This document shows positions 1 through 64,000 of a stretch of DNA of 64,000 nucleotides, in pieces. This DNA is from Myroides indicus (GTDB lineage Bacteria; Bacteroidota; Bacteroidia; Flavobacteriales; Flavobacteriaceae): NCBI RefSeq assembly GCF_004364575.1, contig NZ_SOAG01000001.1, forward strand, positions 59,247 through 123,246. Direction: 5' to 3'. Position 1 is the stretch's first letter, and every line of letters starts with the position of its first letter. The position numbers were made by a program, and so were the translations under genes. The notes under the pieces are model-generated. The model saw only the letters and a list, made by a program, of their open reading frames with translations. It was not told the origin of the DNA and made no database searches.

Positions 1-1676
1 CAGTATTTTCCTGTAACAAAATTGCAGTCTCCTAAACGAAGGTAAGCATCTACGCGGCGATTTACATCTTTAGGATTGGTTTGAGTATAATTCTGAAAAT
101 GCTTTGCCGCTTCCGGATAATCTTTTAATTTAAAATAGGCATACGCCAAATTATAATTCAAATTTTTATATTCGGGTGTTTCTTTGGCTTCTGCCGAATT
201 TTTATAAAGTTCATAAAACTTTACAGCATCACTAAATCGATTTAAAGCAAAGAGTGTTTCTGCTTTCCAATAGTTTGCTCTTGCTGTATATTTTAAATCC
301 TGCTTTTCCAACAGCGATTTATCAAACAACTTTAAGGCTTCCTCATACACCCCTTCTGCAAATAGTTCTTGTCCTCTGAAAAAAGTTACTTTTTGATAAG
401 CAAGGCGATTAGTTCCTGATTTGTTTTTTTCTAATAAAACCAGTGCTTCTTTAAAATTTTTAGACGTAATATAAGAATCAATCAGTAAGCTTTCCATTTC
501 TTCCTTGTATGGAGAACTTGGATATTTTTCTATAAAAGCACTTAAAACCACTGGTGCACTTTGATATGGGTTTCCGATATCGTAACTTAGTTTTGCATAA
601 TTTAAAAATGCATCTTGCTGAATATTGGCATCAAATCGCATTTCAGAAGCATTTTTAAAAGCGTTTAATGCTTGTGTTTTTTTATGTGTATGCAAATAGC
701 TTTCCCCCAAATGATAATAGGCATTTTGGGCAATTCCGTTATCTCCGTCAATAATTTTATTAAACTGTTCAATAGCGCTATTGTAATCATTGGATTTGTA
801 ATAAGCATATCCCAATTGGTAAAAATCAGTATTGCTCCACTTTTCATTTTTACCTTTATAATCAAGCAAATATGGAAGTGCTTTATCGTATTCTTTTAAA
901 TTAAAATAACTTTCGCCTATGATTTTTGATAATTCAGACTTTTCTTCAGGAGTAGATTTATTAATCTGTACTAATCCTTCTTCTATAGCTTTTTGGAAAT
1001 TACCTGTTTTAAAGCTCATATCTGCCTGATAATATCCCATTTTTTCTTTATACTCTGTTTTACTTTCTACTTTTCCAAACAGCTTTTTAGCATCGTCAAA
1101 ATTATCTGTATCATAAGCAATATAGCCCAGATAATAAGTTGCCTGCTCTCCCCATTCTCCATTTTGATTTACTTTTTCAAGGTATTTTTTAGCTTCGCTT
1201 CTATTTTTCATAAAAAAGTAGCTATATCCTTTTTCAAAGTTAAACTTATCCAGTCTTTTATCTCCCGAAATACTTTCGTCCTTAACTTTTGATGCGTAAT
1301 GAAGTGCTTTGGCAAACTCTCCTTTCATAAAAAAATAATCCGTCACTTCAACATAAGCTTGATTTTGCTTTGAACTGGTCGGATAATTTTTCACAAACTC
1401 ATCTATTTTATCCTCTGCTCCTGCCTGATCTAACCTGATAGCGCAATTTGCTATGTAATACACGCAATCAGCTTCTATTTCTTTATGCGAAACTAATTGG
1501 GATTGCTTTACTTTGTTGAATAGGATTTGTGCTGCCAGGTATTGCTCTTCCTGATAAAGACTTACCGCGTGATTAAAATCAGCCAACTCATTCGTATATC
1601 CTGCAGATTGCTGAGCATTTGCTGTTAAACCACTTAATGCCAGCGACAAACAAGCTAATCTATTTATTTTATGCAT
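1..1676 (-). CDS. TPR-repeat periplasmic protein, C-terminus beyond the window edge
   Basis: This is an open frame on the minus strand that runs off the left edge, so the C-terminus is missing. The start is the ATG at 1674-1676. It opens with a signal peptide (MHKINRLACLSLALSGL then TANAQ, with likely cleavage after A-N-A). The roughly 540 residues that follow are helical repeats of the tetratricopeptide type, with recurring A-Y-Y-x-L-G-x-x-Y and A-x-x-x-F-x-K-x-I patterns such as AYYHLGESYL and GYIAYDTDNFDDAKKLF. Proteins of about 1000 residues with this layout are common in flavobacteria and probably act as periplasmic or envelope scaffolds. The partner is unknown. It is separated from glnN by 220 bp. 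Confidence 0.85.
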   Translation of the reverse strand, partial: MHKINRLACLSLALSGLTANAQQSAGYTNELADFNHAVSLYQEEQYLAAQILFNKVKQSQLVSHKEIEADCVYYIANCAIRLDQAGAEDKIDEFVKNYPTSSKQNQAYVEVTDYFFMKGEFAKALHYASKVKDESISGDKRLDKFNFEKGYSYFFMKNRSEAKKYLEKVNQNGEWGEQATYYLGYIAYDTDNFDDAKKLFGKVESKTEYKEKMGYYQADMSFKTGNFQKAIEEGLVQINKSTPEEKSELSKIIGESYFNLKEYDKALPYLLDYKGKNEKWSNTDFYQLGYAYYKSNDYNSAIEQFNKIIDGDNGIAQNAYYHLGESYLHTHKKTQALNAFKNASEMRFDANIQQDAFLNYAKLSYDIGNPYQSAPVVLSAFIEKYPSSPYKEEMESLLIDSYITSKNFKEALVLLEKNKSGTNRLAYQKVTFFRGQELFAEGVYEEALKLFDKSLLEKQDLKYTARANYWKAETLFALNRFSDAVKFYELYKNSAEAKETPEYKNLNYNLAYAYFKLKDYPEAAKHFQNYTQTNPKDVNRRVDAYLRLGDCNFVTGKY

Positions 1677-1695
1677 TTGATTCAATTTTTTATGT

Positions 1696-1703
1696 CAAAT
1701 ATA
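1696..1703 (-). promoter_or_regulatory. Candidate -7 box of the TPR gene
   Basis: The minus strand reads TATATTTG, an exact match to the flavobacterial -7 consensus TAnnTTTG, about 20 bp before the start codon. No clear TTG -33 element sits at the expected 17-23 bp spacing, so this is a motif match only. Confidence 0.4.
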
Positions 1704-1847
1704 TCATTTATACTATTTAAAAACATATTTTACGTACATATTATTGTGCTAAAAGAACAATATATTTTCAAGGTTTTATAAAATTATTTCTTATTAAAAT
1801 TAATTTAATCTATTTCATTATAGAAAAGTAGAATCAAAATAAGTAGT

Positions 1848-1884
1848 CAAAAAAAAACCTTGTTTGAAACAAGGCTTTTTTTTA
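1848..1884 (-). terminator. Terminator downstream of glnN
   Basis: The stem CCTTGTT / AACAAGG (1858-1864 with 1868-1874) has a 3-nt loop and runs of A and T on both sides. It lies 13 bp past the glnN stop codon, so it ends the minus-strand glnN transcript. Confidence 0.85.
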
Positions 1885-1896
1885 AATTTAATATTA

Positions 1897-4083
1897 TTAA
1901 TTGGTAAATAACAATTCGCGGTATTTGGTTAAAGTCCACAATTCATTGTCAACCATCATTTCCAATTTATCACTGTGATAGCGAATAATATCAAAATAAG
2001 GCTTTATTTTATTGCAATATGCTTTTGCCTGCTCTTCAACGTCTTCAATATTGTTAGCCGTTTTTCGCTCATTTGTCATTTCTGTTACTTTAGTACTTAT
2101 TTGCGCAATGTGATGCGAAATTTTTTCTATCAAAACCAATTGTTCGGAAGCTACATCTTTAAACTTCTTTTCTCCAAAAATTTCTTTTAATCCTTTGACG
2201 TTTTCAATTACCATATTTTGGTATCTGACTGCAGTTGGAATTACGTGATTTCTGGCAATATCTCCCAGTACTCTTCCTTCAATTTGCAGGCGTTTTACAT
2301 ATTCTTCCAATTCAATTTCATAACGCGCTTCAATTTCTATTTTGGTCATTACTTCCATCTCTTCAAATATTGCGATAGATTGGGGAGCAATTTTTATTTT
2401 TAATGCGTCAGGTGTATTTTTATTATTGCTTAACCCTCTTTTTTCTGCTTCCATTTCCCATTCTTCACTATATCCATCTCCTTCAAACAAAATTCGCTCA
2501 CTTTGCTTAATGTATTCTCTCAATACGTTAAAGATTGCTTCATCTTTTTTAAGTCCTTCTTTTTCTATCAAATGGTCAACTTCTAGTTTAAAATCTTTTA
2601 ACTGCTTAGCTACAATTGTGTTTAAAACCGTCATCGGCATGGCACAATTTGCCGTTGACCCCACTGCTCTAAACTCCCACTTGTTACCAGTAAAAGCAAA
2701 AGGAGAAGTTCTGTTTCGGTCTGTATTATCCAACAAGACATCAGGTATTTTTCCAACTACATTTAATTTTAAATCTGTTTTTTCTTCCGGCGATAGTTTT
2801 CCGTCTGTGACCACTTTCAATTCCTCTAAGACCTTTGTCAGTTGTTGTCCGATAAACATAGACATAATAGCAGGCGGAGCTTCATTAGCCCCCAAACGAT
2901 GATCGTTACTAGCAGAAGCAATAGAAGATCTCAACAGTTCTTCATTGTCATTAACCGCTTTGATTGTATTGATAAAAAACGTCAAGAATTGTAAATTACT
3001 TTTTGGCGTTTTGCTCGGACTTAACAGGTTAACACCTGTATCTGTAGCCAGTGACCAGTTATTGTGTTTCCCGGATCCGTTTACGCCTTTGAATGGTTTT
3101 TCGTGAAAAAGCACTTTAAAATGATGTTTTTCAGCTACTTTTTTCATCACATCCATCAATAGAGAATTATGATCTACTGCTAAATTCGTCTCTTCAAAAA
3201 TAGGAGCTAATTCAAATTGGTTAGGAGCTACCTCATTATGTCTGGTTTTAACAGGAATCCCTAGTAAAATACAATTATTCTCTAAATCGTGCATATAATT
3301 TAACACTCTGCTTGGAATAGAACCAAAATAATGGTCATCCAATTGCTGTCCTTTTGCAGCTGTATGTCCAAGCAGTGTTCTTCCCGTAGTTAAAATATCC
3401 GGACGAGAAGCCGCTAAAGCTGAATCCACTAAAAAATATTCCTGTTCCCACCCTAAAGTAGGAGTTACTTTTTTTACGTTTTTATCAAAATACCGGGCTA
3501 CTTCTGTTGCTGCAATATCTATCGCATTTAAGGCTTTTAACAAAGGAGTTTTATTGTCTAATGCCTCGCCAGTGTAAGAAATAAACACCGTCGGAATACA
3601 CAAGGTTGAGCCGAAGATAAATGCCGGAGAAGTAGGATCCCATGCAGTATATCCTCTTGCTTCAAACGTATTTCTAATTCCGCCATTCGGAAAACTTGAA
3701 GCGTCCGGTTCCTGTTGAACCAATTGACTCCCATTGAATTTTTCAACCGGATCACCGTCAAATTGCGTTTCAAAAAAGGCATCGTGTTTTTCTGCCGTAA
3801 TTCCCGTTAAAGGCTGAAACCAGTGTGTGTAATGGGTGACTCCTTTAGACAAAGCCCATTCTTTCATTCCCAAAGCAATATAATCTGCAAGCTTCCGATC
3901 TATTTTTATTCCAAACTGCGCATTTTTTACAGCTTGATAAGCTTCAGGCGTCAAAAACTGACGCATTGATTTATCATTAAATACATTATCCCCAAAAATC
4001 AATGATTTTCTTCCTAATTCTTCTACTTTTACAGCTACTCTTGATGCAGCTTTTTCTATAGCCCGAAAACGAAATGTTGACAT
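1897..4083 (-). CDS. glnN: Glutamine synthetase type III
   Basis: ATP-dependent ligation of ammonia to glutamate, the main ammonium assimilation step in the cytoplasm. The 728-residue length fits the large GS-III class typical of Bacteroidetes, against about 470 residues for GS-I. Visible signatures are GVTHYTHWFQPLTG near residue 80, the KTRHNEVAPNQFELAP segment, NGSGKHNNWS and NRTSPFAFTGNKWEFRA. I chose the ATG at 4081-4083 (MSTFRFRAIEK) because family members begin there; the frame is open further upstream with a poor leader. The gene is monocistronic between two hairpin terminators. A TACTTTTG element at 4131-4124 could be its -7 box. Confidence 0.97.
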   Translation of the reverse strand: MSTFRFRAIEKAASRVAVKVEELGRKSLIFGDNVFNDKSMRQFLTPEAYQAVKNAQFGIKIDRKLADYIALGMKEWALSKGVTHYTHWFQPLTGITAEKHDAFFETQFDGDPVEKFNGSQLVQQEPDASSFPNGGIRNTFEARGYTAWDPTSPAFIFGSTLCIPTVFISYTGEALDNKTPLLKALNAIDIAATEVARYFDKNVKKVTPTLGWEQEYFLVDSALAASRPDILTTGRTLLGHTAAKGQQLDDHYFGSIPSRVLNYMHDLENNCILLGIPVKTRHNEVAPNQFELAPIFEETNLAVDHNSLLMDVMKKVAEKHHFKVLFHEKPFKGVNGSGKHNNWSLATDTGVNLLSPSKTPKSNLQFLTFFINTIKAVNDNEELLRSSIASASNDHRLGANEAPPAIMSMFIGQQLTKVLEELKVVTDGKLSPEEKTDLKLNVVGKIPDVLLDNTDRNRTSPFAFTGNKWEFRAVGSTANCAMPMTVLNTIVAKQLKDFKLEVDHLIEKEGLKKDEAIFNVLREYIKQSERILFEGDGYSEEWEMEAEKRGLSNNKNTPDALKIKIAPQSIAIFEEMEVMTKIEIEARYEIELEEYVKRLQIEGRVLGDIARNHVIPTAVRYQNMVIENVKGLKEIFGEKKFKDVASEQLVLIEKISHHIAQISTKVTEMTNERKTANNIEDVEEQAKAYCNKIKPYFDIIRYHSDKLEMMVDNELWTLTKYRELLFTN

Positions 4084-4123
4084 AAATACAATTTTTATAT
4101 GAGTACCCCCTATTTTTACACAG

Positions 4124-4131
4124 CAAAAGTA
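4124..4131 (-). promoter_or_regulatory. Candidate -7 box of glnN
   Basis: TACTTTTG on the minus strand matches TAnnTTTG and lies about 40 bp before the chosen glnN start. No convincing -33 TTG is seen at 17-23 bp. Confidence 0.35.
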
Positions 4132-4183
4132 AAATAAAATCATTAAAAACACGATATACCCCTCTATTTTTTATATCAAATAA

Positions 4184-4221
4184 AAAAAACAGCTTAATCA
4201 AATTTGATTAAACTGTTTTTT
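4184..4221 (-). terminator. Terminator downstream of the collagen-like lipoprotein gene
   Basis: A long stem AAACAG-(C)-TTAATCAAA / TTTGATTAA-(A)-CTGTTT with almost no loop is flanked by A and T runs. It lies 24 bp past the stop codon of the minus-strand gene ending at 4245. Confidence 0.8.
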
Positions 4222-4244
4222 GCTATCTTCCAAATAGAAAGTGA

Positions 4245-4814
4245 TTAATATTTTTTAACCACACTTATATTCTGCAAATTATATTTTGCTACAACTTCAT
4301 CATAGCTCAGGGGGTGGATTTCTGAATTACCGCTGTTAGTCGAGTTAAATTTTTGAACAGGATCAGCTCCGGGCACATATATAATTCTAAAAATCATATT
4401 CTTTAAAAACCCTGGATGACTTCCGTTTCCGTTAAAAATCCCTAAAGGAGCTGTAGCCCTTGCTATAATTTCAAAATCATTCACTCCATAGTTATAAATG
4501 TATTCCAACTCTTCATCTTGCTGCGTTGCGTTGTCATATACAAAATATCGCTGAGGTAAGGGAGACCAAATAGGATTTCCTTTGTTATCGGTGTCTTCCA
4601 TTACAAAAATTAAAACTACATCACCCAGATATAATTTTACATCATGTTTAACAAGCTGACTAGCTATATTAGCATTTAAATCTCCGTCAAAATTCAATTT
4701 TATATCTGTTACATACGGATATACTGTTGGTCCGGGAGGTCCTTCCGGTCCTTCACAATTACTAAAAATTATTCCACTTACAATCAGTGCAAATAACATT
4801 GCCATTCTTTTCAT
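4245..4814 (-). CDS. Predicted lipoprotein with short Gly-Pro-Pro motif
   Basis: A 189-residue protein of unknown function. The chosen start (4814, MKRMAMLFALIVSG) gives a lipoprotein signal ending ..IIFSNC, so Cys would be lipidated. The mature end begins with EGPEGPPGPTVYPY, a short collagen-like stretch often found just after the lipidation site in Bacteroidetes surface or periplasmic lipoproteins. The remainder looks like a beta-rich globular domain with no motif I recognise. It has its own terminator. The mobile island lies just upstream of its 5' end, so the island may have displaced part of its promoter region. Confidence 0.8.
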   Translation of the reverse strand: MKRMAMLFALIVSGIIFSNCEGPEGPPGPTVYPYVTDIKLNFDGDLNANIASQLVKHDVKLYLGDVVLIFVMEDTDNKGNPIWSPLPQRYFVYDNATQQDEELEYIYNYGVNDFEIIARATAPLGIFNGNGSHPGFLKNMIFRIIYVPGADPVQKFNSTNSGNSEIHPLSYDEVVAKYNLQNISVVKKY

Positions 4815-4963
4815 AATCTGTTTTCTTTTAATCTTTAAATCCAAAGTTATAATACATTTTTTAAAATGACGATTTAATTAAGGTTTTTTTAATATTTGTA
4901 AGTAGCAAAGTAAATTTTTAAAATAAATTTTCAGTAAAAATACATTAAAGATTAATAACAGGG

Positions 4964-5000
4964 AAAACGATTGTAAATAAAGGCTTTACAATCGTTTTTT
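4964..5000 (+). terminator. Hairpin terminator with no upstream + strand gene
   Basis: AACGATTGTAAA pairs perfectly with TTTACAATCGTT around a 7-nt loop, followed by six T on the + strand. No + strand gene precedes it inside the window. It may shield the island from outside transcription or be left over from the pre-insertion locus. Confidence 0.7.
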
Positions 5001-5055
5001 GATTTTTTGGTAATGATGTAAAAAGCAGAAAAAAGCGAGGTTATGCAAAAGTAAG

Positions 5056-5071
5056 GTTACTAAAACGTTAC
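5056..5071 (+). repeat. Left copy of the island-end repeat GTTAC-(T)AAA(A)-CGTTAC
   Basis: GTTACTAAAACGTTAC matches 14 of 16 bases of GTTACCAAATCGTTAC at 27161-27176, in the same orientation. Both lie outside the outermost island genes, so they may be integrase arm-type sites or part of the attachment sites. Confidence 0.45.
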
Positions 5072-5184
5072 TTTTAAACATTAGGAAAGATATTTTTAAT
5101 ATACTGTATTTCAGCTTTTTGCATAGTTTTTCATATTGTTCCGTAGCTCACATAGATTTAATTTTATCATTAAGAATTGTGAGT

Positions 5185-6435
5185 ATGGAAACGACAAAAA
5201 AATCAACGTTTAAGGTTCTTTTCTACCTTAAAAAGAATGCCCCGAAGAAGAACGGGAAAGTTACGGTTATGTGCAGAATTACCGTAAACGGTAATCAGTC
5301 TGCATTCAGTGCCAAGTTGGATATTTCCGCAACAAATTGGGATTTGAAGTACGGCAGGGTTTTAGGTAAAAGCCGAGAAGCCCAAGAAACAAACAGCAAA
5401 CTTGACAAAATCCGTTCAGGTATTGAGGAATGTTATTCCAAAATCCTAAAGAACGAGGGAACGGTAAACAGTATTAAACTCAAAAATGCCTTTCTCGGTA
5501 TGGATAGTGGAGAGCTGACCTTTTTCAAGTTCTATGAACAGTTTCTCTCCGATTATGAGAAAAAGGTCAATAACGGACTTCGGGTAAATGGCACACGCAG
5601 TAAGTACAAAACACTTTTAAAGCACCTGCGAAATTTTGCACTGACAAAATACGGTTATTCTGACTTATCATTCAACGACCTTACATCTGATTTTGTGCAG
5701 GACTTTGATTATTACCTGCGTGACGAACAGAGCTTGACACACAACACCATTTGGTTGTATATGATTGGATTTACCACGCTTTGCCGTTTGGCAATGAGCA
5801 GGAAGCATCTTGCTTTTAATCCGTTCAGCGAGTACAAGAATACCAAAAAGGACAAAGACAGAGGTTATCTGTTGCGGAACGAGTTGGAACAGCTTGTAAT
5901 GTTCAATTGCGAGAAAAAGAAAGACGAATTGGTTAAAGACCTCTTTGTTTTCAGTTGCTTTACTGGTCTTTCCTATTCAGATATGAAAGGGCTTAGAAAC
6001 AGTAATATTCAGGATTTCTTTGACGGTAACCAGTGGATTATCATACGTAGGAAAAAAACAGCCACATCGTCAAACGTGATGCTGTTGGATATTCCCAAAA
6101 TGATTATCGAAAAATATATAGGATTTTCAAAAGACGGAAAGGTATTTCCTGTACCCTCAAATACAGTCTGCAATGACAGCCTAAAGAGAATATCACAACT
6201 GATTGACTGCCTGAAAGAAAAGAAGGTAACCTTTCACTTGGCACGTCATACGTTTGCCACGCTGTTTTTGAGCGAAGGCGTACCACTTGAAAGTTTGAGC
6301 AAAATGTTAGGGCATAAAAATATTGCCACCACACAGATTTATGCCAAGATACTCAACGAGAAAGTTGGAAAGGATATGCAAAAGGTTTCCCATAAATTTA
6401 AGGGTATGGAAAAGTCATTTGTTTCGCAACTCTGA
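5185..6435 (+). CDS. int: Tyrosine recombinase (integrase) of the IntDOT/Bacteroides type
   Basis: Site-specific recombinase expected to integrate and excise the island. I took the ATG at 5185 (METTKKSTFKVLFYL), giving 416 residues; the longer frame starts with a poor leader. An Arm-DNA-binding domain is followed by a SAM-like core-binding domain (about 110-210) and the catalytic domain. Catalytic motifs seen are the beta-hairpin Lys in IIIRRKKT, H-x-x-R in HLARHTFAT, and LGHKNIATTQIYAKI carrying the His and the Tyr nucleophile. In box I the sequence is CFTGLSYSDMKGL, so Ser stands where most family members have Arg. The same Arg-to-Ser change is known in IntDOT of CTnDOT. It sits at the left end, as integrases of such elements do. 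Confidence 0.95.
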   Translation: METTKKSTFKVLFYLKKNAPKKNGKVTVMCRITVNGNQSAFSAKLDISATNWDLKYGRVLGKSREAQETNSKLDKIRSGIEECYSKILKNEGTVNSIKLKNAFLGMDSGELTFFKFYEQFLSDYEKKVNNGLRVNGTRSKYKTLLKHLRNFALTKYGYSDLSFNDLTSDFVQDFDYYLRDEQSLTHNTIWLYMIGFTTLCRLAMSRKHLAFNPFSEYKNTKKDKDRGYLLRNELEQLVMFNCEKKKDELVKDLFVFSCFTGLSYSDMKGLRNSNIQDFFDGNQWIIIRRKKTATSSNVMLLDIPKMIIEKYIGFSKDGKVFPVPSNTVCNDSLKRISQLIDCLKEKKVTFHLARHTFATLFLSEGVPLESLSKMLGHKNIATTQIYAKILNEKVGKDMQKVSHKFKGMEKSFVSQL

Positions 6436-6460
6436 ACAGTGATTTATAATTCTGATGTAC

Positions 6461-6492
6461 AAAAGTCAATGTTAACTGCATTGGCTTTTTTT
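6461..6492 (+). terminator. Terminator after int
   Basis: AAAGTCAATG pairs with CATTGGCTTT (one G-T pair) around a 7-nt loop, followed by a T run. It lies 26 bp after the integrase stop codon and separates int from the McrBC genes. Confidence 0.75.
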
Positions 6493-6611
6493 GTAATTTA
6501 GGCATTGATAAAATAATATCTACGAAAAGTTAAAATAGTATAAATATTGACCAGTTTCGGGGTTATACAAACAGTAAAGAAGATGCCGAAATCAGGAGTA
6601 AAAAAGAAAGT

Positions 6612-8504
6612 ATGACACAAGATGAACTGATAATAAATTGGAGCGATAAAATCCTTCAACATTTACTGAAACTCAAAGAAGAAAAATATCTTGACCTAAC
6701 TTTTTGGCTTAGAAAAAAAGATAGTGAAAGACTTAGAAAAGGATATTGGTTTCAAGGAAGTCATTACATTTTTCTCGGTTTGGTAAATAAAGGCGATTGG
6801 AAAAACAAAACTAGACAAGCAGGTTTGGTATTTAATTTTTGGGATATTGAAAATCCCAATGCCTATCTTGAGTTAGCATTTCAATCAGAAAAAGACACAC
6901 AAATCATACAAGCTTATGAAGAAATAATTGAGAAAATAGGAGGATTCGAACAAAAGGGCAAAGGCAATTACTATAAGCATTATCCTGAAACAGATTTCAT
7001 AAAAATAATTAACTCTTTCTATTCAAACGAGTGGAAAATATTTATAGAGACTTTTGAAAAATTTAATCTTACAGAAGAATTAATCATACCCGAAGACAAG
7101 TTTCAGAGCTTATTGAACAGAACATTGCAAGTTAAAGAGAATAGAGATATTGAATTACCACAAGATACTATTCACGAACCAGATGACGACATAAATTATT
7201 GGTGGTTAAATGCAAATCCAAAAATTTGGTCAATTAGTAAACATAATGTTGGGGAGAAACAGACCTATACCACCCATAATGAAAAAGGAAACAAAAGAAG
7301 AATCTACAAACATTTCGAAGCTACCAAAAGAGGTGATTTAATGATTGGGTATGAAAGTACCCCTACTAAGCAAATAAAAGCTATCTATGAAATTACACAA
7401 GGAATTCATAATACAGTCAAAGGAGAAGAAATTGAGTTTGAACTGATTGAAAAATTAGAAATTCCTATTCATTGGAATGATTTGAAAAACAATCCCTCGC
7501 TTCAAGAATGTGAAGTCTTTATAAATAACCAAGGAAGTTTATTCAAGCTGACAGAGGAAGAATATGAAATTATAAGAGAGATTATTGATAATAAAAATAT
7601 TATCACAGAAAAACTCCTTCAGTCTGAAAACATCAAGAGTTACAAATTTTCTGAAGATGCAGACAAGCCATTTATCAGTGAAGAAGATTTCTCGAATACA
7701 GTTTCATTATTAAAGCGGAAGAAAAATATAATTCTACAAGGTCCTCCAGGTGTAGGAAAGACTTTTATCGCTAGAAAACTTGGTTATGAAATTATGCAAG
7801 AGATAAAAGATACTAATATTGAAATGGTTCAATTTCATCAATCTTATAGTTATGAGGATTTTATACAAGGTCTACGCCCTACCCAAAAAGGAGGGTTTGA
7901 TTTACGAGATGGTATTTTTTACTCATTTTGTCAAAGAGCGTTGGCTCATCCTGACCGTCCTTTCTTTTTCATAATTGATGAAATCAATAGAGGTAACTTA
8001 AGTAAAATATTTGGCGAGTTATTGATGTTAATTGAAGCTGATAAAAGAGATGAAAAATTTGCATTAAAACTTACATATTCAGAAGATGAAGAAGACCGAT
8101 TTTATGTTCCAGAAAATCTGTATATAATTGGTACAATGAATACAGCTGACCGTTCTCTTGCAATAGTAGATTATGCTTTGAGAAGAAGATTTGCTTTTGT
8201 TTCATTACAGCCTGATTATGGTCTAAACTTTCGCTCGTTTTTAAGTGACAAAGGTTTGTCAGAAGGAATTATTGAACACATATGCACTTCAATTTCAAAA
8301 TTAAATTTCAAAATAAAAGAAGATGTTAACCTTGGAGAAGGCTTTCAAATTGGACATAGCTATTTTTGTACATACTCAAATGATAGAAATGAAAATCAGT
8401 GGTGGTCGGACATATTAAATTATGAACTAAAGCCGTTGCTGGAAGAGATTTGGTTTGACGACCTTTCAAAAGTTTCTGATATATTAAAACAGCTTTCAAG
8501 GTAA
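6612..8504 (+). CDS. mcrB: McrB-type AAA+ GTPase with an EVE modified-base reader domain
   Basis: Motor subunit of a modification-dependent (type IV) restriction system. It would read modified DNA and, with McrC, translocate and cut. Residues 1-185 form an N-terminal region I do not recognise. Residues about 190-330 (NYWWLNANPKIWSI ... RRIYKHFEATKRGDLMIGYE) look like an EVE/YTH-like domain, a base-flipping reader of modified nucleotides. The AAA+ part follows: Walker A GPPGVGKT near 376, Walker B and McrB signature FFFIIDEINRGN near 454, and the sensor IIGTMNTADRS near 507 with Arg-rich RRRF. The 630-residue length is longer than E. coli McrB (about 460) because of the extra reader. It is 3 bp from mcrC. 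Its AT-rich codon use differs from the mobilization genes downstream. Confidence 0.93.
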   Translation: MTQDELIINWSDKILQHLLKLKEEKYLDLTFWLRKKDSERLRKGYWFQGSHYIFLGLVNKGDWKNKTRQAGLVFNFWDIENPNAYLELAFQSEKDTQIIQAYEEIIEKIGGFEQKGKGNYYKHYPETDFIKIINSFYSNEWKIFIETFEKFNLTEELIIPEDKFQSLLNRTLQVKENRDIELPQDTIHEPDDDINYWWLNANPKIWSISKHNVGEKQTYTTHNEKGNKRRIYKHFEATKRGDLMIGYESTPTKQIKAIYEITQGIHNTVKGEEIEFELIEKLEIPIHWNDLKNNPSLQECEVFINNQGSLFKLTEEEYEIIREIIDNKNIITEKLLQSENIKSYKFSEDADKPFISEEDFSNTVSLLKRKKNIILQGPPGVGKTFIARKLGYEIMQEIKDTNIEMVQFHQSYSYEDFIQGLRPTQKGGFDLRDGIFYSFCQRALAHPDRPFFFIIDEINRGNLSKIFGELLMLIEADKRDEKFALKLTYSEDEEDRFYVPENLYIIGTMNTADRSLAIVDYALRRRFAFVSLQPDYGLNFRSFLSDKGLSEGIIEHICTSISKLNFKIKEDVNLGEGFQIGHSYFCTYSNDRNENQWWSDILNYELKPLLEEIWFDDLSKVSDILKQLSR

Positions 8505-8507
8505 AAA

Positions 8508-9545
8508 ATGGCAATCCCAATCGAAAATATATACTTTTTGCTTTGCTATGCTTGGAACAAGTTAGACGAAAAAGAACGTGTTGATGTTTCTATAGATGAC
8601 AAAACAGAATTACTCGATTTATTTGCTAAGGTACTAATTACCTCTTCAAAGCTTTTACTCAAAAGAGGAATCGATAAAAGTTATATAGACCACCAAGAAG
8701 AAATTTCAGGGGTTAAAGGCAAAATTGAAATCAGTCAGACTCTCAAGAGAAATTTACTTTTCAAACAAAAAACTGTTTGTACTTATGATGATTTCTCTGC
8801 CAATATTATCACAAATCAAATTTTGGTTTCAACAATTAATAGGCTCACGAGAACAAAAGGCATTGACCCTTTCCTAAAAATAGAATTAGCAAAATTGCAA
8901 ACAATGTTACTCGGAGTTGACTTAATTGAAATCAAAGCAAGTCACTTTAAACAAGTCAAATTAAACAGAAATAATCGTTTTTATGGTTTTGTGATGAATG
9001 TATGTCATCTTATTTTTCAAAGTACATTCCCATCAGAAGAAAAAGGGAAATACAAATTTTCTGACTTTACAAAGGATGAAAAGAAAATGAATCAGTTGTT
9101 TGAAGCGTTTATTAGAAATTTTTATCGTATTGAGCAGAGAAAATTTAACACTGTTAAAAAAGAAATAATTAAATGGCAATTTCAAGAAGATGATATCGAA
9201 AGTCATCAGTATCTACCTCAAATGGAAACTGATATTTCATTGGAAAATGAAGAAAAAAAGATAATTATTGATGCTAAATATTACAAAGAGACAATGACTG
9301 TCAATTACGACAAAGAGAGAATTAGGTCATCTAACCTATATCAGCTATTTAGTTATTTATTAAATCAGCAGGATGGTAGTGAAAAAACTAATATGGCAAC
9401 TGGAATACTTTTATATCCAACTATTGAGAGAGATTATGATTTAGATTTTAAATATGACAATCATAAAATTCAGATACGGACTGTTAATCTTGACACAAAT
9501 TGGAAAAATATATCGACAAGGCTTAAAGAAATAATAAACGTTTGA
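8508..9545 (+). CDS. mcrC: McrC-type PD-(D/E)XK nuclease subunit
   Basis: Nuclease partner of McrB. The 345-residue protein starts with IPIENIYFLLCYAWNKL, the usual opening of McrC proteins, followed by the DUF2357-like region. The C-terminal nuclease fold shows METDISLENEEKKIIIDAKYYKE near residue 245-262: the first Asp (in ETD) and the D-A-K triad match PD-(D/E)XK with Asp in the second acidic position. The start is 3 bp after the mcrB stop, so the pair is an operon, and a strong terminator follows. Confidence 0.93.
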   Translation: MAIPIENIYFLLCYAWNKLDEKERVDVSIDDKTELLDLFAKVLITSSKLLLKRGIDKSYIDHQEEISGVKGKIEISQTLKRNLLFKQKTVCTYDDFSANIITNQILVSTINRLTRTKGIDPFLKIELAKLQTMLLGVDLIEIKASHFKQVKLNRNNRFYGFVMNVCHLIFQSTFPSEEKGKYKFSDFTKDEKKMNQLFEAFIRNFYRIEQRKFNTVKKEIIKWQFQEDDIESHQYLPQMETDISLENEEKKIIIDAKYYKETMTVNYDKERIRSSNLYQLFSYLLNQQDGSEKTNMATGILLYPTIERDYDLDFKYDNHKIQIRTVNLDTNWKNISTRLKEIINV

Positions 9546-9577
9546 TTTAACATTAATAAAGTAAGTTATATAATTTA

Positions 9578-9610
9578 AAACAGCCCATCGCTTTAAGCAG
9601 TGGGCTGTTT
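9578..9610 (+). terminator. Terminator after mcrBC
   Basis: A perfect 10-bp stem AAACAGCCCA / TGGGCTGTTT with a 13-nt loop and flanking A/T runs. It can work in both directions, between mcrC and the convergent HTH pair. Confidence 0.85.
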
Positions 9611-9648
9611 CTTTAATTGATGATACGTTCACAGTTTCAGACAGTCAG

Positions 9649-9930
9649 CTAACGCTGATAATTGTCTTCCAATACCTTGATAATATCGCTTTCACGAAAC
9701 AGAATTTTCCGTTCGAGCTTGATAAAAGGTATCAGTCCGTCATCTCTGTACTGTTGCAACGTCCGTTTGCTGATATGCAACATCTCGCAAATCTGTTCGC
9801 CTGACAGATAAATTTCCCCTTTTAAGAGTGGATGAAAATATTCTCTGATATACAGCAGTTCATTTTTGATACCTACCACAGCTTCGAGCAGGGCAAGCAT
9901 ATCCTCGTTTGAATTTCCAATCTGTTTCAT
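9649..9930 (-). CDS. Excisionase-like HTH protein (HTH_17 family)
   Basis: A 93-residue DNA-binding protein. The C-terminal half (YLSGEQICEMLHISKRTLQQYRDDGLIPF) is a MerR/excisionase-type winged helix-turn-helix. Pairs of such small proteins next to Bacteroides integrases act as excision or directionality factors, as Xis2c and Xis2d do in CTnDOT. Its start overlaps the stop of the upstream HTH gene (ATGA at 9927-9930), so the two are translationally coupled. It could instead be a plain transcription factor; binding to the att sites is inferred. Confidence 0.85.
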   Translation of the reverse strand: MKQIGNSNEDMLALLEAVVGIKNELLYIREYFHPLLKGEIYLSGEQICEMLHISKRTLQQYRDDGLIPFIKLERKILFRESDIIKVLEDNYQR

Positions 9931-10223
9931 TTCTTTTGCTTTTTTAATGGTCGCTCTCCCTGCATAAGTAATTCCACTTCGGATAATCTGAAATATGTTT
10001 TCCGATTGATTTGCGTTGCCCCAAGAATGCCCTTTGCCCTGTACGTTTGTAAAGTTCTTTTACTAACATTGAGTAGTTGGCAGGCTTCCTGTTGGTCGAG
10101 CCATTTCGTTGCCTGTTGTAATGCTTTGTAGGGTACAGTCATTTTCGCTATCAAATTGGAAACTTCCTTTACTTCCCTGTGCAATGCCTTTAAAATCTGA
10201 ATGTCCAAAACTGTTATTTCCAT
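9927..10223 (-). CDS. Excisionase-like HTH protein, first gene of the pair
   Basis: A 98-residue protein with an N-terminal helical segment and a C-terminal helix-turn-helix (WLDQQEACQLLNVSKRTLQTY) like its downstream partner. Its tail is rich in Lys. The two proteins share the LNVSKRTLQTY / LHISKRTLQQY core, which points to an old duplication. By analogy with CTnDOT it is probably an excision cofactor for the island integrase. The ATG at 10221-10223 is the only good start. Confidence 0.85.
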   Translation of the reverse strand: MEITVLDIQILKALHREVKEVSNLIAKMTVPYKALQQATKWLDQQEACQLLNVSKRTLQTYRAKGILGATQINRKTYFRLSEVELLMQGERPLKKQKK

Positions 10224-10610
10224 TTCACATTGTTTAAACCTCGAAAGTAGAAGCTATTTTAATAGATAGCTTTGATGTTGCCGTCAGAGGTCGCATTTGG
10301 CTTTCAGTTGCCGAATACTATCAAAGAAATATTTAAAAAAATCTAAAAAAGAACAAAAAGGTAGCAAATGTAAGGCGGACACCCACCGCACAGTCCAACC
10401 AAAAGCTTACGGCATAATGGCGGGGCAAATATGGTAGCTTCGCCCAGTTATTGTGTGTGATTGCCCTGCCACCCTTCGGGACTTATTCCGTTTCCTTTTG
10501 GTTTTCCACTTGTCCGCCTTGATTGAATGGCTTTCTTTTTTTTCTGTTTTTTTGTTTTGAAAAATTATTTTAAAAGGGAGCAACGCACCACACTCGATAC
10601 CGCCCCACAA
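10224..10610. other. Gene-free stretch with structured repeat element, copy 1
   Basis: No convincing gene. The inner part (10372-10550) holds AAGGCGGACA (10372-10381), which pairs perfectly with TGTCCGCCTT (10511-10520). Inside it lies GCCACCCTTCGGGACTTAT (10468-10486), and after it the tract GCTTTCTTTTTTTTCTG. A second element of the same plan but with different stem bases lies at 16842-16945. A TAGCTTTG box at 10267-10274 could start a + strand transcript. Confidence 0.55.
10372..10550 (+). repeat. Covarying structured element, copy 1
   Basis: The core bases GCCACCCTTCGGGACTTAT are identical to copy 2, yet the closing stems differ (AAGGCGGACA/TGTCCGCCTT here, AACGGATGC/GCATCCGTT there) and are self-complementary in each. 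The T-rich tail after the stem resembles an intrinsic terminator. It may be an RNA or a terminator-like element of the island; the function is unknown. Confidence 0.5.
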
Positions 10611-11111
10611 TCAAAACAACGGCTTGTGCTTCTCATTATAGATTTCGCTAATTAATTCCCCGAACTCCTGAAAGTGGTACTCGATAATGTTGTCCAGATA
10701 GGCATAAATCGTCAGTTTGTCGATGCCCATAATATTGGTAAGCCTGTTAAATGTTTCGTGGTGTTCCTGCCGTACATACACCGATTTACCCCTACTTGCA
10801 GTACTGTTCGGAATTTTAAAGAACTGTCCGCAGTAGTCCTGTTTGGTCAGCTTCTTTGGCTTGGAGGTGCTTTTTTTCGTGCTGTTCGTTGACAGTTTAG
10901 TTTGTTCCGTTTCTGTTGCTATTTCCTCGGGTTCTTCGCCTGCCATTACACGCATAATAGCTTCCTCATCCACATCGGGTTTGGCAAAGTCTTTCCTATG
11001 TGTTGTTCCTTGTTGTTCTATCAAAGGTTGCTTCTTTTCATCAGTAAGGAAATTTTCAATAGAAAAATCCTCTTTTTCGGGTTGCTGATTTTTGTTTTCC
11101 TCATGTATCAT
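10611..11111 (-). CDS. DUF3408 family conjugative-transposon protein
   Basis: A 166-residue protein of the DUF3408 family, found almost only in Bacteroidetes conjugative and mobilizable elements. The ATG at 11109-11111 (MIHEENKN) is chosen because the frame upstream begins with TTG. The N-terminal 90 residues are low-complexity and charged (QPEKEDFSIENFL, TNSTKKSTSKPKKL). The conserved C-terminal part is KSVYVRQEHHETFNRLTNIMG..LTIYAYLDNIIEYHF, ribbon-helix-helix-like. A DNA-binding accessory role in transfer is plausible but unproven. Confidence 0.85.
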   Translation of the reverse strand: MIHEENKNQQPEKEDFSIENFLTDEKKQPLIEQQGTTHRKDFAKPDVDEEAIMRVMAGEEPEEIATETEQTKLSTNSTKKSTSKPKKLTKQDYCGQFFKIPNSTASRGKSVYVRQEHHETFNRLTNIMGIDKLTIYAYLDNIIEYHFQEFGELISEIYNEKHKPLF

Positions 11112-11498
11112 ATCTCTTAATTTTAATATTATATCCAATTAGTTGTTTGGCTAGCTAAGCAGTCAGTTGTATGTACGATTGCACCTATGTAACAACCTAT
11201 CTACCTATGCACCTGCATACCCTTAATTAGCTGTTTCGTTAACTGAAAAGTGTGTAATTCGTCTGCATTCAATCACGAAGATTTGCTGACGGGATTTATG
11301 CCGATTGGCTACATAGTTAAGGTTATAACCAATCAGCCAACTAACCAGATACAAATGAAATAAAAGCAAATCCAATCCCCATAAAGGTGGTAGTATTTGG
11401 CGTTTATTAGCTTTGTTTGGCGTGATTGTAAGTTGTTGTTATTCAAATAGTCTTATCGAACTTTGCAATGGAAGCGACTGCTTTTTTCTGCTAACTCC

Positions 11499-11519
11499 AA
11501 TCCGTTTGCAAAACGGATT
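11499..11519 (+). repeat. Hairpin 1 of the oriT-like region
   Basis: A perfect 9-bp stem AATCCGTTT / AAACGGATT with a 3-nt loop, followed by T residues. It may also act as a terminator in front of the mob operon. Confidence 0.6.
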
Positions 11520-11540
11520 TTTCTGAACTCCTGTTCAGAG

Positions 11541-11595
11541 CAAGTTATCTCTTGAGGTCCTCGAAATAAATTTCCGCACCTCAAGAGCACTTGCC
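11541..11595 (+). repeat. Large inverted repeat of the oriT-like region
   Basis: CTCTTGAGGT (11549-11558) pairs with ACCTCAAGAG (11578-11587). The stem extends outward after a small internal loop by GCAAGT (11540-11545) with ACTTGC (11589-11594). It lies 64 bp before mobC and is the best candidate for the relaxosome recognition hairpin. Confidence 0.5.
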
Positions 11596-11658
11596 CTTGC
11601 AGGGGGCTGGAAACGGCTCCGAAGTCGCTCGTTTATGTAAAATTAAAAATGGATTATT

Positions 11659-12093
11659 ATGGAAGAGAAAAACAGAAAACAGATTAAAAAAACAGGAAGG
11701 AAACCAAAGATTGACCCTGCCGTCAATCGGTATTCAATCAACCTGAATGCACAGGATAATGCCAAATTTCTTGCCCTCTTTGACCAATCAGATATGAAAG
11801 TAATCGCCCATTTTATTACCGCCTGCATCTTTCAGAAGACCGTAAAGACCGTGAAAATTGATATGAATGCTATCGAATATCACGAAAAGTTGACCCGATT
11901 TTTTAGCCAGTTCCGAGCAATCGGAACAAATTACAACCAGATTGTGAAGATATTGTACCGCAATTTTTCCGAGAAAAAAGCAGGAACATACCTTTTTAAA
12001 TTGGAAAAGGAAACCATAGAATTGGTAAAAGTCACGAAGGAAGTCATGCGTTTGACACAGGAATTTGAAGAGAAGTATTTGAAAAAAGAGTAA
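11659..12093 (+). CDS. mobC: Mobilization protein MobC (relaxosome accessory)
   Basis: A 144-residue basic protein matching the MobC type of Bacteroidetes mobilizable elements. It has a Lys/Arg-rich N-terminus (KQIKKTGRKPKIDPAVNRYSINLN), a ribbon-helix-helix-like start, and the typical FFSQFRAIGTNYNQIVKIL segment near residue 80 (the G-x-N-x-N-Q motif of MobC). It would bind at oriT and assist the relaxase. It ends 4 bp before the relaxase start, so both are one operon. Confidence 0.9.
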   Translation: MEEKNRKQIKKTGRKPKIDPAVNRYSINLNAQDNAKFLALFDQSDMKVIAHFITACIFQKTVKTVKIDMNAIEYHEKLTRFFSQFRAIGTNYNQIVKILYRNFSEKKAGTYLFKLEKETIELVKVTKEVMRLTQEFEEKYLKKE

Positions 12094-12097
12094 AGTT

Positions 12098-13363
12098 ATG
12101 ATTGCAAAAATCGGAAAGGGAAGCAATATGTACGGAGCGATTTTGTACAATCAGCAGAAAGTAGACAATGAAACCGGAGCGGTTCTGCTCTTGAACAAGA
12201 TACCCGACACGGTGGACGGCAGTTATTCTGTAGCTTATTTTAATAAATGCTTTGAGCCATATTTATCGGCAAACATCAAAACGGAAAAGACGGTACGGCA
12301 TATTTCGCTGAACCCAGATCCTGCGGATAAGGTCAGCGATGAACAGTTTATGGAAATGGCACAGGAATATATGGAGCGTATGGGTTATAGCAATCAACCT
12401 TATATAGTTTTCAAACATACGGACATTGACCGCACCCATATTCATATCGTTTCGACCTGTGTAGGCATTGACGGAAAGAAAATCCCCGATGATTACGACC
12501 ATCCACGCTCAATGGCAATCTGTCGGGATTTAGAACAGAAATATAATCTGCAGAAAGCTACTGAACAAGAGCAGAAACAAGCCAACAAAATTTTCAAGCC
12601 TGTAAATCATAAAAATGGTGGCACCAAAAGTCAGATTGCTTCGGTAGTAAGGCATCTGCCAAAGTATTATAGCTTTTCTACTATTGGTAGTTACAATACT
12701 TTACTTTCCCTTTTCAATATCACAGTGGAAGAAGTCAAAGGAGAGCGGGACGGTCAACCTGTAAACGGATTGGTTTATGTAGCATTGGATGAGAACGGAA
12801 ATAAAGCAAGTAATCCGTTTAAAGCATCACTTTTCGGAAAAGATGCAGGAGTAAGACAACTGCAAAAACACTTTGAGCAGTCCAAAGAGAAAATGAAAAC
12901 CAATCCTGCGAGGTCTGTACTAAAAAATACCATTGAATTGGCTATACATACCACAAACAACGAAACGGATTTTAAAAAGCAATTGACCGAGCAGGGTATC
13001 AATACGATTGTCCGTAAAAATGAAAGCGGACGGATTTACGGTATGACCTTTATAGACAACGGAAGTCGTAGTGTTTGGAACGGCTCACAATTAGACAGAA
13101 ATTTGTCGGCAAACGTATTTAATGATTATTGGAACAATGGAAATAAACCCGAATTGAAATTACAGGATAACCCTGTTTCTAAAGCAAATGAAATAGACAG
13201 CGTACCGACAAAAGACCTTTTTGAATTTCTTTCAAATGAGCATTCGTCCAATTCCGATTTAGGATTGCTCAGCTTATTACCCGATGCACAGGGCGAGGAC
13301 TACGAGGAAGAACAGTTTGCAAGCCAAATGAAAAAGAAAAAGAAGAAAGGAAGGAGATTGTAA
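12098..13363 (+). CDS. mobA: Relaxase/mobilization nuclease (HUH family)
   Basis: A 421-residue DNA-strand transferase that should nick oriT and pilot the strand during mobilization. The metal-binding HUH motif is visible as HTDIDRTHIHIV near residues 107-117. The likely catalytic Tyr is in the N-terminal MYGAILYNQQKV or SYSVAYFNKCFEPYL segments. The C-terminus is Lys-rich (MKKKKKKGRRL). No coupling protein or tra genes lie in the window, so transfer would need a helper conjugative element. The symbol is the generic one for this type. Confidence 0.92.
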   Translation: MIAKIGKGSNMYGAILYNQQKVDNETGAVLLLNKIPDTVDGSYSVAYFNKCFEPYLSANIKTEKTVRHISLNPDPADKVSDEQFMEMAQEYMERMGYSNQPYIVFKHTDIDRTHIHIVSTCVGIDGKKIPDDYDHPRSMAICRDLEQKYNLQKATEQEQKQANKIFKPVNHKNGGTKSQIASVVRHLPKYYSFSTIGSYNTLLSLFNITVEEVKGERDGQPVNGLVYVALDENGNKASNPFKASLFGKDAGVRQLQKHFEQSKEKMKTNPARSVLKNTIELAIHTTNNETDFKKQLTEQGINTIVRKNESGRIYGMTFIDNGSRSVWNGSQLDRNLSANVFNDYWNNGNKPELKLQDNPVSKANEIDSVPTKDLFEFLSNEHSSNSDLGLLSLLPDAQGEDYEEEQFASQMKKKKKKGRRL

Positions 13364-13379
13364 TAATCTGTTTTTCTTG

Positions 13380-13760
13380 CTATAAAATCGAACAATCCTT
13401 GCAAATTCCCGTGAGTACACAATTCACACTTTCAACATTGTAGCCATTGGGAACAGAAAAATTAACAGCTTCGGGTAAACACTCTATTGTCTGACATTTG
13501 ACACAGCGAAAATGAAAATGATTATCGGCAAAACTTTTTTCATCACATTTTATACATACGGCAAAATATTGTTTTCCGTCTTCGGCTACAATTTTATGCA
13601 CTAACCCGTCCTCACAAAAACGATTTAATATTCTGTAAATAGTAGCCCTGTCAATTTCTACATCTATTTTTTGTTCAATCGCATCACGGCTCATCGCTTT
13701 TCCTGTATTTGCCAACAAGTTAAAAATAACTTCTTTTGACGGTGTATTTCTACGTTTCAT
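13380..13760 (-). CDS. Fur-family metal or peroxide regulator
   Basis: A 126-residue transcription factor with the Fur architecture. It has an N-terminal winged helix (SRDAIEQKIDVEIDRATIYRILNRFCEDGLVHKI) and a C-terminal dimerisation/metal domain with HFHFRCVKCQTIECL and ICKDC, two C-x-x-C pairs that should bind structural Zn. The subtype (Fur, Zur or PerR) cannot be fixed. It is divergent from the gene at 13871, and a 29-bp perfect palindrome lies between them, overlapping its own likely -7 box (TAACTTTG, 13787-13780). That suggests autoregulation plus control of the divergent genes. Confidence 0.92.
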   Translation of the reverse strand: MKRRNTPSKEVIFNLLANTGKAMSRDAIEQKIDVEIDRATIYRILNRFCEDGLVHKIVAEDGKQYFAVCIKCDEKSFADNHFHFRCVKCQTIECLPEAVNFSVPNGYNVESVNCVLTGICKDCSIL

Positions 13761-13779
13761 CTCTACTATTTCTCTTTGG

Positions 13780-13787
13780 CAAAGTTA
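13780..13787 (-). promoter_or_regulatory. Candidate -7 box of the Fur-family gene
   Basis: TAACTTTG on the minus strand matches TAnnTTTG, 20 bp before the start codon, and overlaps the left arm of the palindromic operator. Confidence 0.4.
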
Positions 13788-13810
13788 ATGCAAATAATTT
13801 GCATTAACTT
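13782..13810. promoter_or_regulatory. 29-bp perfect palindrome, probable Fur-family operator
   Basis: Arms AAGTTAATGCAAAT (13782-13795) and ATTTGCATTAACTT (13797-13810) are perfectly complementary around a single A. The size, A/T-rich arms and position in the divergent promoter region between a Fur-family gene and the 13871 gene fit a Fur/Zur/PerR box. Confidence 0.75.
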
Positions 13811-13844
13811 ATTGCCACACTGTCGCAATAATAAAAAACTTTTT

Positions 13845-13852
13845 TATCTTTG
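13845..13852 (+). promoter_or_regulatory. Candidate -7 box of the 13871 operon
   Basis: TATCTTTG matches TAnnTTTG and lies 18 bp before the ATG at 13871, about 35 bp downstream of the palindromic operator. Confidence 0.4.
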
Positions 13853-13870
13853 CCAAAAGATTTGAATAAA

Positions 13871-14146
13871 ATGACAGCAGAAAAAACCTTAAAATTTGGT
13901 GGAATAGAAGTTTTCACTACAAATATCAAAAGCAAAATTCAGGCAGAACGCATTGTACAAATACTTGAAAGCAGTTTTCCAAAATTGAAAATCAATTTTG
14001 ATTTATGCGAAACCGAATTACCTTATCCTTGTGGACATACGATTTTACGAGTTGAAGACAACGAAATAAATTCAGAAAATATAATTTCAATCATAAAGAA
14101 ATCGGGGTTTATGTGCGATATTTTAGAAGATAAAGTCTGTAAATAA
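13871..14146 (+). CDS. Small Cys-containing protein in a Fur-controlled pair
   Basis: A 91-residue protein, start ATG at 13871 (MTAEKTLKFGGIEVF). The open frame begins 21 bp earlier at a TTG, which I consider less likely. The alternating pattern (VFTTNIKSKIQAERIVQILESSFPKLKINFDLCETELPYPCGHTILRVED..) suggests a ferredoxin-like beta-alpha-beta fold like the HMA metal-binding domain, but the classic M-x-C-x-x-C is absent. Four Cys and one His are present. Because it is divergent from a Fur-family regulator and 8 bp from a methyltransferase gene, a role in metal or metalloid handling is a guess. Confidence 0.7.
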   Translation: MTAEKTLKFGGIEVFTTNIKSKIQAERIVQILESSFPKLKINFDLCETELPYPCGHTILRVEDNEINSENIISIIKKSGFMCDILEDKVCK

Positions 14147-14154
14147 TAAAAAAT

Positions 14155-14763
14155 ATGACAGAATTTTGGGAAGAAGCATTTAAAGACAAACAAGAAATGT
14201 GGGGCTTAGAACCTGCAAAATCTACCGTTTTGACAAAGGACATTTTTCTGGAACATAATGTCAAGAATATCCTTATCCCAGGAATTGGATATGGACGTAA
14301 TGCACAAATTTTTCTTGAGAACGGAATGACAGTTACAGGTATTGAAATTTCACAGACAGCCATTGATTTGGCTCAAAAACATTTTGGAAGTGGATTGAAA
14401 ATTTATCACGGTTCGGTTACAGATATGCCTTTTGACGACAATTTATTTGACGGAATATTTTGCTACGGTTTAATTTACTTGTTAGATATGGACGAAAGAG
14501 CAAAATTGATCCAAGACTGTTTTAATCAGCTGACTGAAGGTGGATTAATGGTTTTTACAGCAATTACTAAAGATGCAACAACCTATGGACAAGGATCGCT
14601 AATAGGCAAGGATCGCTATGAAATGTTTGGTGGGGTCAAAATCTTCTTCTATGATAGGCAAACCATTGAGGAAGAGTTTAGTAGTACAGGACTTTTTGAA
14701 ATAACCGAAGTGACAGAAAACTATCCGTTTTACTTAATCAAATGCAAGAAAAAAACATTGTAA
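14155..14763 (+). CDS. Class I SAM-dependent methyltransferase
   Basis: A 202-residue Rossmann-fold methyltransferase. Motif I is ILIPGIGYGRNAQIFLENG (about residues 40-58), motif II ends in the acidic residue of VTGIEIS, and motif III is near VTDMPFDDNLFDGIFCYG. The N-terminal FWEEAFKDKQEMWGLEPAKST is like the tellurite/thiopurine methyltransferase-type group, in which the substrate is often a small toxic metalloid or thiol. It sits directly behind the small Cys protein and probably shares its Fur-family control. The substrate is unknown. Confidence 0.85.
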   Translation: MTEFWEEAFKDKQEMWGLEPAKSTVLTKDIFLEHNVKNILIPGIGYGRNAQIFLENGMTVTGIEISQTAIDLAQKHFGSGLKIYHGSVTDMPFDDNLFDGIFCYGLIYLLDMDERAKLIQDCFNQLTEGGLMVFTAITKDATTYGQGSLIGKDRYEMFGGVKIFFYDRQTIEEEFSSTGLFEITEVTENYPFYLIKCKKKTL

Positions 14764-14790
14764 CGAAGAAGAATTTATCCGTTATATTAG

Positions 14791-14825
14791 ATAGGCAATT
14801 GTTCTATTGCCTCAATATTTTTTCA
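14791..14825 (+). terminator. Terminator after the methyltransferase gene
   Basis: A 7-bp stem AGGCAAT / ATTGCCT with a 6-nt loop (14793-14812), followed by CAATATTTTTT, lies 30 bp after the stop codon. Confidence 0.65.
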
Positions 14826-14856
14826 GAAATGACAAACTGAACTCAATATAGAAAAA

Positions 14857-15204
14857 CTATTTCCCTTTTATCTTCTTTCTATGCTTTAGTCCAAAATCAA
14901 TTAAAGCATTGACAACTGTTTCAGTTTCTTTGGCGTGTGCGGTAAGTGCATAAGAAACGGTAACAGGTTTGGTGTTATTAACTGTTCGGGTAATCAGTAA
15001 ATTATCTTCCAATTCCTGCAACTCTTTAGATAGTACTTTGGGTGATATTCCCAGAGCCATTTCTTGTAAATCTTTAAATCTCATTGTGCCATAGTTCTGT
15101 AAATTGTGCAGGATACAAAATTTCCATTTGCCACTCAGCAGTTCAATGCCATCTTTTAACGCCAATATGCTTTCTTTATTGATGTTACTTTTTTTGTCTT
15201 CCAT
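14857..15204 (-). CDS. HxlR-family transcriptional regulator
   Basis: A 115-residue winged-helix protein of the HxlR/YodB family. The signatures are GIELLSGKWKFCILHNLQNYGTMRFKDLQ..GISPKVLSKELQELE, followed by the wing and SYALTAHA. The ATG at 15202-15204 is used; the longer frame starts with TTG. A single Cys sits right after GKWK (KFCILH); Cys here is the redox sensor in YodB-type members. It is divergent from a reductase-like gene with an operator-like inverted repeat in between, the standard arrangement for local control. Confidence 0.92.
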   Translation of the reverse strand: MEDKKSNINKESILALKDGIELLSGKWKFCILHNLQNYGTMRFKDLQEMALGISPKVLSKELQELEDNLLITRTVNNTKPVTVSYALTAHAKETETVVNALIDFGLKHRKKIKGK

Positions 15205-15210
15205 AAAATA

Positions 15211-15228
15211 GTTACTTTCCAAAAGGTA
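15211..15228. promoter_or_regulatory. Probable HxlR operator
   Basis: TTACTTTCCAAAAGGTAA (about 15212-15229) is an interrupted inverted repeat, TTAC..TTT / AAA..GTAA, directly upstream of the HxlR start and downstream of its likely -7 box. HxlR regulators commonly bind such TTAC-type repeats next to their own gene. Confidence 0.5.
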
Positions 15229-15236
15229 ATGAATAG

Positions 15237-15266
15237 CAAATATAAATCGAATATCTGATAGTTTTG
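15237..15266. promoter_or_regulatory. Divergent -7 boxes of the HxlR and reductase genes
   Basis: TATATTTG on the minus strand (15244-15237) and TAGTTTTG on the plus strand (15259-15266) both match TAnnTTTG and point away from each other toward the HxlR gene and the 15295 gene. Confidence 0.45.
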
Positions 15267-15294
15267 TAGTCAGAAATTATAAAAACAGTTCATT

Positions 15295-15819
15295 ATGAAA
15301 ATAACAGTAATCGCAAACATTTCGGCTAATGGAAGAATTTTAATAGCTGACAACCCTCATCATCAGTTACCACCAGAAGCTATGGAATTTTACGTGCAAT
15401 TTGTAAGACAAGTTGGTAACGTTGTGATAGGATTGAAAACCTTTGAAAATTATCTAAAATTCCCAAAAGAAGTAAAAGAGCTTTTTAAAGGGGTAGAAAT
15501 CATCATATTGTCTGATAAACCTTATACAGTTGATGGCTACAAGACCGTAAGTAGTCCGGAGGAGGCAGTTGAATATATGTCTGGAAAAGATGTGCAGGAA
15601 ATTGCCATTGGAGGCGGAGCAGGTACTTTCAATGCATTTATAGACAAAGATTTGGTTACAGATATTTATTTTAACGTCAACCCAATAATCACTGGAGCTG
15701 GAGCTATTTTAGGAAACAACAACGAGTTAAATTCAAAATTTAAATATAAAGAACAGAAACTTAAAAACGGTTTTGTTCAACTCCATCTAGCTAAAGAAGG
15801 AATAAAGACGAACCTATAG
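15295..15819 (+). CDS. Dihydrofolate reductase-like / RibD C-terminal domain protein
   Basis: A 174-residue NAD(P)H-dependent reductase fold. It has the N-terminal strand MKITVIANISANGRI, then GNVVIGLKTFENYL (the GRxTxE-like nucleotide-binding position), IIILSDKPY, and the IAIGGGAGTFNAFIDKDLVTDIYFNVNPIITGAGAIL segment with the Gly-rich loop. These are the hallmarks of the RibD_C/DHFR superfamily. Stand-alone members next to HxlR regulators are common cargo in Bacteroidetes and are of unknown substrate. Whether it reduces a folate- or pyrimidine-type substrate or a quinone-like electrophile cannot be told. Confidence 0.88.
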   Translation: MKITVIANISANGRILIADNPHHQLPPEAMEFYVQFVRQVGNVVIGLKTFENYLKFPKEVKELFKGVEIIILSDKPYTVDGYKTVSSPEEAVEYMSGKDVQEIAIGGGAGTFNAFIDKDLVTDIYFNVNPIITGAGAILGNNNELNSKFKYKEQKLKNGFVQLHLAKEGIKTNL

Positions 15820-15961
15820 CCCCGTAAAACATGAACTGAATACCGATTCCTGAATTTTTATTTGTAATAACAAGACAGAAAATGAGCTTAAAGAAATTGT
15901 GACATAGATGGACATTATCTTTTGCTTTAGCGTTTGCAAGTGATCCATTATATAAACCTGA

Positions 15962-16801
15962 ATGACATCATCATTAAATCATATTATCTCGGAGATACAG
16001 CGAAAAGAAAAAGCTATTTCGCTCACTTCCCCCAATGAGATTGATGAAGCATACCAAATGACCATATACCTGAAAGAATATTTATGGTCTATACGAGAGG
16101 ATGTTACAAAGCAAGGTTTTAAAAACCATTGGGAGGAGATCAATTTCTTTCGCAATATCAAGCCATATATTCTCTCTAAGCTCATTTACCACAACAAGAT
16201 CTTTCGCATACAGACAGCTTGTCCTGTTGATGGAGGAAAAATGTACGCAAGTTATTTTTCAGAACAGATAAAGGAATTAAAACAGGAATACAGGGAACAC
16301 ATCTACAATTCAGATTTTTACCGATATTACCGTTCAGGAAGAACCGACCGTGATGAAACCTACTTTAGATTAGGCAATATTAATTTCCACGATGGTTTGA
16401 ATAGTTTTGTCTTTGAAATTGACCCACTGTTTTCAACCTATTATGATAACAAAGTGGCTCGGATAATAGCAAATGAATTACTTTATACCTACATACTCCA
16501 AAAAATCAATGATGATGAAATGGCAGATTTTTCTGCGAGGGATATATCTGATAGCATCCTTTGGACGGATACCAAAAATGCCTTGATAGAACTGATTTAT
16601 GCTCTTTACACAAATGGCTCTCTTTCTGATGGTAAAATAGGAATACGCAAAATCAGTTTGGCTTTAGAAAGAATGTTTCAGATTTCCTTAGGAGATTTGC
16701 ATCATTCTTTCCATCGAATGAAATATCGAGCAGGTTCCAGAACCGCATTTTTAGACCAGCTAAAATCTTCTCTCGAAGAATATATGGACAAAGATTTGTA
16801 A
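15962..16801 (+). CDS. rteC: RteC-type regulator of element excision
   Basis: A 279-residue protein of the RteC family. In CTnDOT, RteC activates the excision (xis) operon after tetracycline signalling through RteA/RteB. Visible features are the N-terminal SEIQRKEKAIS.., the central CPVDGGKMYASYFSEQIKELKQEY and FYRYYRSGRTDRDETYF, and the C-terminal winged-helix-like ALIELIYALYTNGSLSDGKIGIRKISLALERMFQISLGDLHHSFHRMKYRAGSRTAFLD region. No rteA or rteB is in the window, so its inducing signal here is unknown. Its likely targets are the two HTH genes at 9.6-10.2 kb. Confidence 0.93.
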   Translation: MTSSLNHIISEIQRKEKAISLTSPNEIDEAYQMTIYLKEYLWSIREDVTKQGFKNHWEEINFFRNIKPYILSKLIYHNKIFRIQTACPVDGGKMYASYFSEQIKELKQEYREHIYNSDFYRYYRSGRTDRDETYFRLGNINFHDGLNSFVFEIDPLFSTYYDNKVARIIANELLYTYILQKINDDEMADFSARDISDSILWTDTKNALIELIYALYTNGSLSDGKIGIRKISLALERMFQISLGDLHHSFHRMKYRAGSRTAFLDQLKSSLEEYMDKDL

Positions 16802-16841
16802 ACGAATACAGATAAAAACAAACAAAAAGGGCAGCAAAGTT

Positions 16842-16945
16842 AACGGATGCCACCAACTCCGCACGCATAATGGCTTCGCCACCCTTCGGGACTTATAGTG
16901 CTTTGTTGGCTTGCATCCGTTGTTAGAATTGCTTTCTTTTTTTTC
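16842..16945 (+). repeat. Covarying structured element, copy 2
   Basis: AACGGATGC (16842-16850) pairs with GCATCCGTT (16913-16921). Inside are CCGCAC, GCATAATGGC and GCCACCCTTCGGGACTTAT (16878-16896), shared with copy 1, and after the stem comes the same GCTTTCTTTTTTTTCCTG tract. It lies 40 bp after rteC and could act as the terminator of that transcript. Confidence 0.5.
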
Positions 16946-17093
16946 CTGTTTTTTTTCTTTTGGAGTGAATTTTAGTATTTAATATTTCATAGAGGTAGCT
17001 TCCGCACTTAAGAGGTCAGCCGTTCCAAATCTCCACGAAAATGGCACTAAAGAGAAATATTTGATAAGAGTACATCAAACTAAAATAATTAGC

Positions 17094-17101
17094 TATATTT
17101 G
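17094..17101 (+). promoter_or_regulatory. -7 box of the XRE controller / restriction operon
   Basis: TATATTTG is an exact TAnnTTTG match 32 bp before the start codon. Its last bases run into the palindrome at 17099-17115. Confidence 0.5.
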
Positions 17102-17115
17102 TCAATTATTGACAA
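17099..17115. promoter_or_regulatory. 17-bp palindrome, likely controller-protein operator
   Basis: TTGTCAAT-T-ATTGACAA is perfectly symmetric and overlaps the 3' end of the -7 box and the expected transcription start. This is where a repressing XRE/C-protein would bind. Confidence 0.65.
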
Positions 17116-17133
17116 GTATTAATTTGCAAGTAT

Positions 17134-17460
17134 ATGAAAGCAACTTTTGGCGAATACATCAAAAAACTAAGGACAGACAATGGTTTGACTTTAACTCAAC
17201 TTGCATTTCAGCTTGACCTTGATTCTGCAAATTTGAGTAAAATAGAAAACGGGAAAAGAGAATTTGATGAAAAGCGTTTGGAGAAATTAGCAAATGCTTT
17301 TGACCTTGACCTTGAAAAACTGAAAGTAGAATATTTTGCAGACCAATTCGCTAAAAAAATGTACGAATATAATTGCTCTCCCGAAACACTGATTGTAGCC
17401 GAGGAAAAAGTCAATTATTTGAAGAACAAGAACGTAAAACAAGCTGAGATAAAATTCTAA
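17134..17460 (+). CDS. XRE-family regulator, probable restriction controller
   Basis: A 108-residue protein with a lambda-repressor-like helix-turn-helix in the first 70 residues (FGEYIKKLRTDNGLTLTQLAFQLDLDSANLSKIENGKREFD). The rest is a charged helix. It is the first gene of the methylase-nuclease operon (14 bp to the next start), with a palindrome across its promoter. This matches the controller (C) proteins that delay nuclease expression until methylation is established. The control role is inferred from position. Confidence 0.9.
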   Translation: MKATFGEYIKKLRTDNGLTLTQLAFQLDLDSANLSKIENGKREFDEKRLEKLANAFDLDLEKLKVEYFADQFAKKMYEYNCSPETLIVAEEKVNYLKNKNVKQAEIKF

Positions 17461-17474
17461 CCAAACAAGAAGCG

Positions 17475-20456
17475 ATGCTAAAACAGCTTATAGAAAAATA
17501 TCAGTCAGACAGAATTCATTATCTGACTAATAAATATAACGAAACACAACTCCGTAGTGATTTCTTAGACCCATTTTTTGAATTGTTGGGTTGGGATATT
17601 AAGAATAATGCAGGGAAACCAACTAACGAAAGAGAGGTAATTTTAGAAGAACCATTGAAAGCAAATGCTTCTGAACATTCAAAGAAACCAGATTATACTT
17701 TCCGACTTTTTTCGGAAAGAAAGTTCTTTTTGGAAGCCAAGAAACCGTTTGTCAAAATTGAAGCGGACAATGAAACAGCTAAACAAATAAGACGTTACGG
17801 TTTTACCGCCAAACTAAAAATTTCTGTCCTTTCCAACTTTGAATACCTTATTATTTATGATACTTCGGTCAAAGTTGAACAAGGAGATACCTTTCAAAAA
17901 GCACTTGTTAAGAAATATCATTATACCGAGTACGAAAGTAAGTTTGATGAAATCAAACGACTGTTAGGCAAGGAAGAAGTTTATTCAGGAGGGTTTGATA
18001 ACGAATGGAAAGAGATTGAAAACAAAATCAATCAATATTCTATTGACAATTTATTTTTAAAGCAAATCAATGAATGGCGTAAGGCATTAGGTGCTGAAAT
18101 CCACAAGTACGAACCGAACATTGATGAACAGCAATTGAATGATATTGTTCAGAACTATCTGAACCGTATATTGTTTTTACGTGTATGTGAGGACAGAAAT
18201 TTAGAAGATTATCAAACTCTTTTAAAATTTGCGAATACAAACGACTTTAAAGCCTTAATCAAAAAATTTCAGGACGCTGATAAACGCTATAATTCAGGGC
18301 TATTTGACCAATTATTAAAGGATAAGATTGTAGAGAATATTAGCTCCGTATTTTGGACAATTATCAAGCATCTGTATTATCCTGAAAGCCCTTATTCTTT
18401 TAGTGTTTTCTCGTCTGATGTGTTGGGAAGCATTTATGAAATCTTCCTTTCTGAAAAATTAGTTGTTCAAAGCGGTGCGGTAGAATTGGTAAAGAAACCT
18501 GAAAACATAGACAGGGATATTGTTACCACACCAACGTTTATTATCAATGACATTCTAAGAAACACGGTTTTGCCCAAGTGCAAAGACAAAACAGACGAAG
18601 AAATTCTGCAATTAAAATTCGCTGATATTGCTTGTGGTTCAGGAGCATTTTTGTTGGAGTTATTCCAGCTATTGAATGACATTTTAATTGACTATTATTT
18701 GGAAAATGATAAGTCAAAACTCATTCAAACTAACATCAATACTTATAAACTTCCTTTTGAAATCAAAAGAAAAGTTTTGTTGAATTGCGTTTATGGCGTT
18801 GATAAAGACTACAATGCGGTTGAAGCAACGAAATTTGGTTTATTGTTGAAATTATTGGAAAGCGAAGATGTAAATTCAACCAACAAAACCAAGCCTGTTT
18901 TACCTGACCTCTCAAAGAATATCTTTTTTGGGAACAGCTTATTAAACTCAAAACAAGTTGAAAAGAAAAATCAAACAGCAGTAAACCCATTTGATTTTTC
19001 AAAGCTCCGTTTTGATGTGATTGTTGGAAATCCGCCTTATATGAAATCGGAGGATATGAAAAATATCACACCGCTTGAGCTACCATTATACAAGACAATT
19101 TACACATCAGCTTACAAGCAGTTTGACAAATACTTTTTGTTCCTTGAACAAGGGCTGAATTTATTGACCGATGACGGAATTTTAGGCTATATCGTTCCAA
19201 GTAAGTTTACCAAAGTGGGTGCAGGTAAAAAACTTCGGGAGTTACTTACAGAAAAAGAATATTTACATTCAATTGTTTCATTTGGGGCAAATCAGGTTTT
19301 TGCCGATAAAACAACTTATACCTGTTTGCTCATTCTGAATAAAAAGCCTCAAAAGACGTTTCAATATGCGGAGATAAAGAGCTTAAAGAGTTGGAAAGTT
19401 AGAGAGCCCAACGCAGTTAAATATGAAACTCAAATAACTAAGACTTTAGACGATGATGTTTGGGTTTTAATTCCTTCTGAATTGAAGCCCGTATTCAATA
19501 AAATTTTAGCTCAGTCCGAAAAGCTGGAGTTAATACTTGGTGAAAAGAATATCACAAATGGCATTCAAACAAGCAAAAACCCTTTATATATAATCATACC
19601 TCAAAGGATTGATAAATCTTTTGCTCACTTTGAAATAAAAGGTGTCAAATGGAAAATTGAAAAAGAATTACTACGCCCATATTATAAAACACCATCAAGT
19701 AAAAAGCTTAAAGAGAAATTCAACACTTACAGCTTTTTGAACCCCAACTCATACGTAATTTTTCCATATAAGAAGAAAGGTGGAAAAGTAGAGGTAATAC
19801 TTGAAGGCGAAATTAAAAGTACATATCCATTTGCTTACAAGTATTTCAAGCATTATGAAAAAGTAATTAAAGAAAGGGATGTTAGTCCGCCAATAGGTAA
19901 TGATGATTGGTACAAATTCGGAAGAAGTCAACATTTAGATAGTTGGGAAGCTAATGAAAAAATAATTGTTGGTGTTTTATCTACTGGAGAAAAGTACCCT
20001 ATTGATAAAAGTAAAACTATCGTATCCTCTGGAGGAACAGCAGGATATTGTATAGTTGCTATTCCTGAAAACTCGGAGTATTCTATTTATTACATTCAGT
20101 CTATTCTTAATTCAAAATATTTAGAATGGTTCAGTGCTTTGTATGGCGAGGTTTTCAGAGGGGGGTATATTGCCAGAGGTACAAAGGTTTTGAGAAACCT
20201 GCCAATCAGGAAAATAGATTTTACCGATGAAAATGATAAAGCCCTTCACGATGAAATTGTAAATACTCAAAAAGAATTAATCAGTATATATAACCAGATA
20301 GATGCCAATGCGGGAAACAAAAGAGCTTTAACCCCACTTCAGGCACAGTTTGCAAGAGAAAAAGCAAACTTAGAAAAACTGTTAGCCAAATTATACGATT
20401 TGGGCACTGATGATTTATTAATTCCTTTAATCAAAGAATTGTATGAAGCTAATTGA
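17475..20456 (+). CDS. Type IIG-like restriction enzyme: fused nuclease and adenine methylase
   Basis: A 993-residue enzyme of the Eco57I/BREX-PglX-like N6-adenine methyltransferase class with an N-terminal nuclease-like domain. Near residues 72-90, KPDYTFRL..RKFFLEAKKP fits PD-(D/E)XK (P-D ... E-A-K). Methylase motif I is FADIACGSGAFLLELF near 383, the catalytic NPPY is in VIVGNPPYMKS near 517, and the target-recognition part follows with the TaqI-like specificity C-terminus (YIQSILNSKYLEWF..GTKVLRNLPI). Both activities in one chain plus a second methylase downstream suggest self-contained modification and cutting. It overlaps the next gene by 14 bp. Confidence 0.92.
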   Translation: MLKQLIEKYQSDRIHYLTNKYNETQLRSDFLDPFFELLGWDIKNNAGKPTNEREVILEEPLKANASEHSKKPDYTFRLFSERKFFLEAKKPFVKIEADNETAKQIRRYGFTAKLKISVLSNFEYLIIYDTSVKVEQGDTFQKALVKKYHYTEYESKFDEIKRLLGKEEVYSGGFDNEWKEIENKINQYSIDNLFLKQINEWRKALGAEIHKYEPNIDEQQLNDIVQNYLNRILFLRVCEDRNLEDYQTLLKFANTNDFKALIKKFQDADKRYNSGLFDQLLKDKIVENISSVFWTIIKHLYYPESPYSFSVFSSDVLGSIYEIFLSEKLVVQSGAVELVKKPENIDRDIVTTPTFIINDILRNTVLPKCKDKTDEEILQLKFADIACGSGAFLLELFQLLNDILIDYYLENDKSKLIQTNINTYKLPFEIKRKVLLNCVYGVDKDYNAVEATKFGLLLKLLESEDVNSTNKTKPVLPDLSKNIFFGNSLLNSKQVEKKNQTAVNPFDFSKLRFDVIVGNPPYMKSEDMKNITPLELPLYKTIYTSAYKQFDKYFLFLEQGLNLLTDDGILGYIVPSKFTKVGAGKKLRELLTEKEYLHSIVSFGANQVFADKTTYTCLLILNKKPQKTFQYAEIKSLKSWKVREPNAVKYETQITKTLDDDVWVLIPSELKPVFNKILAQSEKLELILGEKNITNGIQTSKNPLYIIIPQRIDKSFAHFEIKGVKWKIEKELLRPYYKTPSSKKLKEKFNTYSFLNPNSYVIFPYKKKGGKVEVILEGEIKSTYPFAYKYFKHYEKVIKERDVSPPIGNDDWYKFGRSQHLDSWEANEKIIVGVLSTGEKYPIDKSKTIVSSGGTAGYCIVAIPENSEYSIYYIQSILNSKYLEWFSALYGEVFRGGYIARGTKVLRNLPIRKIDFTDENDKALHDEIVNTQKELISIYNQIDANAGNKRALTPLQAQFAREKANLEKLLAKLYDLGTDDLLIPLIKELYEAN

Positions 20457-22050
20457 TAATGCAACAGCCGAAAAACTTCGGGGTGGTTTTTATACGCCTG
20501 AACCGATTGCTTCATTCATTTTAAAATGGGGCATTAACGGAAGTTCTAACTACGAGATTTTAGAGCCTAGTTGCGGAGACGGTGTGTTTTTGGAACAACT
20601 AAAAGAGAATAATCATAAGTTCAAATCAGTTATAGCTATTGAGTTTGACGAGGTTGAAGCAGACAAAGCAGACAAAATCAAGCTTCAGAATACAAATGTA
20701 ATCAATACTGATTTTCATTTGTATTGTAATGAAACTACGGAACGATTTGATTTAGTTGTCGGTAATCCGCCCTATATTCGTTATCAATATTTTGACAAAG
20801 AGCAACAAGCCGAAGCAGATAAAATATTCAAAAAAGCAGGGCTGAAATATTCTAAATTAACCAACGCTTGGGTTTCGTTTGTTGTAGGGGCAAGTTTGCT
20901 ACTTAAAAACAAAGGAAAAATAGGCTTTGTAATTCCTGCGGAATTATTACAGGTTTCGTATGCCAAACAATTACGTGAATTTTTAGCCCATTTCTATAAT
21001 AAAATCAATATTATTTCTTTTGAAAAATTGGTGTTTCCCGATATTCAACAAGAAGTTGTTTTATTGCTTTGTGAAAGAAACGGAAGCAATTCACACTTGA
21101 TTGAACATTTGGAATTGAGAGATGCTTCCGACCTTGAAACATTGGATGTAAACAGGCTCAAAAGTCCGACCAAAAAAATAGATTTCAAATCCAATAAATG
21201 GACTTACTATTTTTTGGAACAGGAAGAGATTGATTTTCTTGAAAACATTGCAACAAAAAGAAAAATCCCAACAATCGGAGATTATGCCAATGTTGAAGTG
21301 GGTATTACCACAGGGGCAAACAATTATTTTACCGTTCCCTATTCAACCGTTGCTTTTTATCGTTTAGAAGAATTTGCAAAGCCAATGGTTGGTAGAAGTG
21401 TGCAAGTGAATAGCGTTGTTTTCACAAAGGATGATTGGTTTAAAAATCAGCAAACCGAAGCAAAAGCAAATTTGTTGGTATTTCCATCAAAAGAAAAACT
21501 GAACGGACACACAGGCGTAAAAGATTATTTGCAATATGGCGAAAGTATCGGTATCAACAAAGGTTACAAAACAGGTATTCGTGATGATTGGTTTGTAATT
21601 CCATCAATCAAACTTTCTGATGCGTTGTTTATTCGTAGAAATAATTTGTTTCCACGTTTGATTTTGAACGAAGCAAACGCCTACACAACTGACACAATGC
21701 ACCGTGTTTCCATTAAAGAAACTGCAAACAAAAATGCTTTCATTGCGAGTTTTTACAATTCGCTTTCATTGGCATTTTCGGAAATTGTAGGTCGTAGTTA
21801 TGGTGGTGGAGTTTTAGAACTAATGCCAAGCGAAGCAGAACAAATACTTCTTCCCTATCAATCTGAAAATACTAAATTACTTGAAAGCATTGATAAAATG
21901 ATGCGAAGCAAAAAAAGCATTGATGACATTTTAAAAATCACAAACAAACAAATTTTGAAAGACGCCTACGGTTTTACAGAAAAAGAAATAAAACTTGCGG
22001 ATAGCATTTGGAGAAAATTGTCGGCAAGGAGATTAAATAGGGGTAAATAA
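20443..22050 (+). CDS. N6-adenine DNA methyltransferase, second methylase
   Basis: A 535-residue methyltransferase of the gamma (TaqI-like) class. GGFYTPEPIASFILKW opens the SAM-binding region, motif I is EILEPSCGDGVFLEQL (about residues 38-53), motif IV is LVVGNPPYIRY (about 104-114), and the C-terminal half looks like a target-recognition domain. It starts inside the last 14 bp of the upstream methylase-nuclease gene, so the two are translationally coupled. It probably protects the other strand of an asymmetric site. No frameshift or missing catalytic residue is seen. Confidence 0.92.
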   Translation: MKLIDNATAEKLRGGFYTPEPIASFILKWGINGSSNYEILEPSCGDGVFLEQLKENNHKFKSVIAIEFDEVEADKADKIKLQNTNVINTDFHLYCNETTERFDLVVGNPPYIRYQYFDKEQQAEADKIFKKAGLKYSKLTNAWVSFVVGASLLLKNKGKIGFVIPAELLQVSYAKQLREFLAHFYNKINIISFEKLVFPDIQQEVVLLLCERNGSNSHLIEHLELRDASDLETLDVNRLKSPTKKIDFKSNKWTYYFLEQEEIDFLENIATKRKIPTIGDYANVEVGITTGANNYFTVPYSTVAFYRLEEFAKPMVGRSVQVNSVVFTKDDWFKNQQTEAKANLLVFPSKEKLNGHTGVKDYLQYGESIGINKGYKTGIRDDWFVIPSIKLSDALFIRRNNLFPRLILNEANAYTTDTMHRVSIKETANKNAFIASFYNSLSLAFSEIVGRSYGGGVLELMPSEAEQILLPYQSENTKLLESIDKMMRSKKSIDDILKITNKQILKDAYGFTEKEIKLADSIWRKLSARRLNRGK

Positions 22051-22060
22051 ATAATTAAAA

Positions 22061-23098
22061 ATGAAAAGACAGCCAACAACTCAACAGATAACTTGGTTTT
22101 TAGACTTATATCGCAATAACCAATTAGACTTAACTCCACCGTATCAAAGAAAAAGTGTATGGAGTCCTAAAGACAAAAAGTTCTTTTTAGATACTATTTT
22201 CAGGAACTATCCAGCACCACCTATATTTATTCATAGGACTGTTAATGACCAAGGCTATACAACCTATCACATTGTTGATGGCAAGCAACGTTTGGAAACA
22301 ATCTTATCTTTTTTTGAAAGTAAAATTGCAATAGCTCAAGATTTTGGGGATGTAAACTTAAATGGCAAGAAATTTAAAGACCTATTACCAGAATACAAAA
22401 GAAAATTTTGGGATTATACCTTAGTTGTTGATTTTATTGATTCAATCGATGGAAATAATATTGAGGAAGTTTTTGATAGAGTAAATAGAAATGCGAGAAA
22501 TTTACAACCACAAGAATTAAGACACGCAAGATACAATGGATGGTTTATCAACTTTGTTGAAGAAGAATCTGATACAGATTTCTGGTGGGATTATAAAATA
22601 AGTACAAGAGGAAGAGATAAACGAATGAAGAATGTTCAGTTTATTTCCGAATTGATGATGATTATTTTGGAAAATACAATTGTTGGATTCGACCAAGACC
22701 ACATAGATACTATTTATGCTCAGTATGATGAAATTGAAGAGTTACAGGAATCTGGGGATTTTAGTTTAGAAGAATTCATAAATAGACTTTCATATATTAA
22801 GCAATTTATTTTAGCTGTAGATAACCATAACGTGGCAATCAAAAAATTTGCATCTGGTTCTAATAACAACTACTACACTTTATGGGCATACATACATTTA
22901 AATAATCCTCAAGACAGTGTCGCTTTTGCTGATGCTTATGATGTTTTTATGACAAAAGTATCTCAGGTAAAAGAAAAACAGGAAGCTGGGGAAGAAATTG
23001 AAGAAGATGTACTCAAATATTATGATAACTCTAAGGGAGCTGTTACAGACCTTCCTCAAAGAAGAGAACGTTTGTTAGCTTTAACAAACAACTTATAA
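22061..23098 (+). CDS. DUF262 (GmrSD N-terminal type) protein
   Basis: A 345-residue protein with the DUF262 fold, ParB/Srx-like. The key motifs are LTPPYQRKSVWSPKDKKFFLDTIF (near residue 25) and YHIVDGKQRLETILSFF (near 70, the D-G-x-Q-R nucleotide-binding motif). Related domains in GmrSD and SspE/BrxU-type proteins bind NTPs and sense or cut modified DNA. The C-terminal HNH nuclease (DUF1524) of GmrSD is not visible here, so it is a stand-alone DUF262 protein. It is 10 bp after the second methylase and 1 bp before the RelA/SpoT-like gene, clearly part of the operon. Confidence 0.9.
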   Translation: MKRQPTTQQITWFLDLYRNNQLDLTPPYQRKSVWSPKDKKFFLDTIFRNYPAPPIFIHRTVNDQGYTTYHIVDGKQRLETILSFFESKIAIAQDFGDVNLNGKKFKDLLPEYKRKFWDYTLVVDFIDSIDGNNIEEVFDRVNRNARNLQPQELRHARYNGWFINFVEEESDTDFWWDYKISTRGRDKRMKNVQFISELMMIILENTIVGFDQDHIDTIYAQYDEIEELQESGDFSLEEFINRLSYIKQFILAVDNHNVAIKKFASGSNNNYYTLWAYIHLNNPQDSVAFADAYDVFMTKVSQVKEKQEAGEEIEEDVLKYYDNSKGAVTDLPQRRERLLALTNNL

Positions 23099-23099
23099 A

Positions 23100-24074
23100 A
23101 TGAAAATAGTAAAATCTATTCAAGAGCTATACAATAAGAGATTTGAATTCTACAAGATTCTAAAATCAAAAGCTGATATCTTAATCAATAGTCAGAAAGA
23201 TGAAAGATGGCACTATGAAAGTCGGATAAAAAAAATTGAGAGTTTTTCAATGAAAATTGAAACAGGTAGATTTAATCAAAATCAAGTTTTTGAAGATTTT
23301 TTTGCGGCTACAATTGTAGTAAAAAATTTGAATGAGATTAAGGTTGCTGAAAAGTTATTAGAGAAAAATTTCACGATACACGAGAGAAGACCTTATTCTA
23401 TAAACTTTACTCATAAAGATTCTTTTTCATTTCCCTTTGATGATTTAAGATTATATATTTCTTTAAAAGACAACCAGACAGGAGAGTTTGCACAACACAT
23501 TTACGATTTAAAATTTGAAGTGCAAATCAAAACTTTTTTACAACACGCTTGGTCAATTGCAACACACGATTTAATTTATAAATCTGACAAAATAAATTGG
23601 GCAAAAGAACGAGTTGCCTACCAAGTAAAAGCCGCATTGGAACAAGCAGAAGTTACAATAAGTGGAATCGAAGAACTTAGTAAATTGACAGAGTTAGCTA
23701 AAGAAAATAAAGAAGTAAAAAAGGTAAACCAATTAATATCTACGATCCAAAATCACTGGAAAGAAGAGGATTTACCATTAGATAGAAGAAGATTAGCTCA
23801 AAATATATTAGGATTTATTGAAGCTATCGGTATCTCAATACAAGAATTAAATGAAATATTGAAAAGCGAAACCATCGCAAAACGAGGGGTTTTAATACGT
23901 GATTTATCTCCCTATCTAATTGTAGTTCAATCAATATTTAATACACATCCTGATAAAATTATCGGATATCTTCAGAACCAACGAAACAAAAATAAACAGA
24001 AAATTCTGATTACTACTGAAATGACTATTCCAGAATTAGGAGAAGTTGTAGAAGAAAAATTGGTTAAGATATAA
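23100..24074 (+). CDS. Diverged RelA/SpoT-like nucleotidyltransferase
   Basis: A 324-residue protein whose first 165 residues fit the RelA/SpoT synthetase fold: SRIKKIESFSMKI, FEDFFAATIVV (D66), and FEVQIKTFLQHAWSIATHDLIYKSD (E140, K144, H156, Y160-K161), which parallels the canonical E-x-Q-I-R-T ... H-x-x-x-YK. The usual G-Y-x-S-x-H loop that stacks the guanine base is absent; FPFDDLRLYISL stands in its place. The Arg of the D-x-x-G-x-R-I motif is also lost. The C-terminal half is helical. It could be an effector or a signal-making enzyme with a changed substrate. It is 1 bp after the DUF262 gene and 8 bp before the helicase gene. Confidence 0.82.
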   Translation: MKIVKSIQELYNKRFEFYKILKSKADILINSQKDERWHYESRIKKIESFSMKIETGRFNQNQVFEDFFAATIVVKNLNEIKVAEKLLEKNFTIHERRPYSINFTHKDSFSFPFDDLRLYISLKDNQTGEFAQHIYDLKFEVQIKTFLQHAWSIATHDLIYKSDKINWAKERVAYQVKAALEQAEVTISGIEELSKLTELAKENKEVKKVNQLISTIQNHWKEEDLPLDRRRLAQNILGFIEAIGISIQELNEILKSETIAKRGVLIRDLSPYLIVVQSIFNTHPDKIIGYLQNQRNKNKQKILITTEMTIPELGEVVEEKLVKI

Positions 24075-24082
24075 ATTATCCG

Positions 24083-27049
24083 GTGCACGTGAAAGACGAA
24101 TTCAACTCGATAGAACTTTTCCGCTCCCTCTTCAAAGGTCGTGAAGATGTATTTGCCGTTCGTTGGGAGAAATCAGGAAAATCGGGTTATATGCCTGCCT
24201 ATCAATATGACCCATATCACTATCGGGTACACAAAATGAATGGCGGAACATTTGCAAATTATCCGCATAAAACCTTTTTACCGCTTACCGATAATGAAAT
24301 TCAAAAACACTTAAACGGTGTACAGCAAATAGGTATTTATCCTTTATTGCAAGACAATACCTCTTGGTTTTTGGTAGCGGATTTTGACAAGCAAAACTGG
24401 AAAGAAGAAGCGGTAAATTTCTTAAATGCTTGCAGAGAGAAACATATTCCTGTCTACTTGGAACGTTCCCGTTCGGGAAACGGTGGACACGTCTGGATAT
24501 TTTTTGACAAACCTTATCCTGCAATCCGAAGCAGAAAAGTTTTCATTTCCATTTTAGAGCAGTCGGGAGTGTTTTCAATGTTTGACAAAAGCTCAAGTTT
24601 CGACCGATTATTTCCAAATCAAGATTTTCTCTCTGGAAAAGGTTTGGGAAATCTGATTGCACTTCCATTTTTTAAACCCGCATTGGAGAATGGAAATAGT
24701 TGCTTTATCAATCCCGAAACATTTGAACCTAATACAGACCAATGGCAGTTTTTAAAAGAAACCGAACGAGTTTCGATTGATATTTTGGAAAAGTTATTTC
24801 AGGAAATTTCAACAATACAAAATTTACCAATTGCTAAAAACCATAATGGCAAACTATCTATTACACTTCAACAAAATATTCTCATTCAAAGAGATGGGTT
24901 AACAACTCCACTAATCAACTTTCTGAAAGAGGAATTGAATTTTGCCAATTCAGAGTTCTTTATCAAGAAGAAATCGGGCAAAAACACTTTTGGCACAGAA
25001 CGATATTTTAAACTCGTTGAAGAAACGGAAAATGAAATCATTATTCCGAGAGGATTTATTGGAAAATTGCTTAGATTTTGCAAAGAACAAAATCTGGAAT
25101 TTGATTTTCAAGACAACCGAAAACTTAAAGAAGAAATCCCATACTCGTTCAATGCTACGTTGAGAAATCATCAGAAAAAAGTTATTGAAACTATTTCAAA
25201 AAAAGATTTTGGCGTTATCGTTGCTCCGCCGGGTTCGGGTAAAACGATAATGGGGTTGAAGATTATTGCAGACAAAAAGCAATCTTCCCTAATCGTTGTA
25301 CATCGCAAACAATTATTAGAACAATGGCAAGAACGAGTTCAGGCTTTTCTCGCTATTCCGAAACACGAAATCGGTATTATCGGTCAAGGGAAAGTGAAAA
25401 TAGGCAAGCAAATTACCATAGCGACTATCCAAAGTTTACCGAAGCAAATAGAGCAACTCCAAAATCAATTCGGAACTATTTTAGTGGATGAATGTCATCA
25501 TATTCCTGCCGAAACTTTTCGTAATACGATTGAGAAATTAAATACATTTTATCTCTACGGATTGACGGCAACTCCGTTTAGAAAATACAATGACGATAAA
25601 CTGATTTTTGCTTTTATAGGAGATGTCATTTCAGAAGTTACAAGCAATGAAATTGAAAATTTCAAACACGCTCAAATCATTGTCAGAAATACTAATTTGA
25701 ATGTTTCCTTCAATTCTAAAACGGATAATTTTGAAACACTTTCAAAGATTTTAGTTCACGATTCGGAAAGGAATAAACTCATTCTGAATGACATCAAAAA
25801 CGAACTTTCCAAAGGAAAGCGGATTGCTATTATCACAGAGAGAAAGGAACACATTGATACGCTTTATCTTTTCTTGAAACAATCTTACGAAGTTATTACG
25901 CTAAGCGGAGATGATACTGAAAGCAACAGAAAATCCAAATGGCAAACTTTACAACAAGGCAATTTTCAGGTATTAATTACCACAGGACAGTATTTTGGAG
26001 AGGGTTCGGATTTGTCGAATATCAGCTCCTTGTTTTTGGTGTATCCGTTTTCTTTCAAAGGTAAGCTGATTCAGTATATTGGACGTGTACAACGTTCTGA
26101 AATCAATCCGACAATCTATGATTATCGGGACATCAGAATTGATTACCTCAATAAACTGTTTTTAAAACGAAACACCTACTATCGTCAAATAGCCCGACAA
26201 GCAAATCTGTTTGATGAACCAACCGAGTTTATCCCTGAAAGTCAAAGTTTGGTTATCGAAAAACAAATTAAAATTGCCGTGGAAGATTTGGATTTCAGAT
26301 ACGGTAATATTGGCTTTGAGTACATTGATAAAGAAAACAACCAACGGTTTGTTTTTGAAATTGAAAACGAAGAGTTTAGACCTGAATTTGAAGTTTTGAA
26401 GCCTTATTTTATTAGGGTTCTGAAATCAAAAACGGTTGTGATTAATATTTATGCTGAAATAGAAAATGGAGTGGTTTTGTCGCAATTAGCTACATCACCC
26501 GACATTGAAAACATCAATAAAGAAATTATTGAAAGCGTAAAATTTCAGTTTCTGAACAAAAGTTTTATAGGTCAAATTCCGACTTCAAAACAAAATATGC
26601 TCACAACGAATGAATTGCCGAAAAACCAAAATATCTATACCAATGCCGAAAATGTTTTGAAAGACTTACTGAAAGGGAAGCAGTATAAGCATTCACGACA
26701 CATTCAGTTTTTGGCTGAAAGACATGAACGAAATGTAATGAAATTGCGGTTTGTTTTACAGCCGTTTTCATTCGTCTTTCTGTTAGCAGGAAAGCAAAAT
26801 TATCATATCATTTTAGAAACTTTGGACACCGAAGAAGCTACCTACATTTGGCACACTGACAAAAGCAAATCAGTATTGATTGACACTATAAAACAAATCG
26901 ACAAAGAACTAAATGTCATAAGAGAGCAAGGACGGCAAACTTATTTGGAAACCAGTCCACAAAGCTTTTCAAGAATAGTTCACGATTATTCTGATGACAA
27001 TAAAGGATTTACAATTTGGAAAGGGTTATTAGAAGAGCGTTTGACGTAA
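24083..27049 (+). CDS. Archaeo-eukaryotic-primase (TOTE type) fused to an SF2 helicase
   Basis: A 988-residue fusion. Residues about 20-230 form an AEP-type primase/polymerase domain: FLVADFDKQNW (D100, D102) and SRSGNGGHVWIFF (131-141), with the catalytic Asp pair and the S-G-x-G-x-H motif of the domain named after TOTE conflict systems. The SF2 helicase follows: APPGSGKT near 380, LVDECHH near 467, GLTATPFR near 494, and ending with YIGRVQRSE. The last about 300 residues contain an unrecognised conserved block (MKLRFVLQPFSFVFLLAGK..). The start is GTG at 24083 or 24089; no ATG is near. It is the last gene of the six-gene operon. Confidence 0.88.
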   Translation: MHVKDEFNSIELFRSLFKGREDVFAVRWEKSGKSGYMPAYQYDPYHYRVHKMNGGTFANYPHKTFLPLTDNEIQKHLNGVQQIGIYPLLQDNTSWFLVADFDKQNWKEEAVNFLNACREKHIPVYLERSRSGNGGHVWIFFDKPYPAIRSRKVFISILEQSGVFSMFDKSSSFDRLFPNQDFLSGKGLGNLIALPFFKPALENGNSCFINPETFEPNTDQWQFLKETERVSIDILEKLFQEISTIQNLPIAKNHNGKLSITLQQNILIQRDGLTTPLINFLKEELNFANSEFFIKKKSGKNTFGTERYFKLVEETENEIIIPRGFIGKLLRFCKEQNLEFDFQDNRKLKEEIPYSFNATLRNHQKKVIETISKKDFGVIVAPPGSGKTIMGLKIIADKKQSSLIVVHRKQLLEQWQERVQAFLAIPKHEIGIIGQGKVKIGKQITIATIQSLPKQIEQLQNQFGTILVDECHHIPAETFRNTIEKLNTFYLYGLTATPFRKYNDDKLIFAFIGDVISEVTSNEIENFKHAQIIVRNTNLNVSFNSKTDNFETLSKILVHDSERNKLILNDIKNELSKGKRIAIITERKEHIDTLYLFLKQSYEVITLSGDDTESNRKSKWQTLQQGNFQVLITTGQYFGEGSDLSNISSLFLVYPFSFKGKLIQYIGRVQRSEINPTIYDYRDIRIDYLNKLFLKRNTYYRQIARQANLFDEPTEFIPESQSLVIEKQIKIAVEDLDFRYGNIGFEYIDKENNQRFVFEIENEEFRPEFEVLKPYFIRVLKSKTVVINIYAEIENGVVLSQLATSPDIENINKEIIESVKFQFLNKSFIGQIPTSKQNMLTTNELPKNQNIYTNAENVLKDLLKGKQYKHSRHIQFLAERHERNVMKLRFVLQPFSFVFLLAGKQNYHIILETLDTEEATYIWHTDKSKSVLIDTIKQIDKELNVIREQGRQTYLETSPQSFSRIVHDYSDDNKGFTIWKGLLEERLT

Positions 27050-27160
27050 TCTATTGAATCAATCTTCATTAATCAGATAATGATATACACAATAATATAT
27101 CTTTTTGTATATTTACTTTGAGTTAACGGAAACACGTTGAAAAGCAAAGCAATAAGCACC

Positions 27161-27176
27161 GTTACCAAATCGTTAC
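27161..27176 (+). repeat. Right copy of the island-end repeat
   Basis: GTTACCAAATCGTTAC matches 14 of 16 bases of the left copy at 5056-5071, in the same orientation. It lies 112 bp beyond the last island gene. Confidence 0.45.
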
Positions 27177-27247
27177 CTGACTTCTTTGATAATCTTTATA
27201 AAAGCTTAGTATTCAGCCGATACAGGTTTTTCCTGAAAACTTTAAAA

Positions 27248-27275
27248 TAAAAAAGCTGCTCGATGAGCAGCTTTC
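27248..27275 (-). terminator. Terminator of guaB
   Basis: A 10-bp stem AAAGCTGCTC / GAGCAGCTTT with a 3-nt loop is followed on the minus strand by a T run, 22 bp past the guaB stop. Confidence 0.88.
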
Positions 27276-27296
27276 AAAAATTATAAAATTCTGATA

Positions 27297-28826
<1,530 letters not shown>

Positions 28827-29693
28827 TTAATGATAAAAATTAAATATTTTTAACGCTTCGTTATAGGCGCTTTCAAATGACATTCCGCTTAAGTTAGTGC
28901 TGACTTTATTTGCTGTAAAATAACTCAGCATTTTTTCTGTCGGCATATTTCCGGTTAAATCATCTTTAGCCATCGGGCATCCTCCGTAACCTTTTATAGC
29001 TCCGTCAAATCGCAAACAACCCGCTTTGTAAGCGGCATCTACTTTTTCGTGCCACGAATCAGGTGTTGTGTGCAAGTGGGCACCAAATTCCATATTTGGG
29101 TATGCCGGAATGAGGTTGCTGAATAAGTAGTCAATAACTTCAGGCGTAGAACTTCCTATTGTATCGGAAAGAGAGAGTATTTTAACTCCCATTTTGGAAA
29201 GTTTTTCTGTCCAGCTTCCAACAATATCAACATCCCACGGATCACCATACGGATTTCCAAATCCCATAGATAAATAGGCAACCACTTCTTTGCCTGATTT
29301 AATTGCTATATTTAAAATTTCTTCTAAGGTTATAATGGATTCGGCAATTGTTTTGTGGGTATTGCGCATCTGAAAGTTTTCGGATATTGAAAAAGGAAAC
29401 CCTAAATATTGTATTTCGCGGTGTTCTGCTGCTTGCTCTGCCCCTCGCGTATTGGCAATAATAGCCAACAATTTGCTGTGAGTGCTGGATAAATCCAGTT
29501 GATGCAATACTTCTGCCGTATCCTGCATTTGCGGAATCGCTTTTGGTGAAACAAAACTTCCGAAATCAATAGTATCAAACCCTACTCTCAACAAAGACTG
29601 GATATATTGTATCTTTTTTTCTGTGGGTATAAACATTTTAATCCCCTGCATGGCATCACGCGGGCATTCTATAATTTTTACAGCTGGCTTCAT
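28827..29693 (-). CDS. mvaB: Hydroxymethylglutaryl-CoA lyase
   Basis: Cleaves HMG-CoA to acetyl-CoA and acetoacetate (leucine and ketone-body breakdown). The 288-residue protein is a DRE-TIM metallolyase barrel: KIIECPRDAMQG at the N-terminus supplies the catalytic Arg-Asp pair, FGSFVSPKAIPQM and GAHLHTT supply metal ligands, and IKGYGGCPMAKDD contains the active-site Cys of the GGCP signature. The start is the ATG at 29691-29693 (MKPAVKIIEC); the triplet three codons earlier is TTG. It runs as a separate unit, with guaB 57 bp downstream on the same strand. Confidence 0.93.
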   Translation of the reverse strand: MKPAVKIIECPRDAMQGIKMFIPTEKKIQYIQSLLRVGFDTIDFGSFVSPKAIPQMQDTAEVLHQLDLSSTHSKLLAIIANTRGAEQAAEHREIQYLGFPFSISENFQMRNTHKTIAESIITLEEILNIAIKSGKEVVAYLSMGFGNPYGDPWDVDIVGSWTEKLSKMGVKILSLSDTIGSSTPEVIDYLFSNLIPAYPNMEFGAHLHTTPDSWHEKVDAAYKAGCLRFDGAIKGYGGCPMAKDDLTGNMPTEKMLSYFTANKVSTNLSGMSFESAYNEALKIFNFYH

Positions 29694-29767
29694 AGTTTTC
29701 AAATATACTTCAAAGCTGTAAATTCACAAAATGATTTTTTTTACTTTTCAAGTATTTTATTAAATAC

Positions 29768-29808
29768 AAAAAACGGAGCTGCTTTTTAAAAAGCAGCTCC
29801 GTTTTTTA
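29768..29808 (-). terminator. Terminator after the thioredoxin-like lipoprotein genes
   Basis: A long perfect hairpin AAAACGGAGCTGCTTTTT / AAAAAGCAGCTCCGTTTT with flanking T and A runs, 55 bp past the stop at 29863. It can work in both directions. Confidence 0.88.
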
Positions 29809-29862
29809 AGCCTTTAAGTACAAGCCTGAAAGGCAAAAATTCTAAAAAGCAATAAAAAATGT

Positions 29863-30546
29863 TTACTTTTTTACTTTAATTGTACAACCGATTGCTACGG
29901 TTTCTTTTTGTTTAATTTCTTCTCCGTTTAAAAGTGCATCAACCGCTGATTCTACATATTTTTCAGTTACATCATTTGCATCTTCAAAGTTATCATCTAT
30001 GGCTCCGATATATTTTACAATGTTTTTATTGTTTTCTTTTTGGAGGATAAAAACATGAGGAGTTCTGGTAGCTCCATACTGCGGAAAGATTTTTTGTCCT
30101 TCGTCAGCCAGATAGGGAAATGTAAATCCTTTTTCCTGTGCCCTGATTTTCATCTCTTGTAATCCATCTTCCGGCTGAATTGATGCATCATTGGGATTAA
30201 TGGCAATAACCGGATATCCCAAAGGTTTATATTTGGCATCTAACGCTACAATTCTGTCCTCATAAGCAACTACATAAGGGCAATGGTTACAGCTAAAAAT
30301 AACGATAAATCCTTTTGCTTCCGGAAAATCTGCCAATGAATGCTTTTTATCATCCGTTCCTATCAATTTAAAATCTGTAGCTTCATCTCCTATTTTATAT
30401 CCGGACCTTACATTTTCATTTTGTTTTTCTTCTATGTTCTCTACTGTTTCTTTGAGTTGGGATTCCTGTTCAACCTTTTTCTTTACTTCTTTTTTACAAG
30501 AAGAAAATGCAGCAACACACAATATTAAAATGACTATTTTTTTCAT
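29863..30546 (-). CDS. AhpC/redoxin-type thioredoxin-fold lipoprotein
   Basis: A 227-residue exported lipoprotein (MKKIVILILCVAAFSSCKK; lipobox FSSC). A charged linker of about 45 residues is followed by a redoxin domain: YKIGDEATDFKL, FIVIFSCNHCPYVVAYED with a C-N-H-C redox pair, and YGATRTPHVFIL with the cis-Pro loop. Members of this group sit in the periplasm and act on peroxide or protein thiols; the substrate is unknown. It is 10 bp downstream of another thioredoxin-like gene, so both form an operon. Confidence 0.88.
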   Translation of the reverse strand: MKKIVILILCVAAFSSCKKEVKKKVEQESQLKETVENIEEKQNENVRSGYKIGDEATDFKLIGTDDKKHSLADFPEAKGFIVIFSCNHCPYVVAYEDRIVALDAKYKPLGYPVIAINPNDASIQPEDGLQEMKIRAQEKGFTFPYLADEGQKIFPQYGATRTPHVFILQKENNKNIVKYIGAIDDNFEDANDVTEKYVESAVDALLNGEEIKQKETVAIGCTIKVKK

Positions 30547-30556
30547 AATTATAATG

Positions 30557-31060
30557 TTATAAGTGGTTATTTACAATGGTTTTTAATTCTTCATAAGTGA
30601 GGGTTCCTTCGTGAAAAAAGACTCGTTTACCGTTTTTATACATCGCTGTGGCAGGAATGGCTCCACTCCAATTGGGATGTATTTTAGGTATCCATTCGTT
30701 CATTTTTTTATTGTCCGACAGCAGATAGACATCGGGGGTAATATTGTTTTCTTTGACAAATGTTTTAACCTTGGATTCAAAATCAGCCATTTTATCCATA
30801 CTGATTAAAATCATTTTAAAGTTTTTCTCATTTTTAAATTCTTCGTCTACTTTCATAAAGTTCGGGAGTTCTTTTACGCAAGGCACGCACCAAGTAGCCC
30901 AGAAATTTACAACATAAAGTTTATCATCTTGTTGCATAAACTTTTTAAAAGCAGATGAATAGCTTGTTTCTGTACTGATGATCTGTTCCTGCTTTTCTTG
31001 TTTTTGTCCGCATCCTACTAAAATCAGACATAGTAATAAACTAATCAAAACTTTTTGCAT
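30557..31060 (-). CDS. TlpA/ResA-like thiol-disulfide lipoprotein
   Basis: A 167-residue lipoprotein (MQKVLISLLLCLILVGC) with a thioredoxin fold: VVNFWATWCVPCVKELPNF has the W-C-x-x-C active site and AIPATAMYKNGKRVFFHEG the cis-Pro and strand-turn region. TlpA/ResA proteins reduce cysteines of exported proteins such as apocytochromes. The first gene of the pair with 29863-30546; the specific client is not apparent. Confidence 0.9.
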   Translation of the reverse strand: MQKVLISLLLCLILVGCGQKQEKQEQIISTETSYSSAFKKFMQQDDKLYVVNFWATWCVPCVKELPNFMKVDEEFKNEKNFKMILISMDKMADFESKVKTFVKENNITPDVYLLSDNKKMNEWIPKIHPNWSGAIPATAMYKNGKRVFFHEGTLTYEELKTIVNNHL

Positions 31061-31115
31061 ACGTTTTTACGTTTTTGATTTGCTTCTAAGTTAAAAGCTT
31101 TTTTTTAAAACAAAA

Positions 31116-32245
31116 TTATTTTATGTCGAAATTTTTAATTTGTTTCTTTAGAGCTCTTTTTCTGATTATTTCAAACGTTCTGATTTGTTGGTAGGTCAAC
31201 ATTTTAGCTTCATTAGATAAAATAGCAACTCCCACTTTGTTTTTTTTGTCAATTGCTAAAAAGAATAATAACCGCCTGACATTCCATTATGCCAATAATA
31301 TTCAGGTTGATTCAGTACTTTTTTTTCATGCTCCCAACCAGACATATCATTTGGAACGTAGATATTATCTCCATAATATCCAAATTGATATAAAATAAAA
31401 TTTGCCAAATCTTTTCCATTAGAAACAAATGAACCGGAAGCCGGTAATACGTCATCAAACCAAAATTCAGCAGGTTTTTTAGCAGCAGTATAGCCTTGAA
31501 TAAGATTATTTGGCAAAATACCGTCTTTAGGAATAAAAGTATTATTCATTTCTATTTTTGAAAATAAATTTTCTTGAACAATGTGTTCAAAATTTTGTTT
31601 AAGTTCTAAACTCAATGAAATACCAATTAACCCATAACCAAAATTAGAATAGATACTTCGTTCTTCCGTATCTCTGTTTTTACAGCTTTCCAAATAATCA
31701 AATACATCCTGTACAGAAATAACTTTATAAGGGTTTTCTGCCTCATGTGTTTTTTTCATTTTTTCTATTATATTTTCAGGCAAGGAAGGAAATCCTGAAG
31801 TATGATTAATTAAATGACTATAAGTAACATCCTTAAAATTACTTAGATTACCTACGCAATCTTTAAAATTAGAAGCGATTGGCTCATTAATATTAATTTT
31901 TTTACTTTTATCCAATACTTTTACAGTTGTAGATGTAAATAGTTTACCTAAAGAAGCAATATCAAACATGGTCATTGAATCTGTTTGAATTGGATTAGTT
32001 TTAGATGTACTATATCCATAACAATAATATTCAACTTTATCTCCAACTACACTTACTATGACATAGGAAGTACCTCTTTTTTTAAATCGGGAATTGTACG
32101 TGTTATCAAGTAGTTCTTTTACACTTTTTTTATCTTCGCTTTTACCAATAAAATGAAAAGCTATAAATAAGCCTATCAAAGCAACAATGAAAAGACCTAT
32201 TAGGACAATAATTATTTTAAACAATGCCTTAGTTATTTTTTTCAA
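31116..32245 (-). pseudogene. Serine beta-lactamase-family hydrolase, frameshifted near the C-terminus
   Basis: A class C beta-lactamase/penicillin-binding-like serine hydrolase. The start is TTG at 32243-32245 (no ATG nearby), followed by an N-terminal membrane anchor (LFKIIIVLIGLFIVALIG). The S-x-x-K motif is in FDIASLGKLFTST, and Y-x-N in SIYSNFGYGLIG. The frame stops at 31256 right after HNGMSGGYYSF. Skipping one base in the run of five A at 31258-31262 restores LAIDKKNKVGVAILSN.. and 46 more family-like residues down to TAA at 31116-31118. So one base appears to be missing, by mutation, slippage or sequencing error. Without it the C-terminal strand-helix of the fold is lost. Confidence 0.8.
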
Positions 32246-32334
32246 TCCTTATTTCTTATTATGCTATTTTTTCAACTCAAATTACCAAATATAACCTTTT
32301 TATATTAGCATAACTTATTTAAAATTAATTAATT

Positions 32335-32365
32335 AAAAAAATCCTAAGATACCTTAGGATTTTTA
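32335..32365 (-). terminator. Terminator of the first RND operon
   Basis: An 8-bp stem ATCCTAAG / CTTAGGAT with a 4-nt loop between A and T runs, about 115 bp past the last TlpA stop on the minus strand. Confidence 0.75.
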
Positions 32366-32480
32366 GTTCAACAAAAATGATTTATACTGCTTAATTTTAC
32401 TACTGATTTAACTGTTATAGCTTTTTAATGTAAAATAATAAAAGAAGTAACAAATATTAAGAGGTTAATATTCAAGGGGT

Positions 32481-33104
32481 TTATTCTACTATTAATTGTT
32501 TAATCTGCTCAATAAATTTGGCTGATGAATAATTGGCAAATCCTGTGTGATGAAACCTTATGTTTCCTTTTTTATCTAACACAACAGTAGTTGGCAGCGC
32601 TCCGGAATAAATTTCTGTCGGAATGCCTCCATTAGATCTATACATCGGAGTTGAAAATTTTTCTTTATTCAAATATTCCTTACCCGTTTCTAAATCTTTG
32701 TCTTCGTTGATAGTTAAAAAGAATAGATCAGGATTGCTCTTAAACTGGTTATAAAGTACTTCAATAGAAGGAAATTCTGCCCGACAAGGCGGACACCAGG
32801 AAGCCCAAAAGTTTATAAACACAACTTTACCTTTTAAGGAAGCAGTGTTTTGGATATTTCCATTTTCATCTGTAAAATCAAAATCTATATTCACCTGAGT
32901 TGATGTCTCAGTATTTTTTTTATCTATACTGGCATTAAAAAGTCCGGTTGTCATTAATTGCCTAAGCACAAATGATTTTGCGTCCGGACTAATAAACATT
33001 AGTGCTATAAAACTTACCATTATTATGGTAAAACCGTGTTTTTTAATATTGTGCCACAGCTGATTCACAAATGTTTTATCTTTTAAGCTTTCTTTTTTAT
33101 CCAT
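32481..33104 (-). CDS. TlpA-like membrane-anchored thiol-disulfide reductase
   Basis: A 207-residue protein: a cytoplasmic N-terminus, one membrane segment (GFTIIMVSFIALMFI, about residues 20-38), then a thioredoxin domain with VVFINFWASWCPPCRAEFPS and the cis-Pro GALPTTVVLDKKGNIRFHHTG. It would work on the periplasmic side. It is the last gene of an efflux operon (OEP, RND, MFP, TlpA, TlpA) and 17 bp after a second TlpA gene. A fitting idea is redox repair of the pump or of thiols it exports, but this is inference from position. Confidence 0.9.
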   Translation of the reverse strand: MDKKESLKDKTFVNQLWHNIKKHGFTIIMVSFIALMFISPDAKSFVLRQLMTTGLFNASIDKKNTETSTQVNIDFDFTDENGNIQNTASLKGKVVFINFWASWCPPCRAEFPSIEVLYNQFKSNPDLFFLTINEDKDLETGKEYLNKEKFSTPMYRSNGGIPTEIYSGALPTTVVLDKKGNIRFHHTGFANYSSAKFIEQIKQLIVE

Positions 33105-33121
33105 AACAACTATAATAACAA

Positions 33122-33688
33122 TTAATTATTATCAATCAATTCATTTAAAACTTTAATTATTTCAGGATTTGTATAATCTCTGCCTCCCTCTATACGAGTG
33201 ACCATATTGCCGTTTTTGTCCAATATAACCGTTGTAGGAATCGCACTGCCTAAATAGTCAGATGGTATATTGCTCGCCGGAACATACACAGGCAAATCAT
33301 ATTTTTTCTTTTCCATAAAAGCCGTAGACTTTTCGATATTATTATCTACGTCTACCATCAGAAAAATAATATCATCTTTACCATAAAAAGATTGCTTTAA
33401 TTTATCAATACTAGGCATTTCCTGAATACACGGAGGACACCATGTAGCCCAGAAATTGATAAATACAACCTTGCCCTTTAAAGAACTTAATGATATAGTT
33501 TTTCCATTTTTATCTTTAAATACCACCTCATTGCCGGAAGATTCCGGTAATGAGGTGGTATTTGTTTGTACTTCAGTCTGGTTTACATTTTTATTATTCG
33601 CTTTACTGTGACAGCCTGTAAAACAAAATCCTACCAATGTTACTAAAATATATGTAAACATTGCTTTTTTATTATATCTTATTTTCAT
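33122..33688 (-). CDS. TlpA-like thiol-disulfide lipoprotein
   Basis: A 188-residue exported protein. I used the ATG at 33686-33688 (MKIRYNKKAMFTYILVTL), which yields a lipoprotein signal ending FCFTGC. The longer frame overlaps the upstream gene and lacks a signal. The thioredoxin fold shows VVFINFWATWCPPCIQEMPS and SAIPTTVILDKNGNMVTRIEGG. It resembles the protein downstream, so the two are probably duplicates with one lipid-anchored and one transmembrane. It is 13 bp after the membrane-fusion gene. Confidence 0.9.
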   Translation of the reverse strand: MKIRYNKKAMFTYILVTLVGFCFTGCHSKANNKNVNQTEVQTNTTSLPESSGNEVVFKDKNGKTISLSSLKGKVVFINFWATWCPPCIQEMPSIDKLKQSFYGKDDIIFLMVDVDNNIEKSTAFMEKKKYDLPVYVPASNIPSDYLGSAIPTTVILDKNGNMVTRIEGGRDYTNPEIIKVLNELIDNN

Positions 33689-33701
33689 TTTATCTTTTGT
33701 G

Positions 33702-34811
33702 TTAATTAATTCTACCTTCCTTAATTTCTTCTGATGGTTTGGTGATAATTTTATCTTCCTTAGAAAGATCTCCAAAAACTTCCGTCAATGTATCTACGCG
33801 AATACCTTCCTTTACAGCAATTTTCTTTATTTCGTTATTGTTTAACGTTAAAACATAAGTTCCCGATTGTGTATTTAAAAGACTCTGACTTTGAACCCAA
33901 TACGATGAATTTTTGCGTTTTAATTTAAGCTTAACCTGCGCATAATCTCCTCCTTGTAACTCTCCATCCGAGTTGATTACATCAAATTCCAAAGTAAGTG
34001 AGCGATCATTTTGATCGAGCAAACCGGAAGTTCTGGAAAGTTTAGCCTCAAAACTTTTCCCCGGCTGTGAGCTAACAGTAAATGAAGCTGTCATATCCTC
34101 AGGTACAGAAGATGCGTGTTTTTCGGGTAAAGACAAGGTCAAACGAAGTTTATCGCTCTGCGCCATTTCCAACAAAGGCATATTATGGCTACCTGTCCCT
34201 GTCAGCGCTCCTGCAGAAACATTTTTTTGGGTAATTATTCCGTCAAACGGTGCAGTAATGCGTAAATAGTCCTGTAATTGTGAAGAGTGTGCTGTACCTG
34301 CTTTAGAAGCGTCGTAAGCAGATTTTGCGCTTTCCATTGCGCTTTTTGCCCTGTCAATCTCAATATCAGCTACTGCTCCGGTTGTTTTGGAAGCATCTGT
34401 CAGTCGGTCATACGCTTGCTTCGCATACAGGTAGTCGTTGTACACTTTTTGTTCTGTGGATTTGTCAGAAAGATATTGTTGTTCCATTTCCGGAGCTTCC
34501 AATACAGCTAGAAGCTGTCCTTTGCGAACCCGATCACCTCGATCAACATACATTTGCTTTACAAATCCCGTTACTTTTGCATAAATGGCTACCTGCTCAT
34601 ACGGTTTTAATTCTGCAGGAACAGATATTTCGTATTCCGGGTTGATAAATTGTACAGAAGAAGTTGGGTATTCTATCATTTTTGCCTGTTCTTTTGGAGC
34701 CTGATCTTTTTCTTGTTGTTTTTCTGAACAAGCAGTGAAAACCAATACCAAAGAGGCTGCTAATCCCCATACTTTTTTTGATCTCTTATTTATTAAAATG
34801 TTGTAATACAT
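33702..34811 (-). CDS. RND efflux membrane-fusion protein (HlyD/AcrA type)
   Basis: A 369-residue periplasmic adaptor that joins the pump to the outer-membrane channel. The lipoprotein signal ends LVLVFTAC. The barrel-sandwich (lipoyl-like) motif GFVKQMYVDRGDRVRKGQLLAVLEAPE (about 85-110), the coiled-coil hairpin YLYAKQAYDRL..DYLRITAPFDGIITQKNV, and the C-terminal beta-barrel domain are clear. It lies 23 bp after the RND gene, between OEP/RND and TlpA genes on the minus strand. The substrate cannot be read. Confidence 0.93.
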   Translation of the reverse strand: MYYNILINKRSKKVWGLAASLVLVFTACSEKQQEKDQAPKEQAKMIEYPTSSVQFINPEYEISVPAELKPYEQVAIYAKVTGFVKQMYVDRGDRVRKGQLLAVLEAPEMEQQYLSDKSTEQKVYNDYLYAKQAYDRLTDASKTTGAVADIEIDRAKSAMESAKSAYDASKAGTAHSSQLQDYLRITAPFDGIITQKNVSAGALTGTGSHNMPLLEMAQSDKLRLTLSLPEKHASSVPEDMTASFTVSSQPGKSFEAKLSRTSGLLDQNDRSLTLEFDVINSDGELQGGDYAQVKLKLKRKNSSYWVQSQSLLNTQSGTYVLTLNNNEIKKIAVKEGIRVDTLTEVFGDLSKEDKIITKPSEEIKEGRIN

Positions 34812-34834
34812 TGCATTTTGTATTTTAAAGTTTA

Positions 34835-37800
34835 TTATATCGTTTGTTTCTCAGATTGCGTCAGATAATATCTGCTTTCTTCATCATCCGGATCCAATGA
34901 AGGACTTACGATGGAAGTTCTTGACATCAGGGAAGAAAAGAAGTGAGGTAATAGCAGAAGTATAGTTACAGTGGACGCAATTAATCCGCCAATAACAGCT
35001 CTGCCTAAAGGAGCTACCTGCTCTGCCCCATCTCCCAATCCCATTGCCATAGGAAGCATACCGGCAAACATTGCCGCAGCTGTCATCAACACCGGTCTTA
35101 GTCTGGAAGAGGCTGCGAGTCTTGCTGCATTAGCAGGCTTGAGTGCCATTTTTTTACGGTAAAACTCTGCCTGATTAATTAATAATACTGCATTGGAAAC
35201 GGATACGCCAAGCGACATAATAATTCCCATATAAGATTGCAGGTTAAGCGTACTGCCTGTTATAAACAAAATAATAAGGCTTCCCGCAATTACGGCAGGT
35301 AATACTGACAAAATGATAAGCGGAACTTTGAAAGATTGGTAATAGGCAGATAACATTAAAAATATAGCAATTATAGCTACTCCTAAACCTGCTAAAAGGC
35401 TTCCTAACGTATCATCCAATAATTGCAAAGTACCTTCTGTCCAAATGGTTGTGCCTCGCGGAGGATCGCCTGCTTCTGCAATCGCTTTTTTAACTGCTGA
35501 AGAAGCTGTTCCCAAATCTTTGCCATATACATTAGCAACTACAGTTACATAACGGTTAGGACCTTTGCGGTTTATTTGCCCCGGAGTAGTAACTCTTCGT
35601 ATGGTTGCAACATCTTCCAATACCGGACGCAAACTACCCTTTTTCAACGGAAGTGACCGTAGCTTTTCTTCAGACTGCATTATCCCTTCAGGTATTTGTA
35701 CCTGAGTTTGAAACACTAAACCAGATTTGGGATCAAGCCAGAGATTTTTATCTGTAAATTGTGTCGATGACGTTGCCGTAACAAGACTTCGCGTAATATC
35801 TTTCATCGTCAGACCAAAATGTCCGGCAAGATCGCGATCAACGTTAATCTCCAAAGTAGGGTAATCAATTGACTCAGCAATACGAACATCTCTCAAATAT
35901 GGTATTTCTTTAAGATTCGCTTCTATTTTTGAAGCATGTGCTAATGCACTTTTGACCTGATTTGCTCCTACTTTAACCTCAATCGGCGTCATTGCCCCTT
36001 GTCCCATAATCTTTTCAGTCAATTCCATAGGCTCAAAATTAAAGGCAACATCCGCGTGTTTTTCACTAAGCATTCTCCTTATATCTTCTTTTAAGTCTTC
36101 TATAGAACCTTCGTAAATATTTTGATTAATAGAGATTTGTAAAATGGCTTCATGCGAAGCGCTGGTAAACAAAAAGATAGGGTTAATAGGAGACCCGGGA
36201 GGCTGCATACCTACATAGGCAGAAGTCATATTCACTCCCTCCTCCGAAACCAGCAATTTAATGTCATCTGTAATTTCTCTGACAATCTGTTCCGTTTTTT
36301 CAATTCTGCTTCCTTGCGGAGCCTGAATGCGCATTTGAAAGTCTCCGTTATTAGAAACCGGCATTACATCCGTACCTACCACCGTTAATAATATACCAGC
36401 TATAATGCCAGCTACCAGAACATATCCGGCAAAAAGAGGCAGAGCTTTGGTTGACCATTTACGCATGCGATAAGAATAATTAACTCTGAATTTTTCAAAA
36501 AAAGCACGTTTCCTAGGGGTATTTGCTTCTCTGTTGTGTTTGGTTTTCATCATCCAATTTGCCAAAATGGGAACAAAAGTCTGAGAAGCCAGAAATGAAG
36601 CGATCATTGCAAAAGCAACCGCCATGGATAAAGGCATAAACATATCTTTAGGAATGCCTGTCATAATAAAAGCAGGCGTAAGCACAGCCAAAATACATAG
36701 CAATATCAATAGCTTAGGAATAGATATTTCAAGTAACGCATCAATTATGGCTCGCTGTTTGGGTTTGCCGAGCTCCATGTGCTGATGTATGTTTTCTATC
36801 GTCACCGTAGCTTCGTCAACCAAAATACCTATTGAAAGAGCAAGACCGCTCAAAGTCATAATATTAATAGTCTGTCCAAAAAGATGCAAAACCGTTACGG
36901 CTGATAAAATAGCAATCGGAATCGTAAATACAACAATAATTGCCCCTCGAATATCACCTAAAAACAACAAAATGACCAAGCCCGTGAAAACTGCCCCTAA
37001 AACACCCTCGTGAATAAGGTTGGAAAGCGAACGCTCAATATACGTGGACTGATCAAATTCATAACTTATTTTGACATCTTCAGGCAATTGATCCTTTAAC
37101 ATCGGAATAGAAGCTTTTAAGTTTTCCACAGCATCCAATGTAGAAGCATCTGCTTTTTTAATAATAGGTAAATAAACCGAACGGCTGCCGTTAATCAAAG
37201 CGTATCCCACTGTTATATCTCCATCGTCCTCCACTTTTGCCACATCTCTAATGTATACAGTCCGGTTATCATTTGTTTTTACCGGAGTATTCATAAACTC
37301 CTCAGGATCTTTCGCTATAGAGTTAATAGGTGCCATCAGATTTTCATCACCTATACGAATATTTCCAGCGGCTGACGGAAGACTGTTTTTAGTAATAGCT
37401 AATGTAATTTCTTCAGGTGTCAATCCATTTGCCTGCATGGCTTCGGGATCTATATTTACTACTATTGAGCGGGAGTTTCCTCCAAACGGAGCCGGAGCGG
37501 TAATTCCCGGTATTTCTGCAAACATAGGTCTGACTCTTGTCAGTACCAAGGTTTTAATTTCATTAACCGACCGCTGGTCGCTTTCAAACACGAGTTGTCC
37601 TACGGGAAGTGAACTTCCGTCAAACCGCACTACCATAGGCGGTACCGCTCCTGCGGGTAAAAAGCCCATAGCCCGGTTGGTAAAAGTAGATACTTCTCCT
37701 GCTGCTTGTGCCATATCCGTTCCCGGATAAAAGGTCAGTTTCATCATTGTCAGCCCCTGCACACTTTTAAAATCGATATTTTGTACTCCGCTGACAAACA

Positions 37801-38014
37801 AAAGTACTTTTTGAAATTCATTTGCCATAAATCCGTCCATGTAGGCGGGAGACAGACCACCATAGGGCATGGCAATGTATATTGCCGGCAATTCTACTTC
37901 CGGAAATATATCTACATTTATTTTTTTTACAGTATTGTAAGAAAAGAAAACTATTGCAAGCACTGCTACCATAATAGCAATTGGTTTCCTTAATGCAAAT
38001 CTTATCAGGTTCAT
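34835..38014 (-). CDS. RND efflux permease (AcrB superfamily)
   Basis: A 1059-residue inner-membrane, proton-driven pump. The start is the ATG at 38012-38014 (MNLIRFALRKPIAIM); the codon two before is TTG. It begins with the typical N-terminal helix and the periplasmic VDIFPEVELP start. It has two large porter regions (about 40-330 and 570-860) and the TM core with SIGILVDEATVTIENIHQHM in TM4. Compared with AcrB-type pumps the classic GAAFVLIIL-type motif varies. It is 9 bp after the outer-membrane gene and is the second gene of a five-gene operon. Confidence 0.93.
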   Translation of the reverse strand: MNLIRFALRKPIAIMVAVLAIVFFSYNTVKKINVDIFPEVELPAIYIAMPYGGLSPAYMDGFMANEFQKVLLFVSGVQNIDFKSVQGLTMMKLTFYPGTDMAQAAGEVSTFTNRAMGFLPAGAVPPMVVRFDGSSLPVGQLVFESDQRSVNEIKTLVLTRVRPMFAEIPGITAPAPFGGNSRSIVVNIDPEAMQANGLTPEEITLAITKNSLPSAAGNIRIGDENLMAPINSIAKDPEEFMNTPVKTNDNRTVYIRDVAKVEDDGDITVGYALINGSRSVYLPIIKKADASTLDAVENLKASIPMLKDQLPEDVKISYEFDQSTYIERSLSNLIHEGVLGAVFTGLVILLFLGDIRGAIIVVFTIPIAILSAVTVLHLFGQTINIMTLSGLALSIGILVDEATVTIENIHQHMELGKPKQRAIIDALLEISIPKLLILLCILAVLTPAFIMTGIPKDMFMPLSMAVAFAMIASFLASQTFVPILANWMMKTKHNREANTPRKRAFFEKFRVNYSYRMRKWSTKALPLFAGYVLVAGIIAGILLTVVGTDVMPVSNNGDFQMRIQAPQGSRIEKTEQIVREITDDIKLLVSEEGVNMTSAYVGMQPPGSPINPIFLFTSASHEAILQISINQNIYEGSIEDLKEDIRRMLSEKHADVAFNFEPMELTEKIMGQGAMTPIEVKVGANQVKSALAHASKIEANLKEIPYLRDVRIAESIDYPTLEINVDRDLAGHFGLTMKDITRSLVTATSSTQFTDKNLWLDPKSGLVFQTQVQIPEGIMQSEEKLRSLPLKKGSLRPVLEDVATIRRVTTPGQINRKGPNRYVTVVANVYGKDLGTASSAVKKAIAEAGDPPRGTTIWTEGTLQLLDDTLGSLLAGLGVAIIAIFLMLSAYYQSFKVPLIILSVLPAVIAGSLIILFITGSTLNLQSYMGIIMSLGVSVSNAVLLINQAEFYRKKMALKPANAARLAASSRLRPVLMTAAAMFAGMLPMAMGLGDGAEQVAPLGRAVIGGLIASTVTILLLLPHFFSSLMSRTSIVSPSLDPDDEESRYYLTQSEKQTI

Positions 38015-38023
38015 ATGCAATAA

Positions 38024-39409
38024 TTAAAGATTGTTAAATAAAAAATTGAAATCGGCAGTCAATTCTGCTTCATAAGCAAGTAAAAGCCAATACTCGCGAG
38101 AAGCTTCAATATGTGTGTTTTCTGCTTGTTCCAGTAAAATACGAATCTGCAACAGTTCGCTTAGCCCTATTAAACCGCTTTTATACCTTGCCAAATACAT
38201 TTCATAAGCATCTTGTGATTGTACTACGGCAAGTCTTGTTTTTTGTAATTGCAGATATTGCTGTTTGATTTTTGTCTGAGAAGCAGATAAATCTGCCTGC
38301 ATAGCCTGTTCATACTGTGTTTGAAGCAGTTTAATACTTTCGGCTTCTTTAAAAAGTTGATTTCCCTTTATAACGTTCGTCCGTAAATTGGTAATGTTCC
38401 AGGTGATACCGATACCAGCCAAAAAATTGCTGCTCGTATTATTGAATCCGTCTTTCCAAACACCTGATACGGTTCCATTAGAATCAATACCAGTTCCTCG
38501 GTATGCATATCCTCCCAATAAGCTAATTGTTGGCAGTGAAGCTCTTTTTTGTTCCTGACCACTTAATAAATAATATTCAGATTGTTTGTCTAGCATATCC
38601 AGCGCAGGATGTGCGATGTCTATCTTTGTTTCAGACTCTAAATTTTGTGCCGAAGGAATAACAAACCGCTCAATGGAATTTGTATAATCAATATTTTGAT
38701 CACCATATAGTTCTATGAGTTTTATGAGCGATGCTTTTTTAACTCCCTCCCATTTATCGTATTCACTCATTGCTTGTATATAAGATGATGAAGCTAACAG
38801 GCTATCTGCTGCCGGTTTTAATCCGGATATAGATAACCCCGAGGTTATTTTGCGTATATCATCTAACCGTTCTGCATTTTTTTCCGTCCAGTTCAGTTTG
38901 GCTTCGTTATATAAGAGGCTAATATATCTTTCTGATAACGTTTTTTTCAAATGCAGTAAATAAGCTTCCTTTTCACTTACTGATTTATTATACAAAGCTC
39001 CTGCTGCTTTTTTCTGTTTATTCAACTTGCCGAAAGAAAAAAGTTCCCATTCAACAGTTGCAGAAGCATAACTATTAGCAGCTACAGAACTACCATCAAG
39101 TCCCGATAACGAGCCGCTGACATTAAAAATTCCGGGTTGAGAGAAAAATGCCCCCGAACTTCCTTCATAAGTACCATACGTATTTTGTGCTTGTGCTTTT
39201 ACTTGTGGAAGTGCGCTACTCTTAACTGCTTTTTCATTTAATTTAGCAGCATCAATTGCTGACGTTTTAGAACTGATTCCCGGATACTTCTCTTCTACCT
39301 GGGTCCATAAATCACCCAAAGTATTTTGTTTTTGTTGCTGGGCATATAGCGGAAATGCCACAACAATAGCAAACCACAGCAAAGTAGTTGCTACAATATG
39401 TTTATTCAT
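38024..39409 (-). CDS. TolC-family outer-membrane efflux channel
   Basis: A 461-residue outer-membrane factor with a signal peptide (VATTLLWFAIVVAFPLYAQQ, cleavage after YA). Two helical-hairpin repeats typical of the OEP family follow: NEKAVKSSALPQVKAQAQ and a C-terminal GLSELLQIRILLEQAENTHIEASREYWLLLAYEAELT. It forms the exit duct for the RND pump. It is the first gene of the operon, and the 107 bp before it should hold the promoter. Confidence 0.92.
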   Translation of the reverse strand: MNKHIVATTLLWFAIVVAFPLYAQQQKQNTLGDLWTQVEEKYPGISSKTSAIDAAKLNEKAVKSSALPQVKAQAQNTYGTYEGSSGAFFSQPGIFNVSGSLSGLDGSSVAANSYASATVEWELFSFGKLNKQKKAAGALYNKSVSEKEAYLLHLKKTLSERYISLLYNEAKLNWTEKNAERLDDIRKITSGLSISGLKPAADSLLASSSYIQAMSEYDKWEGVKKASLIKLIELYGDQNIDYTNSIERFVIPSAQNLESETKIDIAHPALDMLDKQSEYYLLSGQEQKRASLPTISLLGGYAYRGTGIDSNGTVSGVWKDGFNNTSSNFLAGIGITWNITNLRTNVIKGNQLFKEAESIKLLQTQYEQAMQADLSASQTKIKQQYLQLQKTRLAVVQSQDAYEMYLARYKSGLIGLSELLQIRILLEQAENTHIEASREYWLLLAYEAELTADFNFLFNNL

Positions 39410-39515
39410 ATTATTGTAGAATTTTTGAAAAGATCACAACGTGACCTAAGATTATTTTTGAATAAAAACAATAGAAATTTCACCTGTCAGGTACTCTTGA
39501 CCAGCAGGTTAAAAA

Positions 39516-39938
39516 TTAATGTGAGAAGTAGATAATAAGTTTTCTGTATTCCAAAAAGATAGGAATAGAATTTCGGATTTTTCTGCTGCCTGAATAAAGG
39601 GGGTGTTTATTTTCTTTATTTGCAGGAAAAAGACCCCCCAACAGAAAAAGAAAAGAAACAGTAAAGATAGCAACAGGCAGTAAATCTTGTGCATCAAAAG
39701 AGTTTTTTTGAATAATTTGTGCATCAGCCAAATCAATTTCAGCACATCTGTCACTGTTAGTTACTGAAAAATCTAAATGTCCTTTAGCAAAACTCTGTGC
39801 CGTATTTGTGGGTATTCCCACTAAAGTTTTAATACTGCTTTTAACTACACACGATGAAAGAAGTACCACAAGCACAGCAGCCAATACAAACAAGTATCGC
39901 TTAAAATTCATGGCTATATTTGGTTTAGTTCTATTCAT
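39516..39938 (-). CDS. Small putative membrane or lipoprotein of unknown function
   Basis: A 140-residue product. The N-terminal hydrophobic stretch YLFVLAAVLVVLLSSC reads as a signal with a Cys that could be lipidated, and a second hydrophobic stretch FTVSFLFLLGGLFPANK follows near residue 95. A start at 39911 (MNFKRYLF) is as likely as the one used. No motif is recognised. It stands alone between the OEP gene and the YgaP-like gene. Confidence 0.5.
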   Translation of the reverse strand: MNRTKPNIAMNFKRYLFVLAAVLVVLLSSCVVKSSIKTLVGIPTNTAQSFAKGHLDFSVTNSDRCAEIDLADAQIIQKNSFDAQDLLPVAIFTVSFLFLLGGLFPANKENKHPLYSGSRKIRNSIPIFLEYRKLIIYFSH

Positions 39939-40062
39939 CAGTTTGCTAAAATAGTTTTATTTCAGAGAGAGTCCAAGAGATAGAGTTTGTTTTATGACTT
40001 TTTAACACAAACCGGCTTAATTAGTAACGGCAAATAGGTGCTCTCTCTTATTTTTCAACAAT

Positions 40063-40269
40063 TTATCGTCTGCGTTTTTGACTTCGGTTTGGAACTGAAC
40101 AATTATTTTCTGCGCAAGTTCCTTTATTCAAAAAGGTTAACAGCATAAGCAATCCTCCCATAATTACAATATATACCTGGCTTTCTTTTATCCCCATCAC
40201 AATAAATAAAATTCCAAATGCCAGTTTAATGTATCCCATCAGAGGAAAGTGCTTTAAATAATTATACAT
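40063..40269 (-). CDS. YgaP-like (DUF2892) small membrane protein
   Basis: A 68-residue protein with two close hydrophobic segments (YIKLAFGILFIVMGI and VYIVIMGGLLMLLTFLN) and a C-terminal TCAENNCS. This is the short membrane domain seen in YgaP-type proteins and alone in Bacteroidetes sulfur or stress operons. It is the last gene of a three-gene set with OsmC-like and rhodanese genes, 53 bp from OsmC. A second DUF2892 protein ends the divergent RND operon. Confidence 0.75.
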   Translation of the reverse strand: MYNYLKHFPLMGYIKLAFGILFIVMGIKESQVYIVIMGGLLMLLTFLNKGTCAENNCSVPNRSQKRRR

Positions 40270-40322
40270 AAAAATATCTTTTTTATTAGTTTTACTTTAT
40301 TACTACGTGTTAACGAAAGAAA

Positions 40323-40754
40323 CTATATAACTTCAGGAGTTAAAATGATTTCGGTTCTCATTGAGTTCGTTACCAAACAATGTTCTTTTGTCTTTTCCAA
40401 TATACGCAGCATCCGATCTTTTTTTTCTAAATCTGCAAGCTTTACTTTTGGAAAAATCTCTGCCTGAGTAATCCTGTACTTGTTATCCACAAGCTCTAAT
40501 TTTATATTTGTCTTACATTCAAAATGTTCAAATAGTATTTTAGAATTTTCCGCAATTGCTAAAAACGTAGTCATAAAACAACTGCTGATAGCTGCTGCAT
40601 AAAAATGCTCCGGCGACCAAATATCTGCTATTCCATTAGGGAATTCCGGGGGAGTAGCACACTCAATAACCTGACTTAATACAGGCGAAGAAACTTCTCC
40701 CGTTCTTCCTTCTTTCCACTTTAAATTAACCTGATATAGATGTTCCTGTGACAT
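40323..40754 (-). CDS. OsmC-like peroxiredoxin
   Basis: A 143-residue protein of the OsmC/Ohr class with the two conserved cysteines, in ISSCFMTTFLAIAEN (near 77) and KEHCLVTNSM (near 127), that reduce organic hydroperoxides or persulfides. It starts with SQEHLYQVNLKWKEGRTGEV. It is 11 bp from the rhodanese gene. With rhodanese and DUF2892 neighbours, handling of reactive sulfur or oxidants at the membrane is plausible. Confidence 0.88.
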   Translation of the reverse strand: MSQEHLYQVNLKWKEGRTGEVSSPVLSQVIECATPPEFPNGIADIWSPEHFYAAAISSCFMTTFLAIAENSKILFEHFECKTNIKLELVDNKYRITQAEIFPKVKLADLEKKDRMLRILEKTKEHCLVTNSMRTEIILTPEVI

Positions 40755-40765
40755 AGTCTCTTTTT

Positions 40766-41089
40766 TTATTGTTTACTTAATATAGCCTGAACATTTTTCC
40801 AAGTTCTTCCATTTGTAACATTCTGAATACCATTCTGCTCTAAAATTCGCTTTGCCTGAGCACTTCTGGCACCGCTTTTACAAAAGACAACAATATTTTT
40901 TTGGTCTTTAAATTTAAAGAGCTCGTTTCTTAAATTCCCTAATGGAATATTAACAGCTCCTTTTACACTTCCTAAAGAAAATTCGCCGGACGTGCGTACA
41001 TCAACTAAAAAAGATTCTCTGCTTATAACTTTTTCCAACTGTTCTCCTTGAGATGATACACTGAATATTTTTTTAAATATGTTTAACAT
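40766..41089 (-). CDS. Single-domain rhodanese-like sulfurtransferase
   Basis: A 107-residue rhodanese fold. FLVDVRTSGEFSLGSVKGAVNIPLGN is the N-terminal signature, and VVFCKSGARSAQAKRIL carries the catalytic Cys. It may move sulfane sulfur between carriers. It is the first gene of the minus-strand operon, divergent from an RND efflux operon. The intergenic region carries two GTAAC-N4-GTTAC sites. Confidence 0.93.
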   Translation of the reverse strand: MLNIFKKIFSVSSQGEQLEKVISRESFLVDVRTSGEFSLGSVKGAVNIPLGNLRNELFKFKDQKNIVVFCKSGARSAQAKRILEQNGIQNVTNGRTWKNVQAILSKQ

Positions 41090-41190
41090 GGCTATACTAA
41101 TTACTAATATAATGGTAATTTGGATGGTTTTGTTTTATACCACCCTTTTAAATTTCACTGTAAAATTACTCCGTTTATCCAAAGCGCAAT

Positions 41191-41204
41191 GTAACTTAAG
41201 TTAC
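41191..41204. promoter_or_regulatory. Crp/Fnr-like palindrome, site 1
   Basis: GTAAC-TTAA-GTTAC is perfectly symmetric. It lies in the divergent region between the rhodanese and RND operons, and a Crp/Fnr-family gene ends 6.5 kb further on. Confidence 0.6.
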
Positions 41205-41234
41205 TTAAGGCTCATTTTTATTATTATTCCTTCT

Positions 41235-41248
41235 GTAACTGATGTTAC
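41235..41248. promoter_or_regulatory. Crp/Fnr-like palindrome, site 2
   Basis: GTAAC-TGAT-GTTAC has the same half-sites as site 1 with centres 44 bp apart, about four helical turns, so both would face the same side of the DNA. It lies 56 bp before the RND operon start. Confidence 0.6.
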
Positions 41249-41303
41249 TGTACATTCAAATCGCTTATCGGAATTTTGTATCAGAAATTAAACTTATGCA
41301 GTC

Positions 41304-42614
41304 ATGAATACAAAATTTCCCAACCTTATTGTTTTTATATTGTTTAGTATGGGAAGCATTTTTGCTCAACAGCCTCTACAACTTCACGAAGCTATTTCAA
41401 AAATGAAAGAAAACAACACCCAACTCAAAGTTCAGCAACAGGAAATTGATTTTTCACGAGCAGAACTTGCGGGCACGCTTTCTGGTTTTCTTCCCAAAAT
41501 ATCATTAAGCCACTCAGGTTTTTACACAAATGATCCGCTCAATTCATTTGGTTTTAAATTACAGCAAAAAGTAGTTACGCAAGCTGATTTCAATCCTGTT
41601 TTATTGAATAATCCGAATGAAATGTATCATTTCAATACTAAGCTTTCTGTTCAGCAGCCTGTTTTAAATTTTGATGTTTTTTCGGCTCAGAAAGCACTTA
41701 AAGAAAAAATAAAAGCAACAGAATACCAAAAACAGTTTGCAGAAGCAATACTTACCGTTGAGATAAAAAATACTTATACGAACCTGCAATTTTTGTATGA
41801 AGCTAAAGCAGCCATTCAAAAAGGCATTTTGGCATATCAGGAAGTTTTAAGAAACACTCAAAACATGGAAAATCAAGGCTATGCAAAACCTTCTGACGTG
41901 CTGATGGTACAGGTTGGGTTAACCGAAGTTCAAAACAAGGAAATCGAAATCGACAATAACATTTCCAATTTATCCGATTATTTATCCTGGTTAATGGGAA
42001 AAGATGCTGCCAATATATATATCCCAACCGAAAAATTAGTTCAAAATGTGGTACTAAATGAATACTTGGATTTTTCTGAAGAGCGAGCGGATATTTTGGC
42101 GATGAAATCGGGACTGGGAGCACAAAAAAAAATAATGTCAATGAGTAAAAAAGGATTGCTCCCGAGATTAAATGCTTTTGGAGAATTCAATTATAACGAT
42201 AAAGATATTGTTGGATTCGGAGCTAATGGATTTATGGTAGGCATTTCACTTTCATGGGACATTTTTGACGGAAATACAACATTTAATAAAATAAGGCAGA
42301 ACAAAATTACAGTCAAAAAAGCCGAAACCGAAATGCAATTATATATAGAAAAACAACAACTCGAACTGCAAAAAGCAAAACGGGATTTAGTTTCCAATCA
42401 ATCTAAAATTCAGTTAGCCAAAACAGCCAAACAACAAGCAGAAGAAACCTTGCGAATCCTGGAAAACCGATATAATCAGGGGTTAGAAAAAACGTCTGAT
42501 GTATTGATTTCTCAAGCAACCGATCTCGAAAAACAGGTCAATTATCTCGCAGCAGTAAAAGACTATAATCTGTCTGCCATTCAAATCGAATTTTTAACGC
42601 AGTCAACAAACTAA
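41304..42614 (+). CDS. TolC-family outer-membrane channel, second RND operon
   Basis: A 436-residue outer-membrane factor with signal (LIVFILFSMGSIFAQQP). Its helical hairpins are visible in NNTQLKVQQQEIDFSRAELAGTLSGFLPKISL and the Lys/Gln-rich coiled coil KQQLELQKAKRDLVSNQSKIQ. It is the first gene of an operon with MFP, RND, a PII-like gene and a DUF2892 gene. It is read away from the rhodanese operon and is likely under the palindromic sites upstream. Confidence 0.92.
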   Translation: MNTKFPNLIVFILFSMGSIFAQQPLQLHEAISKMKENNTQLKVQQQEIDFSRAELAGTLSGFLPKISLSHSGFYTNDPLNSFGFKLQQKVVTQADFNPVLLNNPNEMYHFNTKLSVQQPVLNFDVFSAQKALKEKIKATEYQKQFAEAILTVEIKNTYTNLQFLYEAKAAIQKGILAYQEVLRNTQNMENQGYAKPSDVLMVQVGLTEVQNKEIEIDNNISNLSDYLSWLMGKDAANIYIPTEKLVQNVVLNEYLDFSEERADILAMKSGLGAQKKIMSMSKKGLLPRLNAFGEFNYNDKDIVGFGANGFMVGISLSWDIFDGNTTFNKIRQNKITVKKAETEMQLYIEKQQLELQKAKRDLVSNQSKIQLAKTAKQQAEETLRILENRYNQGLEKTSDVLISQATDLEKQVNYLAAVKDYNLSAIQIEFLTQSTN

Positions 42615-42722
42615 AGCTATATACAAAGTGAAATCGCCAATAAAATAAAGTTGGTTGCAAACAAACACTAATAAAAATAAAGCGATTTCATATCACCTTT
42701 ACAAAGCAATAAACATTTAGAT

Positions 42723-43805
42723 ATGAAAAAAATAATAATATCAATAGCCTTTATTTCACTTATAGGACTTACAGCGTCCTGTTCCAAAAACAAGGAAAAA
42801 GCGATCGACAAACTTCCCGTTATTTCAGTAACCATCAATAAAACAGCGCCAAGCAATTCTGTAAAATACATAGAGGCAAGTGGAAAAATCGAAGCAGAAA
42901 GCAGTGCAAATATTTCTACAAGAATGATGGGATACGTTACTTCCATAGAAGTAAAAACAGGACAAACGGTAAGCAAAGGTCAGCTTTTGGCAACTATTAG
43001 CAGCAGTGATTTACAAGCTAAAAAAGCACAGGCGGATGCAGGAGTAAATCAGGCTACGGCTTTTTACAACAGTGCAAAAGGAGATTACGAGCGCTTTGTG
43101 GTTTTGTTTTCTCAAAACAGTGCTTCCCAAAAAGAAATGGATGATATAACAATGCATTTTGAAATGGCAAAAGCAAGTTTGGAAACAGCCAAACAGACGA
43201 GAAACGAAGTAATGGCTCAATTTTCTTATACCAATATTACAGCTCCGTTTTCCGGAACAGTTACGGGTACTTTTGTTAAACAAGGAGATCTGGCAAATCC
43301 CGGAATGCCGCTTATAGCCGTAGAGGGAACCTCAAAAATGCAAGCCGTGGTAATAGTTTCGGAAAGTGAAATCTCCCACATCAAAAACGGAATAGCAGCA
43401 ACTGTAAATATCAAGTCTTTGGACAAAACCACAACAGGAAAAGTAGCTGAAATAAGTACTTCTGCCCAAAACACAGGCGGGCAATATATCGTAAAAATAG
43501 ACTTAGACAAATCGGAGGATATATTATCAGGAATGTTTGTAAATGCTGTTTTTCCGATGGATAAAACGGAAGTCAAAACCTCAAGTAAATTAGTTTTAAT
43601 TCCACAGGAGGCAATTATCACACAAGGACAGCTCAAAGGAATTTACGTCATAAATGATGATAATACAGCTATTTTAAGATGGCTGCGCTTAGGAAAAAAA
43701 TACGGAAACGATATTGAAGTGTTATCGGGACTTGCTGCGGGAGAAAAATATGTCATAAAAGCTGACGGAAGATTGTTTAACGGAGCAAAGGTTAATGTGC
43801 AGTAA
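42723..43805 (+). CDS. RND membrane-fusion protein, second RND operon
   Basis: A 360-residue periplasmic adaptor. The N-terminal lipoprotein signal (IISIAFISLIGLTASCSK) is followed by a barrel-sandwich domain (GYVTSIEVKTGQTVSKGQLLATISSSD), a coiled-coil hairpin, the matching half TNITAPFSGTVTGTFVKQGDLANPG, and a beta-barrel domain. It lies 108 bp after the OEP gene and 26 bp before the pump. Confidence 0.93.
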   Translation: MKKIIISIAFISLIGLTASCSKNKEKAIDKLPVISVTINKTAPSNSVKYIEASGKIEAESSANISTRMMGYVTSIEVKTGQTVSKGQLLATISSSDLQAKKAQADAGVNQATAFYNSAKGDYERFVVLFSQNSASQKEMDDITMHFEMAKASLETAKQTRNEVMAQFSYTNITAPFSGTVTGTFVKQGDLANPGMPLIAVEGTSKMQAVVIVSESEISHIKNGIAATVNIKSLDKTTTGKVAEISTSAQNTGGQYIVKIDLDKSEDILSGMFVNAVFPMDKTEVKTSSKLVLIPQEAIITQGQLKGIYVINDDNTAILRWLRLGKKYGNDIEVLSGLAAGEKYVIKADGRLFNGAKVNVQ

Positions 43806-43831
43806 GACTATTCATTTTAAAAATTAAAAAA

Positions 43832-46800
43832 ATGCAAAACGGTATTTCAGGCAAAATAGCATCTGTGTTTATGAATTCCAAATTATCAATTTTATTGATG
43901 ATTGGACTGATGATAATAGGTGCGTATAGTTCGTCACTTATTCCGAGAGAAGAAGAACCACAAATTAATGTTCCGATGGCTGATATTCTGGTCGGCTATC
44001 CCGGAGCAACACCCGAAGAAGTGGAAAGCCGTGTGCTTGAGCCGCTTGAAAAAATTATTTCAAACATCAAAGGTGTAGAACATCTTCACAGTACAGCTAT
44101 GAATGGTCAGGCAATGATTATTGTTCAGTTTTATGTGGGAGAAGATGTAGAGCGTTCCTATGTAAAGCTGTATGATGAGCTGATCAAAAACCAACATATT
44201 TTTCCGCAGGGAGTTCATTCGCCTATGGTAAAAACCCGTTCGATTGATGATGTTCCGATGCTGGCTTTGACGCTTTGGAGTAATGAATATGACGATTTTC
44301 AAATCCGGCAAATTGCAGAAGAAGTTTCTTCTGAAATCAAAAAGATAAAAAATGTTTCTACCGTTCGTGAAATCGGCGGAAGAAACCGCGAACTGAAAGT
44401 TATTTTTGACAAGGATAAAATGGCTGAAAACGGTGTTGATGCTTTGGAAATTATGCAAATGATTCAGGCAAACAACGCCAGTATGCAATCGGGAAGTTTT
44501 GTACAAAACGACACAGAATATCTGATTACGACAGGTCAATTTATTTCCTCTAAAGAAGAGGTCGAAAATTTAGTTGTAGGCATCCATCAGAATACACCTG
44601 TTTATTTGAAACAAGTGGCAAAGATTCAGGATGGAGCATCTTCTGCTAAGAATTATGTATCTTTCGGATATAGTAAATACAATGAAAATTACATCGAAAA
44701 CCCATCCGAATATCCTGCCGTTACGCTTTCGGTAGCCAAAGTAAAAGGGGCGGATGCCATGAAGATTTCCGAACAAATCCTCGATCGTGTAGAAAAATTA
44801 CGAAAAAACACCATTCCCGATGAGGTAAAAGTAGAAGTAACCCGAAACTACGGAGAAACGGCTGCGGATAAAGTAAACGAATTGCTGTTTCATCTGTTTG
44901 TAGCTATTGTTGCTGTTACTGCTTTGGTTATGCTGGCAATGGGTTGGAGAGGTGGACTGGTCGTTTTTCTATCCGTTCCGCTGACCTTTGCTCTGACCTT
45001 GTTCAGCTATTATATTTTGGGTTATACACTAAACCGAATTACCCTTTTTGCTTTGGTTTTCGTTGTCGGAATTGTCGTAGACGACAGCATTATTATAGCA
45101 GAAAACATGCATAGGCATTTTAAAATGAAAAAGCTACCGTTTAAAGACGCCGCTATTTATGCCATTAACGAAGTTGGCAACCCGACTATTCTGGCAACTT
45201 TTACCGTAATTGCGGCTATTCTTCCCATGGCTTTTGTATCGGGAATGATGGGACCTTATATGTCCCCTATGCCTATCGGAGCTTCAATTGCGATGCTGTT
45301 ATCGTTATTTATAGCCTTGACAATTACGCCCTATCTGGGTTATCACCTGTTAATTGAAAAAGACAAACAACAGCATAAAAAAGAACAAGGACACGAAACA
45401 AGCTGGATTTATAAATTCTTCAACAAATTTCAAAAACCGCTTCTGGACGATGCTAAAAAACGCTGGGTAATGTTAGGGCTTACCGTAATTATGCTCTTGG
45501 GTTCTGTAGCCATGTTCTTTACCAAATCGGTTGCCGTAAAGATGCTGCCCTTTGACAATAAAAACGAATTTCAGGTAGTCATCGATATGCCCGAGGGAAC
45601 AACTTTAGAGCGAACCTCAGCCGTTACAAGAGAAATTGCTCAATACCTTACCACTGTTCCGGAGGTCATTAATTATCAAAATTATATCGGTGCTTCAGCC
45701 CCAATTACTTTCAATGGATTGGTTCGCCATTACGATATGCGCAGCGGAAGTAATATGGCAGATATTCAAGTGAATCTTCTGAATAAAAAAGACCGAAAAA
45801 TGCAAAGCCACGATATTGCTAAAAAAGTACGTCCGCAAATTCAGGAAATAGCTTCAAAATACGGGGCAAACGTAAAAATTGTCGAAGTCCCGCCGGGACC
45901 GCCTGTACTATCTACGATTGTAGCCGAAATATACGGACCCGACCACAAAGAACAGATAAAAGTAGCTTATCAGGTAAAAGAAATTCTCAAAAAAACCAAT
46001 GATGTCGTAGATATTGATTGGAGTGTAGAAGATGTTCAAACCGAATACCGACTGGAAATCGATAAAGAAAAGGCAATGCTCAACGGAGTTGCACCGCAAC
46101 AGGTGGTCGGTAATCTGACCTATTTATTGCGTGAATATCCTGTTTCCAATCTGTATGATGAAAAATCGGTTTATCCTGTCGGAATTGTAATGGCTTTGGA
46201 TGATAAAGACAAAACGAATATTGAGGACATCCAAAACCTGAAAATCAAAGGACAGCAGGAAAATATGATTCCCGTAAAGGATATTGTAAAGGTAAAACAG
46301 GATACGTTGCGCAAATCTATTAGCCGGAAAGACCAACAGCGGGTAGTTTATGTATTGGCCGATATGGCAGGAGATTTGGAAAGTCCGGCTTATGCTATTT
46401 TGGGGATGGAAGAAAAACTCAAGCAAATTGATCTTCCAAAAGGTTATTTGATAAGCGATTTGTATATGGGACAACCCAAAGACGAAAGTAATTTTACCGT
46501 AAAATGGGACGGAGAATGGCAAATTACACTAGAAGTTTTTCGCGATTTGGGAATTGCCTTTATGATTGTTATTATTATTATTTACATGCTCATTGTCGGG
46601 TGGTTTCAAAACTTTAAGACGCCGATTGTAATGATGGTTGCCATTCCGCTTTCGCTTATCGGTATTGTTCTCGGACATTGGTTGTTGGGAGCTTTTTTTA
46701 CGGCAACATCTTTTATCGGAATGATTGCACTGGCTGGAATTATGGTTCGAAATTCTGTTTTGCTGATTGATTTTATCGAAATCCGTCTCAAAGACGGCAT

Positions 46801-47023
46801 TCCGCTCAAGCAGGCTATTATTGATGCAGGAGCCGTCCGAACAACGCCCATCTTACTCACTACCGGAGCGGTTGTTATCGGAGCAGCAGTAATTTTGTTT
46901 GACCCAATTTTCCAGGGGCTGGCAATTTCACTGGTGGCGGGAGCAATCGTTTCAACTATTCTGACGCTGTTTGTTGTACCGCTTATCTATTATGTAGTGG
47001 AACGAAATAAATGGGAGAAATAG
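43832..47023 (+). CDS. RND efflux permease, second RND operon
   Basis: A 1063-residue inner-membrane pump. It begins with SKLSILLMIGLMIIGAYSSSLIPREEEPQINVPMADI, the periplasmic LVGYPGATPEEVESRVLEP typical of the family, and TM4 VVGIVVDDSIIIAENMHRHF with the acidic D-D pair used for proton relay. It ends with ILLTTGAVVIGAAVILFDPIFQGL..FVVPLIYYVVER. Pumps in this subgroup often sit next to rhodanese/YgaP-like genes in Bacteroidetes and might export sulfur, metal or organic compounds; the substrate is not visible. Confidence 0.95.
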   Translation: MQNGISGKIASVFMNSKLSILLMIGLMIIGAYSSSLIPREEEPQINVPMADILVGYPGATPEEVESRVLEPLEKIISNIKGVEHLHSTAMNGQAMIIVQFYVGEDVERSYVKLYDELIKNQHIFPQGVHSPMVKTRSIDDVPMLALTLWSNEYDDFQIRQIAEEVSSEIKKIKNVSTVREIGGRNRELKVIFDKDKMAENGVDALEIMQMIQANNASMQSGSFVQNDTEYLITTGQFISSKEEVENLVVGIHQNTPVYLKQVAKIQDGASSAKNYVSFGYSKYNENYIENPSEYPAVTLSVAKVKGADAMKISEQILDRVEKLRKNTIPDEVKVEVTRNYGETAADKVNELLFHLFVAIVAVTALVMLAMGWRGGLVVFLSVPLTFALTLFSYYILGYTLNRITLFALVFVVGIVVDDSIIIAENMHRHFKMKKLPFKDAAIYAINEVGNPTILATFTVIAAILPMAFVSGMMGPYMSPMPIGASIAMLLSLFIALTITPYLGYHLLIEKDKQQHKKEQGHETSWIYKFFNKFQKPLLDDAKKRWVMLGLTVIMLLGSVAMFFTKSVAVKMLPFDNKNEFQVVIDMPEGTTLERTSAVTREIAQYLTTVPEVINYQNYIGASAPITFNGLVRHYDMRSGSNMADIQVNLLNKKDRKMQSHDIAKKVRPQIQEIASKYGANVKIVEVPPGPPVLSTIVAEIYGPDHKEQIKVAYQVKEILKKTNDVVDIDWSVEDVQTEYRLEIDKEKAMLNGVAPQQVVGNLTYLLREYPVSNLYDEKSVYPVGIVMALDDKDKTNIEDIQNLKIKGQQENMIPVKDIVKVKQDTLRKSISRKDQQRVVYVLADMAGDLESPAYAILGMEEKLKQIDLPKGYLISDLYMGQPKDESNFTVKWDGEWQITLEVFRDLGIAFMIVIIIIYMLIVGWFQNFKTPIVMMVAIPLSLIGIVLGHWLLGAFFTATSFIGMIALAGIMVRNSVLLIDFIEIRLKDGIPLKQAIIDAGAVRTTPILLTTGAVVIGAAVILFDPIFQGLAISLVAGAIVSTILTLFVVPLIYYVVERNKWEK

Positions 47024-47055
47024 CACATACAATCAAACCTTTAAAATAATAAATC

Positions 47056-47373
47056 ATGAAATTACTTATTATAACTGCTGTAAAAACATTTGAAGATAAA
47101 GTAAAAAATCTGTTAGCAGGAAACAGAGTACTCACTTATTCTTACAACACGGTAACAGGTTACAGAAACAGTACCCAAGATGCCGTAGAAAACAATTGGT
47201 TTGGTACACAAATGAATAAAACCGAATCTGTATTGTTTTTTGCATTTGTTTCAAACGAAACCTTAGAAAATGTATATAAAAGTATTGAAGAACTAAACAA
47301 AACCTGCGATATACATTCTAAAGTGCATATTGCAGTTACACCTATAGAAAAAATAAATTCACTAAAAAATTAA
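47056..47373 (+). CDS. Small PII-like cytosolic protein of unknown function
   Basis: A 105-residue product with a beta-alpha-beta pattern (KLLIITAVKTFEDKVKNLL..VLFFAFVSNETLENVYKSIEELNKTC) that resembles the ferredoxin-like fold of PII and CutA-type proteins. The PII T-loop signature is absent. It lies 32 bp after the RND pump and 4 bp before the DUF2892 gene, so it is an accessory of the efflux operon, perhaps a sensor or regulator. Confidence 0.7.
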   Translation: MKLLIITAVKTFEDKVKNLLAGNRVLTYSYNTVTGYRNSTQDAVENNWFGTQMNKTESVLFFAFVSNETLENVYKSIEELNKTCDIHSKVHIAVTPIEKINSLKN

Positions 47374-47377
47374 AGTT

Positions 47378-47593
47378 ATGACAAGAGAACGTTATATTAA
47401 ACTAATTGCAGGTACATTAATACTTATTTCTTCATTGGGTGCCTATTTTGTAAATATCAACTGGATTTGGCTGGGTGTTTTTGTAGGAGCCAATTTGTTT
47501 CAATTTTCGTTGACCAATTGGTGTTTACTAAATTCAATTCTAAAAGCTTTAGGTGTAAAGTCAGAGTTGGATTGTACAAACAGAAAATGTTGA
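47378..47593 (+). CDS. YgaP-like (DUF2892) membrane protein, second copy
   Basis: A 71-residue protein with two membrane segments (IKLIAGTLILISSLGAYFV and WIWLGVFVGANLFQFSLTN) and the ending NWCLLNSILKALGVK, as in DUF2892 proteins that carry a W-C pair. It is the last gene of the RND operon, followed by a strong terminator. Confidence 0.82.
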   Translation: MTRERYIKLIAGTLILISSLGAYFVNINWIWLGVFVGANLFQFSLTNWCLLNSILKALGVKSELDCTNRKC

Positions 47594-47607
47594 AAGCATT
47601 TAGTATT

Positions 47608-47642
47608 AAAAAAGGACTCAGCTCAAGCTGAGTCCTTTTTTG
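47608..47642 (+). terminator. Terminator of the second RND operon
   Basis: A stem of 12-13 bp, AAAGGACTCAGCT / AGCTGAGTCCTTT, between A and T runs, 15 bp past the last stop. It also fits the convergent Crp/Fnr gene. Confidence 0.9.
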
Positions 47643-47706
47643 TTTTTGATTAGATTTGGTATCTTTTCTTAATTCATGTAATTTCAATAAACTCTTTCCT
47701 ATAAAC

Positions 47707-48336
47707 TTAACTTAACATTTCTATATTATTTCGGTTCAATTTAATTTTCCCTTCATTTTCCAGTGCTTTTAACAGGCGGGAAATAACAACACGAGAACTG
47801 TTGAGTTCATAAGCTATTTCCTTGTGTGTTTTATTTATGGTTCGGGAATTACTTATTTTACTCTTCTCTGTCAGGTAGTTATAAAGGCGTTCTTCCATAT
47901 TCATAAAAGCAATATTGTCTATGGCTGTCAGCATTTCATTAAAGCGGTTATTGTAACTTTCAAATACAAATGCACGCCAGCTTTTATATTTTCCCAGCCA
48001 TTCTTCCATTTTGGTAACCGGTATCATCGCTACAATTCCATCTGTTTCGGCAACGGCTCTAATTTCACTTTTTCTATCTCCCATGCAACAGTTTAATGTC
48101 ATTGAACAGGTATCCCCTTTTTCTATAAAGTAAAGTAGCAGTTCTCCGGTGTCAAAATCTTCACGCATAATTTTTATAGCACCGTTTATCAGCAAAGGCA
48201 TCGTTTTAATATACTTTCCAATGTCAATCAGAATATCTCCTTCTTTAAATTCTATGAGCTTAGCAACCGCTTTAATTTCTTCTATCAATTCTTTTTCAAA
48301 TACTCTTTCATAGGTTTCATCTATTAATGCTTCCAT
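47707..48336 (-). CDS. Crp/Fnr-family transcription factor
   Basis: A 209-residue regulator: a cyclic-nucleotide-binding-like N-terminal beta-roll (EFKEGDILIDIGKYIKTMPLLINGAIKIMRED) and a C-terminal winged helix (TINKTHKEIAYELNSSRVVISRLLKAL, about 165-195). The Arg expected in the cAMP pocket (R-x-x-S-x-A/T) is not seen, so it probably does not bind cAMP. CSMTLNCCMG holds three Cys in the Fnr-like region and could bind a cofactor or sense redox state. The start is the ATG at 48334-48336, since the upstream codon is GTG. It is convergent to the efflux operon; I infer that it controls the sites at 41.2 kb. Confidence 0.92.
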   Translation of the reverse strand: MEALIDETYERVFEKELIEEIKAVAKLIEFKEGDILIDIGKYIKTMPLLINGAIKIMREDFDTGELLLYFIEKGDTCSMTLNCCMGDRKSEIRAVAETDGIVAMIPVTKMEEWLGKYKSWRAFVFESYNNRFNEMLTAIDNIAFMNMEERLYNYLTEKSKISNSRTINKTHKEIAYELNSSRVVISRLLKALENEGKIKLNRNNIEMLS

Positions 48337-48504
48337 AGTTATCACAGTTTTAATAAGGCGGTTTATTTTTTTACAGCATATAATATTGTGGTTAATAAAA
48401 ACTCCCTGCTCACCCCACTAAGATAGGAAAAAAATATCCGATTATAGTTGGAGTAACAGCAATTTTAAATAATGTTGATTTTATCAATTTAAAAAAGAAA
48501 GCCA

Positions 48505-48537
48505 TAAAAAAACAGCATTTGCAAATGCTGTTTTTTA
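48505..48537 (-). terminator. Terminator of the META-domain lipoprotein gene
   Basis: A perfect palindrome AACAGCATTTG / CAAATGCTGTT flanked by A and T runs, about 60 bp past the stop at 48596. Confidence 0.85.
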
Positions 48538-48595
48538 TTTGTCCTTCCTATATGAAATAAGTTTAATATATTAATAGGATTAAGCAGTAGTTATA

Positions 48596-49063
48596 CTATT
48601 TATTTTGTTTGACAAATTTCATTACTACAATATCTCCGGAAATAAAAAGTAATTCATCTCCCTGTATATCAAACTTAGTAACAGAATTTAGACCATCCAT
48701 AAAAGCTCTGTCTGCTACCCCATTGCAAAACATAAGGGTAGATGCTAATTTATCGCCAATTTTTATTCCGTTATCAGATTTGGCATCATAGACCCCGCTT
48801 AAATTATTACATCCGTCATTGCCGTAAACTTTATTTTCTTTTGTTTCAAAAACCAGCATCGGAATTTTGTTAGGATATAGCTCTGTCAATGATTTTCCTG
48901 ATGTTTCAGGTGTGGTAATCGCTGCCAATTCCCATGTTCCTTCCAAATTTTCTCCCTTTTGACTCATCGTATGTTCACTTTTTTGTTGTGCATTTTGCGC
49001 TGTTTTACATCCTACAGTTAGTAAAAATACTCCACAAACGGCAACTAATAAACTTTTTTTCAT
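48596..49063 (-). CDS. META-domain lipoprotein
   Basis: A 155-residue exported protein (ATG at 49061-49063, MKKSLLVAVCGVFLLTVGC). One META domain (residues about 45-150) is seen: EGTWELAAITTPETSG, VYGNDGCNNLSGVYD and LASTLMFCNGVADRAFMDGL, the G-N-D-G-C-N and M-x-C patterns of HslJ-like proteins. META proteins are linked to heat or antibiotic stress at the outer membrane. A second META gene lies at 53.7 kb with a different architecture. Confidence 0.9.
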   Translation of the reverse strand: MKKSLLVAVCGVFLLTVGCKTAQNAQQKSEHTMSQKGENLEGTWELAAITTPETSGKSLTELYPNKIPMLVFETKENKVYGNDGCNNLSGVYDAKSDNGIKIGDKLASTLMFCNGVADRAFMDGLNSVTKFDIQGDELLFISGDIVVMKFVKQNK

Positions 49064-49197
49064 AACAATCAATTTTTTATTAATAATAAAACTACGCTTC
49101 ATTAAAAGCATAATCTTGGCAAAATTAAAAACATTATACCGTATTAAATCACAATACAATCTCAAAATTTTCAAAAAACAAGGTGATTTTACATTTT

Positions 49198-49764
49198 TTA
49201 CCGGTTTATATTTTGTTTTATGTAAATCTGCATAGCACCCAGTCCGTATTTTTGATAATTGGCATCCTCAAAAATTACTTCCGGATACCTGCCAAACAAA
49301 TACTCTAACTCAGTACGCAAAATCCCTTCTCCTACCCCATGAATAAATACAATTCTCGGAATGCGCTTTATAATAGCAAATTCCAACTGTCTTCTCGCCG
49401 TATCCAGCTGTAAAGTCAATATATCGAATTTTTCCATTTGAGAATGGTTTTTTGTCAGCTTTTCTATATGCAAATCAATTTCTAATACAAATTCATCTTT
49501 TCGGGAGCGTTTTTCTTTTGTAAAAGACCTTTTAGCCGGCATTTTTTTATCGTTCAAAGCACTTTGTACCAAAGAGGCAGAACTCGCCTTTCGAATATCT
49601 GTTTCCTGTTCCTTATTTACTTTTAAAAGCTCTGCCGTCTTGTAGGTCAATACAAAGCCATCTTTTGTTTCGATGGTAACTTCACCTTGTCTGACTTCAA
49701 TAACAACTCCTTCTTCGTCTTCGTCCAATACTTGTACAAAATCTCCTTTATTCAACATTTTCAT
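49198..49764 (-). CDS. Smr-domain DNA-binding/nicking-like protein
   Basis: A 188-residue protein. The N-terminal part (GDFVQVLDEDEEGVVIEVRQGEVTIETKDGF, DUF2027-like) is a small SH3-like barrel. The C-terminal Smr domain shows VLEIDLHIEKL and IVFIHGVGEGILRTELEYLFGRY, with the H-G-x-G-x-G motif as HGVGEG. It resembles the C-terminal end of MutS2, but here without the MutS ATPase. Its start overlaps the stop of the 71-residue membrane protein by 17 bp. Confidence 0.9.
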   Translation of the reverse strand: MKMLNKGDFVQVLDEDEEGVVIEVRQGEVTIETKDGFVLTYKTAELLKVNKEQETDIRKASSASLVQSALNDKKMPAKRSFTKEKRSRKDEFVLEIDLHIEKLTKNHSQMEKFDILTLQLDTARRQLEFAIIKRIPRIVFIHGVGEGILRTELEYLFGRYPEVIFEDANYQKYGLGAMQIYIKQNINR

Positions 49765-49963
49765 CCTCTTTTTGCAATTTATCTTCTTCTTTAGGTGTAA
49801 AGTTACTCGGTGTTTTCTGCATCAAACGCATCATACTGTAGAAGAACAAAGCAATACCTATTATCTGTACCCATATTTTAGGATGGTCTTTGGTTTGTTC
49901 AATCACTGCCCATCCCATAAAAAACAGGGTAAGTACGCTCAATATTATTTTTAGTGTTTTCAT
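49748..49963 (-). CDS. Small two-helix membrane protein
   Basis: A 71-residue protein with membrane helices LKIILSVLTLFFMGWAVIE and WVQIIGIALFFYSMMRLM, and a charged C-terminus. It sits between pdxH (3 bp) and the Smr gene (overlap of 17 bp) and must be co-translated. No function is recognised. Confidence 0.75.
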   Translation of the reverse strand: MKTLKIILSVLTLFFMGWAVIEQTKDHPKIWVQIIGIALFFYSMMRLMQKTPSNFTPKEEDKLQKEDENVE

Positions 49964-49966
49964 TTT

Positions 49967-50611
49967 TTAAGGGGCTAATCGTTCTATTTTCCAATCTAAT
50001 CCATCTTCTGACAAGGTATAACGCAACCGATCGTGAAGCCGGTTTGGTCTGCCCTGCCAAAATTCAATAGACACTGGTTTTACTACAAACCCTCCCCAAT
50101 GAGCAGGGCGCTTAATATCAATCTGCTGGTTTTCTAATTTTTTCATCTCCTCTTCCAACGCCGCATGAGATTCAATAACTTTACTCTGATCCGAAACCAC
50201 TGCGCCGATACGGCTGCCTAATGGTCGGCTGTCAAAATAATTATCGGATTGCTGTTCGGAAGTTTTTTCGGCAATTCCCTTAATAATCACTTGTCGTTCC
50301 GCAGAAGCCCAAAAAAAAGACAAACAAATTTTCGGATGTGCTAAAATTGCCTTTCCTTTTTCAGAATTGTAATTGGTATAAAAAACAAATCCGTTTTCGT
50401 CGTAAGATTTAAGAAGAACAATTCTGGCTTTGGGAAAACCATCCAGCCCCATAGTAGAAACTGTCATAGCATTTACCTCTTCTACTCCGCCAAAATCCTC
50501 TACCTCACAAAACCACTTGCGAAACTGCATCAGCGGATTGACATCTGCTTCGGTTTCGGTAAGGGCACTTTTTTCGTATGATTTTCTATAATTGCTTAAA
50601 TCGCTTTTCAT
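49967..50611 (-). CDS. pdxH: Pyridoxamine 5'-phosphate oxidase
   Basis: FMN-dependent oxidation of PNP/PMP to pyridoxal 5'-phosphate. The 214-residue protein matches PdxH end to end: LSNYRKSYEKSAL, MTVSTMGLDGFPKARIVLLKSYDENGFVFYTNYNSEKGKAI (FMN phosphate and ring contacts), RPLGSRIGAVVSDQS, and the C-terminal RPAHWGGFVVKPVSIEFWQGRPNRLHDRLRY with the substrate-binding R-x-x-H. It lies 11 bp downstream of rnz. Confidence 0.97.
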   Translation of the reverse strand: MKSDLSNYRKSYEKSALTETEADVNPLMQFRKWFCEVEDFGGVEEVNAMTVSTMGLDGFPKARIVLLKSYDENGFVFYTNYNSEKGKAILAHPKICLSFFWASAERQVIIKGIAEKTSEQQSDNYFDSRPLGSRIGAVVSDQSKVIESHAALEEEMKKLENQQIDIKRPAHWGGFVVKPVSIEFWQGRPNRLHDRLRYTLSEDGLDWKIERLAP

Positions 50612-50622
50612 GATTTTTTATC

Positions 50623-51531
50623 TTATAATTCAAATACCTTTCCGTCATCGGCATTGAGTATTGTTCCTTTAAAAATTTCTTCTGCTTCTGTTTTAAAGCG
50701 GGTAATATCGCTGTACCGGGTAGAATAATGTCCCAAAATCAAGGTTTGTACTTCAGCAAGTTTAGCAATAGATGCCGCTTGTTTGGCTGTACAGTGTTTG
50801 GTTTTTTCGGTATAATGTGATTCTGACTCCAAAAAAGTACTCTCGTGATATAGTACTTTTACCCCTTTTATTTGCGGCACTATACTTTCATCATAATAGG
50901 TATCTGAACAAAAGGCATAGCTTTCTATCGGATCGGGGTCATAGGTTATCTCTTTATTTTTTACAAGTGTACCATTTTCCAGTTCTATATCAAACCCTTG
51001 CTTTATCTTTGAATAATAACAACGGTCTATCTTTAAATCCTCCACTGCTCCTATTTTCAACTTTCGCAATCCGGGTTTGCTTTTAAACAGATAGCCATTT
51101 GTATAAATGCGATGATCCAGCGGAATGGTTGAAACAGTTACTTTTTCATCTTCAAAAACAATTTCGCTTTCTTTGCTTTCCAACTCGTGAAAATACAGAT
51201 TATAACCGGTATAAGAGTTGCTCAATCTAAGCTGCAGTAAAATTATTTCTTTAATTCCTTTAGGACCGTAAACATGTAAGTCTGTCTGTCTGTTCAACAG
51301 CATATAAGTAGATATAAGCCCGATTAATCCATAAAAATGGTCGCCGTGTAGATGAGAAATAAAAATGTGCTGAATACGTTGAAATTTTATTTTCTTTTTT
51401 CTCAATTGCACCTGAGTACCTTCTCCGGCATCAATCAAAAACATATGACCATTTATCTCCAAAACCTGAGAGGTAGGGTTAGTCATTGTCCGGGGCGTTG
51501 CTGCGTAACAACCTAATACGGTAAGTTTCAA
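50623..51531 (-). CDS. rnz: Ribonuclease Z (tRNA 3' processing)
   Basis: Endonuclease that removes tRNA 3' trailers; metallo-beta-lactamase fold, 302 residues (short form). The metal motif is IFISHLHGDHFYGLIG near residue 60, FLIDAGEGTQVQLR precedes it, and CSDTYYDE..LYHEST and ILGHYSTRY give the remaining ligands. A weak terminator lies between it and the upstream 51.6-kb gene, while pdxH follows 11 bp on. Confidence 0.96.
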   Translation of the reverse strand: MKLTVLGCYAATPRTMTNPTSQVLEINGHMFLIDAGEGTQVQLRKKKIKFQRIQHIFISHLHGDHFYGLIGLISTYMLLNRQTDLHVYGPKGIKEIILLQLRLSNSYTGYNLYFHELESKESEIVFEDEKVTVSTIPLDHRIYTNGYLFKSKPGLRKLKIGAVEDLKIDRCYYSKIKQGFDIELENGTLVKNKEITYDPDPIESYAFCSDTYYDESIVPQIKGVKVLYHESTFLESESHYTEKTKHCTAKQAASIAKLAEVQTLILGHYSTRYSDITRFKTEAEEIFKGTILNADDGKVFEL

Positions 51532-51587
51532 GACCTAAACTATTTTATATTTGAGAATGTAATTTACAAAAAATAGTCCAATAGCAA

Positions 51588-51621
51588 TAAAAGAAAAAGA
51601 GACTATGTTTTTTAGCCTCTT
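51588..51621 (-). terminator. Weak terminator upstream of rnz
   Basis: AAGAGaCTA / TAGcCTCTT with one mismatch and a 7-nt loop, followed on the minus strand by a T-rich run. Confidence 0.5.
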
Positions 51622-51629
51622 CCTGTAAT

Positions 51630-51971
51630 TTAAAATCCTAAATCTCTTTCTATTTCGTCCATTTCTATCAGGTCAAACGCTTCCTGAAGCGTGGGAACTA
51701 CAACGAGGTTTTCGTCAAACTGATTGTAATCTAAATCAGCCGCCACCAAAACGAGCGATTTATTAGCTTTAGCTTTGTGCTTTTCAACCAGACTTTCAAA
51801 AAGGGCGATCTCATCTTGTGCTAATGTTGTCTTTTGCTCTAATAAATCAATGACAAGGTTGTGTTTTTGGAAAGTATCGTTGTACTGATTCTGTATTTTT
51901 TGGATGAATTCACCAATTGATTCTTCGTTATACTTTACAATCAGCGTATGTCCTTTTTCTTTTATTTTCAT
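51630..51971 (-). CDS. Conserved flavobacterial protein next to pyrB
   Basis: A 113-residue alpha/beta protein. The pattern HTLIVKYNEESIGEFI..NLVIDLLEQ..SLVLVAADLDYNQFDENLVVVPTLQEAFDLIEMDEIERDLGF recalls a STAS-like anti-sigma-antagonist fold, but no phosphoserine motif is visible. It lies 42 bp after pyrB and is commonly found beside rnz in this family. The function is unknown. Confidence 0.75.
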   Translation of the reverse strand: MKIKEKGHTLIVKYNEESIGEFIQKIQNQYNDTFQKHNLVIDLLEQKTTLAQDEIALFESLVEKHKAKANKSLVLVAADLDYNQFDENLVVVPTLQEAFDLIEMDEIERDLGF

Positions 51972-52013
51972 AATTTGTCCAATAGAGTTACTTTAAAACT
52001 TTGACCAAGATAA

Positions 52014-52940
52014 TCATTTAATTTTCGATGCCAAAAGATAAATTACCGCCATGCGTACGGCTACACCGTTTTCTACCTGATCTAAAATAATGGACTGTTT
52101 TGAATCGGCTACGTCCGACGTTATTTCAACTCCCCGGTTTATAGGTCCCGGGTGCATCACTACAATTTCTTTACTTAAAGAATCTAACAACTCTTTGTCA
52201 AGCCCAAATTGTTGCGAATACTCTCTGGCTGACGGAAAATAACTAAAATCCAAACGTTCATTCTGCACTCTCAGCATATTGGCTACATCGCACCACTCCA
52301 GCGCTTTTCGCAAATTGCTCTCTACTTTTACTCCCAGACTTTCAATGTGTTTGGGCATTAAGGTTTTAGGTCCGCAAACTCTTACTTCCGCCCCCTGCAT
52401 CTGCAAGGCAAAAATATTAGATAACGCTACTCTCGAATGCAGAATGTCTCCGACAATTACGACTTTTTTTCCGGCTACTTCTCCCAGCTTTTCCCGAATA
52501 GAGTAACTGTCTAATAAAGCCTGCGTCGGGTGTTCGTGTGCACCGTCACCGGCATTCACAATACTTGCATTTACGTTTTTAGACAAAAAGTATGCCGCTC
52601 CGGGATTGCTGTGACGCATCACTACCATATCGACTTTCATCGATAGTATATTATTTACCGTATCTATAAGCGTTTCGCCCTTTTTAACAGAAGACTGTGC
52701 AGCCGAAAAGCTGATAACATCTGCAGACAGCCTTTTTTGGGCTAATTCAAACGATAATTTGGTTCGGGTACTGTTTTCAAAAAAAATATTGGCAATAGTA
52801 ATATCTCTTAACGAAGGAACTTTTTTGATGGGTCTGTTAATTACTTCTTTAAAGTGATCTGCTGTTTCAAAAATCAGGTCGATATCATTTTTAGTAATAT
52901 ATTTAATTCCCAACAAATGATTTACGCTTAACTCTTTCAT
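52014..52940 (-). CDS. pyrB: Aspartate carbamoyltransferase catalytic chain
   Basis: Joins carbamoyl phosphate and aspartate in the second step of pyrimidine synthesis. The 308-residue protein shows the carbamoyl-phosphate loop FFENSTRTKLSFELA, the central HPTQALLDSYSI, and the aspartate-side VMHPGPINRG. No regulatory chain pyrI is visible, as in many bacteria with trimeric ATCase. It lies 31 bp downstream of pyrR. Confidence 0.97.
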   Translation of the reverse strand: MKELSVNHLLGIKYITKNDIDLIFETADHFKEVINRPIKKVPSLRDITIANIFFENSTRTKLSFELAQKRLSADVISFSAAQSSVKKGETLIDTVNNILSMKVDMVVMRHSNPGAAYFLSKNVNASIVNAGDGAHEHPTQALLDSYSIREKLGEVAGKKVVIVGDILHSRVALSNIFALQMQGAEVRVCGPKTLMPKHIESLGVKVESNLRKALEWCDVANMLRVQNERLDFSYFPSAREYSQQFGLDKELLDSLSKEIVVMHPGPINRGVEITSDVADSKQSIILDQVENGVAVRMAVIYLLASKIK

Positions 52941-52971
52941 TATTAATTATAAGCCTTTAATTAAGTTTTTA

Positions 52972-53520
52972 TTATTTTTCGGTTTGCTGCAACAGATATA
53001 CACTATCATCCTGTCCGTCTTCTGACCAGTAAACGCGTACTACTTCGTCGTTTATAGCATCTACCTGCCGACCTCTATAATCGGGCTGGATAGGCAAATG
53101 ACGGCTAAACCTCCTGTCAATCAACACCAATAATTCTACTTCTGCCGGACGTCCAAAAGACTGAATTGCCGTAAGCGCAGCCCGTATGCTTCGTCCTGTG
53201 TATAGCACATCGTCTATAAAAACCACTTTTTTATCTTCAACCAAAAAGTCAATTTGCGTTTTATTAGCTTCAAGCGTTTTGGAACTTCTTCTAAAGTCAT
53301 CCCTAAAAAAAGTAATATCTAAAAATCCCAAAGGGATATCTTCAATACCGTATTCTGTTTTAATAATCTGCTGAATGCGTTCTGCTAAAAACTTGCCCCG
53401 AGGCTGGATTCCTATCAAAAGCGTATTGGAAAAATCAAGGTGTTTTTCTATCAATTGACAAGCCAAACGATGCAAAATAATATCAACCTCTTTTGAAGTA
53501 AGCAATACTTTTGGATTCAT
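52972..53520 (-). CDS. pyrR: PyrR bifunctional regulator / uracil phosphoribosyltransferase
   Basis: A 182-residue phosphoribosyltransferase fold with the PRPP loop KKVVFIDDVLYTGRSIRAAL and N-terminal LLIGIQPRGKFLAERI. In Gram-positive bacteria PyrR binds pyr mRNA leader hairpins. In flavobacteria it is placed before pyrB as here, but no leader attenuator could be recognised upstream, so the RNA-binding role is uncertain. It is the first gene of the pyrR-pyrB set. Confidence 0.93.
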   Translation of the reverse strand: MNPKVLLTSKEVDIILHRLACQLIEKHLDFSNTLLIGIQPRGKFLAERIQQIIKTEYGIEDIPLGFLDITFFRDDFRRSSKTLEANKTQIDFLVEDKKVVFIDDVLYTGRSIRAALTAIQSFGRPAEVELLVLIDRRFSRHLPIQPDYRGRQVDAINDEVVRVYWSEDGQDDSVYLLQQTEK

Positions 53521-53726
53521 AAATAAAAAGAGTTGTGTTCGGGAGGTAAAATTACGATTAATTATTCTTTTGAACTAAAAAACAGTAAGAATATGTTTGC
53601 TTTCTTCAAACTTCAAAATATTTTAAAGTTTTATTAAATCAATTGTTTTTACCCCAATTAATTCCGTACTTTATAGCAAACATCTTTTTGTTAAAAATAA
53701 CCTTTACAACTAACGATTCACTCCCA

Positions 53727-54530
53727 ATGTATAAAAATAATATTATTGCCCTTTTTTTTATTTTATCCTCTGCTCTGCTCTGGGGGCAGAATCCTCGTAC
53801 CTTACCCGATTTGAATGAAATCTGGAATACATCCTGGACTTTAATAAAAGCTTCTAATCAGCCTATTTTACAACGGGAAATGACAGTAAAATTTGACAAT
53901 AAAGAAATGAGAATAACCGGAGACGGCGGATGCAATTCATTTTCGGTCGCTATTAAAAATATTGTTTCCAAAAAAAACTACATCCGGATTAAAACAGATT
54001 CGGATTGGGTTTCTGATAATCAATGTACCCAAACCGTTAATAAGGTTGAACATAACTTCATCAACAACCTCAAATTCAACACGCTTAACTTGTCTTTAGA
54101 AGAAGATCAGTTAATTGTTACAACCAATCACAAGACCAGGCTAACCTTTGCTAAACAATCTCTAAATCCGTTAGTCAAATACATTGAAAAGCACAATTGG
54201 AAACTCATTCAGTTAAACGGAAAAAGTGACCGGGTTTACCACCAATACCTCTCGTTTGATTTTTCTGAAAACAAACTCAAAGGAAAAAGTGGAACAGATA
54301 TGTTTGAAGCTTATTTTTCGACCAATCAAAAAATGGACTCTATTCACATTCACCAGTTAAACTATACTAAATCCGGACACTTAAAAAAAGAAAGACAAAA
54401 AATGCAGGACAACTTTTTAGAAGCGCTCCAAAATGGCAGGTTCGGATTTGATGTGGCTGAACAAACTTTAAATTTTTATAAAGACAACAAAATTGTGATG
54501 ATGTTTGGTATTATTCCAAAAACTCCTTAA
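53727..54530 (+). CDS. Exported protein with two META-like domains
   Basis: A 267-residue protein (ATG at 53727; the longer frame starts with TTG). The signal peptide MYKNNIIALFFILSSALLWGQ is cleaved after WGQ or nearby. The N-terminal META domain is residues about 30-140 (WNTSWTLIKASNQPILQ, ITGDGGCNSFSVAIK with the GDGGCN pattern, DNQCTQTVNKVEHNF). A second diverged copy starts at about 150 (HNWKLIQLNGKSDRVYHQYLSFDF) without the Cys pair. It is on the plus strand, convergent to nothing obvious, and ends where the repeat zone begins. Confidence 0.8.
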   Translation: MYKNNIIALFFILSSALLWGQNPRTLPDLNEIWNTSWTLIKASNQPILQREMTVKFDNKEMRITGDGGCNSFSVAIKNIVSKKNYIRIKTDSDWVSDNQCTQTVNKVEHNFINNLKFNTLNLSLEEDQLIVTTNHKTRLTFAKQSLNPLVKYIEKHNWKLIQLNGKSDRVYHQYLSFDFSENKLKGKSGTDMFEAYFSTNQKMDSIHIHQLNYTKSGHLKKERQKMQDNFLEALQNGRFGFDVAEQTLNFYKDNKIVMMFGIIPKTP

Positions 54531-54756
54531 AAAATAAAGCTCTGTGTTTTAATTTTAAAAACGGAGTTCTATTTTTAGTATTTCTTTCCTCCCTCCTAAC
54601 TTCCCTATTTCATTTATTGCCCTATTTTTATTCCTCTTCTCTCCTTTTTTGCTAATACTCTGTGTTTTTAACGGAATCTGCAAGCGTTTGACACTCGCAG
54701 AAATCATGATACCATGGAAAAGGCATTAAAGAACAATTTTAAGAAAAAACGACAAT

Positions 54757-54822
54757 ATGATTTATAAACCTAAAATAAACATCCGCACCAAACCGCCTCA
54801 GTTGACAAGCGAGTGTCTTTAA
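54757..54822 (+). repeat. Micro-frame in repeat unit 1 (MIYKPKINIRTK.., 21 codons)
   Basis: ATG through TAA in the unit head. Reads MIYKPKINIRTKPPQLTSEC-L. Later copies keep the first 12 residues with changes at a few positions, several of them synonymous. It could be a coding micropeptide or chance. Confidence 0.35.
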
Positions 54823-54913
54823 GCTGAAATGAAGTGCTAAGAATACAAGCCGTAGGCAGTTTTGTATTCGTGCCTGAATAAGGCGTAAAAAGACCGCGAA
54901 GGCAGGTGTAGCG

Positions 54914-55029
54914 AAACCCTTTTTGTTTCTTTTTATTCGACAAAGAAAATATTCTTGAAGGAGTCTCATGATTATTAGCTTTTCAACAATAATTGACAAA
55001 ATGAAAAAAGCTAATAGTTGGGGTATCAA
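54914..55029. repeat. Identical 114-bp internal module, copy 1
   Basis: Identical to 55934-56049 over at least 114 bp. It contains ATTAGCTTTT / AAAAGCTAAT as a hairpin around an AATAATTGACAAAAT loop, so it is a small hairpin module inserted in two of the units and missing in unit 2. Confidence 0.8.
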
Positions 55030-55147
55030 AAAGATAAAAGAGACCTTTTAAAGAGGAATATTTCATTCTATACTTTCTTTTCCTTGATGAAAAAAAGTAT
55101 CAAAAAAAATCAAGACTGCATTTCTCCTATCGGTCTTTCTAAGGTTT

Positions 55148-55198
55148 GTTTTGCAAACTATATGACAGTGGCTTCGCCCATATAGTTTGATGCAAAAC
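55148..55198. repeat. Long hairpin core of the repeat, copy 1
   Basis: GTTTTGC-AAACTATATG pairs with CATATAGTTT-GAT-GCAAAAC across GACAGTGGCTTCGCC. Copies lie at about 55589-55640, 56249-56299 and 63634-63683 (degenerate). Confidence 0.8.
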
Positions 55199-55278
55199 TG
55201 CACCAAGAAGACACTCGACAGAGAAATGAGGTCATGGGAAAGGCATTAAAGAACATTTTAAAGTAAAAACGAGAAATT

Positions 55279-55362
55279 ATGATTTATAAACCCAAAGTAA
55301 ACATCCGCACCAAACGGCATTATGTAATTAGCGAGTGTCGTCTTAGCGCAGGGACGTTATGA
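55279..55362 (+). repeat. Micro-frame in repeat unit 2 (MIYKPKVNIRTK.., 27 codons)
   Basis: Reads MIYKPKVNIRTKRHYV then ISECRLSAGTL-stop. It shares the first 12 residues with unit 1 but follows the other module type, so the reading frame ends later. Confidence 0.3.
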
Positions 55363-55588
55363 GAAACCATGTCCGAAGCGTAGCTAGTCTGGTTTCGAAT
55401 AGGCACAAGCGATAGATGACCGCTAAATTACATTCAGCCAAACCCTTTTTGTTTCTTTTTGGGGTCATCAAAAAGATAAAAGAAACATTTTAAAAAGGAA
55501 TATTTCATTCTATACTTTCTTTTCCTTGATGAAAAAAAGTATCAAAAAAAATCAAGACTGCATTTCTCCTATCGGTCTTTCTAAGGCT

Positions 55589-55640
55589 TGTTTTGCAAAC
55601 TATATGACAGTGGCTTCGCCCATATAGTTTGATGCAAAAC
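55589..55640. repeat. Long hairpin core of the repeat, copy 2
   Basis: Same sequence as 55148-55198 with small changes in the flank (AAGGCTTG instead of AAGGTTTG). Confidence 0.75.
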
Positions 55641-55720
55641 TGTACCAAGAAGACACTCGACAGAGAAATGAGGTCATTGGAAAAGCATTAAAGAACATTT
55701 TAAAGTAAAAACGAGAAATT

Positions 55721-55804
55721 ATGATTTATAAACCTAAAATAAACATCCGCACCAAACGGCATTATGTAATTAGCGAGTGTCGTCTTAGCGCAGGGACGTT
55801 ATGA
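55721..55804 (+). repeat. Micro-frame in repeat unit 3
   Basis: Reads MIYKPKINIRTKRHYV then ISECRLSAGTL-stop, identical in protein to the unit 2 version except Ile for Val. Confidence 0.3.
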
Positions 55805-55933
55805 GAAACCATGTCCGAAGCGTAGCTAGTATAGTTCGACCAAGTGTCTATTTTAAAAGGTGTCTCATGAATGCTAAAGCATTTGGTTTCGAATAGGCAC
55901 AAGTGATAGATGACCGCTAAATTACATTCAGCC

Positions 55934-56049
55934 AAACCCTTTTTGTTTCTTTTTATTCGACAAAGAAAATATTCTTGAAGGAGTCTCATGATTATTAGCT
56001 TTTCAACAATAATTGACAAAATGAAAAAAGCTAATAGTTGGGGTATCAA
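55934..56049. repeat. Identical 114-bp internal module, copy 2
   Basis: Same module as 54914-55029, here following a different upstream module, which shows that parts of the array are exchanged independently. Confidence 0.8.
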
Positions 56050-56105
56050 AAAGATAAAAGAAACATTTTAAAAAGGAATATTTCATTCTATACTTTCTTT
56101 TCCTT

Positions 56106-56160
56106 GATACAACTATTTGATTTTAAACAAAAAATAAAAACGCTTAAAATCAAATAATCA
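56106..56160. repeat. Hairpin insert replacing part of the 3' module
   Basis: ACTATTTGATTTTAA pairs with TTAAAATCAAATA around AAAAATAAAAACGC. The same insert stands in the unit at 63495-63545, at the same spot of the module, so it looks like a small mobile or exchanged hairpin. Confidence 0.6.
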
Positions 56161-56248
56161 CTGAACTCCTATGAAAATAGACACAAGGTGAAGTAAAACG
56201 AAGCAAAAGATCAAGACTGCATTTCCCCTATCGGTCTTTCTAAGGCTT

Positions 56249-56299
56249 GTTTTGCAAACTATATGACGGTGGCTTCGCCCATATAGTTTGATGCAAAAC
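56249..56299. repeat. Long hairpin core of the repeat, copy 3
   Basis: Same GTTTTGCAAACTATATG ... GATGCAAAAC hairpin with one changed base in the loop (ACGGTGG). Confidence 0.75.
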
Positions 56300-56510
56300 T
56301 GCACCAAGAAGACACTCGACAGAGAAATGAGGTCGTGGGAAAGGCATTAAACAACATTTTAAAGTAAAAACAAAAATAAGCAAGACAAAAAATAGATTAT
56401 AAAGACTTCCTTACCCTTTTACTAAACACTATTACAACCTCCATTTTTAAGCTTTTATCATATAAACCATCTAATTACTGCATTTTTTCTGTTAAAAGAA
56501 AAATGTGATG

Positions 56511-56560
56511 TCCGCATGTGACCGCTATTGACCGGATATGACCGCATAAGTCCGGTATGT
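56511..56560. repeat. Five 10-bp periodic CCG motifs
   Basis: CCG recurs at exactly 56512, 56522, 56532, 56542 and 56552. Each unit reads roughly (A/T)CCG(C/G)(A/T)(A/T)nnG, one per helical turn. It sits between the repeat array and the defence islet; role unknown. Confidence 0.6.
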
Positions 56561-56680
56561 TTTTTTATCAGTATTACACCAGCAGGTGTAAAAGTGCTCT
56601 TTAGCCCTGATATAACAAGTCTTTTACACAAATACTAAATCAATATTTTTTGGGTGTTGTTCGGGTGCTGTTCGACACTC

Positions 56681-56735
56681 CTTCGACTGCGCTTCGGAAA
56701 AACGGCACTTTTGTCGAAGAATCCTCGAAGAAAGG
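56681..56735. repeat. 55-bp repeat, copy A
   Basis: CTTCGACTGCGCTTCGGAAA ... CCTCGAAGAAAGGTCGAAGAAGG. The same sequence recurs at 57178-57232 with few changes. It is GC-richer than the surroundings. Confidence 0.7.
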
Positions 56736-57086
56736 TCGAAGAAGGGTACAAGAAGGGTCTAACAAGAATGAGAAGAAAATACTGATAAACTATGAACTAA
56801 AATATTTTGTTTTTGTAAAACCTGAAAGCCTGCGATATTTTAATAATACGGACGACAAGGCAAACACGGGGGACAAATGAATAAAAAAATAACTTATCTG
56901 AAACACTCCACCAAGCCAGCCTATGTCCCCCGAAGCACCTACTCCACACCCCAAAACCACTCCCTCACACGACACTGTACCAAAAACTGTGTAAGTATAA
57001 AATTCTGCTTGGTTTAAAACCTCAAAACTTTTTCTTATCTTTGGGTAAGATAGTTTTCATTAATAGAAATTTTAAATGGTTAAACG

Positions 57087-57116
57087 AAAAAAGGATAGCT
57101 TCGCTATCCTTTTTTT
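57087..57116. terminator. Strong hairpin with A/T flanks
   Basis: AAAAAAGGATAGC / GCTATCCTTTTTT around TTCG at 57087-57116. It can end transcription from either side, upstream of the NACHT operon. Confidence 0.75.
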
Positions 57117-57177
57117 ATACTCATAAAACTTCAACATAGCCAAGAATATTATTATACAAAGGTACACAAAAGGATTG

Positions 57178-57232
57178 CTTCGACTGCGCTTCGGAAAAAC
57201 GGCACTTTTGTCGAAGGATCCTCGAAGAAGGG
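57178..57232. repeat. 55-bp repeat, copy B
   Basis: Second copy of the repeat at 56681-56735, 250 bp upstream of the NACHT gene. Confidence 0.7.
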
Positions 57233-57478
57233 AAGAAGAAAAGTGGGAGAAAAAAATATGATTATCCATATTTATCAAAAAATTTAAAAAAACACTGTCA
57301 AACTTAACATTATAAAAAATAATTACTATTTTTATCCTTAAATAATATAAAGCATTACTAACGATACTGCAAGAATCAAAGGAAACTCTTTTTTAGTGTT
57401 TTCTAATCTACTTTTTATTTATAAATATTTAAGTACAAACTCTTGAATCGTTATATTTTTAATTCAAAAAATATTTAG

Positions 57479-59638
57479 ATGATTAATAACTTAAATTTAG
57501 TAGACAGGTTATTTGAATCCTACAATTATAAAATAGCTAGAACTTCTACTAATGATGTAAGGATTTATACTTTACAATATGGAATGTACCATGCTGCAGA
57601 AATAATTTCTTTTGATAAAGCCATAGATGTCTCGAAATTCAAAAATGAATTTTCAGAATTAGGATACGCTACAGATGTTAAAGTAGTAAAAAACTTAGAA
57701 GAAGTTGAAGAATACTTATTTGAAGGTTTTTTTATCAAAACACCATTAGGTAATGAATTAAAAAACAGATACAAGAACTTCGTTAAAAAGCAACTCTCAA
57801 ACTTACCAGAAAATAGCCAATATAAATATATTGATAGTGACTTCGATTTAATTTTACAAAACAATCTTGGAGAAATTACTGAAGCAAAATCATACTCATC
57901 TAAAGATCATAGTATAATTACAAAGATAAATGAGCTTTTTACTAAAACAGCCGGAGCTCTATTTATTATTATTGAAGCTCCTGCAGGTTTTGGAAAAACT
58001 TGTACAGCAAACGAAATTTTAAATTGTATTACTGTTGAAAACTCAAAAATACTACCTTTTTTTACTGAACTTTCAAGAAATAGAGAAGCACGAGTATTTA
58101 AACATATTCTTCTAAGTGAAATTGACAGTCAATTTCCAAATGGAATAAAACAAAATGTAGTTCTTGAACAAATTTACAAAGGACGTATTCCCCTAATAAT
58201 TGATGGATTTGACGAATTAATCACGAAGGATAGTAACAAAGAAGATGTTGAAAGTATGCTTACAACTATAGTGGATTTACTACAAAACGACGCTAAGATT
58301 GTTATTACATCAAGAAAAACAGCTATTTTAAATAGTGAAGAGTTTATTGAAACGATAAACTCTTCTATTGAAAATTTTTCTCTTGCTCGTTTTGAGATAA
58401 AAGAACCAACTATTGAGAATTGGCTAAATCCAAATAGGTTAAAAGCCATATTGGAAAACGAATTTCCAATAAGCCAAATTTCAAACCCTGTCCTTTTATC
58501 ATATTTAAGAAATATACCATTAGAGAAACTAGAAGATTTTTTAACTACTAGCGAAGGTACATTAATTGACAAATATTTTGATTATTTACTTACAAGAGAG
58601 CAAGAAAGGCAAAATTTAAAATTAGATAATCAAACACAATTCCGAGTTTTCAGAAAGCTCAATCGATTCATGTCAGAGTTTAACTTTACAGCTGAAACAA
58701 AAGAAACAATAAAAGATTTTCTCAAGGAATATAATATTCAAATATTACAAGAAAGTATAAAACAATATAAAGAAAAAGACATAAAACCTTCCATTGATGA
58801 ATTAACAGAGACATTATCAAATCACGTGTTTTTGGATAGAAAAACAGATGGTAATATAGGTTTTATAAATGATTTTATTTTCGGATTTTTAATTAGTGAA
58901 AATCTAATTTTAGAAAAATTTCAAGAACATTATAAAGGTAATTTTACGAGAGTTATCCCACAAGACTTTGCTCAAAAGTCACTTGAAGCTTCTAGAGTAC
59001 AAAGTATATCTAATAAAAACAAACTTTGGGAAGTTTACAATGAACATGATTTTGGCTACGATTCGGTATTCTATTTTGACGCAGATTACTTCTTAAAAAA
59101 TGAAATAAAACGTAATTTCAAAACTTTATTTCTTTCCGATAGAACAATAAAAAACTTGCTCTTTACTAAATATTCTTTTGAAAATTGTGTCTTTGCGGGC
59201 ATAACTTTTGAAAATTGTACTTTTTCAACTTCAACATTTAAAAAATCGTCTTTTCAAAACTGTAAATTTTACAACTGTATTTTACAAGATAAAACATCAA
59301 TTATTTATGATGATTTTGGAATTTATGTTTGTCAAGATAACAATGATCTTATAAAAGAGATAAACTCTTTATATTGTAAAGACAATGATAAAAACGAAGA
59401 TGAATCAGACAACTCTTTGACTGAACAGAAAGTTCTTTTGCAATTCTTACAAGTAGACGAAAAGAGACCTAAACCAAGAAAATTTTCAGTCATCAAACAA
59501 CGGTTATCTGAATATTCTGATAAAGAAATAAATAATATAATTGATTCTTTAATTCGTAAAGGCTACTTACATTTTAAAGATGATGTTGGTTTTATTACAA
59601 GAGAAGCTATGAATTTTTTAAATCACAACGGCAACTGA
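57479..59638 (+). CDS. NACHT-type STAND ATPase with pentapeptide-like repeats
   Basis: A 719-residue signal-transducing ATPase. The first 130 residues form an N-terminal domain I do not recognise. The NACHT core follows: Walker A IIIEAPAGFGKTCTANEIL (167-174), Walker B GRIPLIIDGFDELI (239-247) with the D-G-F-D-E-L signature, a sensor KIVITSRKT near 278, then helical winged-helix regions. Residues about 562-600 show pentapeptide-like F-x-x-C repeats (FENCVFAGITFENCTFS..), and the last about 80 residues look like a winged helix (EKRPKPRKFSVIKQRLSEYSD). Proteins of this layout are anti-phage sensors in which an invader protein triggers oligomerisation. The stop overlaps the next start (TGATG), so the RelA/SpoT-like protein is its likely effector or partner. 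Confidence 0.88.
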   Translation: MINNLNLVDRLFESYNYKIARTSTNDVRIYTLQYGMYHAAEIISFDKAIDVSKFKNEFSELGYATDVKVVKNLEEVEEYLFEGFFIKTPLGNELKNRYKNFVKKQLSNLPENSQYKYIDSDFDLILQNNLGEITEAKSYSSKDHSIITKINELFTKTAGALFIIIEAPAGFGKTCTANEILNCITVENSKILPFFTELSRNREARVFKHILLSEIDSQFPNGIKQNVVLEQIYKGRIPLIIDGFDELITKDSNKEDVESMLTTIVDLLQNDAKIVITSRKTAILNSEEFIETINSSIENFSLARFEIKEPTIENWLNPNRLKAILENEFPISQISNPVLLSYLRNIPLEKLEDFLTTSEGTLIDKYFDYLLTREQERQNLKLDNQTQFRVFRKLNRFMSEFNFTAETKETIKDFLKEYNIQILQESIKQYKEKDIKPSIDELTETLSNHVFLDRKTDGNIGFINDFIFGFLISENLILEKFQEHYKGNFTRVIPQDFAQKSLEASRVQSISNKNKLWEVYNEHDFGYDSVFYFDADYFLKNEIKRNFKTLFLSDRTIKNLLFTKYSFENCVFAGITFENCTFSTSTFKKSSFQNCKFYNCILQDKTSIIYDDFGIYVCQDNNDLIKEINSLYCKDNDKNEDESDNSLTEQKVLLQFLQVDEKRPKPRKFSVIKQRLSEYSDKEINNIIDSLIRKGYLHFKDDVGFITREAMNFLNHNGN

Positions 59639-60534
59639 TGAGTAGAGATTTGGAACTAATAGAAAAAGACATCTGTTCAAAAATATGTGAAAGACTTAAT
59701 AAGGTTGGTCTTTTGTACAGGATTTTCAGTCGTATTAAAAATAATAATTCTGTAACAGAAAAAATTAAGAGAAAAGAAGAAGAAGGTACTCCCTATTCAA
59801 TAGAAGGAAAAAAAATACAAGATATCATTGGAATTCGTATCGTTACATACTTCCATGATGATGTCAATTTGGTTAGAGAAATTCTATCAGATGTTTTTAA
59901 ATATGTTAGCGAGGAAATAGACACTATAGAACCTACAGTTTTTAAACCTAAAAGGACAAATATTATATGTAGTTTAGATGACAAACAAAAAGAAACCTTT
60001 AAAGAAATTATAAAAGTAACTAATAGTGAATCTCTTAAATTATCAGATTATACTTTTGAACTTCAATTAAGGACAATTTTATCTGAAGGTTGGCATGAAA
60101 TAGATCATAGTTTAAGATATAAATCAAAAAAAGAATGGTCTAAGCATTCTGAAAAAGAAAGGTTATTAAATGGAATTTATGCTACTTTAGAAGTGAATGA
60201 TTTAGCTATGAAATCTTTATTTAATGAATTAGCATATCAGCATTTTAAAGAAAAGAACTGGGAAGCTATGCTAAGAAATAAATATCGTCTAAAATTTCAA
60301 TCAACAAACATAAAAAGTGAGTTAAAACAAATTCTAAATGAAGATTTAGATATTGCAAAACAACTGTTAAAATCTAATAGGCTTAGAGTTATAAAAAAGC
60401 TTTCTAAAGTTGACATTCCATTTCCAATAAGTTTTAATAATATTATATACTTTACTAATCACATTGAGTTAAAAAACGATAAAATAGGAAGTTTAACTCC
60501 TGAATTAATCAGACAAATACTAGTGGACATTTAA
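59638..60534 (+). CDS. Diverged RelA/SpoT-like protein coupled to the NACHT ATPase
   Basis: A 298-residue protein. The N-terminal 165 residues fit the RelA/SpoT nucleotidyltransferase fold: IKNNNSVTEKIKRK (Lys/Ser region), IQDIIGIRIVTYF (D62, R67), and FELQLRTILSEGWHEIDHSLRYKSKK (E141, R145, H157, Y161-K162). The expected K-x-x-G-Y-x-S-x-H loop between these parts is missing; VFKPKRTNIICSLDDKQKET stands there instead. So either the guanine-binding Tyr is lost or another residue replaces it. The C-terminal half is helical. Its start overlaps the upstream stop by 1 bp (TGATG). Confidence 0.82.
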   Translation: MSRDLELIEKDICSKICERLNKVGLLYRIFSRIKNNNSVTEKIKRKEEEGTPYSIEGKKIQDIIGIRIVTYFHDDVNLVREILSDVFKYVSEEIDTIEPTVFKPKRTNIICSLDDKQKETFKEIIKVTNSESLKLSDYTFELQLRTILSEGWHEIDHSLRYKSKKEWSKHSEKERLLNGIYATLEVNDLAMKSLFNELAYQHFKEKNWEAMLRNKYRLKFQSTNIKSELKQILNEDLDIAKQLLKSNRLRVIKKLSKVDIPFPISFNNIIYFTNHIELKNDKIGSLTPELIRQILVDI

Positions 60535-60589
60535 ATAGACACCAGCTATTAATGTTTAAATTTAAAAATAAAGCTTAGGACAAGTTTTT

Positions 60590-60628
60590 AAGAAAGTCTA
60601 TTTTTCTTTATATAGCTTTCTTTTTTCT
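60590..60628 (+). terminator. Terminator of the NACHT-RelA/SpoT operon
   Basis: AGAAAG-(T)-CTAT / ATAG-CTTTCT with a loop of about 10 nt, followed by TTTTTT, 57 bp past the stop. Confidence 0.65.
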
Positions 60629-60780
60629 TGTTTTTCTTATTTGTAAACAGTTTTTAATACAACTAAATCAGTACTTCATGAGTCTAAAATTTAATATAAT
60701 AACTCAAGTTGCTAGTTTCTTTATGATAAAAACAAAGCAAAGGTTAAGTAAATTTGTTTTGCACACCAATAACAAAACCA

Positions 60781-60906
60781 ATGCTTTGCAAAGACAAAAT
60801 TATATCAATTTTCTGTTTAATAGATGATATTTTAAAAGAAATTAAACATAAAGAAGATATTAGAAGACAAGTTAGTGATTCTAAAACTAAGGTTTCATAT
60901 AATTAA
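60781..60906 (+). pseudogene. 5' remnant of an IS982-like transposase gene
   Basis: ATG at 60781 opens 41 codons reading MLCKDKIISIFCLIDDILKE then IKHKEDIRRQVSDS, like the N-terminus of IS982-family transposases of flavobacteria. After VSDS the sequence changes to KTKVSYN and a stop, while complete proteins run on for over 200 residues with a DDE domain. It is therefore a truncated, dead copy. It separates the NACHT operon from the convergent SIR2 gene by a few bp. Confidence 0.65.
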
Positions 60907-60910
60907 TTTT

Positions 60911-62077
60911 CTATAGGATATCTTTAAAATCACTTATATTTTTTCCATTACTAGAAAAAGGATAATCTTTAGTTATTCTGTGATTTATAAAAGAAAGTTT
61001 ATTATTTTTACTTAGATGCTGATTAATATGTGTGTCATTAAAAGAATAACCCGAAACAAATAAATTTTCCGTTTCTAACATAATTCTTGAAAAATCTGAA
61101 TAAATGTTTTTATACATTTTATCATTATCTATTATTATTGTTTTGTCAGTACCAGTAATAAATTTTGGAACAATATCAGATGCCATATTCTGAACAATAT
61201 CCCCTGTTGTAGAATCGACTCTTTGACATCTATGTTTCTCATAATAATCATTAGTCATAAAATAATCATATTCTCCTGTTAGTTGATCGTAACCATCTAG
61301 ATTTTTTTCGACATAATTAAATTTATATAAGTCAATACTACCATGTAGCTTATATACTCGAACTTTTTTATTATAGTTACCTGTATAAACAGGAAGCTTC
61401 TTATCATTAGCTACCAATACACTATTATTTGTTTCAAAACCTCTAGAATATTCTATACCGCCTAATTCTAAAATTCTTTCTACTATTAAATCATGATTTA
61501 AGGTAAAAATATTCACTTCATCGAATGATTTTACATAATCTAAGAAATACTTAAAAGTCAAACAAAGTTCATCATCATTCATTTTTATTGGCTGGAGAAT
61601 ATCTGCTATTAAATAATTGAGTATAGGCAGAACTTTAAAATATTGTTTATAATTAAAAAGAACTAAATGGTCACTATCTTCTTTCTCTATTAAACAAGGA
61701 TAATCTTGGAGTAATTGTTCTTTGGCATCAGAAAAAATTTTTGAAATTTTGTTATTATTTTTATAGGAGTCACTTATAAATTGATAAAAATCTTCATAGT
61801 TTAAAAATTTATCGCTATTATTAGATTTGTAAATATTCAAAAGTTCATTAAAAACATAAGAATAACCCAATCTTTCAAAGCTTAAGTGACCATTGTTTAT
61901 TATTGTTTTATCTTTATCATCTATCCAAGCCCATTCACTTGATGGAAAATTTAATAGTTTATCTCTTAAATCTCTATTGAAGTAGTCTGAAACTCCTTTT
62001 GCTATAGGCATATTAGCATTTGCCGAAAATCCTGCTCCAAGTAAAACTGTAAGCTTTTTCATCCTATCTGGTTTCAT
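60911..62077 (-). CDS. SIR2-like NADase-type protein
   Basis: A 388-residue protein with an N-terminal SIR2 fold: TVLLGAGFSANANMPIA (G-A-G-x-S at residues 14-18, NAD binding), IFTLNHDLIVE (T-x-N-x-D near 205), VRVYKLHGSIDLYKF (the catalytic His near 255), and LFVSGYSFNDTHINQHL (G-Y-S-F-x-D near 358). No Zn-binding Cys quartet is visible, as in defence-type SIR2 proteins that consume NAD+ rather than deacetylate. The start is ATG 62077 or 62062 (MKKLTVLLG). It lies 39 bp downstream of the XRE-type gene and should be its operon partner. Confidence 0.88.
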   Translation of the reverse strand: MKPDRMKKLTVLLGAGFSANANMPIAKGVSDYFNRDLRDKLLNFPSSEWAWIDDKDKTIINNGHLSFERLGYSYVFNELLNIYKSNNSDKFLNYEDFYQFISDSYKNNNKISKIFSDAKEQLLQDYPCLIEKEDSDHLVLFNYKQYFKVLPILNYLIADILQPIKMNDDELCLTFKYFLDYVKSFDEVNIFTLNHDLIVERILELGGIEYSRGFETNNSVLVANDKKLPVYTGNYNKKVRVYKLHGSIDLYKFNYVEKNLDGYDQLTGEYDYFMTNDYYEKHRCQRVDSTTGDIVQNMASDIVPKFITGTDKTIIIDNDKMYKNIYSDFSRIMLETENLFVSGYSFNDTHINQHLSKNNKLSFINHRITKDYPFSSNGKNISDFKDIL

Positions 62078-62116
62078 TAGTAAAATGTGTATTAATAAAG
62101 TGTTTTTTTACATCAA

Positions 62117-62368
62117 TTATTCCTTCATCCTCCTCACAAACTCATCATAAGTTTCTGATTTCTCATTTTTCCAATCAGTAGGCTCAATCAAATCCTGAAT
62201 ATTTACTCTTAACAATCTTGCAATTTCATAAAGATTTTCAAGTGAAGGTTGTCGTTTATTGTTCCTCCATTTTGAAATTGTCTCTTCAGATTTTTTCATT
62301 TTTTTTGCTAAGACTCTATTCTTTATACTTTTACTTTTAAATACTTCGTCAAGTTTATTAATCTTCAT
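62117..62368 (-). CDS. XRE-family helix-turn-helix regulator
   Basis: An 83-residue protein. The HTH is residues about 8-62 (FKSKSIKNRVLAKKMKKSEETISKWRNNKRQPSLENLYEIARLLRVNIQDL), typical of small XRE repressors. It precedes the SIR2 gene in one operon and may keep it low in the absence of infection. Confidence 0.9.
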   Translation of the reverse strand: MKINKLDEVFKSKSIKNRVLAKKMKKSEETISKWRNNKRQPSLENLYEIARLLRVNIQDLIEPTDWKNEKSETYDEFVRRMKE

Positions 62369-62391
62369 GTTTTAAAATAATTACAAAAAAG

Positions 62392-62423
62392 TTTGGCGTA
62401 TTACGTCATGTTTTGTATATTTG
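62392..62423 (+). promoter_or_regulatory. Full flavobacterial promoter for the RNA candidate
   Basis: TTTG at 62392-62395, a 20-bp spacer, and TATATTTG at 62416-62423 match the TTG-N17-23-TAnnTTTG pattern of Bacteroidetes promoters. It points to the + strand where no protein gene follows. Confidence 0.6.
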
Positions 62424-62424
62424 T

Positions 62425-62640
62425 ACATATTATTACATATGCGACAATTATGAATTGCTTTTTTAGCGCTTCATGAAAGATGCTTCTCATGAAAGAAAAC
62501 CGCAAATATTCCACATGAGTTGATATGAGTTCGCCATTGTCTATTAGATTTCATTACTTTTGTATATCTAATAGGGCGAACTTCATGTAAGACTTTGTGG
62601 AACCACGACCTGTCGTGGATGGCTCTTTGCGGTGCCTCTT
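62425..62640 (+). ncRNA. Candidate structured non-coding RNA
   Basis: Downstream of the promoter, ACCGCAAA (62499-62506) pairs with TTTGCGGT (62626-62633) and encloses two arms. Arm 1 is ATGA-GTTCGCC / GGCGAAC-(T)-TCAT with an inner CTATTAGAT / ATCTAATAG stem; arm 2 is CCACGA / TCGTGG with loop CCTG. Two TCATGAAAG copies precede the stem (62471-62479, 62488-62496). No start codon or protein is involved. No known family is recognised, and the RNA is inferred only from promoter and fold. Confidence 0.45.
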
Positions 62641-62818
62641 TCAAAGCTTTGAAGTTCGCCCTTGCTTATTGCAATAAATCTTCATCGCTTAAAATAGAAG
62701 CATCGTTCCATAACCTCAAAATCTTATAGTATGAGAACGAAATTTTTAATACCGCCCCACAAAAAGCCTCCGGATGCTGTCCGCACCGCGCTAATCCGCA
62801 TACCGTACAAAACATAAA

Positions 62819-62875
62819 CTGTGCACTCTATGAGGCACAGCTATAGCAGATAAACAGCTGTGGCACAGCCACAGC
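62819..62875. repeat. Two successive hairpins, right flank
   Basis: CTGTGC / GCACAG (62819-62840) and GCTGTGG / CCACAGC (62857-62875), the second a perfect 7-bp stem with a CACAG loop. Confidence 0.55.
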
Positions 62876-63030
62876 CATTATCTAACCTTACAGCCTTTTA
62901 CCTAAGCAGTGTAAACCGCCTTTGGAAAGACTTTTATTCTCGCACCTTAAAAGTACCTTATTTCTTAATAGAAACCAAATAACAAGCGTTTTACTCCCTG
63001 TTTTTGTTAAAAAAAGCTGTTAATGACACG

Positions 63031-63070
63031 GGTTTATAAAGTGCCCTGCCACGCAGGGCACTTGTAAACC
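63031..63070. repeat. Long hairpin of 17 bp
   Basis: GGTTTA-AAGTGCCCTGC pairs with GCAGGGCACTT-G-TAAACC around CAC, one of the strongest palindromes of the window. It is not followed by a clear T run. Confidence 0.65.
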
Positions 63071-63262
63071 AATGGGATAGGTGTGTCCTAATCCTAAACA
63101 GAAAAATATTATTCAATTTTAAAAATCTGTGTACAGACCATTGTATAATTTTCCTCCTCAGGGTGTTGTTTTTCATAATGCATTGCTTGGTTAGTAAACA
63201 CCCTGCCCTGTGCAGGTGTCCTGCCTGCACAAGGGCTTTGAGGAAAAAATAAAAACGACAAT

Positions 63263-63328
63263 ATGATTTATAAACCTAAAATAAGCATCCGCACCAAACC
63301 GCCTCAGCTGACAAGCGAATGTCTTTAA
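63263..63328 (+). repeat. Micro-frame in right block (MIYKPKISIRTK..)
   Basis: Reads MIYKPKISIRTKPPQLTSEC-L-stop, the same type as the first unit with Ser for Asn at residue 8. Confidence 0.3.
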
Positions 63329-63761
63329 GCCGAAATGAAGTGCTGAGAATACAAGCCGTAGGCAGTTTGTATTCGTGCCTGAATAAGGCGTAAAAAGACC
63401 GCGAAGACAGGTGGAGCGAGAGGGGGTTTTGATTCTTTTGTACCCCTTACAAAAGAATAAAGAATATTTCATTCTATACTTTCTTTTCCTTGATACAACT
63501 ATTTGATTTTAATAAAAAATAAAAACGCTTAAAATCAAATAATCACTGAACTCCTATGAGAATAGGCACGATGTGAAGTAAAACGAAGCAAAAGATCAAG
63601 ACTGCATTTCTCCTATCGGTCTTTCTAAGGTTTGTTTTGCAAACTATATGACAGTGGCTTCGTCCATATAGTTTTATACAAAACTTCACCAAGAAGACAC
63701 TCGACAGAGAAATGAGGTCGTTGCAAGGCATTAAAGAACATTTTAAAGTAAAAACGACAAT

Positions 63762-63827
63762 ATGATTTATAAACCTAAAATAAAAATCCGCACCAAACCG
63801 CATCAGCTGACAAGCGAATGTCTTTAA
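63762..63827 (+). repeat. Micro-frame in right block (MIYKPKIKIRTK..)
   Basis: Reads MIYKPKIKIRTKPHQLTSEC-L-stop, with Lys at residue 8 and His for Pro at residue 14. Confidence 0.3.
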
Positions 63828-64000
63828 GCCGAAATAAAGTGCTAAGAATACAAGCCGTAGGCAGTTTGTATTCGTGGCTGAATAAGGCGTAAAAAGACTG
63901 CGAAGGCAGGTGGAGCGAGAGGGGGTTTTGATTCTTTTGTACCCCTTACAAAAGAATAAGAAAAGAGATTCCGAACCAAGTTCAGCAGGACAAGGTTTCT

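Follow-up and report, generated by a model that had tools for sequence, protein, structure and literature searches.

Organization of the two-gene locus

Two genes of Myroides indicus, both on the forward strand, were examined within a stretch of 64,000 nucleotides (hereafter, the window). Gene A (57479..59638, +) encodes a NACHT/STAND ATPase of 719 aa and gene B (59638..60534, +) a RelA/SpoT-fold protein of 298 aa, both assigned by open reading frame calling and Pfam. A check of the sequence confirmed the two reading frames and their overlap as given in a first-pass annotation of this DNA: the start codon of B and the stop codon of A share one base at TGATG. That annotation had also placed the pair in a repeat-bounded islet, and repeats of 215-300 nt do lie on either side of it within the window. 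Scans for Rfam families, tRNAs and promoters/terminators gave nothing usable.

The M. indicus genome (3.06 Mb in 79 contigs) contains a single match to B. The synthetase domain PF04607 was found three times in it: in B, in a 757-aa ORF and in a second short protein encoded elsewhere in the window. The 757-aa ORF has the layout of a housekeeping Rel and is separate from B. B is neither the housekeeping Rel nor a known antitoxin, either of which would have refuted the initial proposal of a new system.

Two other genes of this region were considered as possible components. The SIR2 gene (60911..62077, -) is indeed present in the islet, as had been described, but it does not appear to be part of the system: no homologue was found in 61 loci from outside the M. 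indicus genome, so we regard this gene, which lies on the strand opposite to the pair, as a neighbour only. The HTH gene (62117..62368), also on the opposite strand, was matched once in the 61 outside loci (L018) and was likewise rejected. When the 76 nearest neighbours of 20 loci were compared, a single pair of proteins was similar between loci, and no further component beyond A and B was found among these neighbours. A PADLOC scan of 75 of the 76 neighbours matched 48 families (E <= 1e-8); among the 25 of these families that were listed, 24 were each matched by a single protein, many of them being overlapping methyltransferase models. The Pfam families of the neighbours (25 listed of 77) were mostly metabolic. 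These uncontrolled neighbour counts were not taken as evidence for or against a location in a defence island.

Association of A and B

In a pattern-seeded scan, 84,980 species genomes were searched with an alignment of B, and 22 loci were obtained. A homologue of A (31-85% identity) was located directly upstream of B in all 21 loci that had upstream sequence, and the remaining locus starts at a contig edge. The pair was also present in seven of seven viral contigs (of which four are nearly identical to the Escherichia coli copy) and, as judged from the listing with four regions read, in all six plasmid records that matched A, whose hosts are Pantoea, Klebsiella and Yersinia. The A protein on the Yersinia hibernica plasmid lacks its N-terminus. 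B was matched in 14 plasmid records; the six most similar (35-41% identity) carry A, and A had no match in the other eight (B identity 33% or less). In a survey of 299 genomes of the family, the pair was found for four of four real matches to A, our own genome included; the other four of the eight matches were discarded as chance (24.5 bits or less over at most 103 residues). Similarly, all three close relatives of B in 395 genomes of the class, again including our own, were paired with A.

We then measured 24 complete pairs, which leave out L012 and L017 (contig ends) and L026 (truncated A); for L014 the inner ATG of B, matching L021, was taken instead of the longest ORF. The gap between the two genes was -17 to +2 bases in all of them. 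The distance matrices of the two proteins were strongly correlated (r = 0.975, none of 5000 permutations as high), and the correlation held for the 15 closest pairs (r = 0.953, again none of 5000). The association between A and B is therefore far beyond chance. Considering the constant pairing, the narrow gaps, the co-divergence and the unlike surroundings, the two genes move together as one unit. The pairing of a NACHT gene with a RelA/SpoT gene, first noticed in this single genome, thus recurred throughout the surveys, with decayed copies in E. coli as the exception, and the two genes were not rarely adjacent in any of them. One counter-example is a relative of B in Eubacterium eligens (33% identity), which adjoins an adenosine deaminase gene, with no NACHT gene beside it, and a phage collection contained three distant B-like matches (25-29% identity) and no match to A.

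Distribution and mobility

The A-B unit is conserved, mobile, rare and scattered. Its hosts belong to three phyla and include Bacteroidota, Paenibacillus and Enterobacterales. A was found in only four of 299 family genomes and one of 395 phylum genomes, and the domain family PF22723, which forms the N-terminal part of A, in one of 390 phylum genomes, our own genome being included in each count. In E. coli, the unit was present, whole or broken, in 66 of 5426 complete genomes, of which 54 matched over 80% or more of the DNA of the pair, and the same search detected it on no E. coli plasmid. The two E. coli regions read with their far flank showed the unit in an island with an integrase next to ssrA. 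A tyrosine integrase also follows two Pantoea pairs. The DNA of the Klebsiella pair had no match in E. coli.

Gene A: a NACHT ATPase with a putatively inactive nuclease domain

Domains of A and B were assigned against the curated Pfam cut-offs. A begins with an NA-iREase2 domain (residues 8-123; 57500..57847, +; PF22723, E 1.1e-38), which is followed by the NACHT ATPase domain (residues 163-301; 57965..58381, +; PF05729, 34.4 bits against a cut-off of 26.7). The Walker A motif had been located correctly at residues 167-174 (57977..58000, +), where A167, A169, G170, G172, K173 and T174 are invariant in 24 of 24 pairs, and in the Walker B stretch PLIIDGFDEL (residues 238-247; 58190..58219, +) DGFDEL is equally invariant (24/24). 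The pentapeptide-like F-x-x-C repeats seen in the first reading of the sequence (within residues 562-604; 59162..59290, +) are also genuine, as two of three pentapeptide families (PF13576 and PF00805) exceeded their cut-offs and PF13599 fell below. The secondary structure of the model suggests a C-terminal winged-helix-like region (residues 649-706; 59423..59596, +), for which Pfam gave just a weak HTH_36 match (E 0.17). This region, the inactive-REase domain of A and the altered loop of B described below had previously been overlooked.

The predicted model of A has a pLDDT of 83.6 and a pTM of 0.61. Among solved structures, NLRC4, NOD2 and NLRP3 were its top matches, although other AAA+ proteins trailed these NLRs by one Z unit or little more and the TM-scores (0.20-0.27) were low. 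The resemblance of the NACHT module to NLRs is thus less clear-cut in the model, being tied with that to other AAA+ proteins. By its sequence, A is a NACHT ATPase, probably NLR-like, with an intact set of ATPase motifs.

The N-terminal REase domain is called inactive, based on the Pfam label and the lack of a conserved lysine, although acidic columns persist. No column of this domain has Lys in at least 20 of 24 sequences, and at a candidate D/E-x-K picked by eye (residues 66-68) the acidic residue is present in 14 and the lysine in nine of the 24. Acidic residues were found at E41 in 23, at E57 in 21 and at E77 in 20 of 24 sequences. By both the label and the lysine columns, A therefore lacks the active N-terminal effector domain expected of a bNACHT protein, and no killing activity of A itself is evident. 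The least conserved stretch of A, residues 601-640, lies next to the repeats; such variability fits a sensor, or the stretch could be a linker, since the confidence of the model falls at residues 636-644. No pZFD or Tis1-type antitoxin domain was present among the Pfam matches of A, and the best match of A to PADLOC models had an E-value of just 0.026.

Gene B: a conserved donor site and an altered acceptor loop

The RelA_SpoT synthetase domain occupies residues 31-165 of B (59728..60132, +; PF04607, 62.6 bits against a cut-off of 27), followed by a helical C-terminal region (residues 187-298) that is scarcely covered by the listed matches. The predicted model (pLDDT 83.9) is weakest at the loop discussed below (residues 91-110, pLDDT about 63-70) and at residues 151-190. 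PADLOC gave a weak match of B to PDC-S33 (E 2.3e-6).

The ATP-donor motif R32-x-K34-xxx-S38-xxx-K42 (59731..59763, +) is invariant in 24 of 24 pairs, as are the other donor-side residues D62, R67, E141 and Q143. In FaRel2, according to the available text of that study, ATP is bound by R64, K66, S70, K74, R77, R95, E145 and Q147, and Mg by D90 (PMC11782079); the internal spacing of the donor residues of B is the one given there. Only R45, the equivalent of R77 of FaRel2, is less conserved (15/24).

The acceptor side is different. The loop FKPKRTN (residues 102-108; 59941..59961, +) replaces the F-G-Y-x-S-x-H of ordinary enzymes, which in a gap-free alignment stands opposite F-K/S-P/A-x-R-x-N of the B family (Ala also occurring once at position 103 among the 24 pairs). 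In the 24 measured pairs, the tyrosine position holds Pro or Ala; in L046 it holds Val. The G-loop tyrosine itself was found in none of the 24 at the aligned position, whereas the genome's own Rel and the canonical SAS controls have it. Among the best 120 of 655 relatives of B, F-x-x-x-R-x-N was present in all 119 that could be evaluated (the loop of P0067 could not) and the canonical loop in none. Ten relatives with a canonical loop were identified in the class and phylum surveys (seven of ten and four of five matches to the B profile, respectively, with one gene in common), and no A was detected in their flanks of about 1.5 kb or less, one of them lying at a contig edge. The altered loop occurs with A and the canonical loop without it, which implies that the loop change tracks the partnership with A.

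This tyrosine has been called critical for every (p)ppGpp synthetase (PMC5794853), and the protection conferred by CapRel was abolished once it was lost (PMC9712102), as far as the accessible portions of these papers show. The original comparison with CapRel needs changing: B has the RelA/SpoT fold but lacks the acceptor-loop tyrosine on which CapRel depends, and so cannot be counted as an ordinary CapRel-like enzyme. From the conserved residues we infer that B keeps ATP as the donor and grips its acceptor in another way. On the other hand, the loss of the tyrosine might abolish transfer, and B could be catalytically weak.

Comparison with known systems

A precedent for the Asn of the acceptor loop is Apk2 of MuF toxins, an adenosine 3'-pyrophosphokinase with G-x-N where RSH enzymes have S-x-H; exchange of this motif left its specificity unchanged, according to the part of the report consulted (PMC12226406). 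The site ends in Asn in both proteins (G-x-N in Apk2 and R-x-N in B). However, syn2 and syn4 of B (G-I-R and L-R) resemble RSH/SAS enzymes and not Apk2 (RYT and YH), so that, of the signature set of Apk2 (syn3 G-x-N with syn2 RYT and syn4 YH) as available from that report, B has the Asn alone in common. Since B shares the His-to-Asn change with an adenosine 3'-pyrophosphokinase, an acceptor ending in adenosine may be guessed by analogy, with the 3' end of tRNA or an adenine nucleotide as the leading candidates.

Other known systems were compared from the sections of the cited papers that were available. Y155 of CapRel and Y128 of FaRel2 have no counterpart in B, which has R-x-N in place of S-x-H (PMC9712102; PMC11782079); moreover, these tRNA pyrophosphokinases have a fused or small antitoxin, whereas the partner of B is a NACHT ATPase. 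Unlike RelQ and RelP (PMC5794853), B lacks the G-loop tyrosine and has both the C-terminal helical region (187-298) and a partner gene. With bNACHT25 and bNACHT32 (PMC12169576), A shares a central NACHT domain, an REase-type N-terminal domain and a C-terminal part in the position of a sensor. In the text consulted, those proteins need an active N-terminal PD-(D/E)XK nuclease for defence (PMC12169576); in contrast, the REase domain of A is called inactive and the likely effector is encoded by the second gene, B. NACHT ATPases and RelA domains are both named, separately, in the available text on NTP-dependent ternary conflict systems (PMC7159879), which are built on MoxR and vWA proteins; a NACHT-RelA pair is not described in that text. 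No joined NACHT and RelA/SpoT system was found among the papers listed in our literature search, which covered few subscription papers; the 2023 bNACHT survey (Cell), outside that set, could carry an earlier mention. Within the literature searched, the pairing therefore matches no described system, as had been suspected.

Direction of control and proposed function

Broken copies in E. coli provide some information on how A and B are related. Of the 66 E. coli loci, 16 were read; these were chosen partly by annotation label, and many are clonal. Both genes were intact in five; A was split or truncated beside a full-length B in seven; one had an intact A and a broken B; and both were broken in three, one of which retained half of B and no A. 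A truncated A occurs, for instance, in strain ML35. The annotation labels of 60 of the 66 loci gave 33 with both genes intact, 17 with only A broken, seven with only B broken and three with both broken (the six further loci, outside this count, are probably those in which B was covered below 80%). An identical B (WP_000282312.1) was found beside an intact A in three of the read loci and beside a broken A in six. Hence A seems dispensable for keeping B harmless. An unchanged B is often found beside a broken A, which should be rare if A were an antitoxin. This favours A as an activator of B rather than its antitoxin, although clonality and expression limit the inference, and the E. coli operons with a broken A may just be silent.

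We lean, with modest confidence, towards a mobile two-gene unit in which A, of the NLR kind, senses infection and switches on B, which transfers pyrophosphate to a non-standard acceptor and thereby halts the cell. Damage or a phage product would be recognised through the pentapeptide-like stretch and the winged helix in the C-terminal part of A; A would then form oligomers, driven by ATP, and recruit or open B; and active B would transfer pyrophosphate from ATP to an adenosine-ended acceptor and stop growth before phage release. The logic of a sensor with a separate effector, proposed at the outset, is supported by our data; activation of B by A and phage defence are predicted.

Several other explanations should be considered. 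A nucleotide signal might be made or sensed by B and read by the C-terminal part of A, with A as killer or scaffold and B not an effector. RelA nucleotidyltransferase domains are indeed counted among the nucleotide-generating domains of other conflict systems in the available text of PMC7159879, and the REase domain of A retains acidic columns; nevertheless, with this domain called inactive by Pfam and no conserved Lys column in it, A has no evident means of killing, and we consider such an arrangement rather unlikely. It is improbable that the unit is a toxin-antitoxin system of the CapRel/FaRel2 kind, in which A binds and silences B until infection frees it. The toxSAS toxins of the fold of B do have antitoxins from which phage can release them, as stated in the parts consulted of PMC9712102 and PMC11782079, and the genes of A and B overlap or nearly abut, but A is an ATPase of 719 aa and no small antitoxin. 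Furthermore, a full-length B accompanies a split or truncated A in seven of the 16 read loci (clonal and partly picked by label), in six of these seven as the same record, WP_000282312.1, that stands beside an intact A, and broken A with intact B outnumbers the reverse by 17 to seven among the 60 labelled loci.

The stringent response is the setting in which the RelA/SpoT fold is most familiar. This role and the mostly metabolic families listed among the neighbours would agree with a housekeeping or stress-response unit through which growth is adjusted to nutrient cues, with no link to phages. However, the spread of the unit is very patchy (A in four of 299 family and one of 395 phylum genomes, our own included in both), it is carried on plasmids, viral contigs and an ssrA-linked island of E. 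coli, and the genome already has a separate long Rel (the 757-aa ORF), all of which argues against a housekeeping role, which we consider quite improbable.

By its parts the A-B unit belongs to a known kind, beyond which its unexplained, conserved acceptor loop could take it. An inflammasome-like system, in which an NLR that has lost its own killing domain directs a separate enzyme of the RelA/SpoT fold whose acceptor pocket has been remodelled, so that a new pyrophosphotransfer serves as an immune effector mobile across three phyla, is a tentative but quite conceivable extension of the sensor-effector reading. Because the unit is intact in some E. coli and small enough to be cloned in one piece, its trigger and its reaction are directly testable. 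If true, the new reaction would mean a new alarmone, a new RNA-end modification or another new target. The fold of the alarmone synthetases would then include one more branch, in which something other than the usual tyrosine holds the acceptor, and bacterial NLRs would be able to control a separate enzyme in trans, much as caspases are recruited by their animal counterparts.

Genomic surroundings of the pair

The NACHT/STAND ATPase gene and its RelA/SpoT-fold partner (genes A and B, 57479-60534, + strand) are convergent to a SIR2-like gene (60911-62077, - strand), which stands behind a small HTH gene (62117-62368, - strand). The SIR2-like gene was assigned to PF13289 and matched by PADLOC SIR2 models (best E-value 6.7e-16), and is possibly an independent defence gene. 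Both sides of this islet carry repeat families of 215-300 nt (54740-56420 and 63246-63959), the members of which are 63-96% alike.

Elsewhere, two Pantoea plasmids each carry, at a similar distance behind the pair, a gene for a tyrosine integrase (L024:9483-10520 and L027:7257-8294). In E. coli (L053, L054 and L056-L069) the pair is frequently disrupted, whether by an IS element, a frameshift or a deletion, and the damage falls on gene A more often than on gene B.

Further genes of the RelA/SpoT fold

The window contains a second RelA/SpoT-fold gene (23100-24074, + strand; 324 aa), the product of which has lost the Arg of the D-x-x-G-x-R motif and, as in gene B (FKPKRTN), has a non-canonical acceptor loop (FPFDDLR). 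It lies within a gene run (17475-27049, + strand) that also encodes two large DNA methylase-like proteins, a DUF262-like protein and a helicase, all named by eye.

A 609-aa relative of gene B (33% identity), with the similar loop FRAMKIN, was found on a Eubacterium eligens plasmid (L028:4885-7773), where it starts three bases behind an adenosine deaminase gene and not a NACHT gene. This neighbour gives a hint of adenosine chemistry.
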